Origin: Actinomycetes bacterium
GTDB taxonomy: Bacteria > Actinomycetota > Thermoleophilia > UBA2241
DNA length: 60,413 nt
Reading direction: 5' to 3'
Assembly (NCBI GenBank): GCA_029547745.1
Contig: JAKPOQ010000023.1
Span: 1-60,413 of the forward strand
The notes under the pieces were generated by a model. That model worked only from the letters and a program-made list of their open reading frames with translations, did no database searches and had not been told where the DNA came from. Positions 1-60,413 of this stretch are shown in pieces; within the stretch, counting starts at the first letter, position 1, and each line of letters starts with the position of its first letter. The position numbers and the translations under genes are program-made.

Positions 1-957
1 CGTTCCAAGCTCGCCCTGCGCGACACATGGGTGAAGTTCACGAGCCTCTCCATGACGGCCGACGCGACGACGGTCACCTACGGGATCGGGACGAGCCTTC
101 GCGGACGCGTCTACCCTGCGCTCAAGGACGGCGCGACGGTCACGCTGCGGTACACCCGCGACGGCGCCTCAGGATCGATCGCCGTGAAGACCGCGCGCCA
201 CACGCAGGAGCTCGGCAATGGCGCGACCGCGACGTACTCGAGCTACTCCTTCAACGCCAAGCCGAAGAAGGAGACCTCCTACTATTGGTCCTCCGGCGAC
301 GGGCGCTCGCCCAAGGCGACGCTCAGAGTACGGCCGGTCGTTGCCGTCAAGGCGAGCGCCACGAGCGTCGCCGCCGGCGACACGGTCACGTTCACAGGCT
401 CGACCACGCCACTGCTGCCCGCTGCAACGGTCTGGCTGCAGACGAAGAGCGGCGACGACGCCGCCTGGACGGACGTGGTCAGCGGCGTGTTCGACGCCGA
501 CGGAGCATGCTCGTTCGACTGGACGGCCGAGGCCGGCGTGACGGCGGCACGCCTGCGCGTGCCGCCCACCGCCGGCCTCGTGACCGCCTACAGCCCGGCC
601 GTTCAGCTCACGGTGTCCGACGCGCCGGCTCCTGCGCAGACGCCACTCCCGAAGTGGAAGGTCACCCTCAGTCTCTCCGCCAGCAAGGTCAAGCCGGGCA
701 CGAAGGTCAGCTACCGCGGGGCGGTCAGCACCGCCTCCGACCCGGCGGGAAGTGGGACCGTGATCCTGCAGAAGCGGCGCCAGGGCGACACTCAGTGGCT
801 GAGCTGGCGGACACTCGCCCTGAGGGACGGCGCCTACTCGACGACGGTCGCGATGACGACTGCGGACCGCGTCTGGCAGTTTCGCGCCAAGATGCCGGCG
901 GACGCGTCCAACGCGACCGGCTACAGCCCGACCAGGACGCTCACCGTCACCAGATAG
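1..957 (+). CDS. C-terminal part of a secreted protein with Ig-like/bacterial surface repeats (5' truncated by window edge)
   Basis: Frame +1 is open from base 1. Two to three beta-rich Ig-like segments (SLSASKVKPGTKVSYRGAVS...TRTLTVTR). Stop at 955-957. Confidence 0.7.
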   Translation, partial: RSKLALRDTWVKFTSLSMTADATTVTYGIGTSLRGRVYPALKDGATVTLRYTRDGASGSIAVKTARHTQELGNGATATYSSYSFNAKPKKETSYYWSSGDGRSPKATLRVRPVVAVKASATSVAAGDTVTFTGSTTPLLPAATVWLQTKSGDDAAWTDVVSGVFDADGACSFDWTAEAGVTAARLRVPPTAGLVTAYSPAVQLTVSDAPAPAQTPLPKWKVTLSLSASKVKPGTKVSYRGAVSTASDPAGSGTVILQKRRQGDTQWLSWRTLALRDGAYSTTVAMTTADRVWQFRAKMPADASNATGYSPTRTLTVTR

Positions 958-1095
958 CAGCGCTCGCTGCCATGACGCGCAGCGTCTCGCGCCGTCGGGC
1001 ACTCGCCTTGCCGAGAGGGGGAGACGACCCGGGCCGGCGATACCCGCAGAGGGCGACCTGGGCTTGGCGACATCCTGAGAGCATCCTGAAAGAGG

Positions 1096-1132
1096 GGCGA
1101 CCCGGGCCTGGTAGGGGAAGGCCCGGGTCGCC
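1096..1132. terminator. Perfect 14-bp inverted repeat between convergent genes; candidate bidirectional terminator
   Basis: GGCGACCCGGGCCT-N9-AGGCCCGGGTCGCC lies between the stop at 957 (+) and the phoU stop at 1250 (-). No T-tract. Confidence 0.55.
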
Positions 1133-1249
1133 GGGCAGGCTCTCCGCGCACGGCAGGGTAGGGGCCGCCGTCGCGCTGGAGGCCGGGACAGGGACGCTCG
1201 ACCTGAGGGTCCGGCGTCCCGCACTTGTCGATCGCAGGCACTCTTCCTG

Positions 1250-1948
1250 TCAGACGTCCTCCGGGTCGCTCACGCCGAGCAGGTCTCCCGGAGTGTCGGG
1301 CAGCTGATGCCGGCTGATCTCGCCCTCGACCATGTAAAGGACCTCCTCGGCGATGTTCGTCGCGTGGTCCGCGAGGCGCTCCATGTAGCGCGCCACGTTG
1401 AACATGAGGACGATGGCATCGAGGTGCTGGAGATCGGCGCGCAGCTCCTCCTTGAGCTCCTCCAGCAACCGCCGGTACAGCTCGTCGACCTCGTCGTCGG
1501 CGGCGAGCACCTTGCGCGCCACGACCGCGTCCTGCTGCACGAGGGCGTCGAGCGCCTTGCCGATCATGGTACGCATGCGATCGGCCATCACCGTCAGACT
1601 GGGCGGGACCGGCACCGGGTACTCGGCGGCCAACTGCTCGGCGCGCTCAGCGATGTTCACCGCCAGGTCGCCGATTCGCTCGAGCTCGTTGTCGATCTTG
1701 ATGACGGCGATGATGAAGCGCAGGTCGCTCGCCACGGGCTGATAGAGCGCCAGGAGCTTGAGGCACTCCTCCTCGACCTCGACCTCGTTCACGTCGATCC
1801 GGACGTCGCCGGCGATGACCTTGCGCGCCTTGGCCACGTCGTGGGTCTCGATCGCCCGGACGGCAAGACGCAGGTTCTCTTCGACGAGCGCGCCGAGCGC
1901 CAGGACCTTGCGCTTGAGTCGCTCGATCTCGCGCTGCAGATGAGTCAT
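1250..1948 (-). CDS. phoU: Phosphate signalling/transport regulator PhoU
   Basis: Duplicated PhoU helical domain (AIETHDVAKARKVIAGDVRID...VNIAERAEQL; NVARYMERLADHATNIAEEVLYMVEG). Adjacent to pstB. Confidence 0.95.
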   Translation of the reverse strand: MTHLQREIERLKRKVLALGALVEENLRLAVRAIETHDVAKARKVIAGDVRIDVNEVEVEEECLKLLALYQPVASDLRFIIAVIKIDNELERIGDLAVNIAERAEQLAAEYPVPVPPSLTVMADRMRTMIGKALDALVQQDAVVARKVLAADDEVDELYRRLLEELKEELRADLQHLDAIVLMFNVARYMERLADHATNIAEEVLYMVEGEISRHQLPDTPGDLLGVSDPEDV

Positions 1949-1968
1949 GGACGGTGGCCCTCCCAGGC

Positions 1969-2835
1969 TCAGCTGAACCGGCCGGTGATGTAGTCCTCGG
2001 TCTGCTTCTCTCGGGGGTTGGAGAAGATCTGCGTCGTCGGGCCGAACTCGACGATGCGCCCCTCGTAGAAGAAGGCGGTGTAGTCACTGACACGCGCCGC
2101 CTGCTGCATGTTGTGGGTCACGATGACGATGGTGTAGTTCTTCTTCAGGCTCTCCATGAGCTCCTCGATCTTCGCCGTCGCCACCGGGTCGATGGCCGAG
2201 GCGGGTTCGTCCATGAGGACGACGTCCGGCTCGGTGGCGATGCAGCGCGCGATGCACAGGCGCTGCTGCTGACCGCCGGACAGGGCGATGCCGGGCTCGC
2301 CGAGCTTGTGCTTGACTTCGTCCCAGAGCGCGGAGCGCCGCAGCGCGTCCTCGACACGGTCGGCGAGCTCGGAGCGACTCAGCTTGTAGTGCTGACGCAG
2401 GCCATAGGCCACGTTGTCGAAGACACTCATGGGGAACGGGCTCGGCTTCTGGAAGATCATCCCCATGCGTCGCCGCAGGTCGAGGACGTCAGTGCCCGGC
2501 ACGAGGATGTTCTTGCCGTCGAAGACGATCTCGCCCGTCGCCCTGTGGTCGCGGTAGAGCTCGTAGATCCGGTTGTAGGTGCGGATGTGCGTCGACTTCC
2601 CGCAACCCGAAGGACCGATGATCGCTGTCACCCGGTTCCTCTTGATGTCGACGTCGTTGTCGAAGAGCGCCTGCTCCTTCCCATAGAAGAAGTCGAGGCC
2701 GCGCACCGAGATCACGCTCTCGAGAGCGTCGAAGTCGTCGTCGGTCGCGTGCGCCGCCGCCACTTCGACGGGCGGCGCGACCAGCACGTCCCGTCTCGCC
2801 CCGTCAGTGCTGTCCTTCACTTTGCTCCCTACCAT
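1969..2835 (-). CDS. pstB: Phosphate ABC transporter ATP-binding protein PstB
   Basis: Walker [18 protein letters not shown] signature, VLMDEP Walker B; pst gene context. Confidence 0.96.
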
Positions 2836-3788
2836 TCCTTACCTCGCTGGAAGATCAGACGCATGAGGACGTTGAGGCCGAGCACGGCGACGATGATCAG
2901 CAGCGCGCCGCCCCACGCGAGTTCCTGCATACGCGGATACGGCGTGCCCGAGAAGTCGTAGACCGTCTTCGTCAGGTTGGCGACCGGACCGCCGAAGAAC
3001 CCCTCCGGGCCGAAGAGCCCCTCCAACCAGTACGGGCTGCTCAGCGCCGTGAACAGGAGCGGAGCCGTCTCACCGGCGACGCGCACCGTGGCGAGGACGG
3101 CTCCGGTGATCAGGCCGCTGCGTGCCGCCCGCACGACGACGCCGAGCGTGACCCGCCAGCGCGGGACGCCCATGGCCAGCGCCGACTCGCGCAGTTCGTT
3201 GGGCACGAGGTTGAGCATGTCCTCGGTGGTCCGCGCCATGACGGGCAGCATGATGAACGCGAGGGCGACGGAGCCGGCGAAGCCGGAGTAGTGAGCGAAC
3301 GGCTTCACGAGGACCGCGAACACGAACAGGCCGACCACGATCGACGGGATTCCCATGTTGACGTTGGCGACCATCCGCACCGTCGTCGCGATCCGGCCGT
3401 TACGCCCGAACTCGGCGAGCCACACGCCGCCAAGGAAGCCCGTCGGCAGCGCGATCAGCGAAGCCGCCGCGGTGATCACCAGGGTCCCGAGGATGGCGTT
3501 GCCGAGGCCGCCGCCCTCTTCGCCCACGGCCGGCGGCAGCTCGGTGAAGAAGCCCCAGTCGATCGCTCCCACGCCGCGTCTCACGACCTCCCAGACGATG
3601 AGCGCCATGACGGCGATCCCGAGCGACGCGGCCACCCACGAGACGATCTTGATCGCGAGGTCAGCCGCCTTCCGGCGGGCGTGTGACCGTGCGGGCACCG
3701 CCGACAAGGGCGGAAGGCCGTGCACGCCGTGGTCGTCCCCGCCGGGCCTGGGAGTGCGGAGGGCAGATCCCGTAGGGGAGGCGCTCAT
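2829..3788 (-). CDS. pstA: Phosphate ABC transporter permease PstA
   Basis: Binding-protein-dependent permease motif region ([31 protein letters not shown]). ATG at 3788 overlaps the pstC stop. Confidence 0.94.
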
Positions 3789-4795
3789 GCCCGGCCTCCA
3801 GCGGTCCGCTGCGCTCGTTTGAGCCACATCTGCGCCAACACCTGGAAGACCATGGTGATGGCGAACAACACGAGACCCATGGCGATGAGGGCGCTGATGT
3901 CCAGCTCGGTCATCGCCTCCCCGAACTGGAGGGCGATGAGCGACGCCACGGTCGTGCCCGGGTCGAAGAGGGAGCTCGGGACGTTGAGGAACTCACCGCC
4001 CACGAGGTAGGCGACGGCCATGGTCTCGCCGAGCGCCCGCCCGAGGCCGATGAAGGCCGCGCCCACGACACCGCTGAGGGCGTAGCGCAAGCTGATGCGG
4101 CGCAGGACCTCCCACGTCGTCGAGCCCATGCCGTAACCGGCCTCCTTGGTGACGCGCGGCACCATGAGCAGGACGTCGCGCGTGAAGGCGGTGATGAACG
4201 GCAGCACCATCACGGCGAGGACGAGCCCGGCGGTCAGGATCGAGAACCCGCCACCCTGGAACGTAGCCCCCGGCCTGATGAGGGGGAGGTCGCCCAGCCA
4301 GCTCCCCGTGACCGCCGGGACGACTGTGCCCTGCATGAAGGGCACCAGCACGTACAGGCCCCACATCCCGAAGATGATGCTTGGGATCGCGGCGAGCATC
4401 TCCACGGCAGTCCCGATGACGCGAGCGACGGACGGCGGCACCAGCTCGGTCAACAGCAGGGCGATGACGAACGCGAGGGGCACCGCGATGACCATCGCGA
4501 CGATGGTCGTCAGCGCCGTCCCCGCGAGAGCCGACAACGCCCCGTAGCTCCCGCTGCTCGGCGACCACGAGACCGTGGTGAGAAAGCTGAAGCCAAGCTC
4601 CCTGATCGCCGGCCACGAGTCATAGATGAGCACCCCGGCGAGGGTGAACATGGCGATGGTGACCAGGAGCCCGCAGACCAGCGTGAGGACGCGGAAGACC
4701 GGGTCACCGAAGCGATGGCCGCGCCGCGGCGCCGCCTCAGCGGCGCCGCGGCGCGGCCCTGTCTGTCGCTGCATGTCGAGTTCGACCGTGCTCAC
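3785..4795 (-). CDS. pstC: Phosphate ABC transporter permease PstC
   Basis: Permease helices and ISLRYALSGVVGAAFIGLGRALGETMAVAYLVG. GTG start at 4795 preceded by GGAGGTAGGGAC. Confidence 0.94.
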   Translation of the reverse strand: MSTVELDMQRQTGPRRGAAEAAPRRGHRFGDPVFRVLTLVCGLLVTIAMFTLAGVLIYDSWPAIRELGFSFLTTVSWSPSSGSYGALSALAGTALTTIVAMVIAVPLAFVIALLLTELVPPSVARVIGTAVEMLAAIPSIIFGMWGLYVLVPFMQGTVVPAVTGSWLGDLPLIRPGATFQGGGFSILTAGLVLAVMVLPFITAFTRDVLLMVPRVTKEAGYGMGSTTWEVLRRISLRYALSGVVGAAFIGLGRALGETMAVAYLVGGEFLNVPSSLFDPGTTVASLIALQFGEAMTELDISALIAMGLVLFAITMVFQVLAQMWLKRAQRTAGGRA

Positions 4796-4844
4796 GTCCC
4801 TACCTCCGTGCGCGACGTATGCCGGTGTTACTGCGGACCGGCGC

Positions 4845-5954
4845 TCAGAGCGGCCAGACCGGTCCACCGGCGGCGGTGATGCTCTTCTCCCATTCGCTCT
4901 CGATCAGCGTGTAGACACTCTCGGGTAGCGGCACGTAGTTGAGCTCTTCCGCCGCGGCGCCGCCCTGGGTGAACGCCCAGTCGAAGAACTTCAGCATGGT
5001 CTGGGCGCGACCAGCGTCGGCTTGCTCCTTCTGCGTGAGGATGAACGACGCCCCGGTGATGGGCCACGTGGTCGCACCCGGCTGGTTCACGAGCACCACG
5101 TAGAAGTCCTCGGCCCCGGCCCAATCGGCCTGAGCGGCAGCCTGGGTGAAGGTCTCAAGGCTCGGCTTCACCCATTCGCCGTCGGCATTCTGGACCTGGG
5201 TGGTGGCAAGCCCGGCTTCCTCGGCGTATGCGTACTCGACGTAGCCGATCGAGCCCTTGAGCTGCTGCACGCTGGCGGCGACGCCTTCGTTGCCCTTGCC
5301 GCCTACCCCCGTAGGCCACGCGATCTCCTTCTCGCCGCCGAGGGTCCAGACATCGCCTGCAGCGGCAGCGAGGTAGCTCGTGAAGATCCACGTCGTGCCC
5401 GAGCTGTCGGAACGGTGCACGACACTGATCTTGCCGGACGGGATCTTGACGCCCTTGTTCACCGCCGCGATCGCCGGATCGCCCCAGTCAGTGATGTCGC
5501 CGTTGTAGATCTTGGCGATCAGCTCGCCCGTCAGCCTGAGCTCGTTGCTCTCGATGCCTTCAAGGTTGACGATCATGACGACGCCGCCGACGCACTGCGG
5601 CCACTGCACGAGCCCTGCGTCTTCGAGCTCGGTGGGCTCGAGAGGGCTGTCCGAAGCGCCGAAGTCCACAGTCTTCGCCGTGATCGCCGAGATGCCGCCT
5701 CCGGAGCCGATGGACTGGTAGTTGAGCTTGACGTCGGTGAGTCCCGCGTACTCGCTACCCCACTTCGAATAGAGCGGATAGGGGAAGCTCGCCCCGGCGC
5801 CGACGATCGTGTCCGTGGTGTCCGACGCGGGCGGACCGCTTTCGGCGCTCGTCTCGTCGCCGCCGCAGGCGGCAAGCCCCAGCGCCGCGAGGGCGACGAC
5901 AGCCATCAGGGCGACGGCGGCCGCCGTGCGCCGCAAGCGAATGGACTTCCTCAT
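4845..5954 (-). CDS. pstS: Phosphate-binding lipoprotein PstS
   Basis: Lipobox (AALGLAACGG), TIVGAGASFPYPLYSKWGSEY, VVHRSDSSGTTWIFTSYL; first gene of pstSCAB. Confidence 0.95.
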   Translation of the reverse strand: MRKSIRLRRTAAAVALMAVVALAALGLAACGGDETSAESGPPASDTTDTIVGAGASFPYPLYSKWGSEYAGLTDVKLNYQSIGSGGGISAITAKTVDFGASDSPLEPTELEDAGLVQWPQCVGGVVMIVNLEGIESNELRLTGELIAKIYNGDITDWGDPAIAAVNKGVKIPSGKISVVHRSDSSGTTWIFTSYLAAAAGDVWTLGGEKEIAWPTGVGGKGNEGVAASVQQLKGSIGYVEYAYAEEAGLATTQVQNADGEWVKPSLETFTQAAAQADWAGAEDFYVVLVNQPGATTWPITGASFILTQKEQADAGRAQTMLKFFDWAFTQGGAAAEELNYVPLPESVYTLIESEWEKSITAAGGPVWPL

Positions 5955-6031
5955 CCTGGCCTTCCTTGAGTCGATGGACGTTCCGGGCGCGGCACCCCTG
6001 ACGCGCCGCACCGTCACGCTACCCGGGGACT

Positions 6032-6058
6032 GTTAGGGGAGAGTTAGCGGCAGGTCAG
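6032..6058 (-). promoter_or_regulatory. Candidate Pho box: three 11-bp-spaced direct repeats upstream of pstS
   Basis: On + strand: GTTAG(6032) GTTAG(6043) GTCAG(6054), exact 11-bp periodicity. 78-104 bp upstream of the pstS ATG. Confidence 0.55.
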
Positions 6059-6161
6059 CTCGCGACAAGACTTCGGCAGGCGCGAGGGTGCTGCCCAAAA
6101 GGGAGACGTGACCGGGCGCTCGACCGCGGCTCGACGCACGACGTCGGTCGCCAGATGAGCC

Positions 6162-7949
6162 TCAGCGGCGCGGCAGGTGAAGACGAAAGGTACTGCCGCG
6201 CCCGACGACGCTCTCGACCGAGACGGTCCCGCCGTGCACCTGCGCGATGTGCTTGACGATCGAGAGTCCCAGGCCCGTACCGCCGAGGTCGCGGCTGCGG
6301 GCCTTGTCGACGCGGTAGAAACGTTCGAAGAGGCGCGGCAGATGCTCGCGCGCGATGCCGACCCCCTGGTCGCTCACGGCGATCACCGTCTCGTCGGTGG
6401 TCTGGGTCACGGAGACGGTGACGGTCGTCCCCTCGGAGCTGTACTTGATCGCGTTGTCGAGCAGGTTGACCATGGCCTGTTCCACGAGCGGCGGGTCGAT
6501 CTCGGCGACAAGGTCGTCCGGACACTCGACCTCGATCGTGATCCGCTTCGCCTCGGCCTTGATCCCGCACACCTCGGCAGCCACCGTCAGCACGTCGGCG
6601 AGGCGCGTCTCCTGCACGACGACCTCGCGGCCGTCGCCGGCGCGCTCGAGGCTGGACAGCGAGAGGAGATCCTCGACGATCGCGTTCAGGCGATCGGCCT
6701 GCCCCGCGATGATGCGCAAGAAGCGCCGCGCCGTCACGGGGTCGTCGATCGCCCCGTCGGCGAGCGTCTCAGCAAAGCCCTTGATCGACGTGACCGGCGT
6801 CTTCAGCTCGTGCGACACGTTGGCGACGAAGTCACGACGGACGGCCTCGAGCCGTCGCAGCCGAGTCACGTCGTTCACCACGATCACGGCGCCGGCGACG
6901 GCCCCGTCCTCAGCCTGGAGCAGAGAGCCGTGGGCCTGCAGGTACCGTTCCTCCCCGCCGACCTCCACGGTCAGGTCGGCCTCGACTGGTTGCTCCCCTT
7001 CGAGGACGGCGCGCACGACACCCTGCAGCTCAGGGTTGCGCACCACCTCCTCGATCGACGCCCCGACGACGTCGTCCGCCGCCACGCCCAGCAGACGCGC
7101 GACGGCGGTGTTGACGGCGATCACGCGCCCCTGAGGATCGACGGCGAGGACGCCCTCGACCATGCTCTCGAGCACGGCCTCGCGCCGGTTGCGCTCACGG
7201 GTCAGCGTCCTCAGCTTGTCGTCGAGCTCCGCCGCCATCCGGTTCATGGACTCGGCCACGGCGGCGAACTCGACCGTGGAAGACGGGAGAACCTTATGGC
7301 TGAGGTCCCCGGCGGCGAAGCGCTCGGCGCCTTCGCGCATCTGGCGGACCGGTCGCGCGATGTGCCGCGACACGCACCAGCCAAGCAAGGCGGCGACGAG
7401 GGCGACGACCGCCGCGCCCGCGAAGATGCTGCGATAGAGGTGAGAAAGCGCGGCGTCGACGGCGGTGAGCGGCGTCGCCGTGCGCACCACGGCGACGACC
7501 TCACCGCCGGCCTCGAGCGGCACCGCCACGTACATCATCTCGACGCCCAGCGTCTGGCTGCGTCGCACCGCGCGCCCGACGCCGCCGCCGACGGCGGCCC
7601 TGTACTCAGGACGGTCCGAGTGGTTGACCATGTCCTCGGGCAAACGGTCCGAATCGGCGATGACCTCCCCCGCCGCCCGGCCCCGGGCGCCCGCCCCGAT
7701 GAGGGTGATGCGGGTATCGGACGCGGCGCCCATCCGCTGGATCAGCGGCTCGATGCCGCGAAGCTCACCGCTCGTGACGAGCGCCGTCACCTCTTCGCGC
7801 ACCAGGCTCGCACGCACCCGAAGGTCGTCGGCGATCCGGTCGGTGTAGAAGTCGCGGGCGAAGCTCACCGCGAGCCAGCCGACGGCGACCGTGGCCAGGA
7901 TGACGACGACGAGGTAGCTCGCGTAGATGCGCCAGAAGAGGTGACGCAT
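6162..7949 (-). CDS. phoR: Phosphate-regulon sensor histidine kinase PhoR (HAMP-PAS-HisKA-HATPase)
   Basis: H-box VANVSHELKTPVTSIKGFAETL, N/G boxes (DNAIKYSSEG, DQGVGI, GTGLGLSIVKHI), HAMP and PAS regions; next to a phoB-type regulator. Confidence 0.93.
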   Translation of the reverse strand: MRHLFWRIYASYLVVVILATVAVGWLAVSFARDFYTDRIADDLRVRASLVREEVTALVTSGELRGIEPLIQRMGAASDTRITLIGAGARGRAAGEVIADSDRLPEDMVNHSDRPEYRAAVGGGVGRAVRRSQTLGVEMMYVAVPLEAGGEVVAVVRTATPLTAVDAALSHLYRSIFAGAAVVALVAALLGWCVSRHIARPVRQMREGAERFAAGDLSHKVLPSSTVEFAAVAESMNRMAAELDDKLRTLTRERNRREAVLESMVEGVLAVDPQGRVIAVNTAVARLLGVAADDVVGASIEEVVRNPELQGVVRAVLEGEQPVEADLTVEVGGEERYLQAHGSLLQAEDGAVAGAVIVVNDVTRLRRLEAVRRDFVANVSHELKTPVTSIKGFAETLADGAIDDPVTARRFLRIIAGQADRLNAIVEDLLSLSSLERAGDGREVVVQETRLADVLTVAAEVCGIKAEAKRITIEVECPDDLVAEIDPPLVEQAMVNLLDNAIKYSSEGTTVTVSVTQTTDETVIAVSDQGVGIAREHLPRLFERFYRVDKARSRDLGGTGLGLSIVKHIAQVHGGTVSVESVVGRGSTFRLHLPRR

Positions 7950-8014
7950 GGACTCAAGCGTCCCGCGGGATCGACTCAGACGTCGCCCAGTGTGGCGCGC
8001 GCTGCAGCATCAGA

Positions 8015-8716
8015 TCAGACGTCCCGCAGGCGGTAGCCGACGCCGCGCACGGTCTCGATGGAGGAGCCGGCCTTGCCGAGCTTGCGGCGCAGCGACACGA
8101 TGTGCACGTCGACCGACCGCTCGGTCACGTAACGGTCGGCGACGTATACATCGTCGCCCTGCGCCGCATCGACGATCTGCTGCCGCGTGAACACCCACCC
8201 CGGCCGGCGGGCGAGGTACAGCAGGATGCGGAACTCGGTCACCGTCAGGTCGACGGGCGCGTCGCCGACTAACACCTCATGACGCCCCGGATGGATGACG
8301 ATGTCGTTGACATGCAGGGCCGCATCTTCCTCGGTCGCCTCGCTCTCGCGGCGAAGCACCGCCTTGACACGCGCCGTCAACACACGCGGGCTGAACGGCT
8401 TCGTGACGTAGTCGGCGGCGCCCAGCTCGAGCCCGGCGACGATGTCGGCCTCGCTACCCTTCGCCGTCAGCATGATGACGGGGATGTGGCGCGTGGTCAG
8501 GTCGCCCTTGAGGCGCCGGCAGACCTCGAGCCCGTCGACGCCGGGCAGCATGAGGTCGAGGACGACTACATCGGGCATCTTCATGCGCGTCGCCGCCAGC
8601 GCGTCCTCGCCGGTCGTCACGCAGACGACGGTGTAGCCCTCCTTCTCAAGGTTGTACTTGACGAGTTCGAGGATGTCCTCTTCGTCGTCGACCACGAGCA
8701 CGGTCTCGTGCGCCAT
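8015..8716 (-). CDS. phoB: Response regulator, OmpR/PhoB family
   Basis: Receiver domain (VVDDEEDILELVKYNLEKEGY, VVLDLMLPG) plus winged-helix (VTERSVDVHIVSLRRKLGKAG...VRGVGYRL). Confidence 0.93.
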   Translation of the reverse strand: MAHETVLVVDDEEDILELVKYNLEKEGYTVVCVTTGEDALAATRMKMPDVVVLDLMLPGVDGLEVCRRLKGDLTTRHIPVIMLTAKGSEADIVAGLELGAADYVTKPFSPRVLTARVKAVLRRESEATEEDAALHVNDIVIHPGRHEVLVGDAPVDLTVTEFRILLYLARRPGWVFTRQQIVDAAQGDDVYVADRYVTERSVDVHIVSLRRKLGKAGSSIETVRGVGYRLRDV

Positions 8717-8788
8717 AAGCGGTCCTCCTTGCCCGACGACGGCCCCAGGGCGGAGGCGTCGACGCGGCCGTGAAGGTACCCCGGCTAC

Positions 8789-8804
8789 ATTAGCGATTCG
8801 TTAG
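8789..8804 (-). promoter_or_regulatory. Candidate Pho box: two 11-bp-spaced TTAG repeats upstream of phoB
   Basis: ATTAGCGATTCGTTAG, period 11, same core as the repeats at 6032-6058; about 73 bp upstream of the phoB ATG. Confidence 0.45.
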
Positions 8805-8962
8805 CATGGTGGCGAGACCCTTGGGCGTCGCGAGCACGGAGAGCGAGAGACGAGCGCAAGAGGCCAAACGTGGCCCCGACGCCGGGCGCCGGTCGAGGCG
8901 CAGGACCGCAGCCCTGGCGCCGGACTGTGACCCTGGCGCTCAGCAGTGAGGAGGGGGACATC

Positions 8963-10231
8963 GTGAGCGGACGTGAGGACGTGCTGGTCGTGGGCGGCGG
9001 TGTGGTCGGTGCCTGCGTCGCGGCGGCGCTGGCGGAGCGGGGCGCCGCCGTGACGCTCCTGGAACGGGAGCCCGAGGTCTGTCCACCTGAGAGCGCTGTC
9101 TTCGCGAACTGCGGCTTGCTCGTGCCCAGCGAGGTCGAACCGCTCGCTCATCCCGGGGCGCTCGGCCAAGGTCTTCGCTGGATGCTGGACACGACGAGCC
9201 CCTTTTACGTCAGACCGCGGGTGAGCCTTGCCCTGATGCGCTGGCTGTGGCTGTTCCGGAGCGCCTGCGCGCCGGAGGCGGCGCAGGCGCACGCGCGGGT
9301 GCTGTTCGAGCTGAGCGCAGCCAGCGCCGCCCTGCATGACGCGCTCGCCGCCGACGGCGGCGAGGCCTGGCACTACCGGCGTAACGGCTGGCTGGCCGTC
9401 TACGAGACCGCCCAGGGCATGGACGCCGCCGCAGCGCAGGCGGCGCGACTGCAGACCCTCGGCGTCCCCAGCGAGGTCCTTTCAGCCGCCGACGTCCGCC
9501 AGCGCGTGCCGCAGGTCCGCCCGGGCAGCGTCGTCGGCGGCGTGCTGACGCCCGAGGACGGGCACATGGACCCGGCCGCCTTCACACGCGCGATGGCGTC
9601 ACGGGCCGAACGCGCCGGGGCGACCATCGCGACGGGGGCCGAGGTGTACGGCTTCGCGAGCGGCGGTCCAGGCGCCGTGCGCGGCGTGCGCACGACCCGC
9701 GGCGACTTCGTCGCCGACCAGGTCGTGCTCGCCGCCGGCGCCTGGACCGCCGCGCTCGCCGGCCAGCTCGGCCTGCGTCTTCCGATCGAGCCGGCCAAGG
9801 GCTACAGCATCGACCTGGCGAGACCGGCCGGCCTCCCTGACACCCCGATCTGCGTGGGCGAGCCGCACGTGGTGCTCACGCCGCTGGGCGACCGACTCAG
9901 ACTCGGCAGTACGCTCGAGCTCTCGGGATGGGACCTGCGCATCCGGCCGCGCCGGCTCACCCATCTCCGTCGCGCCGCGGCCCGTGTGCTCGGCATCGCG
10001 GAGGACGCGCCCGCAGGTCAGGTCTGGCGCGGGCCCCGCCCGCTGACGCCGGACGGGCTGCCCGTCATCGGGCGCAGCCCGCGCCACCCGAACGTCGTCT
10101 TCGCGACAGGCCACTGTATGCTCGGCCTGTCGCTGGGGCCCGTGACCGGCAAGCTGGTGGCGGAACTCTGCGCCGGCGAGACGCCGTCGCACGACCTGGA
10201 GCCGCTGCGCGTCGACCGGTTCGCCCTCTGA
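8963..10231 (+). CDS. FAD-dependent amino-acid dehydrogenase/oxidase (DadA-like, DAO family)
   Basis: N-terminal Rossmann VLVVGGGVVGACVAAALAERGAAVTLLERE, C-terminal GPRPLTPDGLPVIGRSP...FATGHCMLGLSLGP. GTG start with GAGGAGGGGG upstream. Confidence 0.88.
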   Translation: MSGREDVLVVGGGVVGACVAAALAERGAAVTLLEREPEVCPPESAVFANCGLLVPSEVEPLAHPGALGQGLRWMLDTTSPFYVRPRVSLALMRWLWLFRSACAPEAAQAHARVLFELSAASAALHDALAADGGEAWHYRRNGWLAVYETAQGMDAAAAQAARLQTLGVPSEVLSAADVRQRVPQVRPGSVVGGVLTPEDGHMDPAAFTRAMASRAERAGATIATGAEVYGFASGGPGAVRGVRTTRGDFVADQVVLAAGAWTAALAGQLGLRLPIEPAKGYSIDLARPAGLPDTPICVGEPHVVLTPLGDRLRLGSTLELSGWDLRIRPRRLTHLRRAAARVLGIAEDAPAGQVWRGPRPLTPDGLPVIGRSPRHPNVVFATGHCMLGLSLGPVTGKLVAELCAGETPSHDLEPLRVDRFAL

Positions 10232-10259
10232 GGACCGCTGCAGCGCGCCGACGGGCGCC

Positions 10260-10946
10260 TCACGCGATGATCGTCTCGTAAACGGCGCGCCAGTCCGAGA
10301 GGTCGGGGAAGACGTGGTCCGGCGCATGCGCGGCGAGCTCCTCCACGGAATGCGTCCCGGTCGCCACGGCGATGGTCTTGACGCCGAGCGCCGCGCCGCA
10401 CCCGATGTCGGCCGGCGTGTCGCCGACCACGACGATCCCTTTGCCCGTGAAGCGCCGGCCAGTGAGCCGCTCGGCGCGGCGCACGGCGATCGCCGGAAGG
10501 TCGGGCCGCCGGCTTGAGTCCGAGCCGTAGGCGCCGACCTTGAAGAGCGACGCCATGCCCGTCGGCGCCAGCTTGACCGCCGCGCCCTCGGCGACGTTGC
10601 CGGTGAGCAGACCGAGCACGACGCGGCGATCGGCGGCCAGCGCCGTCACCAGCTCGCGCACCCCCGGGAGCACCTCGACGCGATCGCCGGCGACCTCGTC
10701 GCGCAGACGGGCGACGTAGCGCCGCAGGCACTCGCCGAGGCCAGCGGCGACACGCTCCGGCGGCACGCCCCAGCGCGTCGCCAGGTCGTGCACGATAGCG
10801 GGATCGGTGCGTCCGTGGAAGGTGTAGCCGTCGAGCCGCCCCGTCACGCCGAACGTGTCCCCGATGGCGGCGAAGATGGCGCGCCCGCCGGCGCCGTGCG
10901 CGTCGATGAGCGTACAGTCGATGTCGAAGAGGACGAGGCGCTGCAT
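10260..10946 (-). CDS. HAD-superfamily hydrolase (phosphoglycolate phosphatase-like)
   Basis: LVLFDIDCTLIDAHGAG (motif I), LLTGN, VVGDTPADIGCG (motif IV). Confidence 0.88.
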   Translation of the reverse strand: MQRLVLFDIDCTLIDAHGAGGRAIFAAIGDTFGVTGRLDGYTFHGRTDPAIVHDLATRWGVPPERVAAGLGECLRRYVARLRDEVAGDRVEVLPGVRELVTALAADRRVVLGLLTGNVAEGAAVKLAPTGMASLFKVGAYGSDSSRRPDLPAIAVRRAERLTGRRFTGKGIVVVGDTPADIGCGAALGVKTIAVATGTHSVEELAAHAPDHVFPDLSDWRAVYETIIA

Positions 10947-10986
10947 GGCCGGACCAGTCTACGACGGGCCGGCCATGCAGCGCCTC
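10935..10986 (-). repeat. Perfect 18-bp inverted repeat containing the HAD start codon
   Basis: GAGGCGCTGCATGGCCGG-N16-CCGGCCATGCAGCGCCTC. The HAD ATG (10946-10944) is in one arm. Confidence 0.85.
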
Positions 10987-11042
10987 CCGGCAGTACGCCG
11001 ACTGCGCGTCGCACCCCGCCGCAGACCCGGACGGCGCCTCCC

Positions 11043-11447
11043 TCACCCTCTGAGCAGAAGGAGGGGCACGGTCGTGCTGTGGCGCACGTGCTCGGCGGTG
11101 CTGCCGAGCACGAGACGCTTCGCCCAGCCGTGCCCATGCGTGGCCATCGCGATGAGATCGGCGCCGAGCTCCTCGGCCTGTTGCACGATGACCTCGCCCG
11201 GCTCGCCGGCGACGACCCTGGTCATGACGTCGACGCCGCGCGCGCGAAGGGCTTCGGCCGCGCGCGCGACGTCGGCCTCCGCGTCCGCCAGCTCACAGGC
11301 GCGCTCGTCGCGGGTGTGGAAGTGCGCCACGCGCAACAGGATCACCTTGGCGCCGCACAGCGACGCCAGCTTGGCGACGTGCTCGAGAGCCGGCGCGTCC
11401 GCCTCCGTCCCCTCGATCGGCACCAGGATCCGCTCGTACAGTCCCAT
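11043..11447 (-). CDS. Universal stress protein (UspA family)
   Basis: YERILVPIEGTEADAPALEHV...GADLIAMATHGHGWAKRLVLGSTAEHVRHSTTVPLLLLR. Confidence 0.92.
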   Translation of the reverse strand: MGLYERILVPIEGTEADAPALEHVAKLASLCGAKVILLRVAHFHTRDERACELADAEADVARAAEALRARGVDVMTRVVAGEPGEVIVQQAEELGADLIAMATHGHGWAKRLVLGSTAEHVRHSTTVPLLLLRG

Positions 11448-11451
11448 CGTC

Positions 11452-12765
11452 TCAACCCCCGAAGAAGGTCGCGTACAACATGAACACGTTCAGCCCGATG
11501 ATGATGCCCGCCAGTACGAGACCGGTCACCGTCTGCACAGGCCCCGTGCGCTCCCCGCCCATCACACGCCGGCTGCGCACGAGCCACAGCAGCGGCAGCA
11601 TGGTGAACGGCAGTTGGACGCTGAGCACGACCTGGCTCACGATGAGCGTCTGGTACGGGTCCGTCGCCAGCGCGATCACGACCATGGCGGGGATCGAGGT
11701 CGCCACGAGCCCGATGCGGTACGCCGCGCTCCTCGGATCCTCCGGCAAGCCCAGGTACCCGGTGACGACGTTCGCCTCGGCCAGCGACGAGGTGATCGAT
11801 GAAGCGAGACCGGCGACCAGCAGGGCGAGACCGAAGAGGAAGCGGGCCACGGGCCCGACCAGGGGCTGCAGGGTATCCGCGGCCTGCTCGATGCTCGTGA
11901 CCTCGACGCCGTGGCGGAAGAACACGGCAGCAGCGACGATGATCATCGCCGAGTTCACGAGCCAGCCCATGCCCATGGCGAGGGTCGTGTCGATGAGCTC
12001 GAAGTTCATCAGCCGACGACGGGTCTCGGGCCTCATATCCCACTCGCGGGACTGGATGACGTTCGAATGCACGTAGATGTTGTGCGGCATGACGATCGCC
12101 CCCAGCATGCCGAGCGCGACGAGGATGCTGGCCCGGTCGAGCGACGGCACGGCCCAGTGGGGCGCCGCCGTCGCCCAGTCCGGACTGACGAGGAACAACT
12201 CGATCACGTAGCAGCCGGCGATGATCGCGAGGAAGACGACGATCATGCGCTCAAGGCGGTGGTACTGCTGCCCCAATATGGCGAGGAACACGAGGGCGAC
12301 CGTGAGCGGCGCGCCGAGCCAGAGCGGCAGGCCGAAGAGGATGAAGAAGCCGAGGGCCGCGCCCAGGTACTCGGCGAGGTCCGTGGCCATGCAAGCGACG
12401 ACGATCGTCACGCCGGCGACCCAGGCGACGGGCTTGGGGAGGTGGGCGCGCACGTTGGCCGCCAGCGAGCGGCCCGTCACGATGCCGAGCTTCGCCGACA
12501 GATGCTGGAGGAAGATCAGCATGAGCGTGCTCAGCGAGACGACCCACAGCAGGTCGTAGCCGAACTGCGAACCGCCGGCGATGTTCGTCGCCCAGTTTCC
12601 CGGGTCGATGAACCCGATGGTGACGATGAACCCCGGACCCAGGTAGCGCAGCAGCTCGCGCGAGAACAGGTCGTGGAAGAACCCGCCCGCCGGTCGGGCG
12701 GGAGAAGGCGGTGTGGCGACGTGTCCGGCGCGGGTCTCCAGGGCGGCTCGTTTCGTCCGCTGCAA
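11452..12765 (-). CDS. NRAMP-family divalent metal (Mn/Fe) transporter
   Basis: FIDPGNWATN and MPHNIYVHS metal-site motifs, about 11 TM segments. Confidence 0.92.
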   Translation of the reverse strand: MQRTKRAALETRAGHVATPPSPARPAGGFFHDLFSRELLRYLGPGFIVTIGFIDPGNWATNIAGGSQFGYDLLWVVSLSTLMLIFLQHLSAKLGIVTGRSLAANVRAHLPKPVAWVAGVTIVVACMATDLAEYLGAALGFFILFGLPLWLGAPLTVALVFLAILGQQYHRLERMIVVFLAIIAGCYVIELFLVSPDWATAAPHWAVPSLDRASILVALGMLGAIVMPHNIYVHSNVIQSREWDMRPETRRRLMNFELIDTTLAMGMGWLVNSAMIIVAAAVFFRHGVEVTSIEQAADTLQPLVGPVARFLFGLALLVAGLASSITSSLAEANVVTGYLGLPEDPRSAAYRIGLVATSIPAMVVIALATDPYQTLIVSQVVLSVQLPFTMLPLLWLVRSRRVMGGERTGPVQTVTGLVLAGIIIGLNVFMLYATFFGG

Positions 12766-12869
12766 CTCTACCCCAGGCGGCGCTCAGAGCTTGAGCGGAG
12801 GCGCGACAGAGGCCAGTCCGCTCTGCCGACGCGGGCCTGCACCCCGACGCGACGACGACCGGGCGCCTG

Positions 12870-12896
12870 TTGACGGACGACTGAGCGTGGTATCAT
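12870..12896 (+). promoter_or_regulatory. Candidate promoter of arsR-cadA
   Basis: TTGACG at 12870-12875, TATCAT at 12891-12896, 15-bp spacer (short). Confidence 0.4.
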
Positions 12897-12913
12897 ATGA
12901 ACGCCTGTTCATA
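12896..12913 (+). promoter_or_regulatory. ArsR/SmtB-type operator
   Basis: Perfect palindrome TATGAAC-GCCT-GTTCATA (TGAA-N6-TTCA core) between the -10 and the SD AAAGGAGG of the ArsR gene. Confidence 0.7.
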
Positions 12914-12930
12914 CAATCAAAGGAGGACGG

Positions 12931-13392
12931 GTGACCTCGAACCAGCCGGCGATCTGCGACAGGAGCGAGCGCGACGACCTCGACCGCTGCGACGTGGTCG
13001 TCGTCGACGCGCAGCGCGTGCGCGAGGTGCGGGAGCGCCTCGTGACGGCCGCCACGGCGGAGCGCATGGCGGCCGTCTTCAAGGTGCTCGCCGATCCGAG
13101 CCGCTGCCGGCTCGTCGCGGCCCTCATCGAGGCGGGCGAGCTCTGCGTCTGCGACCTCGCCGCGACGGTGGGCATGAGCCAGTCGAGCGTCTCCCATCAC
13201 CTGCGCGTGCTGCGCGCGTTCGACCTCGTGCGCGCGCGGCGCGAGGGCCGCTCCGTCTTCTACCGGCCCGACGACGAGCACATCCGACAGCTCCTCGAGA
13301 TCACCCGCGAGCACGTGCAGCACGAGCGTGGCCGCCGGGCGGTCGATACGCCGGCGGACGCCACCCCCGCCACGACGCCGAGGCAGACGTGA
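12931..13392 (+). CDS. ArsR/SmtB-family metal-sensing repressor, CadC-like
   Basis: Winged HTH (VLADPSRCRLVAALIEAGELCVCDLAATVGMSQSSVSHHLRVLR), ELCVCDL metal motif, C-terminal DEH...EH alpha5-type site. Confidence 0.92.
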   Translation: MTSNQPAICDRSERDDLDRCDVVVVDAQRVREVRERLVTAATAERMAAVFKVLADPSRCRLVAALIEAGELCVCDLAATVGMSQSSVSHHLRVLRAFDLVRARREGRSVFYRPDDEHIRQLLEITREHVQHERGRRAVDTPADATPATTPRQT

Positions 13393-15848
13393 GCGAACGC
13401 ACGGTAGACCTCGCCCTCGTCCTGCCTCGCGCCAGCGACTGCACCGGCTGCGTGGACGAGGTGAGCAGAGAGCTTGCCCGTCTGGAGGGCATCGAGACCG
13501 TGGAGCCCGACCTCACGCGCGGCCTGCTCCGCATCAGCCACGACGCGACGCTCCTCAGCGACGAGGACGTCGTGCGCCTCGCACGTCGCATCGGGACGGC
13601 CACGCACTGCGCAGCCCACTGCCCGTTCCCTGTCCACGACCACGGGCCCCTCGACCTTACCGCGCCGGGGGCGCCCGCGCGCGAGCGTCGCCTGCTGCAC
13701 GTCACCGGCATGGACTGTGCCGACTGCGCCGCCAAACTGCAGAACGCCTTGCGCAAGGAGGAGGGCGTCGCCGAGGCCGACGTCAACTTCGGTGCGGCGA
13801 CGCTGTCCGTGGTCCTCGACCCGTCGGTCACCGACCTGGACCGCGTCTTTCGCGCCGTCCGCCGCCTGGGCTACGACACGGTCGAACGGCGGGCGGCGGC
13901 CGGCGGATCACGAGCGGGAGAGGAGGCGGGCGCCGCGGCGGGGGCGACTGCGCCGGAGTCCGGCGCGTCACCCGCCGCCACGCCCGCCTCCCGGAGCCTC
14001 TGGTCCACCGACCGCCGCGCCCGCTTCGTCATCGCCTCGGGCGTCCTCGTCGCCGCCGGGTTCCTGGCCGACCTACTGGCGCCGGCGGCGGCGCCGTTCC
14101 TCTTCGCCGCCGCCGCCCTCATCGGCGGCGGACCCGTCGCCAGGGCCGCCTTCTTCTCCCTGCGCGCGCGCCAGGTCGACATCAACGTGCTGATGAGCAT
14201 CGCCATCGTCGGCGCGATGGCGATCGGGGCGTGGTCCGAGGCGGGGCTCGTCGCCTTTCTCTTCAGCCTCGGCACCGTGCTTCAGACGGCGACACTCGAG
14301 CGGACACGACGCGCCATCTCCGGGCTCATGGACCTGACGCCGCCCGTGGCCACAGTGATCCGGGACGGCGCCGAGGTCGTCGTGCCGGCCGCCGAGGTCG
14401 CCGTCGGCGAGATCATCGTCGCCCGCCCCGGCGAGCGACTTGCCGTGGACGGCGTGGTACTCGCCGGGGTCGCCTCGGCGAACGAGGCAGCGATCACCGG
14501 CGAGCCGCTGCCCGTGACGAAGGGTCCCGGGGACACGGTCTTCGCCGGGTCCGTCCTCGAGGGCGGCGCGCTACGCGTGCGTACGACGGCGACGGCCGCC
14601 GACACCACCGTCGCCAAGATCGTCCACCTCGTGGAGGAGGCGCAGGCGACGCGCGCCCCAGCCCAGGCGATCGTCGACCGCTTTGCGGCGCGCTACACAC
14701 CGGCCGTGATCGCCCTCGCGGCCGCCGTCGTCCTCGTGCCGCCGCTCGTCTTCGGCGGGGCGTGGGGCACGTGGATCTACCGCGGCCTCGCGCTGCTGAT
14801 CGTCTCCTGTCCGTGCGCGCTGGTGATCTCGACGCCGGTGAGCATCCTCGCCGCTCTCGGCAACGCGACACGGCACGGGGTCCTGGTCAAGGGCGGCACG
14901 TACCTCGAGCAGGCCGCCTACCTGCGGGTCGTCGCCTTCGACAAGACCGGTACGCTCACCGAGGGACGTCCTGAGGTCAGTGACGTCGTCGCCCTGAACG
15001 GGTGGAGCCGCGACGACGTGCTGCGCCTCGCCGCCGCCGTCGAACGCGACAGCGAGCACGCCCTGGCGCGCGCCATCGTCGTCGCGGCCGGCGGGGATGG
15101 ACATCGCGAGGTGCGCCGCTTTCGCTCGCTGGCCGGGCTGGGCGTGCGGGCCGAGGTCGACGGGCGGCAGGTCGCCGTGGGCCGCCCTGAGCTGCTCGGC
15201 CCGCACGCCAGCGACCCGGCCCTCGTCGCGAGCCTCGCGCGTCTCGAGGCCGAGGGCAAGACCGCTGTCGCCGTCGGCGACGAGCGCGGCGCCCTCGGCG
15301 TCATCGCCGTCAGCGACCCTCTGCGGCCCATGGCGCCGGCTGCCCTGGCCGGCCTCCGCGAGGCCGGCGTCGACCGCCTCGTCATGCTCACCGGAGACAA
15401 CGCGGCGACCGCCGCGGCGGTCGCGAAAGCGGCCGGCGTCGACGACGTCCGCGCCGGCCTCATGCCCGCCGACAAGGTCGTCGCGGTGCGCGAGCTCCGT
15501 GAGCGTCACGGTGCCGTCGCCATGGTCGGCGACGGCGTCAACGACGCCCCGGCGCTCGCCGCCGCGGACCTCGGCATCGCCATGGGGGCGGCCGGTACGG
15601 ACGCGGCGCTCGACACCGCCGACATCGCCCTCATGGGCGACGACCTGACGGCCCTTCCGCTGCTTCTGCGCCTCTCGCGACGTACCGGGCGCATCATCAG
15701 GCAGAACATCGCCGTCTCGATCGTCATCAAGGCGGTGTTCCTCGTGCTCGCGCCGCTCGGACTCACAAGCCTCTGGCTGGCCGTCTTCGCCGACATGGGG
15801 ACGTCGCTACTGGTGACAGGCAACGGTCTGCGTCTGCACCGCGACTGA
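13389..15848 (+). CDS. cadA: Heavy-metal P1B-type ATPase (CadA/ZntA-like)
   Basis: HMA domain (HVTGMDCADCAAKLQ), SCPCALVISTP, DKTGTLTEG, MVGDGVNDAPALAAADLGIAMG. GTG start overlaps the ArsR TGA (GTGA). Confidence 0.94.
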   Translation: MSERTVDLALVLPRASDCTGCVDEVSRELARLEGIETVEPDLTRGLLRISHDATLLSDEDVVRLARRIGTATHCAAHCPFPVHDHGPLDLTAPGAPARERRLLHVTGMDCADCAAKLQNALRKEEGVAEADVNFGAATLSVVLDPSVTDLDRVFRAVRRLGYDTVERRAAAGGSRAGEEAGAAAGATAPESGASPAATPASRSLWSTDRRARFVIASGVLVAAGFLADLLAPAAAPFLFAAAALIGGGPVARAAFFSLRARQVDINVLMSIAIVGAMAIGAWSEAGLVAFLFSLGTVLQTATLERTRRAISGLMDLTPPVATVIRDGAEVVVPAAEVAVGEIIVARPGERLAVDGVVLAGVASANEAAITGEPLPVTKGPGDTVFAGSVLEGGALRVRTTATAADTTVAKIVHLVEEAQATRAPAQAIVDRFAARYTPAVIALAAAVVLVPPLVFGGAWGTWIYRGLALLIVSCPCALVISTPVSILAALGNATRHGVLVKGGTYLEQAAYLRVVAFDKTGTLTEGRPEVSDVVALNGWSRDDVLRLAAAVERDSEHALARAIVVAAGGDGHREVRRFRSLAGLGVRAEVDGRQVAVGRPELLGPHASDPALVASLARLEAEGKTAVAVGDERGALGVIAVSDPLRPMAPAALAGLREAGVDRLVMLTGDNAATAAAVAKAAGVDDVRAGLMPADKVVAVRELRERHGAVAMVGDGVNDAPALAAADLGIAMGAAGTDAALDTADIALMGDDLTALPLLLRLSRRTGRIIRQNIAVSIVIKAVFLVLAPLGLTSLWLAVFADMGTSLLVTGNGLRLHRD

Positions 15849-15900
15849 CGCGTCTCGGCTCGCCGCTGGCGTCCGGGGTCGGACGCTCTCGCCGCTGCGG

Positions 15901-16269
15901 CTAGAAGGCCACGCCGCTGCGCTGCGGGTCCTCGACGAGCGCCTCGTACAGCACTTCGAACGGCCCGCTGGCAAGGATCGACTGCAGCGACGCGTAGACG
16001 CGCTGGACGGGCTCGGCCCGATAGAACTCGTCGTGGGCCTCGATGGAGTCCCACACGGTCTCGAAGATGAAGTGGACGTCGCCGAGAGCGGCCTCGCGGT
16101 CTTGGTCGCGCAAGGCGCTGGCCAGCGGCGACATGCCGAACGAGCGCAGGACGCGGTGCCCGCAGTGACCCGCAGCCGACGACACGAGCACAGCGAGATC
16201 CTGCAAGGCGTGTTCGGCACGATGTTCCGTGCCCTTGCGAACGCTGAACATCGTCTGGCCGATGATCAT
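15901..16269 (-). CDS. Antibiotic-biosynthesis-monooxygenase-like / dimeric alpha-beta barrel small protein
   Basis: MIIGQTMFSVRKGTEHRAEHALQDLAVLVSSAAGHCGHRVLRSF...DVHFIFETVWDSIEAHDEFYRAE pattern. Confidence 0.55.
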   Translation of the reverse strand: MIIGQTMFSVRKGTEHRAEHALQDLAVLVSSAAGHCGHRVLRSFGMSPLASALRDQDREAALGDVHFIFETVWDSIEAHDEFYRAEPVQRVYASLQSILASGPFEVLYEALVEDPQRSGVAF

Positions 16270-16462
16270 CTCGCGTACTCCCCTTCGAGCGCTGCCGCCC
16301 TCTGACTCTTCCCTACTGTAACGCGAAAGGAACGGCCGTGCCTCTCCTTCCAGGTCAATGTGTACCCAGCTTTGGCGAAGGGATGTCCACCGGCGGGCCG
16401 CGGCCGGTACCGCGGGAGAACGCAGCGCCGAGCGTGAGTCTGACGAAGCCGGCGGCCGCGGC

Positions 16463-16915
16463 TCAGCGAGCGACGTCGCGCAAGCCTGCGCTGAGCGCCG
16501 CTGGTCTGAACGCCTCGTCGCCCTCGGCCATCCAGACGACCTTGCCGGCACGGTCGACGATGACAGCGCGCGGCTCAAGGCTGCCGCCCGGCCCTACGGC
16601 ACCGTATCCCTTGGCTACCGCGCCCGCGTCCGGCAGCAACGGCACCGCCGCCTCCGGCGCTTCTTCCATCCACCGTGCCAGCTCGTCACGACCGCCGTCG
16701 CTGAGCACGAGGACCTGGCCGCGCAGACCCCAGAGCGCGTCGGCCGCCTTGCTCAGGGCATCGATGCGCCGGGGTGCGTCGGGGGTCGACGCGGGCATGA
16801 ACACCAGCACCGGGAACCAGTCGCCGCGGTACTGCCTGAGGCTGATCTCGCTGCCGTCGAGGGCGGTGAGGACGAAGGCCGGCGCTTCACGGCCGACACC
16901 GAACGCGTAGCCCAC
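16463..16915 (-). CDS. Peroxiredoxin-like redoxin (AhpC/TSA-type fold)
   Basis: VGREAPAFVLTALDGSEISLRQYRGDWFPVLVFMPAS...YGAVGPGGSLEPRAVIVDRAGKVVW. GTG start after AGGAGG. No obvious peroxidatic Cys. Confidence 0.7.
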   Translation of the reverse strand: MGYAFGVGREAPAFVLTALDGSEISLRQYRGDWFPVLVFMPASTPDAPRRIDALSKAADALWGLRGQVLVLSDGGRDELARWMEEAPEAAVPLLPDAGAVAKGYGAVGPGGSLEPRAVIVDRAGKVVWMAEGDEAFRPAALSAGLRDVAR

Positions 16916-16981
16916 CTGGAGGACCTCCTGGACGTGGCCGGACGGGGTCCGACTGCCTGATGACGGCAGTCTATCAAACGC

Positions 16982-17022
16982 CGGGGAGGGGGCGGCCACC
17001 GCCGGCGGCCGCCCCCTCCCCG
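16982..17022 (-). terminator. Perfect 16-bp GC hairpin downstream of rubrerythrin
   Basis: CGGGGAGGGGGCGGCC-N9-GGCCGCCCCCTCCCCG; no T-tract. Confidence 0.55.
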
Positions 17023-17055
17023 TCCCAGCGTCGATCCGCTCGAACTCGAGTCGGC

Positions 17056-17601
17056 TCAGAACTCCCGGAAGTAGCCCCCCGCGGTGCCGCAGCGCGGGCA
17101 CTCGCGCGGGGCGTCGCCGATGACCGTATGACCGCACACCGGACACACCCACACAGCTGTCGCCTCGAGGTCTCTCTTGCCCTCGACCCCCTTCAGGGTG
17201 CGGTCGTATATCTCCTGATGGTCCTTCTCGGCCCTGAGGGCGTAGCGGATACTGGTCCGCGCCGACTCGTTGCCCTGCATCGCAGCCACGGCATCGTAGG
17301 CGGGGTACATCTCGTCGATCTCAAAAGTCTCCCCGCCCCACGCCGACTTGAGGTTCTCGGCCGTGGAGCCGATCATGCCGAGCACGCTCAGATGGTTGCG
17401 GGCATGCGTGCTCTCGGCGAAGGCGACCGCGCGGAAGAGGCGGGCGACGTTCGGGTACCCCTCGTTGTCGGCGACGTCGGCGAACGCCAAGTACTTCTGC
17501 GAGGCCTGGCTCTCGCCGGCCAGCGCCGCCTTGAGGTTCTCCGCCGTCATCGCCCCTCTGTCGTCGGGCTCCGGCGGGCTGCAAAGGAACGGGTGCTCCA
17601 T
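17056..17601 (-). CDS. Rubrerythrin
   Basis: Ferritin-like diiron helices (ENLKAALAGESQASQKYLAFA...AVAFAESTHARNHL) plus rubredoxin-like WVCPVCGHTV...CPRCGT. Confidence 0.94.
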   Translation of the reverse strand: MEHPFLCSPPEPDDRGAMTAENLKAALAGESQASQKYLAFADVADNEGYPNVARLFRAVAFAESTHARNHLSVLGMIGSTAENLKSAWGGETFEIDEMYPAYDAVAAMQGNESARTSIRYALRAEKDHQEIYDRTLKGVEGKRDLEATAVWVCPVCGHTVIGDAPRECPRCGTAGGYFREF

Positions 17602-17736
17602 GGCGCGGACGCCTCCTTTCGCGGGCGCCGACGACGCGGGTGCGTCGCGGCCGGCCCGCGTGTCTCCATGACGCATGCTCCAGACGCGCGGACTGCACCT
17701 ATCGTACCAACCCTCGCCACGGGGCCCGGGTCCCCA

Positions 17737-17775
17737 GACGCGGCCGCCGTGCACGGATCAGGCGGCGGCCGCGTC
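17737..17775 (-). terminator. 12-bp inverted repeat overlapping the stop of the 17774-18202 gene
   Basis: GACGCGGCCGCC-N15-GGCGGCCGCGTC. Confidence 0.4.
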
Positions 17776-18202
17776 AGGCAGCGGCCGCGTCCCTGCTCAG
17801 CGCCGGGACCAGGCGATGCAGTACCGCGTGGATCTGCTGCTTGCTCGAATAGTCGAGGAGCGCGTAGTAGACGCCGGGGTAGGCCTCGCTGCGCGTGAAC
17901 TGACCGAGGTCCACGGTATGCCCGGCGGCGATCAGCTCCAGCGCCTGGTCGCGGTCGACGGCGAGCAGGGCCGCCGTCGCCGGCACCGCGGCGTCGCCGC
18001 AGAGTTCGGCGATGTCGGCCGGGTAGCTCCAGTGCGAGAGGACGACCGGTGTGCCGCCGACCTCGCTGCGTACGAGGCGCACGCCGGGCTCGACCTCGCC
18101 GCCGAACTCGAAGTGGCGACGCTCCTCGCCGCGGGCGATACGGACCGCGAGCGCCACGCGGTCGAGCTTCTCGTGGAACCTGGTCGGGACTTGACGTGCC
18201 AT
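17774..18202 (-). CDS. Hypothetical protein (142 aa)
   Basis: ATG start with TGAGGAGGAACCGTC upstream on the minus strand; protein-like composition; no family recognised. Confidence 0.6.
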   Translation of the reverse strand: MARQVPTRFHEKLDRVALAVRIARGEERRHFEFGGEVEPGVRLVRSEVGGTPVVLSHWSYPADIAELCGDAAVPATAALLAVDRDQALELIAAGHTVDLGQFTRSEAYPGVYYALLDYSSKQQIHAVLHRLVPALSRDAAAA

Positions 18203-18352
18203 GACGGTTCCTCCTCACGTCCCGCGCTTGCGGAGCCACAGGCCGTGACTCGCGTTCGGCAGCGTCCTTCCCGCCCGGCCTGCGCGGTAAACCGCACAGA
18301 GGTAGTGGAAAGCTTCGAGGACGCCGGCGGGTCGGGGAGGGTCGCCCTACGC

Positions 18353-18385
18353 GGCGGCGGCGCCGGCTCAGCCGGCGCCGCCGCC
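18353..18385 (-). repeat. 15-bp perfect hairpin with the DUF2207 stop codon as its 3-nt loop
   Basis: GGCGGCGGCGCCGGC-TCA-GCCGGCGCCGCCGCC. TCA (18368-18370) is the reverse complement of the TGA stop. Confidence 0.85.
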
Positions 18386-20284
18386 TCCGCCGCCTCCGCC
18401 ACCTCCGCCGCCTCCGGAGAAGCCGCCTCCGCCGCCCGACGACGAGCTCGGTGAACTCGCCGCCACGGCCGACGAGAAGGCGCTGCTCAGCTCGCTCAGC
18501 GGGCTCCCACCGGCATGCGTCGATACGGCCATGAACGTCATCGTCGTGAAGGCCGGGTCCTGGACGACCTCCGGGATCCTCACCTGCATGTTGCGCATGA
18601 CCTTGTCGGCGATGCCGAAGACGACGGCGAGCACGAGGAAGTGCTGCCAAAGGGCGACGGCGTCCGGCGGCTTCTCGTCGAGACGACCGAAGTCCTCAAG
18701 GTACTTCTTGAGCGCCTTGTACTTGGCGTGCAGTTCGGCGGCCGCAGGCGTGCGGCGGCGCATGAGGGGCGACATCGCCAGCATGGCGACGCCGGCGGCG
18801 AGACCCACCAGCGGGATGCGCGTGTCGCCCCAGCGCGAGAGGAGGAACCCGCCCACGGCGGACAGCAGGCCGACGCCGATCGCCGCGCCCATGGCCGCCG
18901 CCCCCTGACGCTCCTGGAACCCCAGGGCGCTCGCCGCGTTCGAGACGTCCGTGCGCCAGCTCTCCCAGCCGGCGCGGAAACGCTTCGGGTCATCCTCGGC
19001 GGCCTGGCGGAGCTCGTCGATCGTGAAGGAATCGGCCCCGACAGCATGGCTGAACAGGAAGTCGACGAGCTTCAGTTCCAGCTCGCGCAGCCCGTCGAGC
19101 TTCTCGCGCCGGAGCGTCAGTCTGTACGTGCGCTTCGTCTTGCTGCCGAAGAGCCCGTCCTTCACCTCGTCGACGGGGACGATCTCGATAACGCCCCGGT
19201 CGGCGAGGTCCAGCAAAGTGGCCACCGCGTCGGCGTCCTTGACCGTCCCCCAGCGCATCAGCGCGCCGACGAGAGCTGGAGCAAGGTCAGGGTCCGGGAG
19301 CTCGCGGAAGTACGGGCCTTCGAAGTGCGTCCGATGCTCGCGGCCGTACTTGAAGAAGAGGAAGACGACGAGGCCGAGGGCGACGAGCGGCAGGACAGCG
19401 CCGAGCACGATCGCCGCGCCGCGGCGGCGGCGCGCGGCCGCGCGCTCGGCGTTGGCCTCGTCCGCGAGCTGCTTCTCCTCGGCGAGGACCGCGGAGACGC
19501 GCGGCCCTTCGCGCCGCGGCGCCTTCGGCACGGCCTCCGGCGGGAAGAGCATGCGGACCTCGACGAAGGTCGCCGCAGGAAGGTCGTCGACGGCGAGTAC
19601 GACGACGCCGTCCGGGCGGATGCTGACGTCTCCCCACAGAGGACCGTGGGCCCAGGCGCGGACCTCGTCACCGCTCACGCCGCCCGGCGGCGTCACCGTC
19701 GCCCGCACATGGTCGGCCGGGACCTCCCAACGGTCGCCGACCAGCTTCCAATACAGCTCGGCGGTGTCGTCCCACCGTTTCGCGGCGCCGCGGACGCGGT
19801 ACTCGATGCCGAACCGCGCCGACGTGTCGGACAGACTGAAGCACAGCTCGACCCGCACCCTGTCGCCTTCGTCGGCGACGAAGTACGTGCCCGGCTTTCG
19901 GGCGGAGCCAGAGGCCGCCGGCTCGTACGGACCTTCCGGGCCGCTGGCGCCGACGACCTCGATGCCCTCGCTGTCCTCCTTGTCGAGCTCCCAGTAGACG
20001 AAGCTGAAGTCGCCGCTGAACGCGAACGTGCGCCACTCCTGGACGAGCAGCGTCCCGTCCGGCCTGATGCTCGAACGGATGTCGACGTCGGTGACCGAGT
20101 AGCTCTTGGCGAGGGCGGCCGCCGGGGCGAGGAGCGCCGCCGCCACGGCGAGCATAGCCGCGAGAACCAACACGGCGGCGAGGGCCGGGCGCGGGTGCGC
20201 AGCGACTGCGTGTGCGCCCCCGTGCCGCGCCTCGCCGCCCGCGCCCTTGATCCGCTCACGGCACGTTCGCTCGCCCCTGCCCAT
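18368..20284 (-). CDS. DUF2207-family membrane protein with Gly-rich C-terminus
   Basis: Signal peptide/TM, SYSVTDVDIRSSIRPDGTLLVQEWRTFAFSGDFSFVYWELD, C-terminal SGGGGGFSGGGGGGGGGGGGGAG. Confidence 0.85.
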   Translation of the reverse strand: MGRGERTCRERIKGAGGEARHGGAHAVAAHPRPALAAVLVLAAMLAVAAALLAPAAALAKSYSVTDVDIRSSIRPDGTLLVQEWRTFAFSGDFSFVYWELDKEDSEGIEVVGASGPEGPYEPAASGSARKPGTYFVADEGDRVRVELCFSLSDTSARFGIEYRVRGAAKRWDDTAELYWKLVGDRWEVPADHVRATVTPPGGVSGDEVRAWAHGPLWGDVSIRPDGVVVLAVDDLPAATFVEVRMLFPPEAVPKAPRREGPRVSAVLAEEKQLADEANAERAAARRRRGAAIVLGAVLPLVALGLVVFLFFKYGREHRTHFEGPYFRELPDPDLAPALVGALMRWGTVKDADAVATLLDLADRGVIEIVPVDEVKDGLFGSKTKRTYRLTLRREKLDGLRELELKLVDFLFSHAVGADSFTIDELRQAAEDDPKRFRAGWESWRTDVSNAASALGFQERQGAAAMGAAIGVGLLSAVGGFLLSRWGDTRIPLVGLAAGVAMLAMSPLMRRRTPAAAELHAKYKALKKYLEDFGRLDEKPPDAVALWQHFLVLAVVFGIADKVMRNMQVRIPEVVQDPAFTTMTFMAVSTHAGGSPLSELSSAFSSAVAASSPSSSSGGGGGFSGGGGGGGGGGGGGAG

Positions 20285-20447
20285 CGCTCCTCCCTCGCTT
20301 CGATCGTAACGGCACGGACTCTACCATCGCCCCGCCACACCGGTCCTCGCGCGCCGACGTCGCCGACTTCACCCTCAAGGACCTCGAGCGCCGCGAGTGG
20401 GTCGGCCGCGACGTCGCCCTCGCGTACTGACGACGTCGCGGCCTGTG

Positions 20448-21059
20448 TCAGCCCGGGCGCTCCAGTCCGAGACGGCGCAGCTCCTCGTCGGCGAGACGGC
20501 GCACCGCCTCGTCGGCAAGACCGCGCACTTCGTCCTCTTCTGAGGCGCCGGGCGAAGGAAAGCCGAGCTCGCGCAGTCTGCTGAAGGGCAGGGTGCCTAG
20601 GGCGCGACGGGCGAGCGCGAGGTCGAGGCCCGGGTCCCCGGCGGCCAGCGCCGCGGCCACGGCGCGCACCTCGCGCCGCCAGCCACGGCGCAACGGCACG
20701 TACACGGGCAGGACCAGCATCAACGGTACGGCGGCGAAGGCGATGCCGACGAGCGCGCCCATACGCTCCAGGCCGGCGCGACTCTCGCGCCCGCTCTGCA
20801 CGACGCTCTCGCCGGCCTCGGTCACACGCCCCGCGGCTGCGTCGATCTCCCCGCCGACCAGCGGCAGACCACCCAGCACGTCGAGCCCCGCGCCGATGTC
20901 GGTCAGGGCCCGGCCGATGCGCGTCACCTGATCGCTGAGATCGGCCTGGCGTTGGATGTCGGCGCCGATCAGCGCGCCGAGCACCGTCCAGACGACGACG
21001 TAGACGACCAGGAGGACATCCAGTCCCCGTACCGTTCGCGCGCTGAGCGACCCGCCCAT
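20448..21059 (-). CDS. Hypothetical membrane protein
   Basis: Two hydrophobic segments (VLLVVYVVVWTVLGALIG; VGIAFAAVPLMLVLPVYVPL) with a polar coiled region between them. Confidence 0.65.
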   Translation of the reverse strand: MGGSLSARTVRGLDVLLVVYVVVWTVLGALIGADIQRQADLSDQVTRIGRALTDIGAGLDVLGGLPLVGGEIDAAAGRVTEAGESVVQSGRESRAGLERMGALVGIAFAAVPLMLVLPVYVPLRRGWRREVRAVAAALAAGDPGLDLALARRALGTLPFSRLRELGFPSPGASEEDEVRGLADEAVRRLADEELRRLGLERPG

Positions 21060-21163
21060 CAGACCTCCTTCGTCGCAGCCATACTCTAGTCCATCGCCCA
21101 GGCCCGACGAGCCTCGTGGTCCGACGTGACCGGGGCCACCGCAGCGGCGGGTCGTCGCCTGGG

Positions 21164-21214
21164 CGCGGGAGACGTGGCGGCGCTGCGGAGCGCAGTGCCG
21201 CCACGTCTCCCGCG
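21164..21214. repeat. 24-pair intergenic hairpin (one G.U) with GAG triloop
   Basis: CGCGGGAGACGTGGCGGCGCTGCG-GAG-CGCAGTGCCGCCACGTCTCCCGCG, between divergent genes. Confidence 0.9.
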
Positions 21215-21275
21215 GAGGAAGTGGCGCCCTGCCCAGCGTCGGGTACGATGTCTCCCACCGACCGCGGAGCCGACC

Positions 21276-21878
21276 ATGCGTATCGCGTTCCTTGGTGACA
21301 GCTTGACCGAGGGCGCCCCAGGCGCCTCGTATTTCCGCATCCTGCGGAAGCGGCTCGCCGGCGACGAGCTGGTCAACTTGGGCCGCGCCGGCGACGGGGT
21401 CGCCGACCTCTACGCCCGCGTCCAGCATGCGGGACTGGAACCCGTCGACCTGGCGTTCCTCTGGATCGGCACCAACGATGCGGCGGTGGGCGAGTGGACC
21501 CCATGGGCCTTCGAGACGTTCGAGCCCGTCACGTGGGCCACGACCCTGGACCACCTCTCGGACGTGTACCGCCGGCTCCTGGCATGGACGGCGGAGCGGG
21601 CGGACGCCGTCGTCTGCGTGCCGCCGGTGGCCGCCGACGGCCTCGAGGGGGAGTGGGAGCGCCGCGTCGCCGACGTCGCCGAGACGGTCGCCGCCGCGGT
21701 GGCCGCCGAGCCCCGCGCGGAGCTGCTCGACCTCGCGCCCTGGTTCGCCGACACCCGAGCTCAAGCCGGGGTGATCAGCTTCACGATCGACGGCGTCCAC
21801 CTCTCGCAGGCCGGCGCCGAGGTGGTGGCCGCCGCCTTGGCAGCGGCCGTCGAGGCGCATCGTTCCGCCACGACGTGA
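21276..21878 (+). CDS. SGNH/GDSL-type hydrolase
   Basis: FLGDSLTEG (block I), LWIGTNDA (block III), DGVHLSQAG (block V). Confidence 0.9.
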   Translation: MRIAFLGDSLTEGAPGASYFRILRKRLAGDELVNLGRAGDGVADLYARVQHAGLEPVDLAFLWIGTNDAAVGEWTPWAFETFEPVTWATTLDHLSDVYRRLLAWTAERADAVVCVPPVAADGLEGEWERRVADVAETVAAAVAAEPRAELLDLAPWFADTRAQAGVISFTIDGVHLSQAGAEVVAAALAAAVEAHRSATT

Positions 21879-21999
21879 CGTCGGTCCTCGGCGGTAGCGA
21901 CACACGCCCCCTCCGCCACGACGTGGTCGCCCCCCGGCACGCCGCAGTCGGCGGCTCGCCGGCCGCGAGGCGGCCGCGACCCGATCGGGCGCTGCCGGG

Positions 22000-22482
22000 C
22001 TACGCCGCCGACTTCAGCCGCGTGCCGCGGTGGCGTCCCGCCGCCGTCTCGTCGGAGGCAGCGTTGTCGACGAGCGGGGGTAGAGCGCCCTCCGTCACCG
22101 ACGGCGCTTCGTCACTCCCCGGCGGCGTCTCGTCACTCACCGGCGGCGCGGCCTCCGTCGCGGACCGCCGGTCGACCCGCGTCACCTGGCCGCCCGCAGT
22201 CGACCAGCGCTCCGGCCGGCCCTCGGGCCGCACTCTGAGGTAGCCGCCCATGAGGGCGTCCGGTTCGCAGACCGGACAGACCACGACCACGTCGCCGTCG
22301 ATGGCGAAGCGGCCCAGCGGTTCACCGGGCAACAGCCGGCGTCCGCACAGGGCGCACGACGGCGGTCCGTATCGTTCCGCGAGCCCTTGCCCGAGGGGTT
22401 CGGCCGATCCTCTCCCGTCCTTGGCCCCGAGAGACTCGGCCCAGCGGGCGAGCAAACGCTGGAGACTGCCGCCGACGTCCAT
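22000..22482 (-). CDS. Hypothetical protein with a CxxC...CxxC zinc-ribbon-like motif
   Basis: PSCALCGRRLLPGEPLGRFAIDGDVVVVCPVCEPD followed by an acidic/Ser-rich tail. Confidence 0.6.
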   Translation of the reverse strand: MDVGGSLQRLLARWAESLGAKDGRGSAEPLGQGLAERYGPPSCALCGRRLLPGEPLGRFAIDGDVVVVCPVCEPDALMGGYLRVRPEGRPERWSTAGGQVTRVDRRSATEAAPPVSDETPPGSDEAPSVTEGALPPLVDNAASDETAAGRHRGTRLKSAA

Positions 22483-22600
22483 GTCACCCTCCTGGGATCC
22501 CATCGTGGGCAACCCCGCCGCACAGGCCACACTCCCTCGGTGTCGACCCGTGCCATGCCAGTCGCATCAGAGGGTTCATTACCCCGATGCAAGCGAAACA

Positions 22601-22666
22601 TGACGCGCCCACGGGAGCAAACGTGACGCGCCCATGGGAGCAAACGTGACGCGTCCACGGGGGCGG
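22601..22666. repeat. 23-bp tandem repeat, about 2.8 copies
   Basis: TGACGCGCCCACGGGAGCAAACG / TGACGCGCCCATGGGAGCAAACG / TGACGCGTCCACGGGGGCGG. Confidence 0.9.
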
Positions 22667-22671
22667 TCGGA

Positions 22672-23418
22672 TCAGGGCGCCCGGACCAGATCGCGCACGT
22701 CCACGTCGGCTCCCAGCTCAAGATCGAGCTCGCCGCGGGCGACCATGAGGACGACCTCGGCCACACGCTCGGGCGGGAGGCTGCGGAAGTCATTCATCCT
22801 GGTGGCGGTGACCAGCGGGTGGACGAGGACGATCCGCTTGTCGGGCTGCTCGCGGGCAAGGGCCTTGGCCCAGCCCCTCACGCCCCACTGGCTCGCCCCG
22901 TACGCAGACAACGTGGCCGTCCCGTGCAGCGACGCCGTACTGCCGATGACGATGACGGCGTCGCGCACGTGCGGCAGCAGCAGGTGCGTGAGCTTGATCG
23001 TACCCAGAAGGTTCACCCGGACCTGCAGGTCGATCTCGGCGGAGGTCTGCTCGAGAAAGCGTCGCCAGACGACGCCCGCATTGTCGCCGAGGATGTCCAG
23101 ACCGCCGAGGATCGAGACGACCTCACCGGCGCACGTGCGGATGCTCCGCTCGTCGCCGAGATCGAGACGGTGCAGGGTGACTGCGGGGGCGCCGAGGTCT
23201 CGGCACTGCTCGGCGACCGCCTTCGCCTCGGTCTCGAGATAGGTGAGGGCGAGCCGAGCGCGTTCGGCCGCGAAGCCGAAGGCGATCGCGCGGCCGATGC
23301 CGAGGCTCGCCCCGGTCACGAGCACACGAGCGCCCGACATACCGGTCGTCGGCGCGCGCCTGGCGGGCGCTGTTCCCGCCTCGGTCGTCGGCACGAGTAC
23401 GGCGGGCGCCGTTCTCAT
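22672..23418 (-). CDS. Short-chain dehydrogenase/reductase (SDR)
   Basis: VLVTGASLGIGRAIAFGFAAERA, YGASQWGVRGWAKALARE active-site region (YxxxQ rather than YxxxK). Confidence 0.85.
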   Translation of the reverse strand: MRTAPAVLVPTTEAGTAPARRAPTTGMSGARVLVTGASLGIGRAIAFGFAAERARLALTYLETEAKAVAEQCRDLGAPAVTLHRLDLGDERSIRTCAGEVVSILGGLDILGDNAGVVWRRFLEQTSAEIDLQVRVNLLGTIKLTHLLLPHVRDAVIVIGSTASLHGTATLSAYGASQWGVRGWAKALAREQPDKRIVLVHPLVTATRMNDFRSLPPERVAEVVLMVARGELDLELGADVDVRDLVRAP

Positions 23419-23583
23419 GTCTTCCGTCGTCGCGCTCCTTCGCGTCTCGCGGCGCCGTCACCGCACCCCGTCACACAGGAATCGCGTTCGCAGCGGCGCG
23501 GCGCCACGCCGCACGGTGGCCGCGATCACAGGACGAGACACCCGCATCCTTCCCCTGGCCGCAGCGATGGTAGCATCTCCTCC

Positions 23584-24219
23584 GTGAAGCTCGCCGTCTT
23601 CGGAGCAAGCGGTCGTACCGGCCGCCTGGTGGTCGCCGGCGCCCTCGAGCGGGGCCATGAGGTCACGGCCTTCGGGCGGGCGGTCGAGAGGTTGGGCGAC
23701 CTCGCCCCGCGCTGCGCCCGGGTCGTGCGCGGCGACGTGGTCGACCGGGTCATGGTCGCCGAAGCCGTGTCCGGTCAGGACGCCGTCATCTACGCCGTGG
23801 GGCCGGCGCCGGGTCAGTCGGCGGCCACGACGGCGGACGGCGCCTTGCGCGTCGTCCGCGTGATGCAGAAGTACGGGGTCAGGCGGCTGATCATCCTGTC
23901 GGCGGCGAGGACGGCACCCGACGACGACTCCGCACCGTCGCTCTTCTCGCGGCTCTTCCGCGCGCGCACCAAGGGCGCCCCCACCGACCCCGGTGACCTG
24001 CGGCGGATGGAGGTCACGGTCCGTCAGAGCGGGCTCGACTGGACGCTCGTGCGGCCGTCCCGGCTCACCGACGGGCCGGCCACCGCCACCTACCGGGCGG
24101 GGCCTGGCCACGCGCTTCCCGACGACCGTCCCATCCCACGGGCCGACGTGGCCGCCTTCGTGCTCGACCAGCTCGACACCGACCTCAATGTGCAGCACGC
24201 GGTCGCCCTCTCGGGCTGA
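23584..24219 (+). CDS. NAD(P)H-binding atypical SDR (NmrA-like)
   Basis: VKLAVFGASGRTGRLVVAGALERGHEVTAFGR...SGLDWTLVRPSRLTDGP. Confidence 0.88.
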   Translation: MKLAVFGASGRTGRLVVAGALERGHEVTAFGRAVERLGDLAPRCARVVRGDVVDRVMVAEAVSGQDAVIYAVGPAPGQSAATTADGALRVVRVMQKYGVRRLIILSAARTAPDDDSAPSLFSRLFRARTKGAPTDPGDLRRMEVTVRQSGLDWTLVRPSRLTDGPATATYRAGPGHALPDDRPIPRADVAAFVLDQLDTDLNVQHAVALSG

Positions 24220-24290
24220 CTGCAGCACAGACCCTGGAGAGTGGGCTCGCCGGAGGCGGACTCCCGCCGCCGTCGCGCCCGCGCGGCGCC

Positions 24291-25559
24291 TCAGCGCCCG
24301 AGCTCGAAGCGCAGGGCGCCCTCGAGGTCGGGGAAGAGCCAGGTGAAGCCGGCGGCCGTCAGGCGGGCCGGCGTCACACGCTGGCTCGTGAGCAGGAGGT
24401 CCCGACCCATCTCGCCGAGACCGCGCTCGACCACGGCGCGCGGCGCGGCGAGCAGCGCCGGGCGGCGGAGCACCCTCGCGAGGGTGGCGGTGAACTCCCG
24501 GTTCGTCACCGCTCGCGGGGCGGTGACGTTCACCGGACCCTCGAGCGACGTGTCGTACAGCGCCGTCAGGATGGCGCCGAGGACATCGTCGACGGCCACC
24601 CAGCTCATCCACTGGTCGCCGTCGCCGAAGCGGGCACCGACGGCCAGCTTGAAGGCCGGCAGCATGGCGGCAAGCAGGCCGCCGGCACCCCCCAGGACCA
24701 GCCCGAAGCGCGTCACCACGACACGGACGCCCGCCTCACGCGCCGGCTCCAAGGCGTCCTCCCAGACCTTGCAGACCTCGGCGAGGAAACCGTCGCCCGG
24801 CGGGCTGTCCTCGCTGAGCGCCTCGCCGCCGCGGCTCCCGTACCATCCGACCGCCGACGCCGACACGATCACGCGCGGTGGTCGCTCGAGGCCGGCCACA
24901 GTGCGCGCGATGAGGTCGGTGCCCTGACGACGACTGGCGATGATCTCGCGCCGGCGGGCCGGTGTCCACAGCCCCGCGATGGACGCGCCGGCGAGGTGCA
25001 CGACCGCGTCGACACCCTCGAGCGCGGCGGCGTCGATCGCCGGCGTGGCCGGGTCCCAATGGACCCAGCCCGGGCCGGCGTCGCGCCGCCGCGTCACGCG
25101 TACCACGTCGTGCCCGCCGGCGCTCAGGAACGCCGTCAGCGCCCTGCCGATGAAGCCGCTGCCGCCGGTGATCGCGACGCGCAAGCGCGGGTTCTCCCGA
25201 TACAGGGCGTGGCGCGACAGGTCGTCCCGCGTCCGCCGGTGACGGAAGGCGAACAGACGCCCGACCCGCCGTCGCGCGACGCTCTCGGCCCAGCGCGTCG
25301 CCGACTCCGGACCGGGCAACGCGAAGTCGACCTGGTCGTCCAGCACGCTCGCGTCGTCGCCTTGGGGCATGAAGCGGTGGCGGTGCTCCCAGCGCGCGAA
25401 GGGGCCCTGCGCCTGGACGTCGATGGACCTCCCGGAGCGTTCGGTCACACGCCGCCGCCAGGGCGGCGTCAAACGTTCGCCGGCCGCGGCACGCGCGTGC
25501 CAGGCGTACAGCTCGTCCACCGGTACCGGCATGACGCTGCGCTTCTCGAAGACGGCCAC
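24291..25559 (-). CDS. TIGR01777-type SDR epimerase with N-terminal SRPBCC-like domain
   Basis: RVAITGGSGFIGRALTAFLSAGGHDVVRVTRR...SASAVGWYGSRGGEALSEDSPPGDGFLAEVCKVWE. N-terminal 120 aa is polyketide-cyclase-like. Confidence 0.88.
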   Translation of the reverse strand: MAVFEKRSVMPVPVDELYAWHARAAAGERLTPPWRRRVTERSGRSIDVQAQGPFARWEHRHRFMPQGDDASVLDDQVDFALPGPESATRWAESVARRRVGRLFAFRHRRTRDDLSRHALYRENPRLRVAITGGSGFIGRALTAFLSAGGHDVVRVTRRRDAGPGWVHWDPATPAIDAAALEGVDAVVHLAGASIAGLWTPARRREIIASRRQGTDLIARTVAGLERPPRVIVSASAVGWYGSRGGEALSEDSPPGDGFLAEVCKVWEDALEPAREAGVRVVVTRFGLVLGGAGGLLAAMLPAFKLAVGARFGDGDQWMSWVAVDDVLGAILTALYDTSLEGPVNVTAPRAVTNREFTATLARVLRRPALLAAPRAVVERGLGEMGRDLLLTSQRVTPARLTAAGFTWLFPDLEGALRFELGR

Positions 25560-25741
25560 GGCTTCACCCCCATATCACTTGGACCAGTTCTACCCCGAGA
25601 CGGTAGGGTCACGCGCACTCCGTCCTGAGAACGGGATGGTCACTCGCACTCCGCCGTGAGGCATCCTTGCGACGCCCGAGGGGTATCTTGTCATCAGGCC
25701 CTCCGCGCCCTGCTCCGCCGTGACGAGAGGTGGTGAGGACG

Positions 25742-25945
25742 GTGTACACACTCGCCTGCAAGGATCTTGACATCGTCGAGTGCGAGTTCGTGGCGTCAGG
25801 GGACAGCCTGCGCAAGGTCAAAGATGCAATGTTCGCGCACGCCCGCGACGAGCATCCCGAGCTCATCGCGGGCATCACCGACGAACGGCATCGAGAGCTC
25901 GAGCGCATGATGGAGGAGCGCGCGGCGTTCCGGTCGGCCGCGTAG
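25742..25945 (+). CDS. DUF1059-like small protein
   Basis: YTLACKDLDIVECEFVASGDSLRKVKDAMFAHARDEHPEL; upstream start at 25730 also possible. Confidence 0.75.
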   Translation: MYTLACKDLDIVECEFVASGDSLRKVKDAMFAHARDEHPELIAGITDERHRELERMMEERAAFRSAA

Positions 25946-25993
25946 GCCGGCCGCGGGGCGCGCGAGGGGCCCGTCGGCCGATAGACTCGGGGC

Positions 25994-27256
25994 ATGAGTC
26001 CCCCGGGTCTCGGATCGAAGCGCCGGTTCGGCGAGCGGCTCGACGTCTTGGGCCTGCCCGACTTCCGGCGCGTCTTTCTTGCTCAGTCGGTGTCCGTGTT
26101 CGGCGACGGCATCACGCCCGTCGCCCTGACGTTCGCCGTGCTCGGCCTCACCGGATCGGGCACCGATCTCGGCCTCGTCCTCGCCGCCCAGAGCCTGCCG
26201 CTCGCCGCCCTCGCCCTGGTCGGCGGCGTGTGGGCCGACCGTCTGCCCCGGCAGAAGGTCATGGTCGCGAGCGACCTGACGCGCGCTACCGTCCAGGCGG
26301 TCACGGCCGTGCTGCTCCTGAGCGGCGCCGCGCAGGTGTGGCAACTGGCGCTGCTCGCCGCCGTGCACGGCGGCGCCGAGGCCTTCTTCCGCCCCTCCGC
26401 CGGCGCACTGCTGCCGCAGATCGTGCCCGGGGCCAGTCTGCAGAGGGCGAACGCACTCATGGGCATGAGTGACAACTTCGGCTGGATGGTCGGTCCGGCC
26501 GTGGCCGGAACACTGGTGGCCGTCGTCGGCGCCGGCGGCGCGATCGCCGTGGACGCGGCCACTTTCTTGGTCAGTGCCGCCTTTCTGGCCGGGGTTCGCC
26601 CGCCGACGCTCGCCAGGAGCCGCGCCACGCAGAGCTTCGTCGCCGAGCTGCGCAACGGCTGGCGCGAGGTCCGCTCCCGCACCTGGCTGTGGGCGATGTT
26701 GCTGCGAGCCTGCCTTGTCCTCTGCATCGTCATCGCTCCGTTCCAGGTCCTGGGCCCTCTCGGACTGACGCAGCAGGGGTACACCGCGGCCGCCTGGGGA
26801 TGGGTCACGGCCGTCTTCAGCCTCGGGATGATCATCGGGGCGGCGATCGCCTTCCGCTACCGGCCGGAACGGCCGATGATCACCGTCACCCTGACGGGGG
26901 CGACGGCGCTCGCCTCGCCACTCGTCCTGGCGCTGGGCGGGGGTCCGTGGTCGCTGGGCGCCGTCCAGGCCGTACGCGGCATCGCCATCGGCGTGCTGAC
27001 CGCGGTGTGGAACACCGCCCTGCAGACCGAGATCGAGGACGAGGCCCTGGGCCGCGTCGTCGCCTGGGACTGGATGTCCTCGCTGGCGCTGTGGCCGGCG
27101 GGGCTGGCGCTGGCCGGCCCCCTCGCCGAAGCGCTCGGCGTGACGACCACGTCGTGGTTGTCGTTCGGGCTCGGGACGCTGGCGGCGTTCTGGGTCCTGG
27201 GCGTGCGTGACGTCTGGCGCATGCGCACGCGGCCCCGGGTGACGCCTGCGGGCTGA
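25994..27256 (+). CDS. MFS transporter (EntS-like)
   Basis: FRRVFLAQSVSVFGDGITPVALTFAVL, 12 TM pattern, FRPSAGALLPQIVPGASLQRANALMG. Confidence 0.9.
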   Translation: MSPPGLGSKRRFGERLDVLGLPDFRRVFLAQSVSVFGDGITPVALTFAVLGLTGSGTDLGLVLAAQSLPLAALALVGGVWADRLPRQKVMVASDLTRATVQAVTAVLLLSGAAQVWQLALLAAVHGGAEAFFRPSAGALLPQIVPGASLQRANALMGMSDNFGWMVGPAVAGTLVAVVGAGGAIAVDAATFLVSAAFLAGVRPPTLARSRATQSFVAELRNGWREVRSRTWLWAMLLRACLVLCIVIAPFQVLGPLGLTQQGYTAAAWGWVTAVFSLGMIIGAAIAFRYRPERPMITVTLTGATALASPLVLALGGGPWSLGAVQAVRGIAIGVLTAVWNTALQTEIEDEALGRVVAWDWMSSLALWPAGLALAGPLAEALGVTTTSWLSFGLGTLAAFWVLGVRDVWRMRTRPRVTPAG

Positions 27257-27537
27257 GCGGACTCGGCCATTCCAGTCCAGCCCCGACGCGATGAGCGCGG
27301 TGAAGGCCGAGCTGTGCGCGTATGCCTTCATGCGGCCGTCGCTGGACGCTCACACGGATGTAACACCGCCCGGGCACACTCCATGTGCCATGCGCAAGCA
27401 GACGACACACAGGCGGGTGCGACTCCTGAAGTCGTACTTCGACGGCGGCGGCCTCGATGAGCTCGCCGAGGCGCTGCGAGGTGAGACGCCGACCCGGCGA
27501 CCCGCTCAGTGGGCCGACCGCATCGGCGGACCGGCCG

Positions 27538-29766
27538 TCACGGACGCGCGGTCTGCCGGACTGCTTCGCCGGCGCGCGCCTCGCCGAACACACTCGTCAA
27601 GAACCGGCCGAGCCGACGCGGCAGATACCAGGAGACACCGCCGAACACGGTCATCGCCGTCGGCACGATGACCATCCGCACGATCGTCGCGTCGATCGCG
27701 ATCGCTACCGCGAGCCCAAAACCGAGCTGCTGAAAGATCGACAAGTCGCCGATCGCCATGCCGGCGAACACAGCGACCATGATGGCCGCCGCCCCGGTGA
27801 TGATGCCACCGGTAGACCCCACACCGCAGACCACGGCCTCGGCCGTGTCTCCGGTCTGATCGTAGCGCTCCCGGATCCGACTGAGCAGAAACACGTAGTA
27901 GTCCGTCGAGAGACCGAAGAGGACACAGAACATGAGCAGCGGAAGCCACGCGAGAATACGCTCCACCTGCGTGAAACCCAGCATCTCAGCGCCCACTCCT
28001 TCCTGAAAGACGAGCGTCACGAGACCATACGACGCTCCCACAGAAAGAAGGTTCATGGCTATCGCCTGGACGGCGATGACGAGAGATCGGAACGCGACCA
28101 GGAGGAGCATGAAACTCAACCCGAGCACGACACCGATGACCCACGGCGTGAACGTCGAGATCATGTCGATGGCATCCGCATACAGGGCCGGCGAGCCCCC
28201 GATGAGGACCTTCACCGGAGCCAGGGCCTCGGCCACGGGCGCGACCCTCTCGCGCAGATCGTGCACGGCGTCCATGGCCGCACCGCTGGTCACATCGGCG
28301 TTGACCGCGAGCTCGACGACAGCGAGGTCACCTGCGGGCGCAGCCTCGTAGCCGATCACCGAGAAGCGGTCGTCGGCCGTCACAAGGTCGTCGGCCCGCT
28401 TCAAGAGCGCCTTGGTGCGCGGGTCCGACAGGTCACCTTCGACAGTGAGGAGGATCGGTGACCCGAGCCCGGCGGAGAAATCACGCCGCAATATGGTAAA
28501 CGCCTGCTTGGCGACCGTGGAGTCAGGGAACTCCTGCATGCCTCCCATCCCCATCTTCATGCCGAAGAGCGGGAGGCTGAGCAGGACGAGTGCGCCGCAG
28601 CCCACGATCAAGCCTATGAGCGGGCGGCGCATCATGGCACGTGCCGCGCGCGCCCACAAGCCATCAGGCGTACTACGCGTCTGGACATAGCACTGCGCAC
28701 GGCGGAGCCGTCCGCAGTCCACCCGTTCGCCGAGGCAGCGGAAGACGGCCGGCAAGAGAGTCAGCGCAGCTGCGACTGTAGCGGCCACGACGAAGATGGC
28801 GCCAGCCCCGAGGCTCGTCAGTATCGAATACGGAACGATGAGCATCCCGGTGAGAGCCAACACCACGATGCCCCCGCTGAAGGAGACTGCCCGGCCGGCC
28901 GTCGCCGCCGCCCTTGAGATCGCGGCACCGACGTCATGGCCTGCTCGTCGCTCTTCGCGGAAGCGTGACACGATGAGCAGCGAGTAGTCGATGCCGAGTG
29001 CAAGGCCCATCACCGTGACGATGTTCACGGCGAACACGGACACCTCGAACCACTCACTCATCGCTACGGTGAGCGCCAGAGCGACAGGTATGGCGACGGC
29101 GGCGAGCGCCAGAGGGACGAGCGAGGCTACCAAGGCTCCCGAGACGACCATCAGGATGGCGATCGCCACGGGCACGCCGATCCGCTCGCCGCGACGTAAG
29201 TCAGATCCCGCAAGAGCACGCAGTTCGAGGCCCCATGTGGCGCTGCCTGTCACCGCCACCGAGAAGCCGTCATGGCCGTCGGCCTCGCGGACCAGGTCGT
29301 ACAGCGGCTGCACATGAGCCTCCGCATCACTCGCGTTGCCGGCAAGAGTCACGAGGATCAACGCGCTGCGCCCGTCCCGGGAGATCAGCGCCGCAGCATC
29401 TTCTTCGTTCCTGAACGAGCGTACCTCGGCGATGTCTCTCGGCCCGATGGCCGCGATGCTCTCGGACAGCTCATCGATACGGCGCATCAGTGCTTTGCGT
29501 ACCCCGCCCGCTTGTTCTGCCGCCGCGCTCACGACCACGACCTCAGTGTCGGCCGCGATGCCGGGAAGACGAGCGGCGACGAGGCGTTCGACTTGCTTCG
29601 CTTCAGGAGTCGTCAAGAAATCGTCGGTCGCCGCGAGGGCGTCGCCCCAAGCCAGATATACGAACACGCAGGCGACAGCGGCGGCCAACCAGATCGCGAC
29701 CATGAGACGGGGGCGCTGCGCAGACAGACCGGCGAGGCGCGCAGCCGACGCGAGGCGATGGGTCAC
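27538..29766 (-). CDS. MMPL/RND-family exporter
   Basis: Two MMPL domains (VMGLALGIDYSLLIVSRFREER; VLFGLSTDYYVFLLSRIRERY). GTG start overlaps the TetR stop by 1 nt. Confidence 0.93.
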   Translation of the reverse strand: MTHRLASAARLAGLSAQRPRLMVAIWLAAAVACVFVYLAWGDALAATDDFLTTPEAKQVERLVAARLPGIAADTEVVVVSAAAEQAGGVRKALMRRIDELSESIAAIGPRDIAEVRSFRNEEDAAALISRDGRSALILVTLAGNASDAEAHVQPLYDLVREADGHDGFSVAVTGSATWGLELRALAGSDLRRGERIGVPVAIAILMVVSGALVASLVPLALAAVAIPVALALTVAMSEWFEVSVFAVNIVTVMGLALGIDYSLLIVSRFREERRAGHDVGAAISRAAATAGRAVSFSGGIVVLALTGMLIVPYSILTSLGAGAIFVVAATVAAALTLLPAVFRCLGERVDCGRLRRAQCYVQTRSTPDGLWARAARAMMRRPLIGLIVGCGALVLLSLPLFGMKMGMGGMQEFPDSTVAKQAFTILRRDFSAGLGSPILLTVEGDLSDPRTKALLKRADDLVTADDRFSVIGYEAAPAGDLAVVELAVNADVTSGAAMDAVHDLRERVAPVAEALAPVKVLIGGSPALYADAIDMISTFTPWVIGVVLGLSFMLLLVAFRSLVIAVQAIAMNLLSVGASYGLVTLVFQEGVGAEMLGFTQVERILAWLPLLMFCVLFGLSTDYYVFLLSRIRERYDQTGDTAEAVVCGVGSTGGIITGAAAIMVAVFAGMAIGDLSIFQQLGFGLAVAIAIDATIVRMVIVPTAMTVFGGVSWYLPRRLGRFLTSVFGEARAGEAVRQTARP

Positions 29767-30506
29767 TACATCCCCCGAGCCGGGCGTGCGCCGGCCCAGT
29801 CGCCTCCCAGACCGGTGAGGTAAGCGCGGATCAGCCCCCGCACACGCTCGTCGGAGACTCCGCCGTGCAGCTCGCGCAAGCCCTCGACCGCCACGAGTCC
29901 ATGGACGAAGGCCCAAATGCTCAAGATCACCAGCATCACGTCCTTCTCGGCGATGCGAAAGGTGCCGTCGGCCATGCCCTCCGTGAGCGCAGACTCAAGC
30001 AGGCGGAAGACCCCCTCCGGGGCGAGGAACGACTCGTCGGGCTCGGCGAGGTCGCGGGGTTCCATAGCGGTGACGCTGTCGAACAGCAGCTTCTCCTCGC
30101 GCGCGTGGTCGCGCGCGAAGTGCACGTACGCCGCCCCCATAGCTACGATGCGCTCTGCCGGCGACGATGAGCTGCGCAGGCGCGCAAGGTAGCCATCCAG
30201 GACATCGACACTCAGACGTGTCAGCGCAAGAAGGATCTCCCGCCGTCCACCCTCGAAGTATCGGTACAGCGCTGATGGAGTGAAGTGGGTGCGCCGGGCG
30301 ATCTCGCGCACCGTAAGGTGGTCTGCACCCTGCTCGACGACGATCTGACGCGCCGCCGCGATGATCTCGTCGCGGGTCTCCTGGCGGCGAAGATCCCGCC
30401 GTCTGACGGCGGCCGCTGCAGACTCGCGCCCGCGGCTCCTCACAGAAGCCGGGAGCGCCGGCCCCCGTGTCTTCTTCCCGGCGCTATGTGAACGCTGTTC
30501 GCCCAT
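29766..30506 (-). CDS. TetR-family regulator
   Basis: HTH TVREIARRTHFTPSALYRYFEGGRREILLAL. Alternative starts at 30515 and 30542. Confidence 0.9.
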   Translation of the reverse strand: MGEQRSHSAGKKTRGPALPASVRSRGRESAAAAVRRRDLRRQETRDEIIAAARQIVVEQGADHLTVREIARRTHFTPSALYRYFEGGRREILLALTRLSVDVLDGYLARLRSSSSPAERIVAMGAAYVHFARDHAREEKLLFDSVTAMEPRDLAEPDESFLAPEGVFRLLESALTEGMADGTFRIAEKDVMLVILSIWAFVHGLVAVEGLRELHGGVSDERVRGLIRAYLTGLGGDWAGARPARGM

Positions 30507-30730
30507 GTGACCCATGTTCGCGTTGTGAACGGCCTTCACCATATGCTCTGACGCCCGCCCTCGTCAACAATCCCGCTCGGCAGCGGTCGGGGGCCACACA
30601 CCCGAGAGCGCTCCCCGGTGTCAGGCGCGCTCTCACGGGCTATGCTTCTCCAAGGCCCGTGCGGGCGCGCCGCGCAGGCGAGCCGGCCCATGGTCGTGGC
30701 GCGCCGACGCGGCGAGGACGAAGGAGTGAC

Positions 30731-31726
30731 ATGCCCCTCGGAGGGTTCTGCGAGACCTGCGGACGCTGGGTCTGGGTCACCGCCTACGGCGACTGCGAGA
30801 ACGGCCATCCAGCCGCCCAGGTCCGCGACGTCCAGCAGCTTCGACCGCTGGAGGTCGCGCCGCCCGGTCCCGGGGACGTGTATCGGGCCCAACTCGCCCA
30901 CCGCCGGGGCCGCTGGTGGTGGCGGTACTCGGCCTGGATCCTGTGGACGTTCGTCCCCGGGCTCTCGTGGCTCGGCTACTTCTACATCGGGACCCGTGGG
31001 CGCAGAGCGGAATGGATCGCCTCGGGTCTCGTCTACCTGCTCGTCGCGGTCATGTCCATCGGCCTCGCCTTCAGCGGCTACCTCGGCGTGGCGCTCGCGG
31101 TCCTCGCCCTGAGCCAGGGAGTCTCGATCCTCCAGGCCTTCCTCGTGCGCCCGCAGTTCCGTGCCCTGATGTTCGGCGACGCCCCCGCCGGCAGCCTGCC
31201 GGCGCCGCCGCCGTTGCTGCCCGCGGCAGACCGGGCGGCCCTGCCCAAGGGGACCGACGCCGGCGCCGCCCAGGTGATCACCGCGGCCCAGACTCGGGTC
31301 GACGGCATCCTCGAGGCCGCCGAAGGCATCCCGCGCCCGGAGGTCCGCGACCGCGTCGCCCGCCTCTGCGCGTCCGCCGAGAAGATCCTCGCCGAGCTGA
31401 CTCGAGAGCCCCGGCAGATCGACCTGGCGCGCGCCTTCCTCACGTACTACCTCGAGGCCGCCTACCGCATCGTCCGCGGCTACGCGGGGCTCGTCGCCCG
31501 GAGCACGACGGCGCCTGGCTTGCAGGAGACGCTGACGCGAGCCGAGACGTCCCTCGACGCCATCCAGCAGGCCTTCGACAAGCAGTTGGCCGATCTGCTA
31601 GAGCACGAGGTCATCGACCTCGACAGCGAGGTCTCGCTCCTCGAGAAGACCGTCCAGATGGACAACCTGATGAGCCCGGCGGCCCGGCCGTCCGGCGCCG
31701 ACACGACCACGGGGAGAACGACATGA
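30731..31726 (+). CDS. XpaC-like protein (5-bromo-4-chloroindolyl phosphate hydrolysis family) with N-terminal zinc ribbon
   Basis: CETCGRWVW...CENGH, TM pair, C-terminal XpaC-like helices; overlaps telA by ATGA. Confidence 0.75.
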   Translation: MPLGGFCETCGRWVWVTAYGDCENGHPAAQVRDVQQLRPLEVAPPGPGDVYRAQLAHRRGRWWWRYSAWILWTFVPGLSWLGYFYIGTRGRRAEWIASGLVYLLVAVMSIGLAFSGYLGVALAVLALSQGVSILQAFLVRPQFRALMFGDAPAGSLPAPPPLLPAADRAALPKGTDAGAAQVITAAQTRVDGILEAAEGIPRPEVRDRVARLCASAEKILAELTREPRQIDLARAFLTYYLEAAYRIVRGYAGLVARSTTAPGLQETLTRAETSLDAIQQAFDKQLADLLEHEVIDLDSEVSLLEKTVQMDNLMSPAARPSGADTTTGRTT

Positions 31727-32895
31727 CCGACGATACCGCTTCGACCGGGCCGCGCGCGCCTCAGAACGCCGGCGCGGCGGCGCCAAGGAAGAGCGACGCG
31801 GCGGTGGGGGCGCCGGCGTTCGCCGGCGCCCCCACCGCCGCCCCCTCGGCGGGCGACCTCTCGCCGGCCGCGCTCGCCAAGGTCGAGGAGATCAAGCGGA
31901 CGGTCGACGTCCGCGACCCGCAGATGGTGATCCAGTTCGGGCTGCCGGCGCAGAACAAGCTCGCGACGTTCTCCGACAGCCTGCTCGCCGATATCAGGAC
32001 GAAGGACACGGGCGAGGCCGGCGAGGCCCTCGCCGAGCTCCTCACCAAGGTGAAGGAGCTCGACGTCGACAGCCTCGCCGCCGGCTCGCCCGGGGCCCGC
32101 ATCCCCCTCGTCGGCCGCTTCCTCGACGCGTTCAAGAAGTTCAACAACCGCTACAAGAAGATCTCGGCCAACGTCGAGCGCCTGCTCGACGGCCTCGAGC
32201 GCGCCCGCATGGGCCTGCTCAAGGACGTCACCGTGCTCGAGAAGATGTATGAGCTCAACCTCGAGTACCTGGGCCAACTCGACCTCTACATCGCCGCCGG
32301 CGACGAGATCCTCGCCGACCTGCAGACCAACCAGCTCCCGGCCCTCGAGGCCCAGGCGCGCGAGTCCGGCGACCCGCTCGTCGCCCAGCAGCTCACCGAC
32401 TTCCGCCAGGCGATGGCGCGCTTCGAGCGCCGCGTCCACGACCTCAAGCTCACGCGGATGATCGCCATCCAGACGGCGCCTCAGATCCGCCTCATCCAGG
32501 ACAACGACCAGAACCTCGTCGAGAAGATCCAGAGCTCGATCACGAACACCATCCCGCTCTGGAAGAACCAGATCGTCATCGCCCTGAGCCTCTACCGCCA
32601 GCAGCAGGCGCTCGAGCTGCAGAAAGAAGTCACCGACACCGCCAACGAGCTGCTCGCCAAGAACGCCGAGCTGCTGAAGACCGGGGCGGCCAAGGTCGGC
32701 CGCGAGGTCGAGCGCGGCATCGTCGACGTCGAGACCCTGAAGAAGGCCAACGATGACCTCATCGCCACCCTCGAGGAGACGATCAGGATCCAGGAAGAGG
32801 GCCACCAGAAGCGCATCGCCGCCGAGAGCGAGCTGGTGCGCATGCAGGCCGACCTCAAGCAGAAGCTGGTGTCGCTGCAAAGCAAGCGTGCCTGA
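31723..32895 (+). CDS. Toxic anion resistance protein TelA family
   Basis: RIPLVGRFLDAFKKFNNRYKKISANVERLLDGLERARMGLLKDVTVLEKMYELN...LWKNQIVIALSLYRQQQALELQKEVTDTANELLAKNAELL. Confidence 0.93.
   Translation: MTDDTASTGPRAPQNAGAAAPRKSDAAVGAPAFAGAPTAAPSAGDLSPAALAKVEEIKRTVDVRDPQMVIQFGLPAQNKLATFSDSLLADIRTKDTGEAGEALAELLTKVKELDVDSLAAGSPGARIPLVGRFLDAFKKFNNRYKKISANVERLLDGLERARMGLLKDVTVLEKMYELNLEYLGQLDLYIAAGDEILADLQTNQLPALEAQARESGDPLVAQQLTDFRQAMARFERRVHDLKLTRMIAIQTAPQIRLIQDNDQNLVEKIQSSITNTIPLWKNQIVIALSLYRQQQALELQKEVTDTANELLAKNAELLKTGAAKVGREVERGIVDVETLKKANDDLIATLEETIRIQEEGHQKRIAAESELVRMQADLKQKLVSLQSKRA
31801..31838 (+). repeat. 17-bp perfect hairpin with GTTC tetraloop inside the telA 5' coding region
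   Basis: GCGGTGGGGGCGCCGGC-GTTC-GCCGGCGCCCCCACCGC. Confidence 0.9.
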
Positions 32896-32929
32896 GCGCG
32901 GGCCCTGCCCGGAAGCTGCGACGCGCGGG

Positions 32930-34039
32930 CTACGACTGCGGCGGGCCCTCGAGGCCCGCCGGCGCCTCCCGCTCGTCGGACGCCCCGGCGGTCGGCTCGC
33001 CCGCCCCCGACGTCCGCGCCATGAACGCCGCCAGCACAGCCTCGTCGTCCTCGGCGTCCAGGTAGGGCTCGACCTCATGCAGCACACCGCGAAGCACCGG
33101 GTCCGATGCGAGGACCTGTCCGGGCGGCACCCTCGTGAGCGCCAGCTTGGCGTCGAGGTCCGCGCGACGCGTGCGCAGCCCGTCGACCGCGGCCATCAGA
33201 CGCCGCCAAGCCGAGACGTAGTCCTTGGACAGGTCGGGGGCCTCATCGGGGTGTACGAACGGTCCTTCGGCGGCGGCAACTTCGTCGTGGAGTCGCGCGC
33301 TCTCGGCCGCCGAGGCCTCCGCATAGGCGGCCTCGGCGGCCAGTACCTCCTGCGCGGCAGACCGAAGCGCGGCCGCCGCCTCGCCCGCCGCCATCATGCC
33401 GGCAAACGGTTGCATCATGGCCGTGCCGAACTGGCGGCGGGCCGCCTCCGGGGCGACCGGTGGCGGCGCCGAGCACCCCGGACACGGGGCGCTGGCGCCG
33501 GTCAGCCGTCCACAGTCCGGGCAGCGGCGCATCGCCCCCGGAATGACCGCGGCCACCTCGGCGGGCACGTTCAGCGTGCGCACGACGAGCGTCCCTCCGA
33601 GAAGGTCGCCGATGCGCTGTCGGCCGGGCGTCATGAGGACGACGGCGGCCCCGGGCAGTCCGAGGAAGAACAAGTCGAGCGGCCGGATGCAGTTGCGGAT
33701 GAGCGAGCGCGACCAGCCGCACGGCGTCCCGTCCTGGACCCTGATGACGTGCATGCCCAAGGCGAGCTTCCCTAGCGTGCGCCCCCACGCCCCTTCACAG
33801 ATGAGGAAGTACGCGAACAGGATGATGGTGATGGTGATGCCGGAGCCCGACTGCATCAGGTCGCGGATCGCCGCTTGGTCGAAGCTCGACAACGTCAGCC
33901 CTTTAATCAGCCCCAGCGCCCCGAGCACCATGGTCAACACGGCCACGATGAAGCTGTCCATGAGATAGGCCACGGCCCGCGGCAGCACGGACTGGGGCAG
34001 AAAGTACTCGGCTGGGCGTTGTTGCGTCGACTCAGGCAT
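32930..34039 (-). CDS. RDD-family membrane protein with zinc ribbon and coiled-coil tail
   Basis: RAVAYLMDSFIVAVLTMVLG...GRTLGKLALGMHVIRVQDG; RRCPDCGRLTGASAPCPGC. Confidence 0.85.
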   Translation of the reverse strand: MPESTQQRPAEYFLPQSVLPRAVAYLMDSFIVAVLTMVLGALGLIKGLTLSSFDQAAIRDLMQSGSGITITIILFAYFLICEGAWGRTLGKLALGMHVIRVQDGTPCGWSRSLIRNCIRPLDLFFLGLPGAAVVLMTPGRQRIGDLLGGTLVVRTLNVPAEVAAVIPGAMRRCPDCGRLTGASAPCPGCSAPPPVAPEAARRQFGTAMMQPFAGMMAAGEAAAALRSAAQEVLAAEAAYAEASAAESARLHDEVAAAEGPFVHPDEAPDLSKDYVSAWRRLMAAVDGLRTRRADLDAKLALTRVPPGQVLASDPVLRGVLHEVEPYLDAEDDEAVLAAFMARTSGAGEPTAGASDEREAPAGLEGPPQS

Positions 34040-34197
34040 GGAGCCGCCATAGTACCTCGGCGGCACGCGACATGCCGCCGGGCCATCAGGGCGCCGCGCC
34101 GTCGGGTGATCTCATGCGCCGTCACAAGATCGGTTCCGCCGTTCCGGAGGCCCGTCCCCCACACAGGGCCGGCCGCGCTCCCGGTTACACTTGGACG

Positions 34198-34950
34198 ATG
34201 GACACACGTGCCCAACGCTCACCCGCGAAGTGGGAGTCGTGGAATCCCGTCACCGGCTGCACCAAGGTCTCCGACGGTTGCCGGCACTGCTATGCGGAAC
34301 GGTTCGCCGAACGCTGGCGCGGCATCCCCGGCCACCACTACGAGCACGGCTTCGACCTGCAGCTTCGCCCGGAACGCCTCGTACTGCCCCTACGCTGGAA
34401 GCGGCCGCGGCGCGTCTTCGTCGACTCCATGAGCGACCTCTTCCACGAGGGCATCCCGGACAACTATGTGCGCGCCGTGTTCAGCGTCATGGAGCGGGCG
34501 CCGCAGCACGTCTTCCACGTGCTCACGAAGCGACCCGAACGGATGCTGGCGCTGGCACCGTCGCTGCCCTGGCCGGCGAACGTCTGGATGGGGGTGACGG
34601 TCGAGAGCGGCCGCTACGCGGCGCGGGCGGATGCCCTGCGCCGCGTCCCGGCCGCGATCCGTCACGTCTCGGCCGAGCCGCTGCTCGGGCCGCTCGACGC
34701 GCTTGACCTGACGGACATCGACCTCGTGATCGCCGGCGGCGAGTCAGGACCGGGGCGCAGGCCTCCGCAGCCTGGATGGCTGCGCAGCCTGCGCGACCGC
34801 TGCCTCACCGCCAGCGTCGCCTTCACGTTCAAGGGCTGGGGCGGGTCCTCGCAGACGTCGGGCGGCCGCCTGCTCGACGGCGTCGAGTGGAACCAGTCGC
34901 CGCTCGTCGCGGCCGCCCCCGGCGGCCCCGTCCAGCAGCCGCTCTTCTGA
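34198..34950 (+). CDS. DUF5131 / phage Gp37-Gp68 family protein
   Basis: WESWNPVTGCTKVSDGCRHCYAERFAERWRG...RVFVDSMSDLFHEGIPD...VFHVLTKRPERM...WMGVTVES...VSAEPLLGPL...VIAGGESGPGRRP. Confidence 0.92.
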   Translation: MDTRAQRSPAKWESWNPVTGCTKVSDGCRHCYAERFAERWRGIPGHHYEHGFDLQLRPERLVLPLRWKRPRRVFVDSMSDLFHEGIPDNYVRAVFSVMERAPQHVFHVLTKRPERMLALAPSLPWPANVWMGVTVESGRYAARADALRRVPAAIRHVSAEPLLGPLDALDLTDIDLVIAGGESGPGRRPPQPGWLRSLRDRCLTASVAFTFKGWGGSSQTSGGRLLDGVEWNQSPLVAAAPGGPVQQPLF

Positions 34951-34968
34951 GGGCCGTCTGCCCGTCGC

Positions 34969-35063
34969 CCCAGCGCCGCTCCCGAAGAGGGCGGCCGACG
35001 GGCTCGTCCCAGCGCCGCTCCCGAAGACGGCGCCTACCCCGCCGTCCCAGCGCCGTCCTCGAA
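34969..35063. repeat. Three degenerate 38-39 bp spaced repeats, third within the msrB 3' end
   Basis: CCCAGCGCCGCTCCCGAAGA at about 34969 and 35008; CCCAGCGCCGTCCTCGAACA at about 35046. Confidence 0.8.
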
Positions 35064-35531
35064 CAGCGCGGCGTACTCGCCGTAGCCCTCGCGCTCGAGG
35101 TCTTCCTTCGGGACGAAGCGCAAGGCGGCGGAGTTCATGCAGTAGCGCAGGCCCGTCGGTTTGGGCCCGTCCTTGAAGACATGGCCGAGGTGTGACCCGG
35201 ACGCAGCGGCCTTCACCTCGGTGCGCGGCATCACGAGCTTGAAGTCGGCCTTCGTCGTCACGGCGTCGGGACGCAACGGCCGGGTGAAGCTCGGCCACCC
35301 CGTCCCTGAGTCGTACTTGTCGCGCGAACTGAAGAGCGGCTCGCCGCTGACGACGTCGACGTAGATGCCGTCACGGTGCTCGTCCCAGTACTCGTTGTCG
35401 AACGGGGGCTCGGTGGCGCTGCACTGTGTCACGTCATACTGCCGCGGCGTCAGACGTGCGCGCACCTCGTCGTCGCTCCCGGGCGCGCGAGCGGCTGCGC
35501 CGCGCGCGCCCCCCTCTTCCTCGGTCTTCAC
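35034..35531 (-). CDS. msrB: Peptide-methionine (R)-S-oxide reductase MsrB
   Basis: [56 protein letters not shown]...[28 protein letters not shown]. Confidence 0.94.
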
Positions 35532-35814
35532 ATTCGTTCTCCTTCGCACAGCGGTCGACCATGCGGATGCCGTCGGCCCCGTCGACCATGTGGGTCTCGT
35601 CGCACGGATGCTTCCCGCACACATGGGCGCGCACACACCGGCGATGGGCATAGGACTCGGGCGCACCACCGGGGCGCCAGTCGCATGCATGGCCGGCGCG
35701 CGAGTCGGACGCACCGTGCCACCGTCCACCGAGACTCGGTGCGTTTGGGCCCCGGCGACGAACGGAGAGACTGGTTGAGAGCCTGCGAGACGATCAGGAC
35801 GAGGAGGGACAGCC

Positions 35815-36231
35815 ATGGGCGCTGACACCGAGGACGCGACCTGGCAGGTCGCGCACATCGACGAGATCCCGTACGAAGAGGGCGACTCGCCAGGCACCGA
35901 ATGGAAACCGATACGGCGTTACTTCCAGATCGGCGCCTTCGGGACCAATCTGGCACGCGCCACGAACGCGGGCGACGTCCTCACCCATGACCATGACGAG
36001 ACGGGGACGAACCACGAGGAGCTCTTCCTCATCGTCAGCGGGCACGCGACGTACCGCGTCGCCGGCCGGGAGGTCGACGCCCCCGCCGGCACCTTCCTCT
36101 GGGTGCCGGACCCGGCGACCGTCCGCGGCGCGGTCGCCACGGAACCGGGCACCGTGATGCTCGTCGTCGGCGCCGAAGCAGGGAAGGCGTTCGTGCCTTC
36201 CGACTGGGACACGGAACCACTGCCAGACTGA
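35815..36231 (+). CDS. Cupin-domain protein
   Basis: [40 protein letters not shown]. Confidence 0.85.
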
Positions 36232-36252
36232 CAGCCCAGTGGGCTATCGGAG

Positions 36253-36891
36253 GTGCCTGTGCTGACCCTCTACCAGGTCGAGTGGTGTCCGTCCTGTCAC
36301 GTGGTGCGCCAGGCGATGACGGAGCTCGGCCTCACATACCTGACGGTGAACGTACCGGCGAAGCGCGAGGAGCGGCAGGAGCTCCTCGCCGTCACTGGCC
36401 AAGCTTCCGTGCCCGCCCTGCAGGACGGCGAACGGGTCGTCCTCGGCAGCGACGACATCGTCCGGTACCTGCGGGCGACGTTCCCGGCGCCGGATGACGC
36501 CGCCAGGCATGCCGCCGCCGGCGCGTATCGCATCGCAGCGGCCTCCCCGCTGGCGCCGCCGGCCGCCGTCGCGCGCCTCAAGGAGCTCCTCGAGCAGGAT
36601 GGCCTCGCCGTGTACGCAGAGATCGGCGGCGCCGCGCTCAGTCCGCGGATCGACGCCGAGTACATGCTGTTGCTCGTCGGTATGCCCGGGGCGGCGGCGA
36701 AGGCCTTCTCGATCGACCCCTCGCTGCCGGCCGCGATGGCGCTGCCCATTGCCGTGTTTCCCACGGAAGAGGGCAGCACCGTCGCGGCCGCGGACCCCGT
36801 GGGCCAGGTCTGGCTGCACGGTAACGCCGCCCTGAACGAGCTCCAGCGCTTCGTGCGCAGCCGCGTCGAGGCGGTCTTCGCGCGGCTCTGA
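36253..36891 (+). CDS. Glutaredoxin/GST-N domain fused to a DUF302-like domain
   Basis: LTLYQVEWCPSCHVVRQAMTELGL (CPSC) then GLAVYAEIGGAALSPRIDAEYMLLLVGMPGAAAKAFSIDPSLPAAMALPIAVF. Start may be GTG 36259. Confidence 0.75.
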   Translation: MPVLTLYQVEWCPSCHVVRQAMTELGLTYLTVNVPAKREERQELLAVTGQASVPALQDGERVVLGSDDIVRYLRATFPAPDDAARHAAAGAYRIAAASPLAPPAAVARLKELLEQDGLAVYAEIGGAALSPRIDAEYMLLLVGMPGAAAKAFSIDPSLPAAMALPIAVFPTEEGSTVAAADPVGQVWLHGNAALNELQRFVRSRVEAVFARL

Positions 36892-37077
36892 GCGGGACGC
36901 GACGGCGCGGTCGCGTCGGGCGGCCGCGGGGCGGGCGGCGGCTCGTCGAGAGTCGGTGCACGTGGGGCGACGGCGGGCGAGCGTCGTCGCGGCGCATCGG
37001 CGACGGCGGTTCGCGACTGGGCGTCGCTTGGGCGGCGGCGGGCCCCGGCTCCGCCGACGGCTGGTATCATGCCGGCC

Positions 37078-37194
37078 ATGACTGACCGCCACGCGCATGA
37101 CCGACCGCTACGCACACGACCCGCGCATGAGCGACTGCCGCGTACGCACGGCGAGCGCATGACCGACCGGTTCACAGACATGTCGCGCGGATGA
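37078..37194 (+). CDS. Possible 38-aa Arg/His-rich upstream ORF coupled to the next gene
   Basis: MTDRHAHDRPLRTRPAHERLPRTHGERMTDRFTDMSRG*; its TGA overlaps the downstream ATG (ATGA). Confidence 0.3.
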   Translation: MTDRHAHDRPLRTRPAHERLPRTHGERMTDRFTDMSRG

Positions 37195-38516
37195 GCGACC
37201 TGCTTGCCCCTTTCCCTTCCTCGTGCGACGTCGTCGTGCTCGGTGGCGGCGCTAGCGGCACGTCGATCGCCTACCAGCTCGCCAAGCGGGGCGTCGACGT
37301 CCTGCTCCTGGAGGCGGGCGATATCGCCCAGGGAGCCAGCGGGCGCAACGGCGGCCTGCTCGACACCGCCGTCGACCCCGGGTCGCCGCTGGTCGACTAC
37401 TACTACCGCTCCGCCGAGCTGTGGCCCCGGCTCGCCGAGGAGCTCCTCGACACCGCCGGCATCGACGTCGAATACTTCCGCTCCGGCACCCTGCAGGTCG
37501 TGCTCGAAGGCGACACCGACAAGGACGAGATCGACGCCGAGTTCCGCGGCCACCTCGAACAGGGGTACGACGTGCGCTGGCTCGACCGCGAGCAGACGCT
37601 CGCGCTCTCGCCGCTCTTCCCTGAGGACACGCTGGGCGGCTGGCTGCGACCCATGGACGGTCAGGTGAACCCGATCATGCTGTGCTACGCCCTCGCTCTG
37701 GGGACGGCGCGGCATGGCGGCCGGGTGCGCCAGGGCACGCCGGCGACGGCGCTGCTCGTACAGACGCCGGGCGGCCTGGTCGCGGCGGAGCCGCGGCACT
37801 ATCCCGGCATCACCGGCGCGCGCTCCGCCGGCGGCGCGCCCGGCAGCGCCGCCGCGCCGACCGGCGGCCATGCCGCCCCGGGCGGCGACGCCGCGCCTGA
37901 GGGCCGCAGCCCTGCCCCGACCGGCCGGATCGTCGGCGTGCGCACTCCCGAGGGTGACGTCCTCTGCGACCAGATCGTCGTCGCCCTCGAGCCGTGGACA
38001 CGTCCCTTCCTGGCTCCGCTCGGCCTCGACGTGCCGGTCCGGCCGCAACGCGGGCAGATCTTCGTCACCGAGCCGCTGCCGCCCCTCATGGAGGTCGCCT
38101 GCCTCTACGGTGTCGACCCCTACATCTACTGGCGGCAGACCCGGCACGGCGGCCTCACCATCGGCGGCGCCAGGCCCCAGGACACCCATGGCGACTTCCT
38201 GCTCGAGAGCGTGAGCGCCGCGACGACGCTCGACATCCAGCGCATCGTGCTCGGCATGGCAGCGCGTGTGCATCCGGCGCTCTCCGACACGGCCATCATC
38301 CGCTGGTGGGGCGGCGTGATGGGGTTCACCGAGGACCTCCTGCCGGTGCTCGGGCGGCTCGAGGAGCACCCGAACGTCGTCACCGCCTGCGGGTTCTGCC
38401 CGAACGGCATCCTCTGCGCCCCATTGACCGGACGCGTGATCGCCGACGTCGTGGTCGGGGAAGAACCCGAGGTGCCGCTCGAGGCGTACGCGCGGCGCCG
38501 CTTCGCCGCCGACTGA
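37191..38516 (+). CDS. FAD-dependent oxidoreductase (DAO/DadA-like)
   Basis: VVVLGGGASGTSIAYQLAKRGVDVLLLEAGDIAQGASGRNGGLL...VRPQRGQIFVTEPL. Confidence 0.88.
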   Translation: MSDLLAPFPSSCDVVVLGGGASGTSIAYQLAKRGVDVLLLEAGDIAQGASGRNGGLLDTAVDPGSPLVDYYYRSAELWPRLAEELLDTAGIDVEYFRSGTLQVVLEGDTDKDEIDAEFRGHLEQGYDVRWLDREQTLALSPLFPEDTLGGWLRPMDGQVNPIMLCYALALGTARHGGRVRQGTPATALLVQTPGGLVAAEPRHYPGITGARSAGGAPGSAAAPTGGHAAPGGDAAPEGRSPAPTGRIVGVRTPEGDVLCDQIVVALEPWTRPFLAPLGLDVPVRPQRGQIFVTEPLPPLMEVACLYGVDPYIYWRQTRHGGLTIGGARPQDTHGDFLLESVSAATTLDIQRIVLGMAARVHPALSDTAIIRWWGGVMGFTEDLLPVLGRLEEHPNVVTACGFCPNGILCAPLTGRVIADVVVGEEPEVPLEAYARRRFAAD

Positions 38517-38534
38517 GCGCCGGCAGCGCAGCAC

Positions 38535-39554
38535 TCACGGCCCCAGGTCGGGGATCGCCGAGAGCACAGTGCCACCGGCGTCGGGCTCGGCCCACGCCCC
38601 GAGGCGGCGGAAGCGCTCGCGGCGCTGGGCGCGGCGCTCGCCGGGCTCGACCTGGTCGAGCTCGGCGAGCGCCGCGCGGATGGCCTCGCCGACCTTGGCG
38701 GCGGCCGCCTCGGGGTTGTTGTGCGCGCCGCCGCGCGGCTCCTCGATCACCTTCTCGATCACGCCCAAGTCGAACAGTTGCGACGCCGTGGGCCGCAGCG
38801 CCTCGGCGGCCTGCGGCGCGAAGCCGGCGTCGCGCCAGAGGATCGCCGCGCAGCCCTCCGGTGAGATCACGGAATAGGTCGCGTTCTCTTGCATAAGGAC
38901 GCGGTCGGCGACGGCCAGGGCGAGGGCTCCGCCGGACCCCCCCTCGCCGATCACCGTCGCGACCACCGGCACGGTCAGGCGTGCCATCTTCAGCATCGTC
39001 TCGGCGATCGCCCGTGCCTGGCCGCCCTCCTCTGCGGCGACCCCCGGGTACGCGCCGGGCGTGTCGACGAAGGTGAGGACCGGGAGCCGATGCCGTTCGG
39101 CGAGCGTGAACAGACGCTGCGCCTTGCGATACCCCTCGGGACGCGCCATCCCGAAGTTGTGTACGGTCTGCTCGTCGAGGGTGCGTCCCTTCTGGTGGCC
39201 GACGACCAGGACGGCGCGGTCGCCGAACCATCCGAGGCCACCGACGATCGCCGGGTCGTCGGCGCGCAGCCGGTCGCCCTTGAGCTCCTCGAACCCCCGG
39301 ATCAGATACGAGATGTAGTCACGCGTGCGAGGACGGTCCTTGTGACGCGCGATCTCGACGGTCAACCAGGCGTCATGGCGTCTCTTCTCGCGCTGGAGCC
39401 TCTTGAGCCGGCTCTGCAGCTTCTCGACCTCTTCGGAGAGATGAACGCCGGGCAAGAGCGGCAAGCGCCCGAGCTCTGTCAGCCGCTGCCTGAGCCAGCC
39501 CTCTCTTGCCGCGGTCTCGCGATCGTCGTGCGGTTCGTCGTTCAGGGGAGTCAC
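38535..39554 (-). CDS. accA: Acetyl-CoA carboxylase carboxyltransferase subunit alpha
   Basis: TFVDTPGAYPGVAAEEGGQARAIAETMLKMARLTVPVVATVIGEGGSGGALALAVADRVLM; GTG start preceded by AAGGGGG. Confidence 0.95.
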   Translation of the reverse strand: MTPLNDEPHDDRETAAREGWLRQRLTELGRLPLLPGVHLSEEVEKLQSRLKRLQREKRRHDAWLTVEIARHKDRPRTRDYISYLIRGFEELKGDRLRADDPAIVGGLGWFGDRAVLVVGHQKGRTLDEQTVHNFGMARPEGYRKAQRLFTLAERHRLPVLTFVDTPGAYPGVAAEEGGQARAIAETMLKMARLTVPVVATVIGEGGSGGALALAVADRVLMQENATYSVISPEGCAAILWRDAGFAPQAAEALRPTASQLFDLGVIEKVIEEPRGGAHNNPEAAAAKVGEAIRAALAELDQVEPGERRAQRRERFRRLGAWAEPDAGGTVLSAIPDLGP

Positions 39555-40374
39555 CCCCCTTCAGCAGTCGCAAGTAGCTGCCGACCCTGGCCTTGAGCTC
39601 GTTACGGGGCACCACGGCGTCGAGGTGCCCGAGCTCGAGGTTGCGCTCGGCGGTGCCGAACCCCTCGGGCAGGGGCTCGCGCGTCGTCTCGGCGATCACG
39701 CGCGGGCCCGAGAACGAGAGCAGCGCCCCCGGCTCGGCGATGCAGATGTCGGCCAGCGCCGCGAAGCTCGCCATGACCCCGCCTGTACAGGGGTCGGCGA
39801 GGATCGTCACGAAGGGCGAGCCGGCCTCGTTCACGACATCGACGGCGCAGGTCGTCTTGGCCATCTGCATGAGTGAGAGGATGCCCTCCTGCATCCTGGC
39901 CCCGCCGGAGCTGCAGACCGCGACCAGCGGCAGACCCTCGACGGCGGCGAGTTCCGCGCAGCGCCACAGCTTCTCTCCGACGACGCTGCCCATGCTCCCG
40001 CCGAGAAACCCGAAATCCATGACCGCGAGCACGCAGGCGCTGCCGTCGATGGTCGCCGTCCCGGTGACGATCGCCTCGTCGAGGCCGGTCTTGGCCTGCG
40101 CCTCACGGACGCGGTCCGGATAGGCTTCGAGGTCCACGAACTCAAGGGGGTCGAGGGTCCGCACCGTCGGCCACAGTTCGTCGAAGCTGTCGCGGTCGGC
40201 GAGCTGTGCCACGCGCTCCCTCGCGCTCACCCGCAGGTGGTGACCGCACGAGGGGCAGACGAAGAGGTTCGCGCTGACGTCGGCAGACCGGGCGCCACGC
40301 TTGCACGACGGGCAGACCCACTCCGGCCTCGCGGGCTGGGAGTCCTTGCGTTCGATCTCGACGGTGACGCTCAT
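39373..40374 (-). CDS. accD: Acetyl-CoA carboxylase carboxyltransferase subunit beta (3' end overlaps accA by 182 nt as sequenced)
   Basis: Zn finger WVCPSCKRGARSADVSANLFVCPSCGHHLRVS; SSGGARMQEGILSLMQMAKT. Conserved region ends at SYLRLLKGG. Confidence 0.93.
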   Translation of the reverse strand: MSVTVEIERKDSQPARPEWVCPSCKRGARSADVSANLFVCPSCGHHLRVSARERVAQLADRDSFDELWPTVRTLDPLEFVDLEAYPDRVREAQAKTGLDEAIVTGTATIDGSACVLAVMDFGFLGGSMGSVVGEKLWRCAELAAVEGLPLVAVCSSGGARMQEGILSLMQMAKTTCAVDVVNEAGSPFVTILADPCTGGVMASFAALADICIAEPGALLSFSGPRVIAETTREPLPEGFGTAERNLELGHLDAVVPRNELKARVGSYLRLLKGGDSPERRTARRSRDRGKRGLAQAAADRARALAALARRSSLRRGREAAEPAQEAPAREETP

Positions 40375-40396
40375 GGACGAGGCCGGCGGGACGGCG

Positions 40397-41701
40397 TCAG
40401 CCGTCGTACCGGCGAAACACGAGAGTGACGTTGTGGCCCCCGAACCCGAAGCTGTTCGAAGCGGCGGCATCGACCTTCATGAAGCGCGACTCGAGCGGGA
40501 TGTAGTCGAGGTCGCACTCCGGGTCGGGGTCGGTCAGGTTGATCGTCGGCGGAGCCAGACTGTTGACCATGGTGAGGACGGTGGCGACGGCCTCGATCGC
40601 GCCGGAGGCGCCGAGACAGTGGCCGATCATCGACTTGTTGGACGAGATGGCGACCTTGCGGGCATGCCCGCCGAAGGCGATCTTGACGGCCTTGGTCTCG
40701 GCGACGTCGCCTGTCTTGGTCGCCGTGCCGTGGGCGTTGATGTAGGCGATGTCCCCCGGCCGCAGGCCGGCCATGTCCAACGCCGCCCTCATGGCCCGCG
40801 CCTGCGACCTGCCGGTCTCGTCGGGCGCCGTCATGTGGAAGGAGTCCGAGCTGAAGCCGACGCCGGCCAGCTCGGCGTAGATGCGAGCGTCGCGCCGGAG
40901 GGCGTGCTCGAGTTCCTCGAGCACGAGACAGCCGGCGCCCTCGCCTATCACGAAGCCGTCGCGCCCGGCGTCGAACGGCCGCGAGGCTGCCTGCGGGTCG
41001 TCGTTGCGTCGCGAGAGCGAGCGCGCCGCGGCGAAGCCGGCGACGCCGATCGCCGAGATCGGCGCCTCGCTGCCGCCGGCGAACATGACGTCGGCGTCGC
41101 CGCGGCGGATCACGTGGAAGGCCTGGGCGATGGCATCGGACCCCGCGGCGCAAGCCGTACAGGTCGAGCTCAGCGGCCCCTTCGTCCCGAGCTCCAGAGA
41201 CACCTGCGCCGCGCCCATGTTCGGGATCATCATCGGGATGAGCAACGGGTTCGTGCGCTCGGGACCCTGGTTCAGCAGCTTCTCGATCTCGACGTGCAGG
41301 GTCTGCAGACCGCCGACGCCGCTGCCGACCAAGGCGCCCGTACGTTCCGCTTCGGCGCGCGGTTCGACGCCCGCATCGTCGCGGGCCATCTTCGCCGCCG
41401 CGACGGCGTACTGGCCGAAGAGGTCAAGGCGACGGGCCGTGCGCTTGTCGACGTACTCGACGGGGTCGAAGTCGGGCACCTCGGCGGCGATGTGCACGCG
41501 CTGGTCGCTGTGGTCGAAGCGCGTGATCTCACGCACGGCCGACTCGCCCGCGACCAGGCGGCGCCAGAAGCGGTCGACCTCGCAACCGAGAGGCGAGACC
41601 ACGCCCATGCCGGTGACGACGACGCGCCGCGCCGGCTGAGTGCCGGCGCTGCCGTTGGCTGCACTCACAGCGGCGTCCTCCGCGTCATCCGTCACCGCCA
41701 C
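40397..41701 (-). CDS. fabF: Beta-ketoacyl-ACP synthase II
   Basis: STCTACAAGSDAIAQAF catalytic Cys, INAHGTATKTGD, NSFGFGGHN. Confidence 0.94.
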   Translation of the reverse strand: MAVTDDAEDAAVSAANGSAGTQPARRVVVTGMGVVSPLGCEVDRFWRRLVAGESAVREITRFDHSDQRVHIAAEVPDFDPVEYVDKRTARRLDLFGQYAVAAAKMARDDAGVEPRAEAERTGALVGSGVGGLQTLHVEIEKLLNQGPERTNPLLIPMMIPNMGAAQVSLELGTKGPLSSTCTACAAGSDAIAQAFHVIRRGDADVMFAGGSEAPISAIGVAGFAAARSLSRRNDDPQAASRPFDAGRDGFVIGEGAGCLVLEELEHALRRDARIYAELAGVGFSSDSFHMTAPDETGRSQARAMRAALDMAGLRPGDIAYINAHGTATKTGDVAETKAVKIAFGGHARKVAISSNKSMIGHCLGASGAIEAVATVLTMVNSLAPPTINLTDPDPECDLDYIPLESRFMKVDAAASNSFGFGGHNVTLVFRRYDG

Positions 41702-41702
41702 G

Positions 41703-42454
<752 letters not shown>

Positions 42455-42458
<4 letters not shown>

Positions 42459-43387
42459 GGCGCCTCCACGTACCAGCCTTCCTCGATAAGGGAGGTCACC
42501 GTCGCGACGTCCGACGCCCGTGCGACCGCGGCCTGCGGCGCGATGCGCCGCACGAGACCGCTGAGCACGGAACCTGACCCCACCTCAAGGTACGAATCAT
42601 ACCCCGCCGCCCACATCATGCTCACGGCCGGCGCGAAACGCACCGGCGAGACGAGCTGACGCGCGAGCAGCCCGGCGAGGTCCGTACGCTCGAAGCGAAG
42701 GCTCGTCGCCGAGAAGAACGGCGGATCTGGCGAACGCCAGTCGACCGCCTCGAGCTCGGCCCGCAGCGGCACCAGCGCCGCTTCCATGAGCGGCGTATGG
42801 AAGGCGCCGCTGACGGCGAGCGGCACGACCTTCTTGGCGCCCACCGCGGCGGCGCCCTGCGTCAGGGCATCGAGACCGCCACGGGTCCCACTGACCACGA
42901 CCTGCCCGGGGGCGTTGTAGTTCGCCGGCCAGACGCCGTCGATGCCGGCGCAAAGCTCGTCGACCACATCGTCGGGCAAGCCGATGACGGCCGCCATGCC
43001 GCCCGGCGCGCGCTCGGCGGCGGCGAGCATCTCCTCGCCGCGCCGCCGCACCACGCGCACCGCCGTCCGCAGGTCCAGCGCCCCGGTGGCGACCAGCGCC
43101 GAGTAGTCGCCAAGGCTGTGGCCGATCGCGGCCGCGAAGCACAGGCCCTCGCGGCGGAGGATCCGGAAGATGCCGACCGAGACGACAAGCAAGGCCGGCT
43201 GTGTGTGGTCGGTGCGGTCGAGGATCTCCGCAGGCCCGGCCGCGCAGAGTCGCGCGAGATCGTAGCCGAGCACCTCCGAGGCCTCGGCGAACGTCTCGCG
43301 CATGAGCGGGTCGGCGGCCGCGAGATCGCAGCCCATGCCGACGGCCTGCGACCCCTGGCCGGGGAACATCAGGACGACCTTCTTCAC
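42455..43387 (-). CDS. fabD: Malonyl-CoA:ACP transacylase
   Basis: LMFPGQGSQAVGMG, AAIGHSLGDYSALVATGAL. Confidence 0.94.
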
Positions 43388-43396
43388 AGGATCAGG

Positions 43397-44404
43397 CTAC
43401 AGCTCCCACCTGGTGAGACACGAACCCCAGGTCAGCCCCGAGCCGAAACCGGCCATGAGCAGCGTGTCCCCCTTCTTCAGGCGACCCGTCTGGCAGGCCT
43501 CGTGGAGACAGAGGGGGATCGACGCGCACGACGTGTTGCCGTAACGGTCCAGATTGGCGAACACCTGACGCTCGTCGAACCCGAGACGCCGCGCCGCCCA
43601 CTCGATGATGCGGATGTTGGCCTGATGCGGGACGAAGAGGTCGACGTCCGCGACGCTGAGGCCGGCGTCGCCGAGGACTTTGGCGCATGACTTGACGACG
43701 GTGCGCGTGGCGAACTTGAAGACCTCGCTGCCGGTCATGTGCATGGTATGGCGATGGGCGCGCACCGTCTCGAGCGTGGCCGGCTCGCGCGTACCTCCCG
43801 CGGGGATGTTCAGGAACGGCGCCCCGCTGCCGTCGTTGCCGAGATCGAACGAGAAGATGCTCCCGTTGTCGGTCGGCTGCACGAGGACGGCGCCGGCGCC
43901 GTCGCCGAAGAGCACGCACGTGCCGCGGTCCTCCCAGTCGAGGATCTTCGAGAGGACCTCGGCGCCGAGCACGAGGACGTTCTGGTAGATGTTCGCCGAC
44001 ACGAAGGCGGCGGCCGTCGCGAGACCGTACACGAACCCCGTGCACCCGGCTTGGATGTCGAACGCCCCGGCGTTCACGGCGCCGATACGCTCACAGACGA
44101 TCGACGCCGTCGCCGGCATCATGTGGTCGGGCGAGATCGTCGTGACGATGACGAGGTCCAGGTCGGTGGGGTCGACGCCTCCCGACTCGAGACAGCGGCG
44201 GGCGGCGACCTCGGCCAGGTCGGACGCAGCCTCGTCGGGACGCGCGATACGGCGCTCGCGGATGCCGGTGCGCGAGGCGATCCACTCGTCCGACGTGTCC
44301 AGGAACCGCGAGATCTCGTCGTTCGTCATGACGCGCTCCGGCACATGGACACCGAGCGCTGAGATGCGCGCCCCACGCACGAGGCCGCGACGCAAGCCGA
44401 TCAC
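43397..44404 (-). CDS. fabH: Beta-ketoacyl-ACP synthase III
   Basis: ERVMTNDEISRFLDTSDEWIASRTGIRERRIA, DIQAGCTGFVYGL, FVPHQANIRIIEWAARRLG, GNTSCASIPL. Confidence 0.95.
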   Translation of the reverse strand: MIGLRRGLVRGARISALGVHVPERVMTNDEISRFLDTSDEWIASRTGIRERRIARPDEAASDLAEVAARRCLESGGVDPTDLDLVIVTTISPDHMMPATASIVCERIGAVNAGAFDIQAGCTGFVYGLATAAAFVSANIYQNVLVLGAEVLSKILDWEDRGTCVLFGDGAGAVLVQPTDNGSIFSFDLGNDGSGAPFLNIPAGGTREPATLETVRAHRHTMHMTGSEVFKFATRTVVKSCAKVLGDAGLSVADVDLFVPHQANIRIIEWAARRLGFDERQVFANLDRYGNTSCASIPLCLHEACQTGRLKKGDTLLMAGFGSGLTWGSCLTRWEL

Positions 44405-44540
44405 CGCCGCACCTCGAAACGCCGGCGGGCGGCGGAGACGCGCCCGCCGGCACAGCCGCGACCGGCGACGTTCGCCGACCCGGCGCCGCCGCGACTGACG
44501 GCGCACACAAGCCCGTCGACGCAGGTGGGCCCGGCGACGT

Positions 44541-45002
44541 TCACAGCTTCGCCTCGCCGCCGGCGACGGCCGCCGCGTCGGCGACGGCGAACAACAGCTC
44601 GCCCCGACAGGCGAGCTGCCCGTCGACCGTCGCCCTGACGGCGGCCCGGCCGACCGCACCGCGCGTCGAGGTGATCGTCGCCTCGAGGACCAGCGTGTCC
44701 CCGGGCTTCACCAGACGCTTGAAGCGGACCTTGTCGATGCCCGCGAACAGGCCGATCTTGCCCTCCCCGCCGCCGGCGCTCGCCGCCGCCACCGAGGCGG
44801 CCTGGGCGAGCGCCTCGACGATGAGAACGCCGGGCATGACGGGGTTCCCGGGGAAGTGCCCGGCGAACCAGAAGTCGTCGTCACGCAACGTGCGCCGGGC
44901 GACACAACGTACGCCCGGCTCGAGATCGTCCACCTGGTCGAGCAACAGGAAGGGTGGGCGGTGCGGGAGCAGCGCCTCGATCTGTGCACGGTCGAGCGTC
45001 AC
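44541..45002 (-). CDS. fabZ: 3-hydroxyacyl-ACP dehydratase
   Basis: LLPHRPPFLLLDQVDDLEPG, GHFPGNPVMPGVLIVEALAQ. Confidence 0.94.
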   Translation of the reverse strand: MTLDRAQIEALLPHRPPFLLLDQVDDLEPGVRCVARRTLRDDDFWFAGHFPGNPVMPGVLIVEALAQAASVAAASAGGGEGKIGLFAGIDKVRFKRLVKPGDTLVLEATITSTRGAVGRAAVRATVDGQLACRGELLFAVADAAAVAGGEAKL

Positions 45003-45012
45003 CACGGTCCTC

Positions 45013-45468
45013 TCATCGCCGTGCCGCCCCAGCGGCTCGGGAGACCCTCGTCTTGGCCTGGTCCTGCCCGCGACGCCGGCCGAAGCCGATGACGACGGCG
45101 ACCAGGGCGATCGCCCAGCCGAGGAGGTTCTTGACGGGCATCGTCCGGCCGCCCGGCAGCCTGACCCTGCCGAGGGACTGGTCAAGCCACTCGAGCACAT
45201 CACTCACGACGTCGGCGAGCGGCCGCGGCGAGCCGGGCAACGGCTCCGTGGCGACGGCCGTCATGACCCTGTTCGCAAAACCCGCCGGCGGCGCCAGCGG
45301 CACATCGCCCCACGCGGCCAGCGTGCCGCGCAGCGCGCTCAGCTCGCGGAACTCGAGCGAACAGTCAGGGCAGAAGGCGAGGTGCCGCTGGAACTCGGCG
45401 GTCTCGAGGTACCCGAGCTCGCCGTCGATGTACCGGTTCATGAGGGCGCGGACGCCGCTGCAGTCCAT
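45013..45468 (-). CDS. Zinc-finger anti-sigma factor
   Basis: MDCSGVRALMNRYIDGELGYLETAEFQRHLAFCPDC (HxxxCxxC) plus one C-terminal TM; ATG overlaps the sigma-factor stop. Confidence 0.87.
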   Translation of the reverse strand: MDCSGVRALMNRYIDGELGYLETAEFQRHLAFCPDCSLEFRELSALRGTLAAWGDVPLAPPAGFANRVMTAVATEPLPGSPRPLADVVSDVLEWLDQSLGRVRLPGGRTMPVKNLLGWAIALVAVVIGFGRRRGQDQAKTRVSRAAGAARR

Positions 45469-46031
45469 CAGGCCTCCCGCTCGGCGCGCAGGCGCAGACG
45501 CAGGGCGGCGCGGCCGCGATGGACCATGACCTTGACGGTGCCGAGCGGACGCCCCGTCAGCTCGGCGATCTCGTGGTACGGAAGGCCGTACACGTCGCGG
45601 AGCACGGTGGGCGTCCGGTAGTCCTCGGGCAGGTCGGCGAGGGCGCGGGCGATGGTCGCCGCGTCGATCCCCGGCGCGAGGGCCGCCGCCTCGCCGGCGA
45701 CCTCGGGAACGTCCACCGGTTCGGGCCGGCGCCGCTCGCGCCGCTGGGCGTCGATGGCCGCCGTCAGGGCGAGGCGGAAGAGCCACGTCGAGAACGACGC
45801 CTCGCTGCGGTACTGGGGCAGCGAGCGGTAGCAGCGCAGGAAGGCGTCCTGGGCCGCGTCTTCGGCGTCGGCGTGGTTGCCGAGCACGTTGTAGGCCACC
45901 GAGTACACCATGTGCTGGTACCGCTCCACGATCATCCTGAACGCCTGGCGCTCGCCCGCCGCGGCCCGCGCGAGATCGGCAGGCGACGGGTCGGCGGGCA
46001 GACGCCACTTTTCCCAGTTAGACGAAGCCAT
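45468..46031 (-). CDS. ECF-family RNA polymerase sigma factor
   Basis: MVYSVAYNVLGNHADAEDAAQDAFLRCYRSLPQYRSEASFSTWLFRLA; LPYHEIAELTGRPLGTVKVMVHRGR. Confidence 0.93.
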   Translation of the reverse strand: MASSNWEKWRLPADPSPADLARAAAGERQAFRMIVERYQHMVYSVAYNVLGNHADAEDAAQDAFLRCYRSLPQYRSEASFSTWLFRLALTAAIDAQRRERRRPEPVDVPEVAGEAAALAPGIDAATIARALADLPEDYRTPTVLRDVYGLPYHEIAELTGRPLGTVKVMVHRGRAALRLRLRAEREA

Positions 46032-46104
46032 GGGCTGAAAGGTTACAACGGCCCTGTGCCTACTGCGCCGGGCACGGTTTGCAGACGGGTAAGCTCTCCC
46101 TCGG

Positions 46105-47937
46105 ATGAGGACGTTCTGGCGCATCACCAAGCTTCTCGGCGACTACAAGCGGCTCACCGTCGCCGGCTTCGCCCTCGCCTTCGCGCAGATGGGCCTGAGT
46201 CTGCTGGTCCCGCGTGTCACGCAGCTCGCCATCGACCGCGCCCTGCTTGGCGGCGACAGCCATATGCTGGTCTGGTACGGGCTGGGGCTGATCGGTGTCG
46301 GCGCGGTCCGCTTCGCCGTCGGCGTCGGACGGCGCCTGACGACCGGCAAGGCCAGCCTGGGCATCGAGTACGACCTCCGCCAGCGCCTCTGGTCCCACCT
46401 TCTACGTCAACCGTTCGCCTACTTCGACCGCTGGCCCACCGGCCAGCTGATGTCCCGGTTGATGAGCGACATCACCAACGTGCGCATGTTCCTCGGGTAC
46501 GGCATGGTCTTCTTCGCCGTCAACGTCGTCATGATCCTCGCCATCGCCGTCATCTTGCTGGCGCTCGACTGGCGTCTCGCCCTGCTGTCGCTCGCGTTTC
46601 TTCCGGCCCTCCTCCTCGTGACCTGGCGCTTCAGCCGCAGGCTGCGGCCGATCCTCAGGGACGTCCAGCAGCGCATTGCCGACGTCACGGCGGCGGCCGA
46701 GGAGAACGTCGTCGGGTCGCGCATCGTGCGCATCTTCGCCCGCGAGGACGACGAGATGGCGAAGTTCAGCGACCGCAGCACGCGCGTGTTCGAGGCCAGC
46801 GTCGCCGCCGCCCGCACGCGCGCCGTCTACGTCCCTCTGATCGCCTTCCTGCCCAACCTCGCGGTCGCCTTCCTCCTCTGGTACGGCGGGCGCCAGGTCG
46901 TCCAGGGGAGTCTCACCCTGGGCGAGCTTGTCGCCTTCTACACGTACCTCATGATGCTCGTGTACCCGGCGCAGGTGATCGGCTGGCTCACCGGCCTCGC
47001 ACAGCGCGCGATGGCCAGCGGGGAGCGCATCTACGAGCTGCTCGACGCGCCCATCGAGATGGAGGAACGACCGGACGCGGCGCCGCTGCCGCAGGCGGCC
47101 GGCGCCGTGACGTTCGACCGGGTGAGCTTCGCGTACGGCGACCGGCGCGTCCTCGAGGATGTGAGCCTCGAGGTGCCCGCCGGTCGCACCGTCGCCCTCG
47201 TCGGTCACACGGGCTGCGGCAAGACCACGCTCGCCAACCTCGTGCCGCGCTTCTACGACGTCAGCGGCGGACGGGTCCTCGTCGACGGGCACGACGTCCG
47301 CGACCTGAAGCTCGCCGACCTGCGCCGCCACATCGGTGTCGTCACCCAGGACCCCTTCCTCTTCTCGGCCTCCATCGCCGAGAACATCCGCGCCGGGCGT
47401 CCCGAGGCGAGCGCGGGGGAGGTGCGCGCGGCGGCGAGGATCGCCCAAGCGGACGAGTTCATCGCCGCGCTGCCCGACGGCTACGACACGGTGGTCGGCG
47501 AACGCGGCCTCACGCTCTCGGGCGGTCAGCGCCAGCGCCTGGCGATCGCCCGCGCCCTCGTCATGGACCCGCGCATCCTCATCCTCGACGACGCCACCTC
47601 GAGCGTCGACGTCGAGACCGAGTCGCGGATCCGCGCCGCTCTGGCCGACGTGACGGAGGGACGCACGACGTTCATCGTCGCCCACCGCCCGTCGACGATC
47701 TCGCTCGCCGACGAGGTCGTCGTGCTCGATCACGGGCGCATCGTCGCGCGCGGCACGCACGACGAGCTCCTCGCCGCCGGCGGCCACTACGCGCACATGT
47801 TCGGTGACGCCGAGGCGCGGCGCTGCGACCTCGACGCGGTCTTCGCACAGGAGTCGGGCGCCGCGGCCGGCGGCGAAGAGCCGGCCCCGGTGCGGCGGCC
47901 GGCCGGCTGGCCGGCCGCCGCAGGAGGGCCGGCCTGA
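46105..47937 (+). CDS. ABC exporter half-transporter 1 (TMD-NBD)
   Basis: VGHTGCGKTTLANLVPRFYDV, LSGGQRQRLAIARALVMDPRILILDDATSSVD. Confidence 0.93.
   Translation: MRTFWRITKLLGDYKRLTVAGFALAFAQMGLSLLVPRVTQLAIDRALLGGDSHMLVWYGLGLIGVGAVRFAVGVGRRLTTGKASLGIEYDLRQRLWSHLLRQPFAYFDRWPTGQLMSRLMSDITNVRMFLGYGMVFFAVNVVMILAIAVILLALDWRLALLSLAFLPALLLVTWRFSRRLRPILRDVQQRIADVTAAAEENVVGSRIVRIFAREDDEMAKFSDRSTRVFEASVAAARTRAVYVPLIAFLPNLAVAFLLWYGGRQVVQGSLTLGELVAFYTYLMMLVYPAQVIGWLTGLAQRAMASGERIYELLDAPIEMEERPDAAPLPQAAGAVTFDRVSFAYGDRRVLEDVSLEVPAGRTVALVGHTGCGKTTLANLVPRFYDVSGGRVLVDGHDVRDLKLADLRRHIGVVTQDPFLFSASIAENIRAGRPEASAGEVRAAARIAQADEFIAALPDGYDTVVGERGLTLSGGQRQRLAIARALVMDPRILILDDATSSVDVETESRIRAALADVTEGRTTFIVAHRPSTISLADEVVVLDHGRIVARGTHDELLAAGGHYAHMFGDAEARRCDLDAVFAQESGAAAGGEEPAPVRRPAGWPAAAGGPA
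47891..47922 (+). repeat. 14-bp perfect hairpin upstream of the SD of the second ABC gene
   Basis: TGCGGCGGCCGGCC-GGCT-GGCCGGCCGCCGCA followed by GGAGGG. Confidence 0.85.
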
Positions 47938-49757
47938 TGGCCGCCGCCGGCTCGACCTCCCGCGACGGGGGCTCCGCCGTGGCGGAGCTGCGCGGCTGGG
48001 ACGCGTTCCTGCACCTCGCCCGTGAGCTGCGCCTCGCCCGGCTGGCGCGTTTCGCCTCCCCATACTGGCAGCGGGCACTGCTCAGCGTCGTCGCCATGGT
48101 CGTCGTCGTCCTTAGCGGGCTCGCCGTCCCCTACCTTCTCAAGATCGCCATCGATGAGGGCATCCAGGCGGGCGACCTCCACACCCTGGACCTTGTCGTC
48201 ATCGGCTTCGTCGTCGTCGCCTCCCTCAACCTGGGAGCCAGCTACGTCCAAACGTACCTGACGAGCTGGGTCGGCGAGCACGTGGTCCTCGACCTGCGAC
48301 GGGCGCTGTTCGCCCATATCCAGAAGCTCTCCATGGATTTCTTCAGCCGCCAGAAGACGGGCTGGATCGTCTCGCGCCTGACCAACGACATCGACGCCCT
48401 CAGCGAGCTCGTCACCGAGGGCGTCACGTCCCTGGTGACGAACGGCCTCACGCTGGCCGGAGCGATCGTGTTCCTCTTCGTCCTCGACTGGCGCCTCGCC
48501 CTGGCGACGCTGAGCATCATGCCCGTCGTCGTCGCCGCGACGTTGGTCTTCCGGGCGCGCTCAGCGCGGGCCTACGCCCTCGTCCGCGACCGCCTCGCCG
48601 CGGTGAGCGCCCACCTGCAGGAGTCGATCTCCGGGGTGCGTGTCCTCAAGGCGTTCCGCCGCGAGGCCGCCGACCGCGCGGCCTTCGCGCGCGTGAACGC
48701 CGAGTACCGCGACGTGAACATGCGGACCGTCGTCCAGAGCGGCGTCTACTTCCCGTTCGTCGAGTTCATGAGCGCCGTCGGGACGGTCATCGTCCTCTGG
48801 TACGGGGGCTCGCTCGTGAGCGGCGGACAGTTGCGCATCGGCGTCCTCGTCGCCTTCATCGCCTACCTCTCCAGCTTCTTCGACCCGCTGCAGCAGCTCT
48901 CGCAGTTGTACAACACCTTCCAGGCCTCGATGGCGGCGGTGCAGAAGATCTTCACCGTCCTCGACACCGAGCCCGACATGCTCGACGCGCCCGACGCTGT
49001 CCCGCTGCCCCCTGTCGCCGGCGACCTCGAGCTGCGCCATGTGACCTTCGGCTACTCCGAGGACGAGCCGGTGCTCCGCGACGTGAGCTTCGCCGTCCCG
49101 GCCGGCCGCACGATCGCCCTCGTCGGCGCGACCGGAGCGGGCAAGTCGACGCTCGTCAAGCTGTTGGCGCGCTTCTACGACCCAGAGGAAGGAGCGGTCC
49201 TGATCGACGGCCACGACCTGCGCACGGTCACGGGACGCTCACTGCGCAAGCAGCTCGCCGTCGTGCCGCAGGAGCCGTTCCTCTTCTCGGGGTCGCTGCT
49301 CGACAACATCCGTTTCGCGCGCCCTTCGGCGCGCCGCGACGAGGTCGAGCGCGTGGCTCGCGTGGTCGGCGCCCACGAGTTCATCAGCGCCCTGCCCGAC
49401 GGCTATGACACCGAGGTCCAGGAGGGGGGCGGAGGTCTCTCGACCGGCCAACGGCAGCTCGTCTCGTTCGCGCGAGCACTCCTCGCCGACCCTAAGGTCC
49501 TCATCCTCGACGAGGCGACCTCGAGCGTCGACGCCGAGAGCGAGCGTCACATCGAGGCGGCTATGGAGGCGCTCTTCAGAGACCGCACCGCGGTCATCGT
49601 CGCCCACCGCCTGAGCACCGTGCGCCACGCCGACGAGATCCTCGTCGTCGACGCGGGGCGCATCGTCGAACGCGGGTCGCACGACGAGCTGTTGGCGCAC
49701 GGAGGGAGGTACGCGGAGCTCTACCGCGAGTGGCAGGCGACGGGCCGCACGCTCTGA
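47937..49757 (+). CDS. ABC exporter half-transporter 2 (TMD-NBD)
   Basis: VGATGAGKSTLVKLLARFYDP, LSTGQRQLVSFARALLADPKVLILDEATSSVD. Confidence 0.93.
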   Translation: MAAAGSTSRDGGSAVAELRGWDAFLHLARELRLARLARFASPYWQRALLSVVAMVVVVLSGLAVPYLLKIAIDEGIQAGDLHTLDLVVIGFVVVASLNLGASYVQTYLTSWVGEHVVLDLRRALFAHIQKLSMDFFSRQKTGWIVSRLTNDIDALSELVTEGVTSLVTNGLTLAGAIVFLFVLDWRLALATLSIMPVVVAATLVFRARSARAYALVRDRLAAVSAHLQESISGVRVLKAFRREAADRAAFARVNAEYRDVNMRTVVQSGVYFPFVEFMSAVGTVIVLWYGGSLVSGGQLRIGVLVAFIAYLSSFFDPLQQLSQLYNTFQASMAAVQKIFTVLDTEPDMLDAPDAVPLPPVAGDLELRHVTFGYSEDEPVLRDVSFAVPAGRTIALVGATGAGKSTLVKLLARFYDPEEGAVLIDGHDLRTVTGRSLRKQLAVVPQEPFLFSGSLLDNIRFARPSARRDEVERVARVVGAHEFISALPDGYDTEVQEGGGGLSTGQRQLVSFARALLADPKVLILDEATSSVDAESERHIEAAMEALFRDRTAVIVAHRLSTVRHADEILVVDAGRIVERGSHDELLAHGGRYAELYREWQATGRTL

Positions 49758-49779
49758 GGCGTGCGGCCCGTCGCCTGCC
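49732..49779 (+). terminator. 21-bp perfect hairpin with the stop codon in its 6-nt loop
   Basis: GGCAGGCGACGGGCCGCACGC-TCTGAG-GCGTGCGGCCCGTCGCCTGCC; TGA stop at 49755-49757. Confidence 0.75.
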
Positions 49780-49819
49780 CGACACGCGGCCGCCGCCCGA
49801 GGGAGGGACGGTATACTGG

Positions 49820-50329
49820 GTGCGACGTCATCTTCGGTCCGGCAGGGACATCCACCTCGTGGCCCAGGTACGCGAAGCGACATCGGCAGGAGGCGTCGTC
49901 GTCCGCGATGACGACGGCCTCGAGGTGTGCCTCATCAACCCCACGGGACGGCGCGCCTGGGGTCTCCCCAAAGGAGGCGTCGAACCAGGCGAGAGTGACG
50001 CCGAGGCCGCCGTGCGCGAAGTGGCCGAAGAGACCGGCATCCGCGGCGAGGTCGAACGCGAGCTCGGTTCCATCGACTACTGGTTCGGGGTTCGCGGCGA
50101 CCGTGTCCACAAGACCGTGCGCTACTTCCTCGTCCACGCCCTGGGCGGCAGCACGACGGCGCACGACGACGAGGTCCGCGAGGCACGCTGGCTGCCCGTG
50201 CGGGAAGCCCTCACCCTCATGACGTATCCCAACGAGCGCGAGATGGTGCGCAGGGCGGCCATGGCCCTCGGCATCGACCTCGGCACTCGGGGCGGGCCGT
50301 CCGCCACGCAGGACGTGGGATCGTCGTGA
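49820..50329 (+). CDS. NUDIX hydrolase
   Basis: WGLPKGGVEPGESDAEAAVREVAEETGIRGE (Nudix box). Start uncertain (GTG 49820 or 49859). Confidence 0.92.
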   Translation: MRRHLRSGRDIHLVAQVREATSAGGVVVRDDDGLEVCLINPTGRRAWGLPKGGVEPGESDAEAAVREVAEETGIRGEVERELGSIDYWFGVRGDRVHKTVRYFLVHALGGSTTAHDDEVREARWLPVREALTLMTYPNEREMVRRAAMALGIDLGTRGGPSATQDVGSS

Positions 50330-51126
50330 AGCTGACCCTCCTCGGCACGCAGGGGTGGATCCCCACGAGGGAACGTGCGACGACGTGCTTCGCCGTCGAG
50401 GACGGCGAACGACTGCTCGTCTTCGACGCTGGGACGGGACTGAGCCGGCTCGCCCGGCCGCCCTTCCAGCCGCTGGTCGAGAGGTCGCGTGAGATCCATG
50501 TGCTGCTCACGCACTACCATCTCGATCACACCTGCGGCCTCGCTTACCTTCCCGGCATCTTCCCCGGCCGCCACGTGACCGTCCATGCGCCGGCGGCGTC
50601 CCTCACGGGGGTCGACCCCGGGCGGGCGCTCGAGGATCTCATCCGCCCGCCCTACAACCCCCGGGAGTGGCGCCGGCTCGACGGCGTCGAGCTCCGCGAG
50701 GTGCAAGCCGGCGCCAACGACATCGCCGGCCACCGGGTCGTCGTCCGCGCGCAGCAGCACACCGACACGAGCGTCGCCTACCGCCTCGACGACGCTCTCG
50801 TCGTCTCCACGGACACGGCGGCCGACCCGGCCACGGCCGAGTTCGCCGCGGGGGCGTCGGTACTCCTGCACGAGGCGTGGTACTTGGGCGGCGGGCCGCC
50901 GGCGACGGCGAGCGCCTCGCCGCCGCCCGGCTACGCCGGCCACAGCGAGGCGCTCGCCGTCGCCGCTCTGGCCGCCGCCGCCCGAGTAGGCCGGCTCGTC
51001 TTCGTCCACCTGAACCCGCTCGAGGACGAGACAGCGTACACGGCCATGGCCGCGGCGGCGCGCAGAGTCTTCCGCGCCGTCGAGGTAGGATCGGACGGCG
51101 CGCGCTTCTCGCTCGACCTGATGTGA
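50326..51126 (+). CDS. Metallo-beta-lactamase-fold hydrolase (RNase Z-like)
   Basis: LLTHYHLDHTCGLAYLPG, VVSTDTAADP, YAGHSEALAVAALA, LVFVHLNP. Confidence 0.87.
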   Translation: MKLTLLGTQGWIPTRERATTCFAVEDGERLLVFDAGTGLSRLARPPFQPLVERSREIHVLLTHYHLDHTCGLAYLPGIFPGRHVTVHAPAASLTGVDPGRALEDLIRPPYNPREWRRLDGVELREVQAGANDIAGHRVVVRAQQHTDTSVAYRLDDALVVSTDTAADPATAEFAAGASVLLHEAWYLGGGPPATASASPPPGYAGHSEALAVAALAAAARVGRLVFVHLNPLEDETAYTAMAAAARRVFRAVEVGSDGARFSLDLM

Positions 51127-51202
51127 GATGACCTGAGCGCCTCCGGGAGCCGTGTTCGACAGGTCCCGACGTAGGCGCGAACACTCGGCAACGGAGGCAC
51201 GG

Positions 51203-51787
51203 GTGGACCACAGGCGCAACACGAGACTCATGGTCGTGGCCCTCGTCGTCGTCGTCGCCGTCGTCGCGTTGTTGCCGGCGCTCATCGCCTATCGCTACAC
51301 CTCGCCCGAACAACGTGACACCTTCGTGCGCCGGCCCTGGCGAGGTTGGTCGTTCGTCGTCGCGGCTCTGCGCGTGCCCGGGGACTCCGAGCTCAAGACC
51401 TCCGGGCAGGCGCTGCGCAAGGCGGACTGGCTCTTCGAGGACACGCTGATCGAGCCGCAGGAGGTCCAACTGCTCTTCGTCACGGCCGACGAACCCTATG
51501 CGTTCACGCAGGACGTCGGCGGGCGACTTGTCACGGCCCAGGTCACGCCGAGCTATCGGTTCATCTGGGAGGTGCGCGGCACGGTCCCCTCTTCGGCGGG
51601 GGGGGCGAGCGGGTCGCGGTCGCTCGTCGTCGCCCTGCTCGACTACGAGACCGGACGACTGCTCTACGACGTCCGCCAGGACCTGCCTGAGGACGTGTTC
51701 GAGGAGCCCGCGCCGTCCGCGCCGTCCGCGGCGCCCGGCTCGTCCGCGCCGGCGTCGGGAGCGCCTTTGCCGGCGTCTACGCCGTGA
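51203..51787 (+). CDS. Hypothetical membrane-anchored protein
   Basis: N-terminal TM (LMVVALVVVVAVVALLPALIAY), Pro/Ala-rich C-terminus; SD ACGGAGG before GTG 51203. Confidence 0.6.
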   Translation: MDHRRNTRLMVVALVVVVAVVALLPALIAYRYTSPEQRDTFVRRPWRGWSFVVAALRVPGDSELKTSGQALRKADWLFEDTLIEPQEVQLLFVTADEPYAFTQDVGGRLVTAQVTPSYRFIWEVRGTVPSSAGGASGSRSLVVALLDYETGRLLYDVRQDLPEDVFEEPAPSAPSAAPGSSAPASGAPLPASTP

Positions 51788-53019
51788 AGGCGGCCAGGCT
51801 GCTCGGCGACCACGGCGGCCCGCCGATGCGGGCCGCCGTGGTCGCCGCCGGGAGCCGCCTCTTCATCTTCGCCGTCGGGCTCGCCGCCGTGGCCCTCCTC
51901 GGCATCAGTCATCCCGAGTGGGCGTGGCGCTTCCCGGAGGGCGCTGAGACGTTCAAGGGCGTCCTCGGGTCGCTTCTCAACCCGTGGGCGCACTGGGACG
52001 GCGTCTGGTACATCAAGATCGCTCGCGCCGGCTATGCGGACGCGGACGGGAGCACGGCCTTCTTCCCGCTGTACCCGCTCATCCTGCGCTACGCGGGCTA
52101 CCTGTTCGACGGGAACCTCGTGGTCACCGGCATCGCCGTCTCGCTCCTCTGCTTCGCGGGCAGCGCCTGGTTCCTCTACAGGCTGGTGGCGCAGGACTTC
52201 GACGACAAGGTCGCCTCGCGGGCGGTCGTCTATCTGTGCTTGTTCCCGACGTCGTTCTTCCTGCAGGCCGTCTACACCGAGTCGCTCTTTCTGGTGCTCT
52301 CCCTCGCCTGCTTCTTCTGGGCCCGGGAAGGGAGGTGGCGGCTCTCCGGCCTCGCCGGCCTGCTCGCCACGCTGACGCGAAGTACCGGCGTCCTCCTGCT
52401 CGTGCCGATGGCCGTGTACTACTTCCAGCGTCGTGGCTGGCGCCTGCGGCGCGCCGACGCCGACAGCGCCAACCTGCTGATGGTCGCCGAGGGTCTCCTC
52501 ATCTGGATGGCGTACCTCAGCCTGAGCTTCGGCAAGCCGTTCCTGTTCGCCGAGGCCCAGGACCAGTGGCGGCGAAGCACGATGCTGCCCAACTTCTCGA
52601 TCGCCCGCGCGCTGGAGGCGGCGGCGCAGGGCGCGCGCCAGTTGCTCTCGGGCCAGTACCTGGACCTCTACTGGCCCGTCGCGGCGCCGGGCGACGCCTA
52701 TTCGGTCGCCGCCGCAAACCTCATCGCGCTCGCCTTCCTGGCCGTCTCGGCGGCCTGCCTCGCCTACGGCCTGCGCCGCCTGCCGCCAGCCTACTCGCTG
52801 TACGGGGTCGTCTCGGTCGTCTATCCGCTCTGCTTCCCCGCCACATACGTGCCCCTGCTCTCGCTCCCGCGCTTCGTCCTCGCGGCCTTCCCGGTCTTCG
52901 TCGCCCTGGCCCTGTACACGCGCGACCGCCCGCGCGCCCACCGCGCGGTCGTCGTCGCGATGGTCCTCGCCCTGGCCGCGCTCACGGTCCGCTTCGCGCG
53001 CTTCGAGTGGGTCGCCTGA
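51784..53019 (+). CDS. PIG-V-like GT-C membrane mannosyltransferase
   Basis: WAHWDGVWYIKIARAGYADADGSTAFFPLYPLILR, multiple TMs, LFPTSFFLQAVYTESLFLVLSLACF. Confidence 0.82.
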   Translation: MKAARLLGDHGGPPMRAAVVAAGSRLFIFAVGLAAVALLGISHPEWAWRFPEGAETFKGVLGSLLNPWAHWDGVWYIKIARAGYADADGSTAFFPLYPLILRYAGYLFDGNLVVTGIAVSLLCFAGSAWFLYRLVAQDFDDKVASRAVVYLCLFPTSFFLQAVYTESLFLVLSLACFFWAREGRWRLSGLAGLLATLTRSTGVLLLVPMAVYYFQRRGWRLRRADADSANLLMVAEGLLIWMAYLSLSFGKPFLFAEAQDQWRRSTMLPNFSIARALEAAAQGARQLLSGQYLDLYWPVAAPGDAYSVAAANLIALAFLAVSAACLAYGLRRLPPAYSLYGVVSVVYPLCFPATYVPLLSLPRFVLAAFPVFVALALYTRDRPRAHRAVVVAMVLALAALTVRFARFEWVA

Positions 53020-53034
53020 CAAGGACGCGGCGAG

Positions 53035-54711
53035 CTACGGGGTCGGCGAGACGGCGGCGTAGGGCCGGTCGGCGTCCGCCCCGTGGCCGCCCGCGTCCGC
53101 GCCGTCGCTGCGGGCGCCCGCGCCGGTCACGAGCTTGAACACGTACACGTCGTCGCGCGCGTACACCGATCGATAACGCTGGTCGAGCACCAGGCGAGCG
53201 AGCGCGTCCTGGTGCAGCCGCCTGTCGATGCGATCGAAATACGCGGGGTGCTTCTCGTCGACGATCACGTACTCGGCGCCTTCGTACACCGGGAAGGTCA
53301 GCACGACGGGCCGCGCCGAGAGATGCGAGCCGACGTTGTTGTTGACCGAGACGACCACCCCGTCGGGCACCATCGCCACCGCTTCGTCGAGGACCTTGGC
53401 GTGCCCGGAGCGGGCGAAGTCCTTGCCCGAGGAGTGGGCGCCGGGGAGCGAGAAGGGCAACGGGCCGAGGAGGAAGTTGCCGAGCAGGGCGGCGAGCAAG
53501 ACGAGCAGCGCCATGTCGCGGCGCTGCAGCAGCTCGCCGCGCATCTCGGCCTCGGGCCTGCGGAAGCCGCCGCCCAGCCACCGCCACAGGCGCATAAGAC
53601 CGAGGACGGCGGCGGCGAAGATGAACGGCGTCTCGGCCGCCGTGTAGTGGAACTGGATGCTCCGTTGCCAGATCTGCGTCGACAGCCCGTTGAGGACGTA
53701 TTCCGGCACGGCGATGAGCAGGGTCAACGGGCTGAGCAGCGACACGAAACCGAAGGGCCACAGGAGCTCGGCGAAGTACTCCAGGTTGTCGGCGGAGAGC
53801 AGGTCGCCGGCGACCTGGAGCGGATGCGTCAACGCGTTCCCGACCACCCCGGAGGCGCTGTCGCCGTAGGCGGAGTACCGGTCGACGAACGGGCTCGGCC
53901 CGTCGTTGAAGTGCGGGATCACGACCCAGACGGCGAAGGCGAAGTAGGCGAGCGCCAAGCCGGTGAGGACGAGATGCCTCCAGGACCGCTTGCGGATGGC
54001 GAAGAAGACCCCCATGACGGCGAGGACGAGCGGGACCTCCTCCTTGCACGCCGCCGCGAGCACCAGGAAGGGGACCGCACGGCGCCAACGGTCCTCCTCG
54101 AGGAAGAGGAAGGCGAAGAGGAGGAAGGGGGTCGCCAGGGTCACCGGATGGAACTCGTTGAGCACGCCGTAACCCAACGCAGGGTAGAGGAGCAGGGCGC
54201 CGGCGAGAAGGACGCCGGCGCGGGGGTCGCGGGTCACCCGGGCGCCCAGCCGGTACGCCGGCCATGCTGACGTGGCGACGATCGCCGCCTGCAGGGTCAG
54301 CAACATCACCGGGCTCGGCCAGACCAGCCACGGCAGGGCGAAGAGAGCGAGGATCGGGTCGACGTGAGCCCCCAGCCGGCACATCTGACGGGCGTTCTCG
54401 TCCGCGGTCGTGATCTCGAGGAACCGACCGTGAGCGGTGTTGTAGACGGCCTGCACCATGTTGCCGAGGTCGAAACGACCCCCGTAGTACATGCGGAAGC
54501 GGAGCCAGGCGAGCAGGGCGAAGACGGCCGTGAAGGCGAGGGCGGCACCGACCACGTACCAGGCGCAGCGCCGGAAGAGGAGGGCTGACTCGTCGGCTCC
54601 GAGTTCTGTGACAGGGAGCAGGCGGCCGGGGGCGGGGGCGGGGCGGCGGGCGGCTCCGCCCGCCGCCCCGCCCCCGGCCGCCTGCTTCTTCGCGGCGCTC
54701 TTCCTGCCCAT
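53035..54711 (-). CDS. DUF2079-family membrane protein
   Basis: YYGGRFDLGNMVQAVYNTAHGRFLEITTADEN...RLGAHVDPILALFALPWLVWPSP. Confidence 0.85.
   Translation of the reverse strand: MGRKSAAKKQAAGGGAAGGAARRPAPAPGRLLPVTELGADESALLFRRCAWYVVGAALAFTAVFALLAWLRFRMYYGGRFDLGNMVQAVYNTAHGRFLEITTADENARQMCRLGAHVDPILALFALPWLVWPSPVMLLTLQAAIVATSAWPAYRLGARVTRDPRAGVLLAGALLLYPALGYGVLNEFHPVTLATPFLLFAFLFLEEDRWRRAVPFLVLAAACKEEVPLVLAVMGVFFAIRKRSWRHLVLTGLALAYFAFAVWVVIPHFNDGPSPFVDRYSAYGDSASGVVGNALTHPLQVAGDLLSADNLEYFAELLWPFGFVSLLSPLTLLIAVPEYVLNGLSTQIWQRSIQFHYTAAETPFIFAAAVLGLMRLWRWLGGGFRRPEAEMRGELLQRRDMALLVLLAALLGNFLLGPLPFSLPGAHSSGKDFARSGHAKVLDEAVAMVPDGVVVSVNNNVGSHLSARPVVLTFPVYEGAEYVIVDEKHPAYFDRIDRRLHQDALARLVLDQRYRSVYARDDVYVFKLVTGAGARSDGADAGGHGADADRPYAAVSPTP
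54618..54685 (-). repeat. 30-bp inverted repeat with a 6-nt bulge inside the DUF2079 5' coding region
   Basis: 54618-54653 versus reverse complement of 54656-54685, identical except for one extra GGGGGC unit; 2-nt centre. Confidence 0.85.
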
Positions 54712-55700
54712 CAGCCCTCCGTCCCCCCGGCGTCGACCCCGGTCCGGCTCCGCCCGCCCCTCATCGCCTCGGCGAGCGTCGCAAGGCCGGCGAACGCGAC
54801 CTCCACCGCAACGACCCACAGGCGCAGCAGCAGCGCCCACGCGAACGCGACCCCGCCGCCGAGTTCGCCGCCGAGCGCGGCGGCCAGCACCACCTCACGC
54901 ACGCCGATGCCGCCGGGAAAGACGAAGGCGACCATGCCCGCGACGTACGCCAAGGCGAAGGCCGCCGTCACGGCCGGCGCCAGCTCGCCGCCGACCGACA
55001 CCACGCCGGCGGCGAGCGTCCAGCACCCCAGGCCGGCCACGAACCAGCACGCCACGTACGCACCGAGCAGCGCCAGCACCCGGCGGAAGCCGAGGACCGC
55101 GCCGAGCGGCTCGCGGTGGAGGAGGCGCAGCAGATGGTCGGCGACGGGCCCGAACACACGCGGGTGCAAGAAGACGAGGATGACCGGGATACCGGCCAGG
55201 CTGAGCGCGACCGCCCCCTTGCGGTAGTCCAAGAACGGAAGCAGAAGACCGAGGGTCACGAGCGCCGCGCAGAAGCCGAGCGCCTGCTCGTAGACCATCG
55301 CCGCCGTCACACGCCTGGCGCTCAACCCCCGGCGCCGGCCGGCGAGGACACGGTCGACGATCATGAAGACGTTCCCGGGGATGTAGCGCGCCAGGATGGA
55401 CCGCGACCACGAGGCGACCGCCCAGGCCGCCGGAGCGCGCAGGGCGAAGGCGCGCAGGAGCAGGTGCCACGCCAGGCCCTGAGCGAGGTAGAAGCAGAGG
55501 AACGCGGCCGCCGAACAGACGAGCCAGGTCCAGCGGACCCTCCAGTCGTACGCCCTGACGTCACCCCATGACCTCACCAGGACGAGGACCACGAAGACGA
55601 CCGCGGCGGCGGCCAGAGCATACTGCGCCGCCTGCAGCGCGCGGCGCCGGCGGCGCCGCGCGCCGTCCTGCGGCGCCGCCATCAGCGAGGCGCCGGTCAC
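54711..55700 (-). CDS. Lysylphosphatidylglycerol synthase TM-region/UPF0104-like membrane protein
   Basis: SRSILARYIPGNVFMIVDRVLAG...FVFPGGIGVREVVLAAAL; GTG start overlaps the upstream GT4 stop. Confidence 0.82.
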   Translation of the reverse strand: MTGASLMAAPQDGARRRRRRALQAAQYALAAAAVVFVVLVLVRSWGDVRAYDWRVRWTWLVCSAAAFLCFYLAQGLAWHLLLRAFALRAPAAWAVASWSRSILARYIPGNVFMIVDRVLAGRRRGLSARRVTAAMVYEQALGFCAALVTLGLLLPFLDYRKGAVALSLAGIPVILVFLHPRVFGPVADHLLRLLHREPLGAVLGFRRVLALLGAYVACWFVAGLGCWTLAAGVVSVGGELAPAVTAAFALAYVAGMVAFVFPGGIGVREVVLAAALGGELGGGVAFAWALLLRLWVVAVEVAFAGLATLAEAMRGGRSRTGVDAGGTEG

Positions 55701-56830
55701 GGACGCTGCTCCAGGGCCGCAAGGAGGCGCCCGGCCACGGCCGCCGGCGTCAGCGCCCGCCAGTACAGGGCGAGCGCGGCCACGCCAAGAGCGCCACGCA
55801 GACGTTCGTCGAGGAGGCGCTCGACCGTGGCCGCCAAGGCCCGGCCGTCGCCAGGCGACACCAGCAGGGCGTCGACGCCGTCCTGGAGCAGCTCCCTGGC
55901 GGCGGCGGAGTCGCCCGTGACGACCGGCCGGCCGCAGGCGAGCGCCTCGTGGACCTTGGTCGGGACGACGCGCCGCGCCTTGGCGGACGTGCCGAACGCG
56001 CCCAGGCACACGTCGGCGGCGAGCGTCCGGGCGCGAAGCTGCGCCGGCGACTGCATGCCGACCCACTCCACGTTCTCGAGCGCGAGCCGCGCCGCCTCCG
56101 CACGCAGGGTCGCCGAAAGCTGACCCTCGCCGGCGAGGACGAAGCGCACCGGCCGGTCGCGAAGACGCGCCGCCGCGGCCAGCACCGTGTCGGCGCCGTG
56201 GAGCGGGCTCCACTTCCCGTACTGGAACACGACGAGCGGCTCGCCCGCCGAAAGGGGGCGGGCGGCGCCCGTCGCCTGCGGCTCCGGCAACGCCCCGACC
56301 GGCACGACCGCGAGACGCTCCCGCGGGACACCGAACCGGCTCCCGTAGAAGACCGCCTGCTCCCCCGTGTCCGCAAGGACGAGGTCGGCGCAGCCGAAGG
56401 CGACACGGTCGGCCACGGCAAGCGCTCCCCCGAGCGCCGAGCGCTCGGCGACCAGACCCCGGTCGGCGCTGAACGTGTCGCCGAGCGACACCAGGGGGTC
56501 GAAGACGAGCCGCGCCCGGCGCACGCCGGCGACGACCCTGGCGAAGGGCACGACCAGGTGGCCCGGGTAGCCGACGATGACGGCATCGGCGGCAAGGCGA
56601 CGGCGGTGCTGCGCCGCAAGCCGCGCGTGGGCGGCGAGCACGCCGCCCGCGACGCGCGCGGCGCCCGCCCCCGTCGCCATCGCCGCCGCGTCCAGAGCCG
56701 GCAGCGGGGCGCGGAACTCATGCACCGTCACGCCTCGCTCGCGCAGCCCGGCCAGCAGGACCGCGTTGCGCGGGTGATCGGGATCGTACGTCCCGAAGTA
56801 GGCGACGGCCCCGGTCACGGCCCCGGTCAC
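55697..56830 (-). CDS. Glycosyltransferase family 4-like
   Basis: VVFQYGKWSPLHGADTVLAAAARL...VEWVGMQSPAQLRARTLAADVCLGAFGTSAKARRVVPTKVHEALACGRPVVTGDS. Start ambiguous (GTG 56830 or 56818). Confidence 0.85.
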   Translation of the reverse strand: MTGAVTGAVAYFGTYDPDHPRNAVLLAGLRERGVTVHEFRAPLPALDAAAMATGAGAARVAGGVLAAHARLAAQHRRRLAADAVIVGYPGHLVVPFARVVAGVRRARLVFDPLVSLGDTFSADRGLVAERSALGGALAVADRVAFGCADLVLADTGEQAVFYGSRFGVPRERLAVVPVGALPEPQATGAARPLSAGEPLVVFQYGKWSPLHGADTVLAAAARLRDRPVRFVLAGEGQLSATLRAEAARLALENVEWVGMQSPAQLRARTLAADVCLGAFGTSAKARRVVPTKVHEALACGRPVVTGDSAAARELLQDGVDALLVSPGDGRALAATVERLLDERLRGALGVAALALYWRALTPAAVAGRLLAALEQRP

Positions 56831-56846
56831 GGCTCCGCTCGGGGGA

Positions 56847-57956
56847 TCACGTCGCGGCGCGTCCCGCGGCGGCCGTGACCGCTCCCCCGGGCTCCCGGTC
56901 GGCCCCCGGACCGGGGGCTCCATCGGTCTGCCCGGAGCCGACTCCGTCGGTCTGCCCGGGTTCGGCTCCGTCGGTCTGCCTGGGGCCGACCTTCGCAGCT
57001 GCGGTCTCATTCTCGCCGGGTCCCACGACCCGTTCGACGCCGCCGGGCTCGGGCCCGCTCCCGGCCCTGGAGTTCACGATGAGCTCGCTGAGCAGACCGA
57101 GCGAGACGAGCTGCACGCCGACGACGATGAGAAGGACGCCGAGCAGAAGCAGGGGCCGGTCGCTGAGCGGATGACCGAAGGCGAGCTTGTCGACGGTGAG
57201 GTACACGCTGATGACAAGCCCGGCGAGGAAGAGCAAGGTCCCGATGCCTCCGAACAGGTGCTGGGGTCGGCTGCGATAGTGGCCGAGGAACAGAACCGTC
57301 AGGAGGTCGAGGTACCCGCGAGCGAAGCGCTGCCAGCCATACTTCGACTTGCCCGTCGTCCTCCGTCGATGCGCGACGCGCACCTCACCGACACGGAAGC
57401 CCTGCTGTGCCGCCACCACCGGGATGTAGCGGTGCAGCTCGCCGTAGATCGCCACCGAGTCGACGACCTCGCGCCGATAAGCCTTGAACCCGCAGTTGAA
57501 GTCGTGGAGCGGGATGCCGGTGGTCCGCCGCACGGTCCAGTTGAAGAACCGCGAGGGTACCTTCTTGCCGGCCGGGTCCTGGCGCGCCTGCTTCCAGCCC
57601 GACACGAGGTCGTACCCCTCATCGAGCGCGGCGAGCAGCTTGCCGATCTCGCGCGGGTCGTCCTGGCGGTCGCCGTCCATCGTCACCACGACCCCGCCAC
57701 GCGAGGCGGCGAACCCGTGGGCGAGCGCCGCCGCCTTGCCGAAGTTGCGCCGGAGCTTGACGATGCGCACGTCTGCGCGGCCAGTCGCGAGGCGTTCCAT
57801 CTCGGCGAAGGAACCGTCCGTCGAACCGTCGTCGACGAACACGACCTCGTACGGGCGGCCGAGCTCGCCGAGCGCGGTATCGAGCTCGTCGAGCAGCGGC
57901 GCGAGACTGGCGACCTCGTTGTAGACGGGGATGACAAGCGAGAGAAGACCGTCCAT
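56847..57956 (-). CDS. Glycosyltransferase family 2 (DPM1/GtrB-like) with C-terminal TMs and repeat tail
   Basis: LVIPVYNEVASLAPLLDEL, VFVDDGSTDGS, FGKAAALAHGF, MDGDRQDDP. Confidence 0.92.
   Translation of the reverse strand: MDGLLSLVIPVYNEVASLAPLLDELDTALGELGRPYEVVFVDDGSTDGSFAEMERLATGRADVRIVKLRRNFGKAAALAHGFAASRGGVVVTMDGDRQDDPREIGKLLAALDEGYDLVSGWKQARQDPAGKKVPSRFFNWTVRRTTGIPLHDFNCGFKAYRREVVDSVAIYGELHRYIPVVAAQQGFRVGEVRVAHRRRTTGKSKYGWQRFARGYLDLLTVLFLGHYRSRPQHLFGGIGTLLFLAGLVISVYLTVDKLAFGHPLSDRPLLLLGVLLIVVGVQLVSLGLLSELIVNSRAGSGPEPGGVERVVGPGENETAAAKVGPRQTDGAEPGQTDGVGSGQTDGAPGPGADREPGGAVTAAAGRAAT
56918..56989 (-). repeat. 24-bp tandem repeat, 3 copies, coding for a QTDG octapeptide
   Basis: CTCCRTCGGTCTGCCYGGNNYCGR x3 encodes QTDGAEPG/QTDGVGSG/QTDGAPGP. 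Confidence 0.9.
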
Positions 57957-57979
57957 GACGGCCCCAAAGGATACAACCT

Positions 57980-58012
57980 GGGGGCGGGCGGCCGGTACGG
58001 CCGCCCGCCCCC
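57980..58012 (-). terminator. 15-bp perfect GC hairpin downstream of the 58014-58259 gene
   Basis: GGGGGCGGGCGGCCG-GTA-CGGCCGCCCGCCCCC. Confidence 0.55.
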
Positions 58013-58013
58013 G

Positions 58014-58259
58014 CTACCGCCGCCCTCTCGCCTGCGCCTCGTCCGCGTGGCCGGCGACGTCGTCCGGCGGCTCGAGCCCGTCTTCCTGCCCCGCTCCCGC
58101 CAGGAGGTCGAAGGTACGGCGGCCGATCACGACCACGCTCTCGTTCACGTCGCTGTTGAGCAGCGCCGCGAGACGCGGGTTCGCGACCTTCAGCTTCATG
58201 CCGAAGAAGTCGATCTCGTTCTGGCCGGAGCCGCTCGCCTGATCGTCTGCACTGCTCAT
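58014..58259 (-). CDS. Small hypothetical protein (81 aa)
   Basis: MSSADDQASGSGQNEIDFFGMKLKVANPRLAALLNSDVNESVVVIGRRTFDLLAG...; no family recognised. Confidence 0.55.
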   Translation of the reverse strand: MSSADDQASGSGQNEIDFFGMKLKVANPRLAALLNSDVNESVVVIGRRTFDLLAGAGQEDGLEPPDDVAGHADEAQARGRR

Positions 58260-58303
58260 CGCTTCGCCTATCGGCCGTTCTGGCTGATCTCTTAGCCAGG
58301 CAG

Positions 58304-58366
58304 GCGGATGTACCAGCCCGCCGAGCGCATGTACGAGTCCGGCGAGCGGATGTACCAGCCCGGCGA
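58304..58366 (+). repeat. 21-bp tandem repeat, 3 copies, immediately upstream of a -35
   Basis: GCGGATGTACCAGCCCGCCGA / GCGCATGTACGAGTCCGGCGA / GCGGATGTACCAGCCCGGCGA. Confidence 0.92.
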
Positions 58367-58395
58367 TTGCCGTCCTCACCGTGCTGCGCTAGGAT
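58367..58395 (+). promoter_or_regulatory. Candidate sigma70-type promoter for the B12 riboswitch transcript
   Basis: TTGCCG (58367-58372), 17-bp spacer, TAGGAT (58390-58395). Confidence 0.5.
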
Positions 58396-58423
58396 CACGA
58401 CCGCCAATCATCATCGATGGCGC

Positions 58424-58591
58424 GCGGCTAGTGCCCTCGAGGGAAGCCGGTGTGAATCCGGCGCGGTCCCGCCGCTGTGACCGGTCGCCGCCTCTGCGTT
58501 CTCCTGTAGGAGAGTCACTGGACCTGACGGTCCGGGAAGGCAGCGGAGGCGTGTGTGGTACGACCGGGAGCCAGAAAACCTGCTGAGCCGC
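58424..58591 (+). ncRNA. Cobalamin (AdoCbl-type) riboswitch aptamer
   Basis: GAGGGAAGCCGGTGTGAATCCGGCGCGGTCCCGCCGCTGTGACCGG and GGGAGCCAGAAAACCTGC match the conserved B12-element boxes. P1 = GCGGCT/AGCCGC. Confidence 0.93.
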
Positions 58592-58640
58592 CTGCGAAGC
58601 TGTTTCCCACGCGGATGGGTGCTCGCACGAGCGGACGATC

Positions 58641-58674
58641 ACCCCGTTGTGAGAACAGCGGGGTTTGCTTCGTT
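58641..58674 (+). terminator. Candidate intrinsic terminator in the riboswitch expression platform
   Basis: ACCCCGTTGT-GAGA-ACAGCGGGGT followed by TTGCTTCGTT (weak T-tract). Confidence 0.5.
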
Positions 58675-58730
58675 AAGCAGCAACAGCTTCGCACGGATGG
58701 GCGAGCGCCCGGCGCCGGAAAGGAGTCCCC

Positions 58731-59861
58731 ATGCTGCGACGCTCTACCCTCCTCTCGCGAATCACACTCGCCACACTCACTGCACTGGCCCTCTTCGCGC
58801 TGGCGGCCCCGGCGGCGTTCGCCGTGTCGACCGCGGTGCGTGTGGAAGGGTCGCCCTACGAGGTCGCGCCGGAGACCACCGTGAGCGTCCCCGACTCCGG
58901 GACGGTAGTCGACACCGACGGCACGTCGTTCAGCTACCGAACGGGGGCGAACGCGCTCGCCGCTCTGGACCGCGCCGCAGCGTTGCGCGGATTCATCTAC
59001 AGCTTCAACACCTTGTACGGCGCCCCGTTCCTCGAGATGGTCGCCGGGCTCAGCGCCGACCCGTCCGACTGGTCAAACGGCTGGACATACATGGTGAACG
59101 GGGTCGGGTACCCGATCCTCGACATGGGCGCGGCGGACTGCATCCTGCGTACGGGCGACCGCGTCGTGTTCACCCAGAACCCCGACGCGACGTTCTCGCG
59201 TGGCGCGAAGCTCCTGCGGCTTCGCCTTGCTCCCAGGCCCGGGGTCGAGCCCGGCGACACGATCCGCATCACTGTGGTCGGCGACGACGTCGCCAAGGCG
59301 AACAGCGCCGCCGAGGCGGAGCGCTGGGGTCTCGACCCGGTCGCCGATCCCAGCTTGGTCGAACCCCCTGCGGGGTTCGCCGCCGTGCCCGGCGCTACCC
59401 TCCACGTAGGCAGCCGCGTGTATGTCGACGGCGCCGGCGACGCGGCCGACGGCACAGTCGCGATCTCCGACCTGCCCAGAGGCACCTACGGCGTCTGGGC
59501 CGAGGTGGCGATGGACGATTCGTTCAGCTACGTGCGCTCCGCCGTGACGCGGATCGATGTGAACGACGGCGCCAGGATCTCCGGGCTGCGCGTGAGCCCG
59601 TCGCCCTACCGCGCCGGTCGCCGTATGGCGATCCGCTTCCGTCTCGACAAGCGGGCCACCGTCAGCGCCCGGATCGTGAACAACAAGGGGCGCGTCGTGG
59701 CCAAGCTGGGGGCCCGCACGCTGAATGCCGGTTCGCGCATCCTCTACTGGGGAGGCAGGGCCCAGACCGCGCTGACCTCCCACCTGACGGTGAAGGTGCA
59801 GAGCGTCGACAGTTGGAGCCGCAGCGTCACTGCTACGACGAGCGTGAGAGTGGTGCGCTGA
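58731..59861 (+). CDS. Exported DUF4430 (transcobalamin C-terminal-like) protein
   Basis: Signal peptide; TGANALAALDRAAALRGFIYSFNTLYGAPFLEMVAGL...NGWTYMVNGVGYPILDMGAADCILRTGDRVVF. SD AAAGGAG. C-terminal Ig/FlgD-like segment. Confidence 0.85.
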   Translation: MLRRSTLLSRITLATLTALALFALAAPAAFAVSTAVRVEGSPYEVAPETTVSVPDSGTVVDTDGTSFSYRTGANALAALDRAAALRGFIYSFNTLYGAPFLEMVAGLSADPSDWSNGWTYMVNGVGYPILDMGAADCILRTGDRVVFTQNPDATFSRGAKLLRLRLAPRPGVEPGDTIRITVVGDDVAKANSAAEAERWGLDPVADPSLVEPPAGFAAVPGATLHVGSRVYVDGAGDAADGTVAISDLPRGTYGVWAEVAMDDSFSYVRSAVTRIDVNDGARISGLRVSPSPYRAGRRMAIRFRLDKRATVSARIVNNKGRVVAKLGARTLNAGSRILYWGGRAQTALTSHLTVKVQSVDSWSRSVTATTSVRVVR

Positions 59862-59862
59862 C

Positions 59863-60413
59863 GTGAGCACGGCACGCTCGCCGGTGCCGCGGCCCTTCGG
59901 TCGCGGTCTGCTCAGGGTCGGCGCCCTGGCGGCGTTGCTCGCCGCGCTGCTCGTCATGGCCGCCTGCGGCGGCGGTGGCGAGCGCGGCACGGCGGCGAGC
60001 GACGGACGGACCCCGGAGGACGGCGAGATCCGTCTTGTCGTGTCGCGCGACTTCGGCGCCGAGGTGCTGCGCGACGTCGTCGTGCCGGCCGAGGCGCCGA
60101 CCGACGTCCTGCGCGTGCTTGCCGAGAACGCGGAGCTCGACACCGGCTATGGCGGGCAGTTCGTCAACGGCATCGACGGGCTGAAGTCCACGTTCGGCGG
60201 CGGCAGCGCCGACGCCGCTGACTGGTTCTACTGGGTGGACGGCGTCCTCGGCGACGTCGGCGCCGCCGACTGGAAGCTCAAGGGCGGCGAGACCGTCTGG
60301 TGGGACTACCACCGCTGGGCCGACGCCATGATGCTCCCGCTCGCCCTCCATGCGTTCCCGCGCCCGTACACAGGGCGGCCACTCGCGGTGACGGCCGCGG
60401 CCGACGTCGCCGG
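59863..60413 (+). CDS. DUF4430-containing lipoprotein (3' truncated by window edge)
   Basis: Lipobox LLVMAACGGG; DWFYWVDGVLGDVGAADWKLKGGETVWWDYHRW. Confidence 0.85.
   Translation, partial: MSTARSPVPRPFGRGLLRVGALAALLAALLVMAACGGGGERGTAASDGRTPEDGEIRLVVSRDFGAEVLRDVVVPAEAPTDVLRVLAENAELDTGYGGQFVNGIDGLKSTFGGGSADAADWFYWVDGVLGDVGAADWKLKGGETVWWDYHRWADAMMLPLALHAFPRPYTGRPLAVTAAADVA

What the first reader, a model, noticed from the sequence alone, without database searches (positions are those of the whole stretch)
58367..60413. B12-riboswitch-controlled tandem transcobalamin-like (DUF4430) proteins: candidate extracellular cobalamin-capture system
Seen: a clear cobalamin aptamer, then a signal-peptide DUF4430 protein and a DUF4430 lipoprotein. 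They are 1 nt apart and continue off the window edge. Established: DUF4430 resembles the C-terminal domain of animal transcobalamin/intrinsic factor, and B12 riboswitches usually control B12 uptake or synthesis genes. Inference: a Gram-positive-type surface B12 scavenging route, with a secreted catcher and a membrane-tethered receptor feeding a transporter beyond 60413.
Basis: partly seen in the sequence, partly recalled or inferred. Interest (0 to 1): 0.8.

Follow-up and report, generated by a model that had tools for sequence, protein, structure and literature searches.

The report
Bacterial transcobalamin-like vitamin B12 uptake operon
The end of this DNA piece is the start of a vitamin-B12-controlled operon that makes surface proteins built like one half of the human B12 carriers and, on a second piece of the same genome, a B12-type membrane importer; a 2007 paper predicted such systems in outline, and the importer identity, the split design and the attached ExbB-type genes are the parts added here.

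Summary
A cobalamin riboswitch (58412-58602, 82.8 bits) precedes a secreted DUF4430 protein and, 1 nt later, a DUF4430 lipoprotein cut by the contig end.

The missing downstream genes were found on another contig of the same genome (C145, after a gap of about 2.5 kb): fused EcfA ATPase, an S-component, an alpha/alpha-toroid protein, and an ExbB-like plus DUF2149 pair. EcfT lies in the gap and is seen in the same-genus relative. The S-component matches one structure among all PDB sequences: CbrT, the experimentally proven B12 S-component (profile E 1.9e-25). An AlphaFold model of the window's lipoprotein retrieves, as its top 19 PDB matches, only animal B12 carriers and one bacterial DUF4430 structure. 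Operon and riboswitch recur across Thermoleophilia and Clostridia. In relatives the toroid is fused to the S-component or to DUF4430, the latter giving the transcobalamin architecture.

It is not wholly new: Burroughs et al. 2007 predicted B12 scavenging by such proteins with CbiO/CbiQ. Added here: the CbrT link, the S-toroid fusion, consistent riboswitch control, and a variant carrying ExbB-DUF2149, whose role is unexplained.

The parts
58412..58602 (+). Cobalamin riboswitch aptamer (RF00174)
   Evidence: cmscan 82.8 bits, gathering 31.5; homologous riboswitch upstream of the operon in the same-genus, same-family and same-class relatives
58603..58730 (+). Leader between aptamer and ORF1; conserved in the family, no intrinsic terminator found; AAGGAG at 58720-58725 is the likely ribosome-binding site
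   Evidence: mode of control (translation rather than transcription) is inference
58731..59861 (+). ORF1: secreted DUF4430 (transcobalamin beta-domain-like) protein, 376 aa, signal peptide about residues 1-31
   Evidence: Pfam DUF4430 29.2 bits; profile of 15 homologues finds transcobalamin-2 beta domain 5no0 as best PDB match, E 0.019, not significant alone
58953..59174 (+). DUF4430 domain of ORF1
   Evidence: residues 75-148
59863..60413 (+). ORF2: DUF4430 lipoprotein, N-terminal 183 aa, cut by the contig end (full length 330 aa in the same-genus relative)
   Evidence: Pfam 47.4 bits; invariant lipobox Cys; AlphaFold model mean pLDDT 84.9 whose top 19 PDB matches are transcobalamin, intrinsic factor, haptocorrin and 3u7z
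60106..60312 (+). DUF4430 domain of ORF2
   Evidence: residues 82-150

Best explanation
The locus is the 5' part of a cobalamin-riboswitch-controlled corrinoid uptake operon: riboswitch, secreted DUF4430 protein, DUF4430 lipoprotein, EcfT, fused EcfA-EcfA', CbrT-type S-component, membrane-anchored alpha/alpha toroid, ExbB-like protein, DUF2149 protein. Mechanism proposed: when intracellular cobalamin is low the riboswitch lets the operon be expressed; the DUF4430 (beta-type) proteins and the toroid (alpha-type) protein, made as separate chains, close on a corrinoid outside the membrane much as the beta and alpha halves of animal transcobalamin do, and pass it to the CbrT-like S-component, which the EcfT/EcfA module turns over with ATP. 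Shown by sequence or model: gene order, riboswitch, fold of the lipoprotein, homology of the S-component to CbrT, fusions of the toroid to the S-component or to DUF4430 in relatives. Inferred: corrinoid binding, alpha/beta assembly, direction of hand-off, and what ExbB-DUF2149 does.
For: Riboswitch. Rest of operon on C145 of the same genome; its 78% DNA identity to the same-genus operon places it about 2.5 kb beyond the window end. S-component: only CbrT (6fnp_A) among PDB sequences, E 1.9e-25 by profile and 3.2e-14 for the genome's own sequence; CbrT binds and transports cobalamin and cobinamide (PMC5997447). Lipoprotein fold: top 19 PDB matches all B12 carriers or 3u7z, next match E 0.068. 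Toroid-DUF4430 fusions in Clostridia, one of which, modelled, retrieves transcobalamin, haptocorrin and intrinsic factor as its top 14. S-toroid fusions in Solirubrobacterales. 44 of 46 relatives with at least 6 kb of upstream sequence have a same-strand cobalamin riboswitch upstream; 51 of 59 with enough downstream sequence have EcfT, EcfA and S. The genome lacks CbiC but has 13 B12-binding domains. 16 of 18 related genomes with neither corrin-ring synthesis nor a FecCD permease have the system, against 11 of 42 others, Fisher p 9e-6. Separately expressed human transcobalamin alpha and beta domains assemble in a cobalamin-dependent way (PMC5599065).
Against: No binding or transport data. The genome also has a BtuF-BtuC-BtuD-like set next to cobalamin salvage genes, so this is not its only candidate route. 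In eight family members the lipoprotein was not found although DUF2149 persists; in the five of these whose neighbourhoods were opened a toroid-ExbB-DUF2149 trio stands without ECF genes beside it, so the trio has some function of its own. The relative placement of toroid and DUF4430 is not resolved in the model (linker pLDDT about 25-35). The p-value ignores shared ancestry.
Confidence: 0.85

Rival explanations
1. The operon imports cobalt, as CbiMNQO does under B12-riboswitch control, and the DUF4430 proteins bind metal.
For: EcfT is CbiQ-like by Pfam and NCBIfam but far below the CbiQ equivalog cutoff (43 against 111.8 bits); cobalt ECF transporters are often B12-riboswitch controlled (general knowledge; one case in PMC11477304); 3u7z is titled 'putative metal binding protein'.
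Against: The S-component is CbrT-like and no CbiM was found among the operon proteins; the genome lacks CbiC, so cobalt could not feed corrin-ring synthesis.
Confidence: 0.04
2. The operon takes up a B12 precursor or other corrinoid (cobinamide, cobyric acid, pseudocobalamin) rather than, or as well as, cobalamin itself. This is a variant of the main explanation, not an alternative to it.
For: The genome keeps CobU, CobT, CobS, CbiP and other late-step genes under a second riboswitch, so it can rebuild cobalamin from incomplete corrinoids; CbrT also binds cobinamide (PMC5997447).
Against: Nothing here tests specificity.
Confidence: 0.35
3. The ECF module imports another tetrapyrrole such as heme; S-components can be heme specific (LhaS, PMC7299338).
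For: A heme-specific ECF transporter exists; ExbB-DUF2149 pairs also sit in the hmu heme operons of Bacteroidetes.
Against: Cobalamin riboswitch on this operon and on 44 of 46 relatives with enough upstream sequence; nearest solved S-component is CbrT; DUF4430 fold is that of B12 carriers.
Confidence: 0.03
4. The toroid-ExbB-DUF2149 genes are an independent module that only happens to follow the transporter genes, and the DUF4430 proteins work with the ECF transporter without them.
For: The trio stays at the same site without ECF genes in five family genomes examined, and there is no riboswitch call at those sites; ExbB-DUF2149 hits lie beside CobN or FmdE genes elsewhere.
Against: The toroid is fused to the S-component in sister families and adjoins it in Clostridia.
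Confidence: 0.3

Closest known systems
SLBB (transcobalamin-like clade) surface proteins predicted to scavenge B12 with CbiO/CbiQ (Burroughs et al. 2007, PMC1796856)
   Same: Secreted and anchored DUF4430/SLBB paralogues in one operon, alpha/alpha toroid, CbiO-like ATPase, CbiQ-like permease; hosts usually lacking B12 synthesis
   Different: The passages read name no S-component, no riboswitch, no S-toroid fusion and no ExbB-DUF2149; here toroid and DUF4430 are separate chains
ECF-CbrT of Lactobacillus delbrueckii (PMC5997447, PDB 6FNP)
   Same: Homologous S-component (E 3.2e-14); EcfT and two ATPase domains
   Different: CbrT shares its ECF module with FolT2 and no extracytoplasmic binder was mentioned in the passages read; here a module is encoded with the S-component and with DUF4430 and toroid proteins, and the two ATPase domains are fused
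Animal transcobalamin, intrinsic factor, haptocorrin
   Same: Beta-domain fold of the lipoprotein; toroid plus DUF4430 in one chain in clostridial relatives
   Different: Proteins of the window have single beta-type domains; the alpha-type toroid is a separate, membrane-anchored chain; no receptor endocytosis
BtuFCD
   Same: ATP-driven corrinoid import; a BtuF/BtuC-like set is also present in this genome
   Different: Separate binding protein and FecCD permease, different families from the S-component and DUF4430
Hmu heme uptake of Bacteroidetes (ExbB-like, DUF2149, CobN)
   Same: ExbB-like and DUF2149 gene pair beside a tetrapyrrole system (PMC10434189)
   Different: There with an outer-membrane TonB-dependent receptor; no such receptor was seen in this operon

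Membership tests
Cobalamin riboswitch (RF00174) | Score above curated gathering threshold over the full model | tested here: met
   82.8 bits against 31.5, positions 1-189
Cobalamin riboswitch (RF00174) | Ligand binding and repression by cobalamin | not testable with these tools
   needs in-line probing or a reporter assay
DUF4430 / transcobalamin-like beta domain | Pfam PF14478 above cutoff | tested here: met
   29.2 and 47.4 bits against 23.8
DUF4430 / transcobalamin-like beta domain | Fold of transcobalamin beta domain | tested here: met
   for ORF2: Foldseek top 19; ORF1 not modelled
Transcobalamin-type two-domain B12 carrier | Alpha/alpha toroid and beta domain in one chain | tested here: not met
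   separate chains in this genome; met in clostridial relatives
Transcobalamin-type two-domain B12 carrier | High-affinity B12 binding between the two domains | not testable with these tools
   domain placement unresolved in the model
ECF transporter (dedicated module) | S-component, EcfT and two ATPase domains encoded together | tested here: met
   same-genus operon; in G000 the S gene and C-terminal part of EcfA are seen, EcfT lies in the assembly gap
CbrT-type B12 S-component | Sequence homology to CbrT above other S-components | tested here: met
   6fnp_A only, E 1.9e-25 and 3.2e-14
CbrT-type B12 S-component | Cobalamin binding and transport | not testable with these tools
   needs expression and ITC or growth complementation
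ExbB-ExbD-type proton-driven motor | ExbB-family protein | tested here: met
   PF01618, 31.1 bits against 22.9
ExbB-ExbD-type proton-driven motor | ExbD-like partner with a transmembrane Asp | tested here: inconclusive
   DUF2149 FDV motif aligns with the ExbD transmembrane Asp, hhalign pairwise P 0.001 but probability 21%

The most novel reading that the evidence does not exclude
A B12 trap at the surface of a presumably single-membrane bacterium in which the two halves of a transcobalamin are separate proteins that close only around a corrinoid, and an ExbB-DUF2149 proton-driven motor acts on the toroid to release the corrinoid to a CbrT-type ECF importer: a TonB-like energised uptake system without an outer-membrane receptor.
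Probability: 0.15. Interest if true: 0.85.

Novelty: new variant of a known kind. Interest (0 to 1): 0.52.

Why it matters
It joins three things that the literature read here treats apart: bacterial DUF4430/toroid surface proteins, the CbrT class of B12 ECF importers, and cobalamin riboswitches. That makes the 2007 proposal (that animals acquired transcobalamin-like proteins from Gram-positive bacteria) and the function of an unnamed domain family (DUF4430) directly testable with defined proteins. It also supplies a candidate B12 route for corrin-ring auxotrophs that show no FecCD permease.

Tried and rejected
Exact-pattern scan of genome contigs with riboswitch DNA: no match. EcfT search in the own genome found only a weak, separate CbiQ-like gene on C116, because EcfT lies in the assembly gap; DUF2149 led to C145 instead. 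No sequence overlap joins C160 and C145, so their adjacency rests on synteny with the same-genus genome. Single-sequence PDB searches with ORF1 and ORF2 gave no relevant match; the ORF2-family profile gave none either. Intrinsic terminator or sigma-70 promoter near the riboswitch: none found. The RNA fold of the leader is not clearly better than shuffles (17 of 200 as good). FlgD-like C-terminal domain of ORF1: E 0.053, below cutoff, rejected. Cobalt and heme import considered and rejected as main explanations. Rodionov et al. 2009 on ECF families is not held, so what it says of CbrT operons could not be checked.

Full report
Observation. The window is one whole contig (G000:C160, 60413 bases) of a 2.27 Mb assembly in 203 contigs. 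Rfam finds one RNA in the window, the cobalamin riboswitch at 58412-58602. ORF1 (58731-59861) and ORF2 (from 59863, cut at 60413) carry DUF4430 above the Pfam cutoff. ORF1 has a signal peptide and ORF2 a lipobox (both by eye), whose cysteine is invariant in 20 homologues.

What lies beyond the edge. In the same-genus genome the order is riboswitch, DUF4430 secreted, DUF4430 lipoprotein, EcfT (PF02361), double ATPase (TIGR04520), S-component (PF07155/PF12822 class), toroid (squalene-cyclase-like PF13243/PF00432; weak match to NCBIfam SCO2321_fam), MotA/ExbB (PF01618), DUF2149 (PF09919). In the window's own genome a 5186-base contig, C145, carries the end of EcfA, S, toroid, ExbB and DUF2149 in that order. 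Aligned to the same-genus operon, the window stops near L033:12150 and C145 begins at L033:9612, leaving about 2.5 kb for the rest of the lipoprotein, EcfT and the first part of EcfA. The two contigs do not overlap, so adjacency is inferred from synteny.

Substrate. The S-component family profile has one significant match among all PDB sequences, 6fnp_A, E 1.9e-25; the genome's own sequence alone gives E 3.2e-14. 6FNP is the crystal structure of ECF-CbrT, whose S-component binds cobalamin at nanomolar Kd and also cobinamide (PMC5997447). The PDB file calls chain A only 'Membrane protein'; that it is CbrT follows from its homology to our S-components and its length of 182 residues. No other S-component of known structure is matched at E below 1.

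Fold of the window's protein. AlphaFold2 of ORF2 (183 residues, 65-sequence alignment, mean pLDDT 84.9) compared with the PDB gives 19 leading matches that are all transcobalamin, intrinsic factor or haptocorrin, apart from 3u7z (a Ruminococcus protein titled 'putative metal binding protein'); the next match is at E 0.068. ORF1 was not modelled; its family profile ranks transcobalamin-2 first but only at E 0.019.

Relatives. A genome scan found 363 relatives, of which 80 loci were kept, mostly Thermoleophilia and other Actinomycetota, and Clostridia and other Bacillota. With local profile HMMs, 51 of 59 loci with at least 5.6 kb downstream have EcfT, EcfA and S, and 49 the toroid. A riboswitch model built from the window's own class finds cobalamin riboswitches on the same strand upstream in 44 of 46 loci that have at least 6 kb upstream; 71 of the 76 counted hits are same-strand and upstream of the lipoprotein gene. 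In Solirubrobacterales-type loci S and toroid are one protein. 27 proteins, nearly all from Clostridia and other Bacillota, combine toroid and DUF4430, some with S-layer anchoring domains. One such protein (522 aa) was modelled: each domain is confident, the linker is not, and its top 14 PDB matches are transcobalamin, haptocorrin and intrinsic factor, ahead of terpene cyclases and prenyltransferases.

Physiology of the genome. CbiC is absent, 13 B12-binding domains are present, and a second cobalamin riboswitch (C56:2243-2412) heads CobU, CobT, CobS and further late-step genes including CbiP, followed by BtuF-like, BtuC-like and ATPase genes. So the genome looks like a corrin-ring auxotroph with salvage ability and two candidate uptake systems. 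Across 60 related genomes, all with B12-binding domains, the system is present in 16 of 18 that have neither CbiC nor a strong FecCD match and in 11 of 42 others (Fisher p 9e-6; relatedness of genomes is not corrected for, and one marker per pathway was used).

ExbB-DUF2149. This pair follows the toroid in the window's family and in genomes of a sister family. DUF2149 occurs in 3 of 101 genomes drawn from the phylum, the window's own included. In eight family genomes without a lipoprotein match DUF2149 is still present; in the five whose neighbourhoods were opened (G003, G007, G008, G009, G011) a toroid-ExbB-DUF2149 trio sits next to a ParA/ParB pair or a ParB-like gene on one side and the same kind of glycosyltransferase that flanks the window's operon on the other. 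Elsewhere in the phylum the ExbB gene at the DUF2149 hit neighbours a CobN or an FmdE protein, and in Bacteroidetes the pair belongs to hmu heme operons (PMC10434189). DUF2149 resembles ExbD at its transmembrane aspartate, but the statistics are weak. A proton-driven step is possible and not shown.

Mechanism. Steps shown by sequence or model: riboswitch, export signals, beta-domain fold, CbrT-type importer, gene order. Steps inferred: repression by cobalamin (probably at translation, since no terminator was found), corrinoid binding, closure of separate beta-type and alpha-type chains around the ligand, and hand-off to S. The closure has a precedent: separately expressed human transcobalamin alpha and beta domains assemble in a cobalamin-dependent way (PMC5599065).

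Known or new. Burroughs et al. 2007 (PMC1796856) described bacterial transcobalamin-like domains, their toroid fusions, paralogous pairs in operons, association with CbiO and CbiQ genes, and the usual lack of B12 synthesis in their hosts, and proposed scavenging of B12 or its precursors. The finding is therefore a member of a kind already predicted. In the papers searched I found no description of the CbrT link, the S-toroid fusion, the general riboswitch control, or the variant with ExbB-DUF2149; most subscription papers, including Rodionov et al. 2009, could not be read, so absence there is not shown.

Noticed in passing
G000:C56:2243-14000 (L144): A second cobalamin riboswitch heads a CobU-CobT-CobS-...-CbiP salvage operon, followed by a Fur-like regulator (by eye) and BtuF/BtuC-like genes, in the same genome.
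   Followed up: partly
L153, L154, L155, L156, L158 (family members): Toroid-ExbB-DUF2149 trio kept at the same chromosomal site although the riboswitch, DUF4430 and ECF genes are absent there; its function without them is unexplained.
   Followed up: partly
window 58014-58379 (-): Small conserved gene divergent from the riboswitch (core like 'DFFGxKLKVxxPRLAxLLNS'), present at this site in several family members, no Pfam match.
   Followed up: no
window 58300-58380: Short imperfect tandem repeats of about 24 bases (ATGTACCAGCCCGCCGAGCG...) just upstream of the riboswitch, at the start of the small divergent gene; seen by eye.
   Followed up: no
L062, L076, L112, L118, L126, L132: Two cobalamin riboswitches in tandem ahead of the operon in several Clostridia and other Bacillota.
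   Followed up: no
L125, L131: Records titled Bifidobacterium breve carry a Solirubrobacterales-like GC-rich version of the operon; the records are probably mislabelled or contaminated.
   Followed up: no
L166 (G127:C4), L167 (G101:C150): ExbB-like gene at the DUF2149 hit near a CobN protein of 1810 aa (L166) or an FmdE-domain protein (L167), suggesting the pair serves several extracytoplasmic partners.
   Followed up: partly
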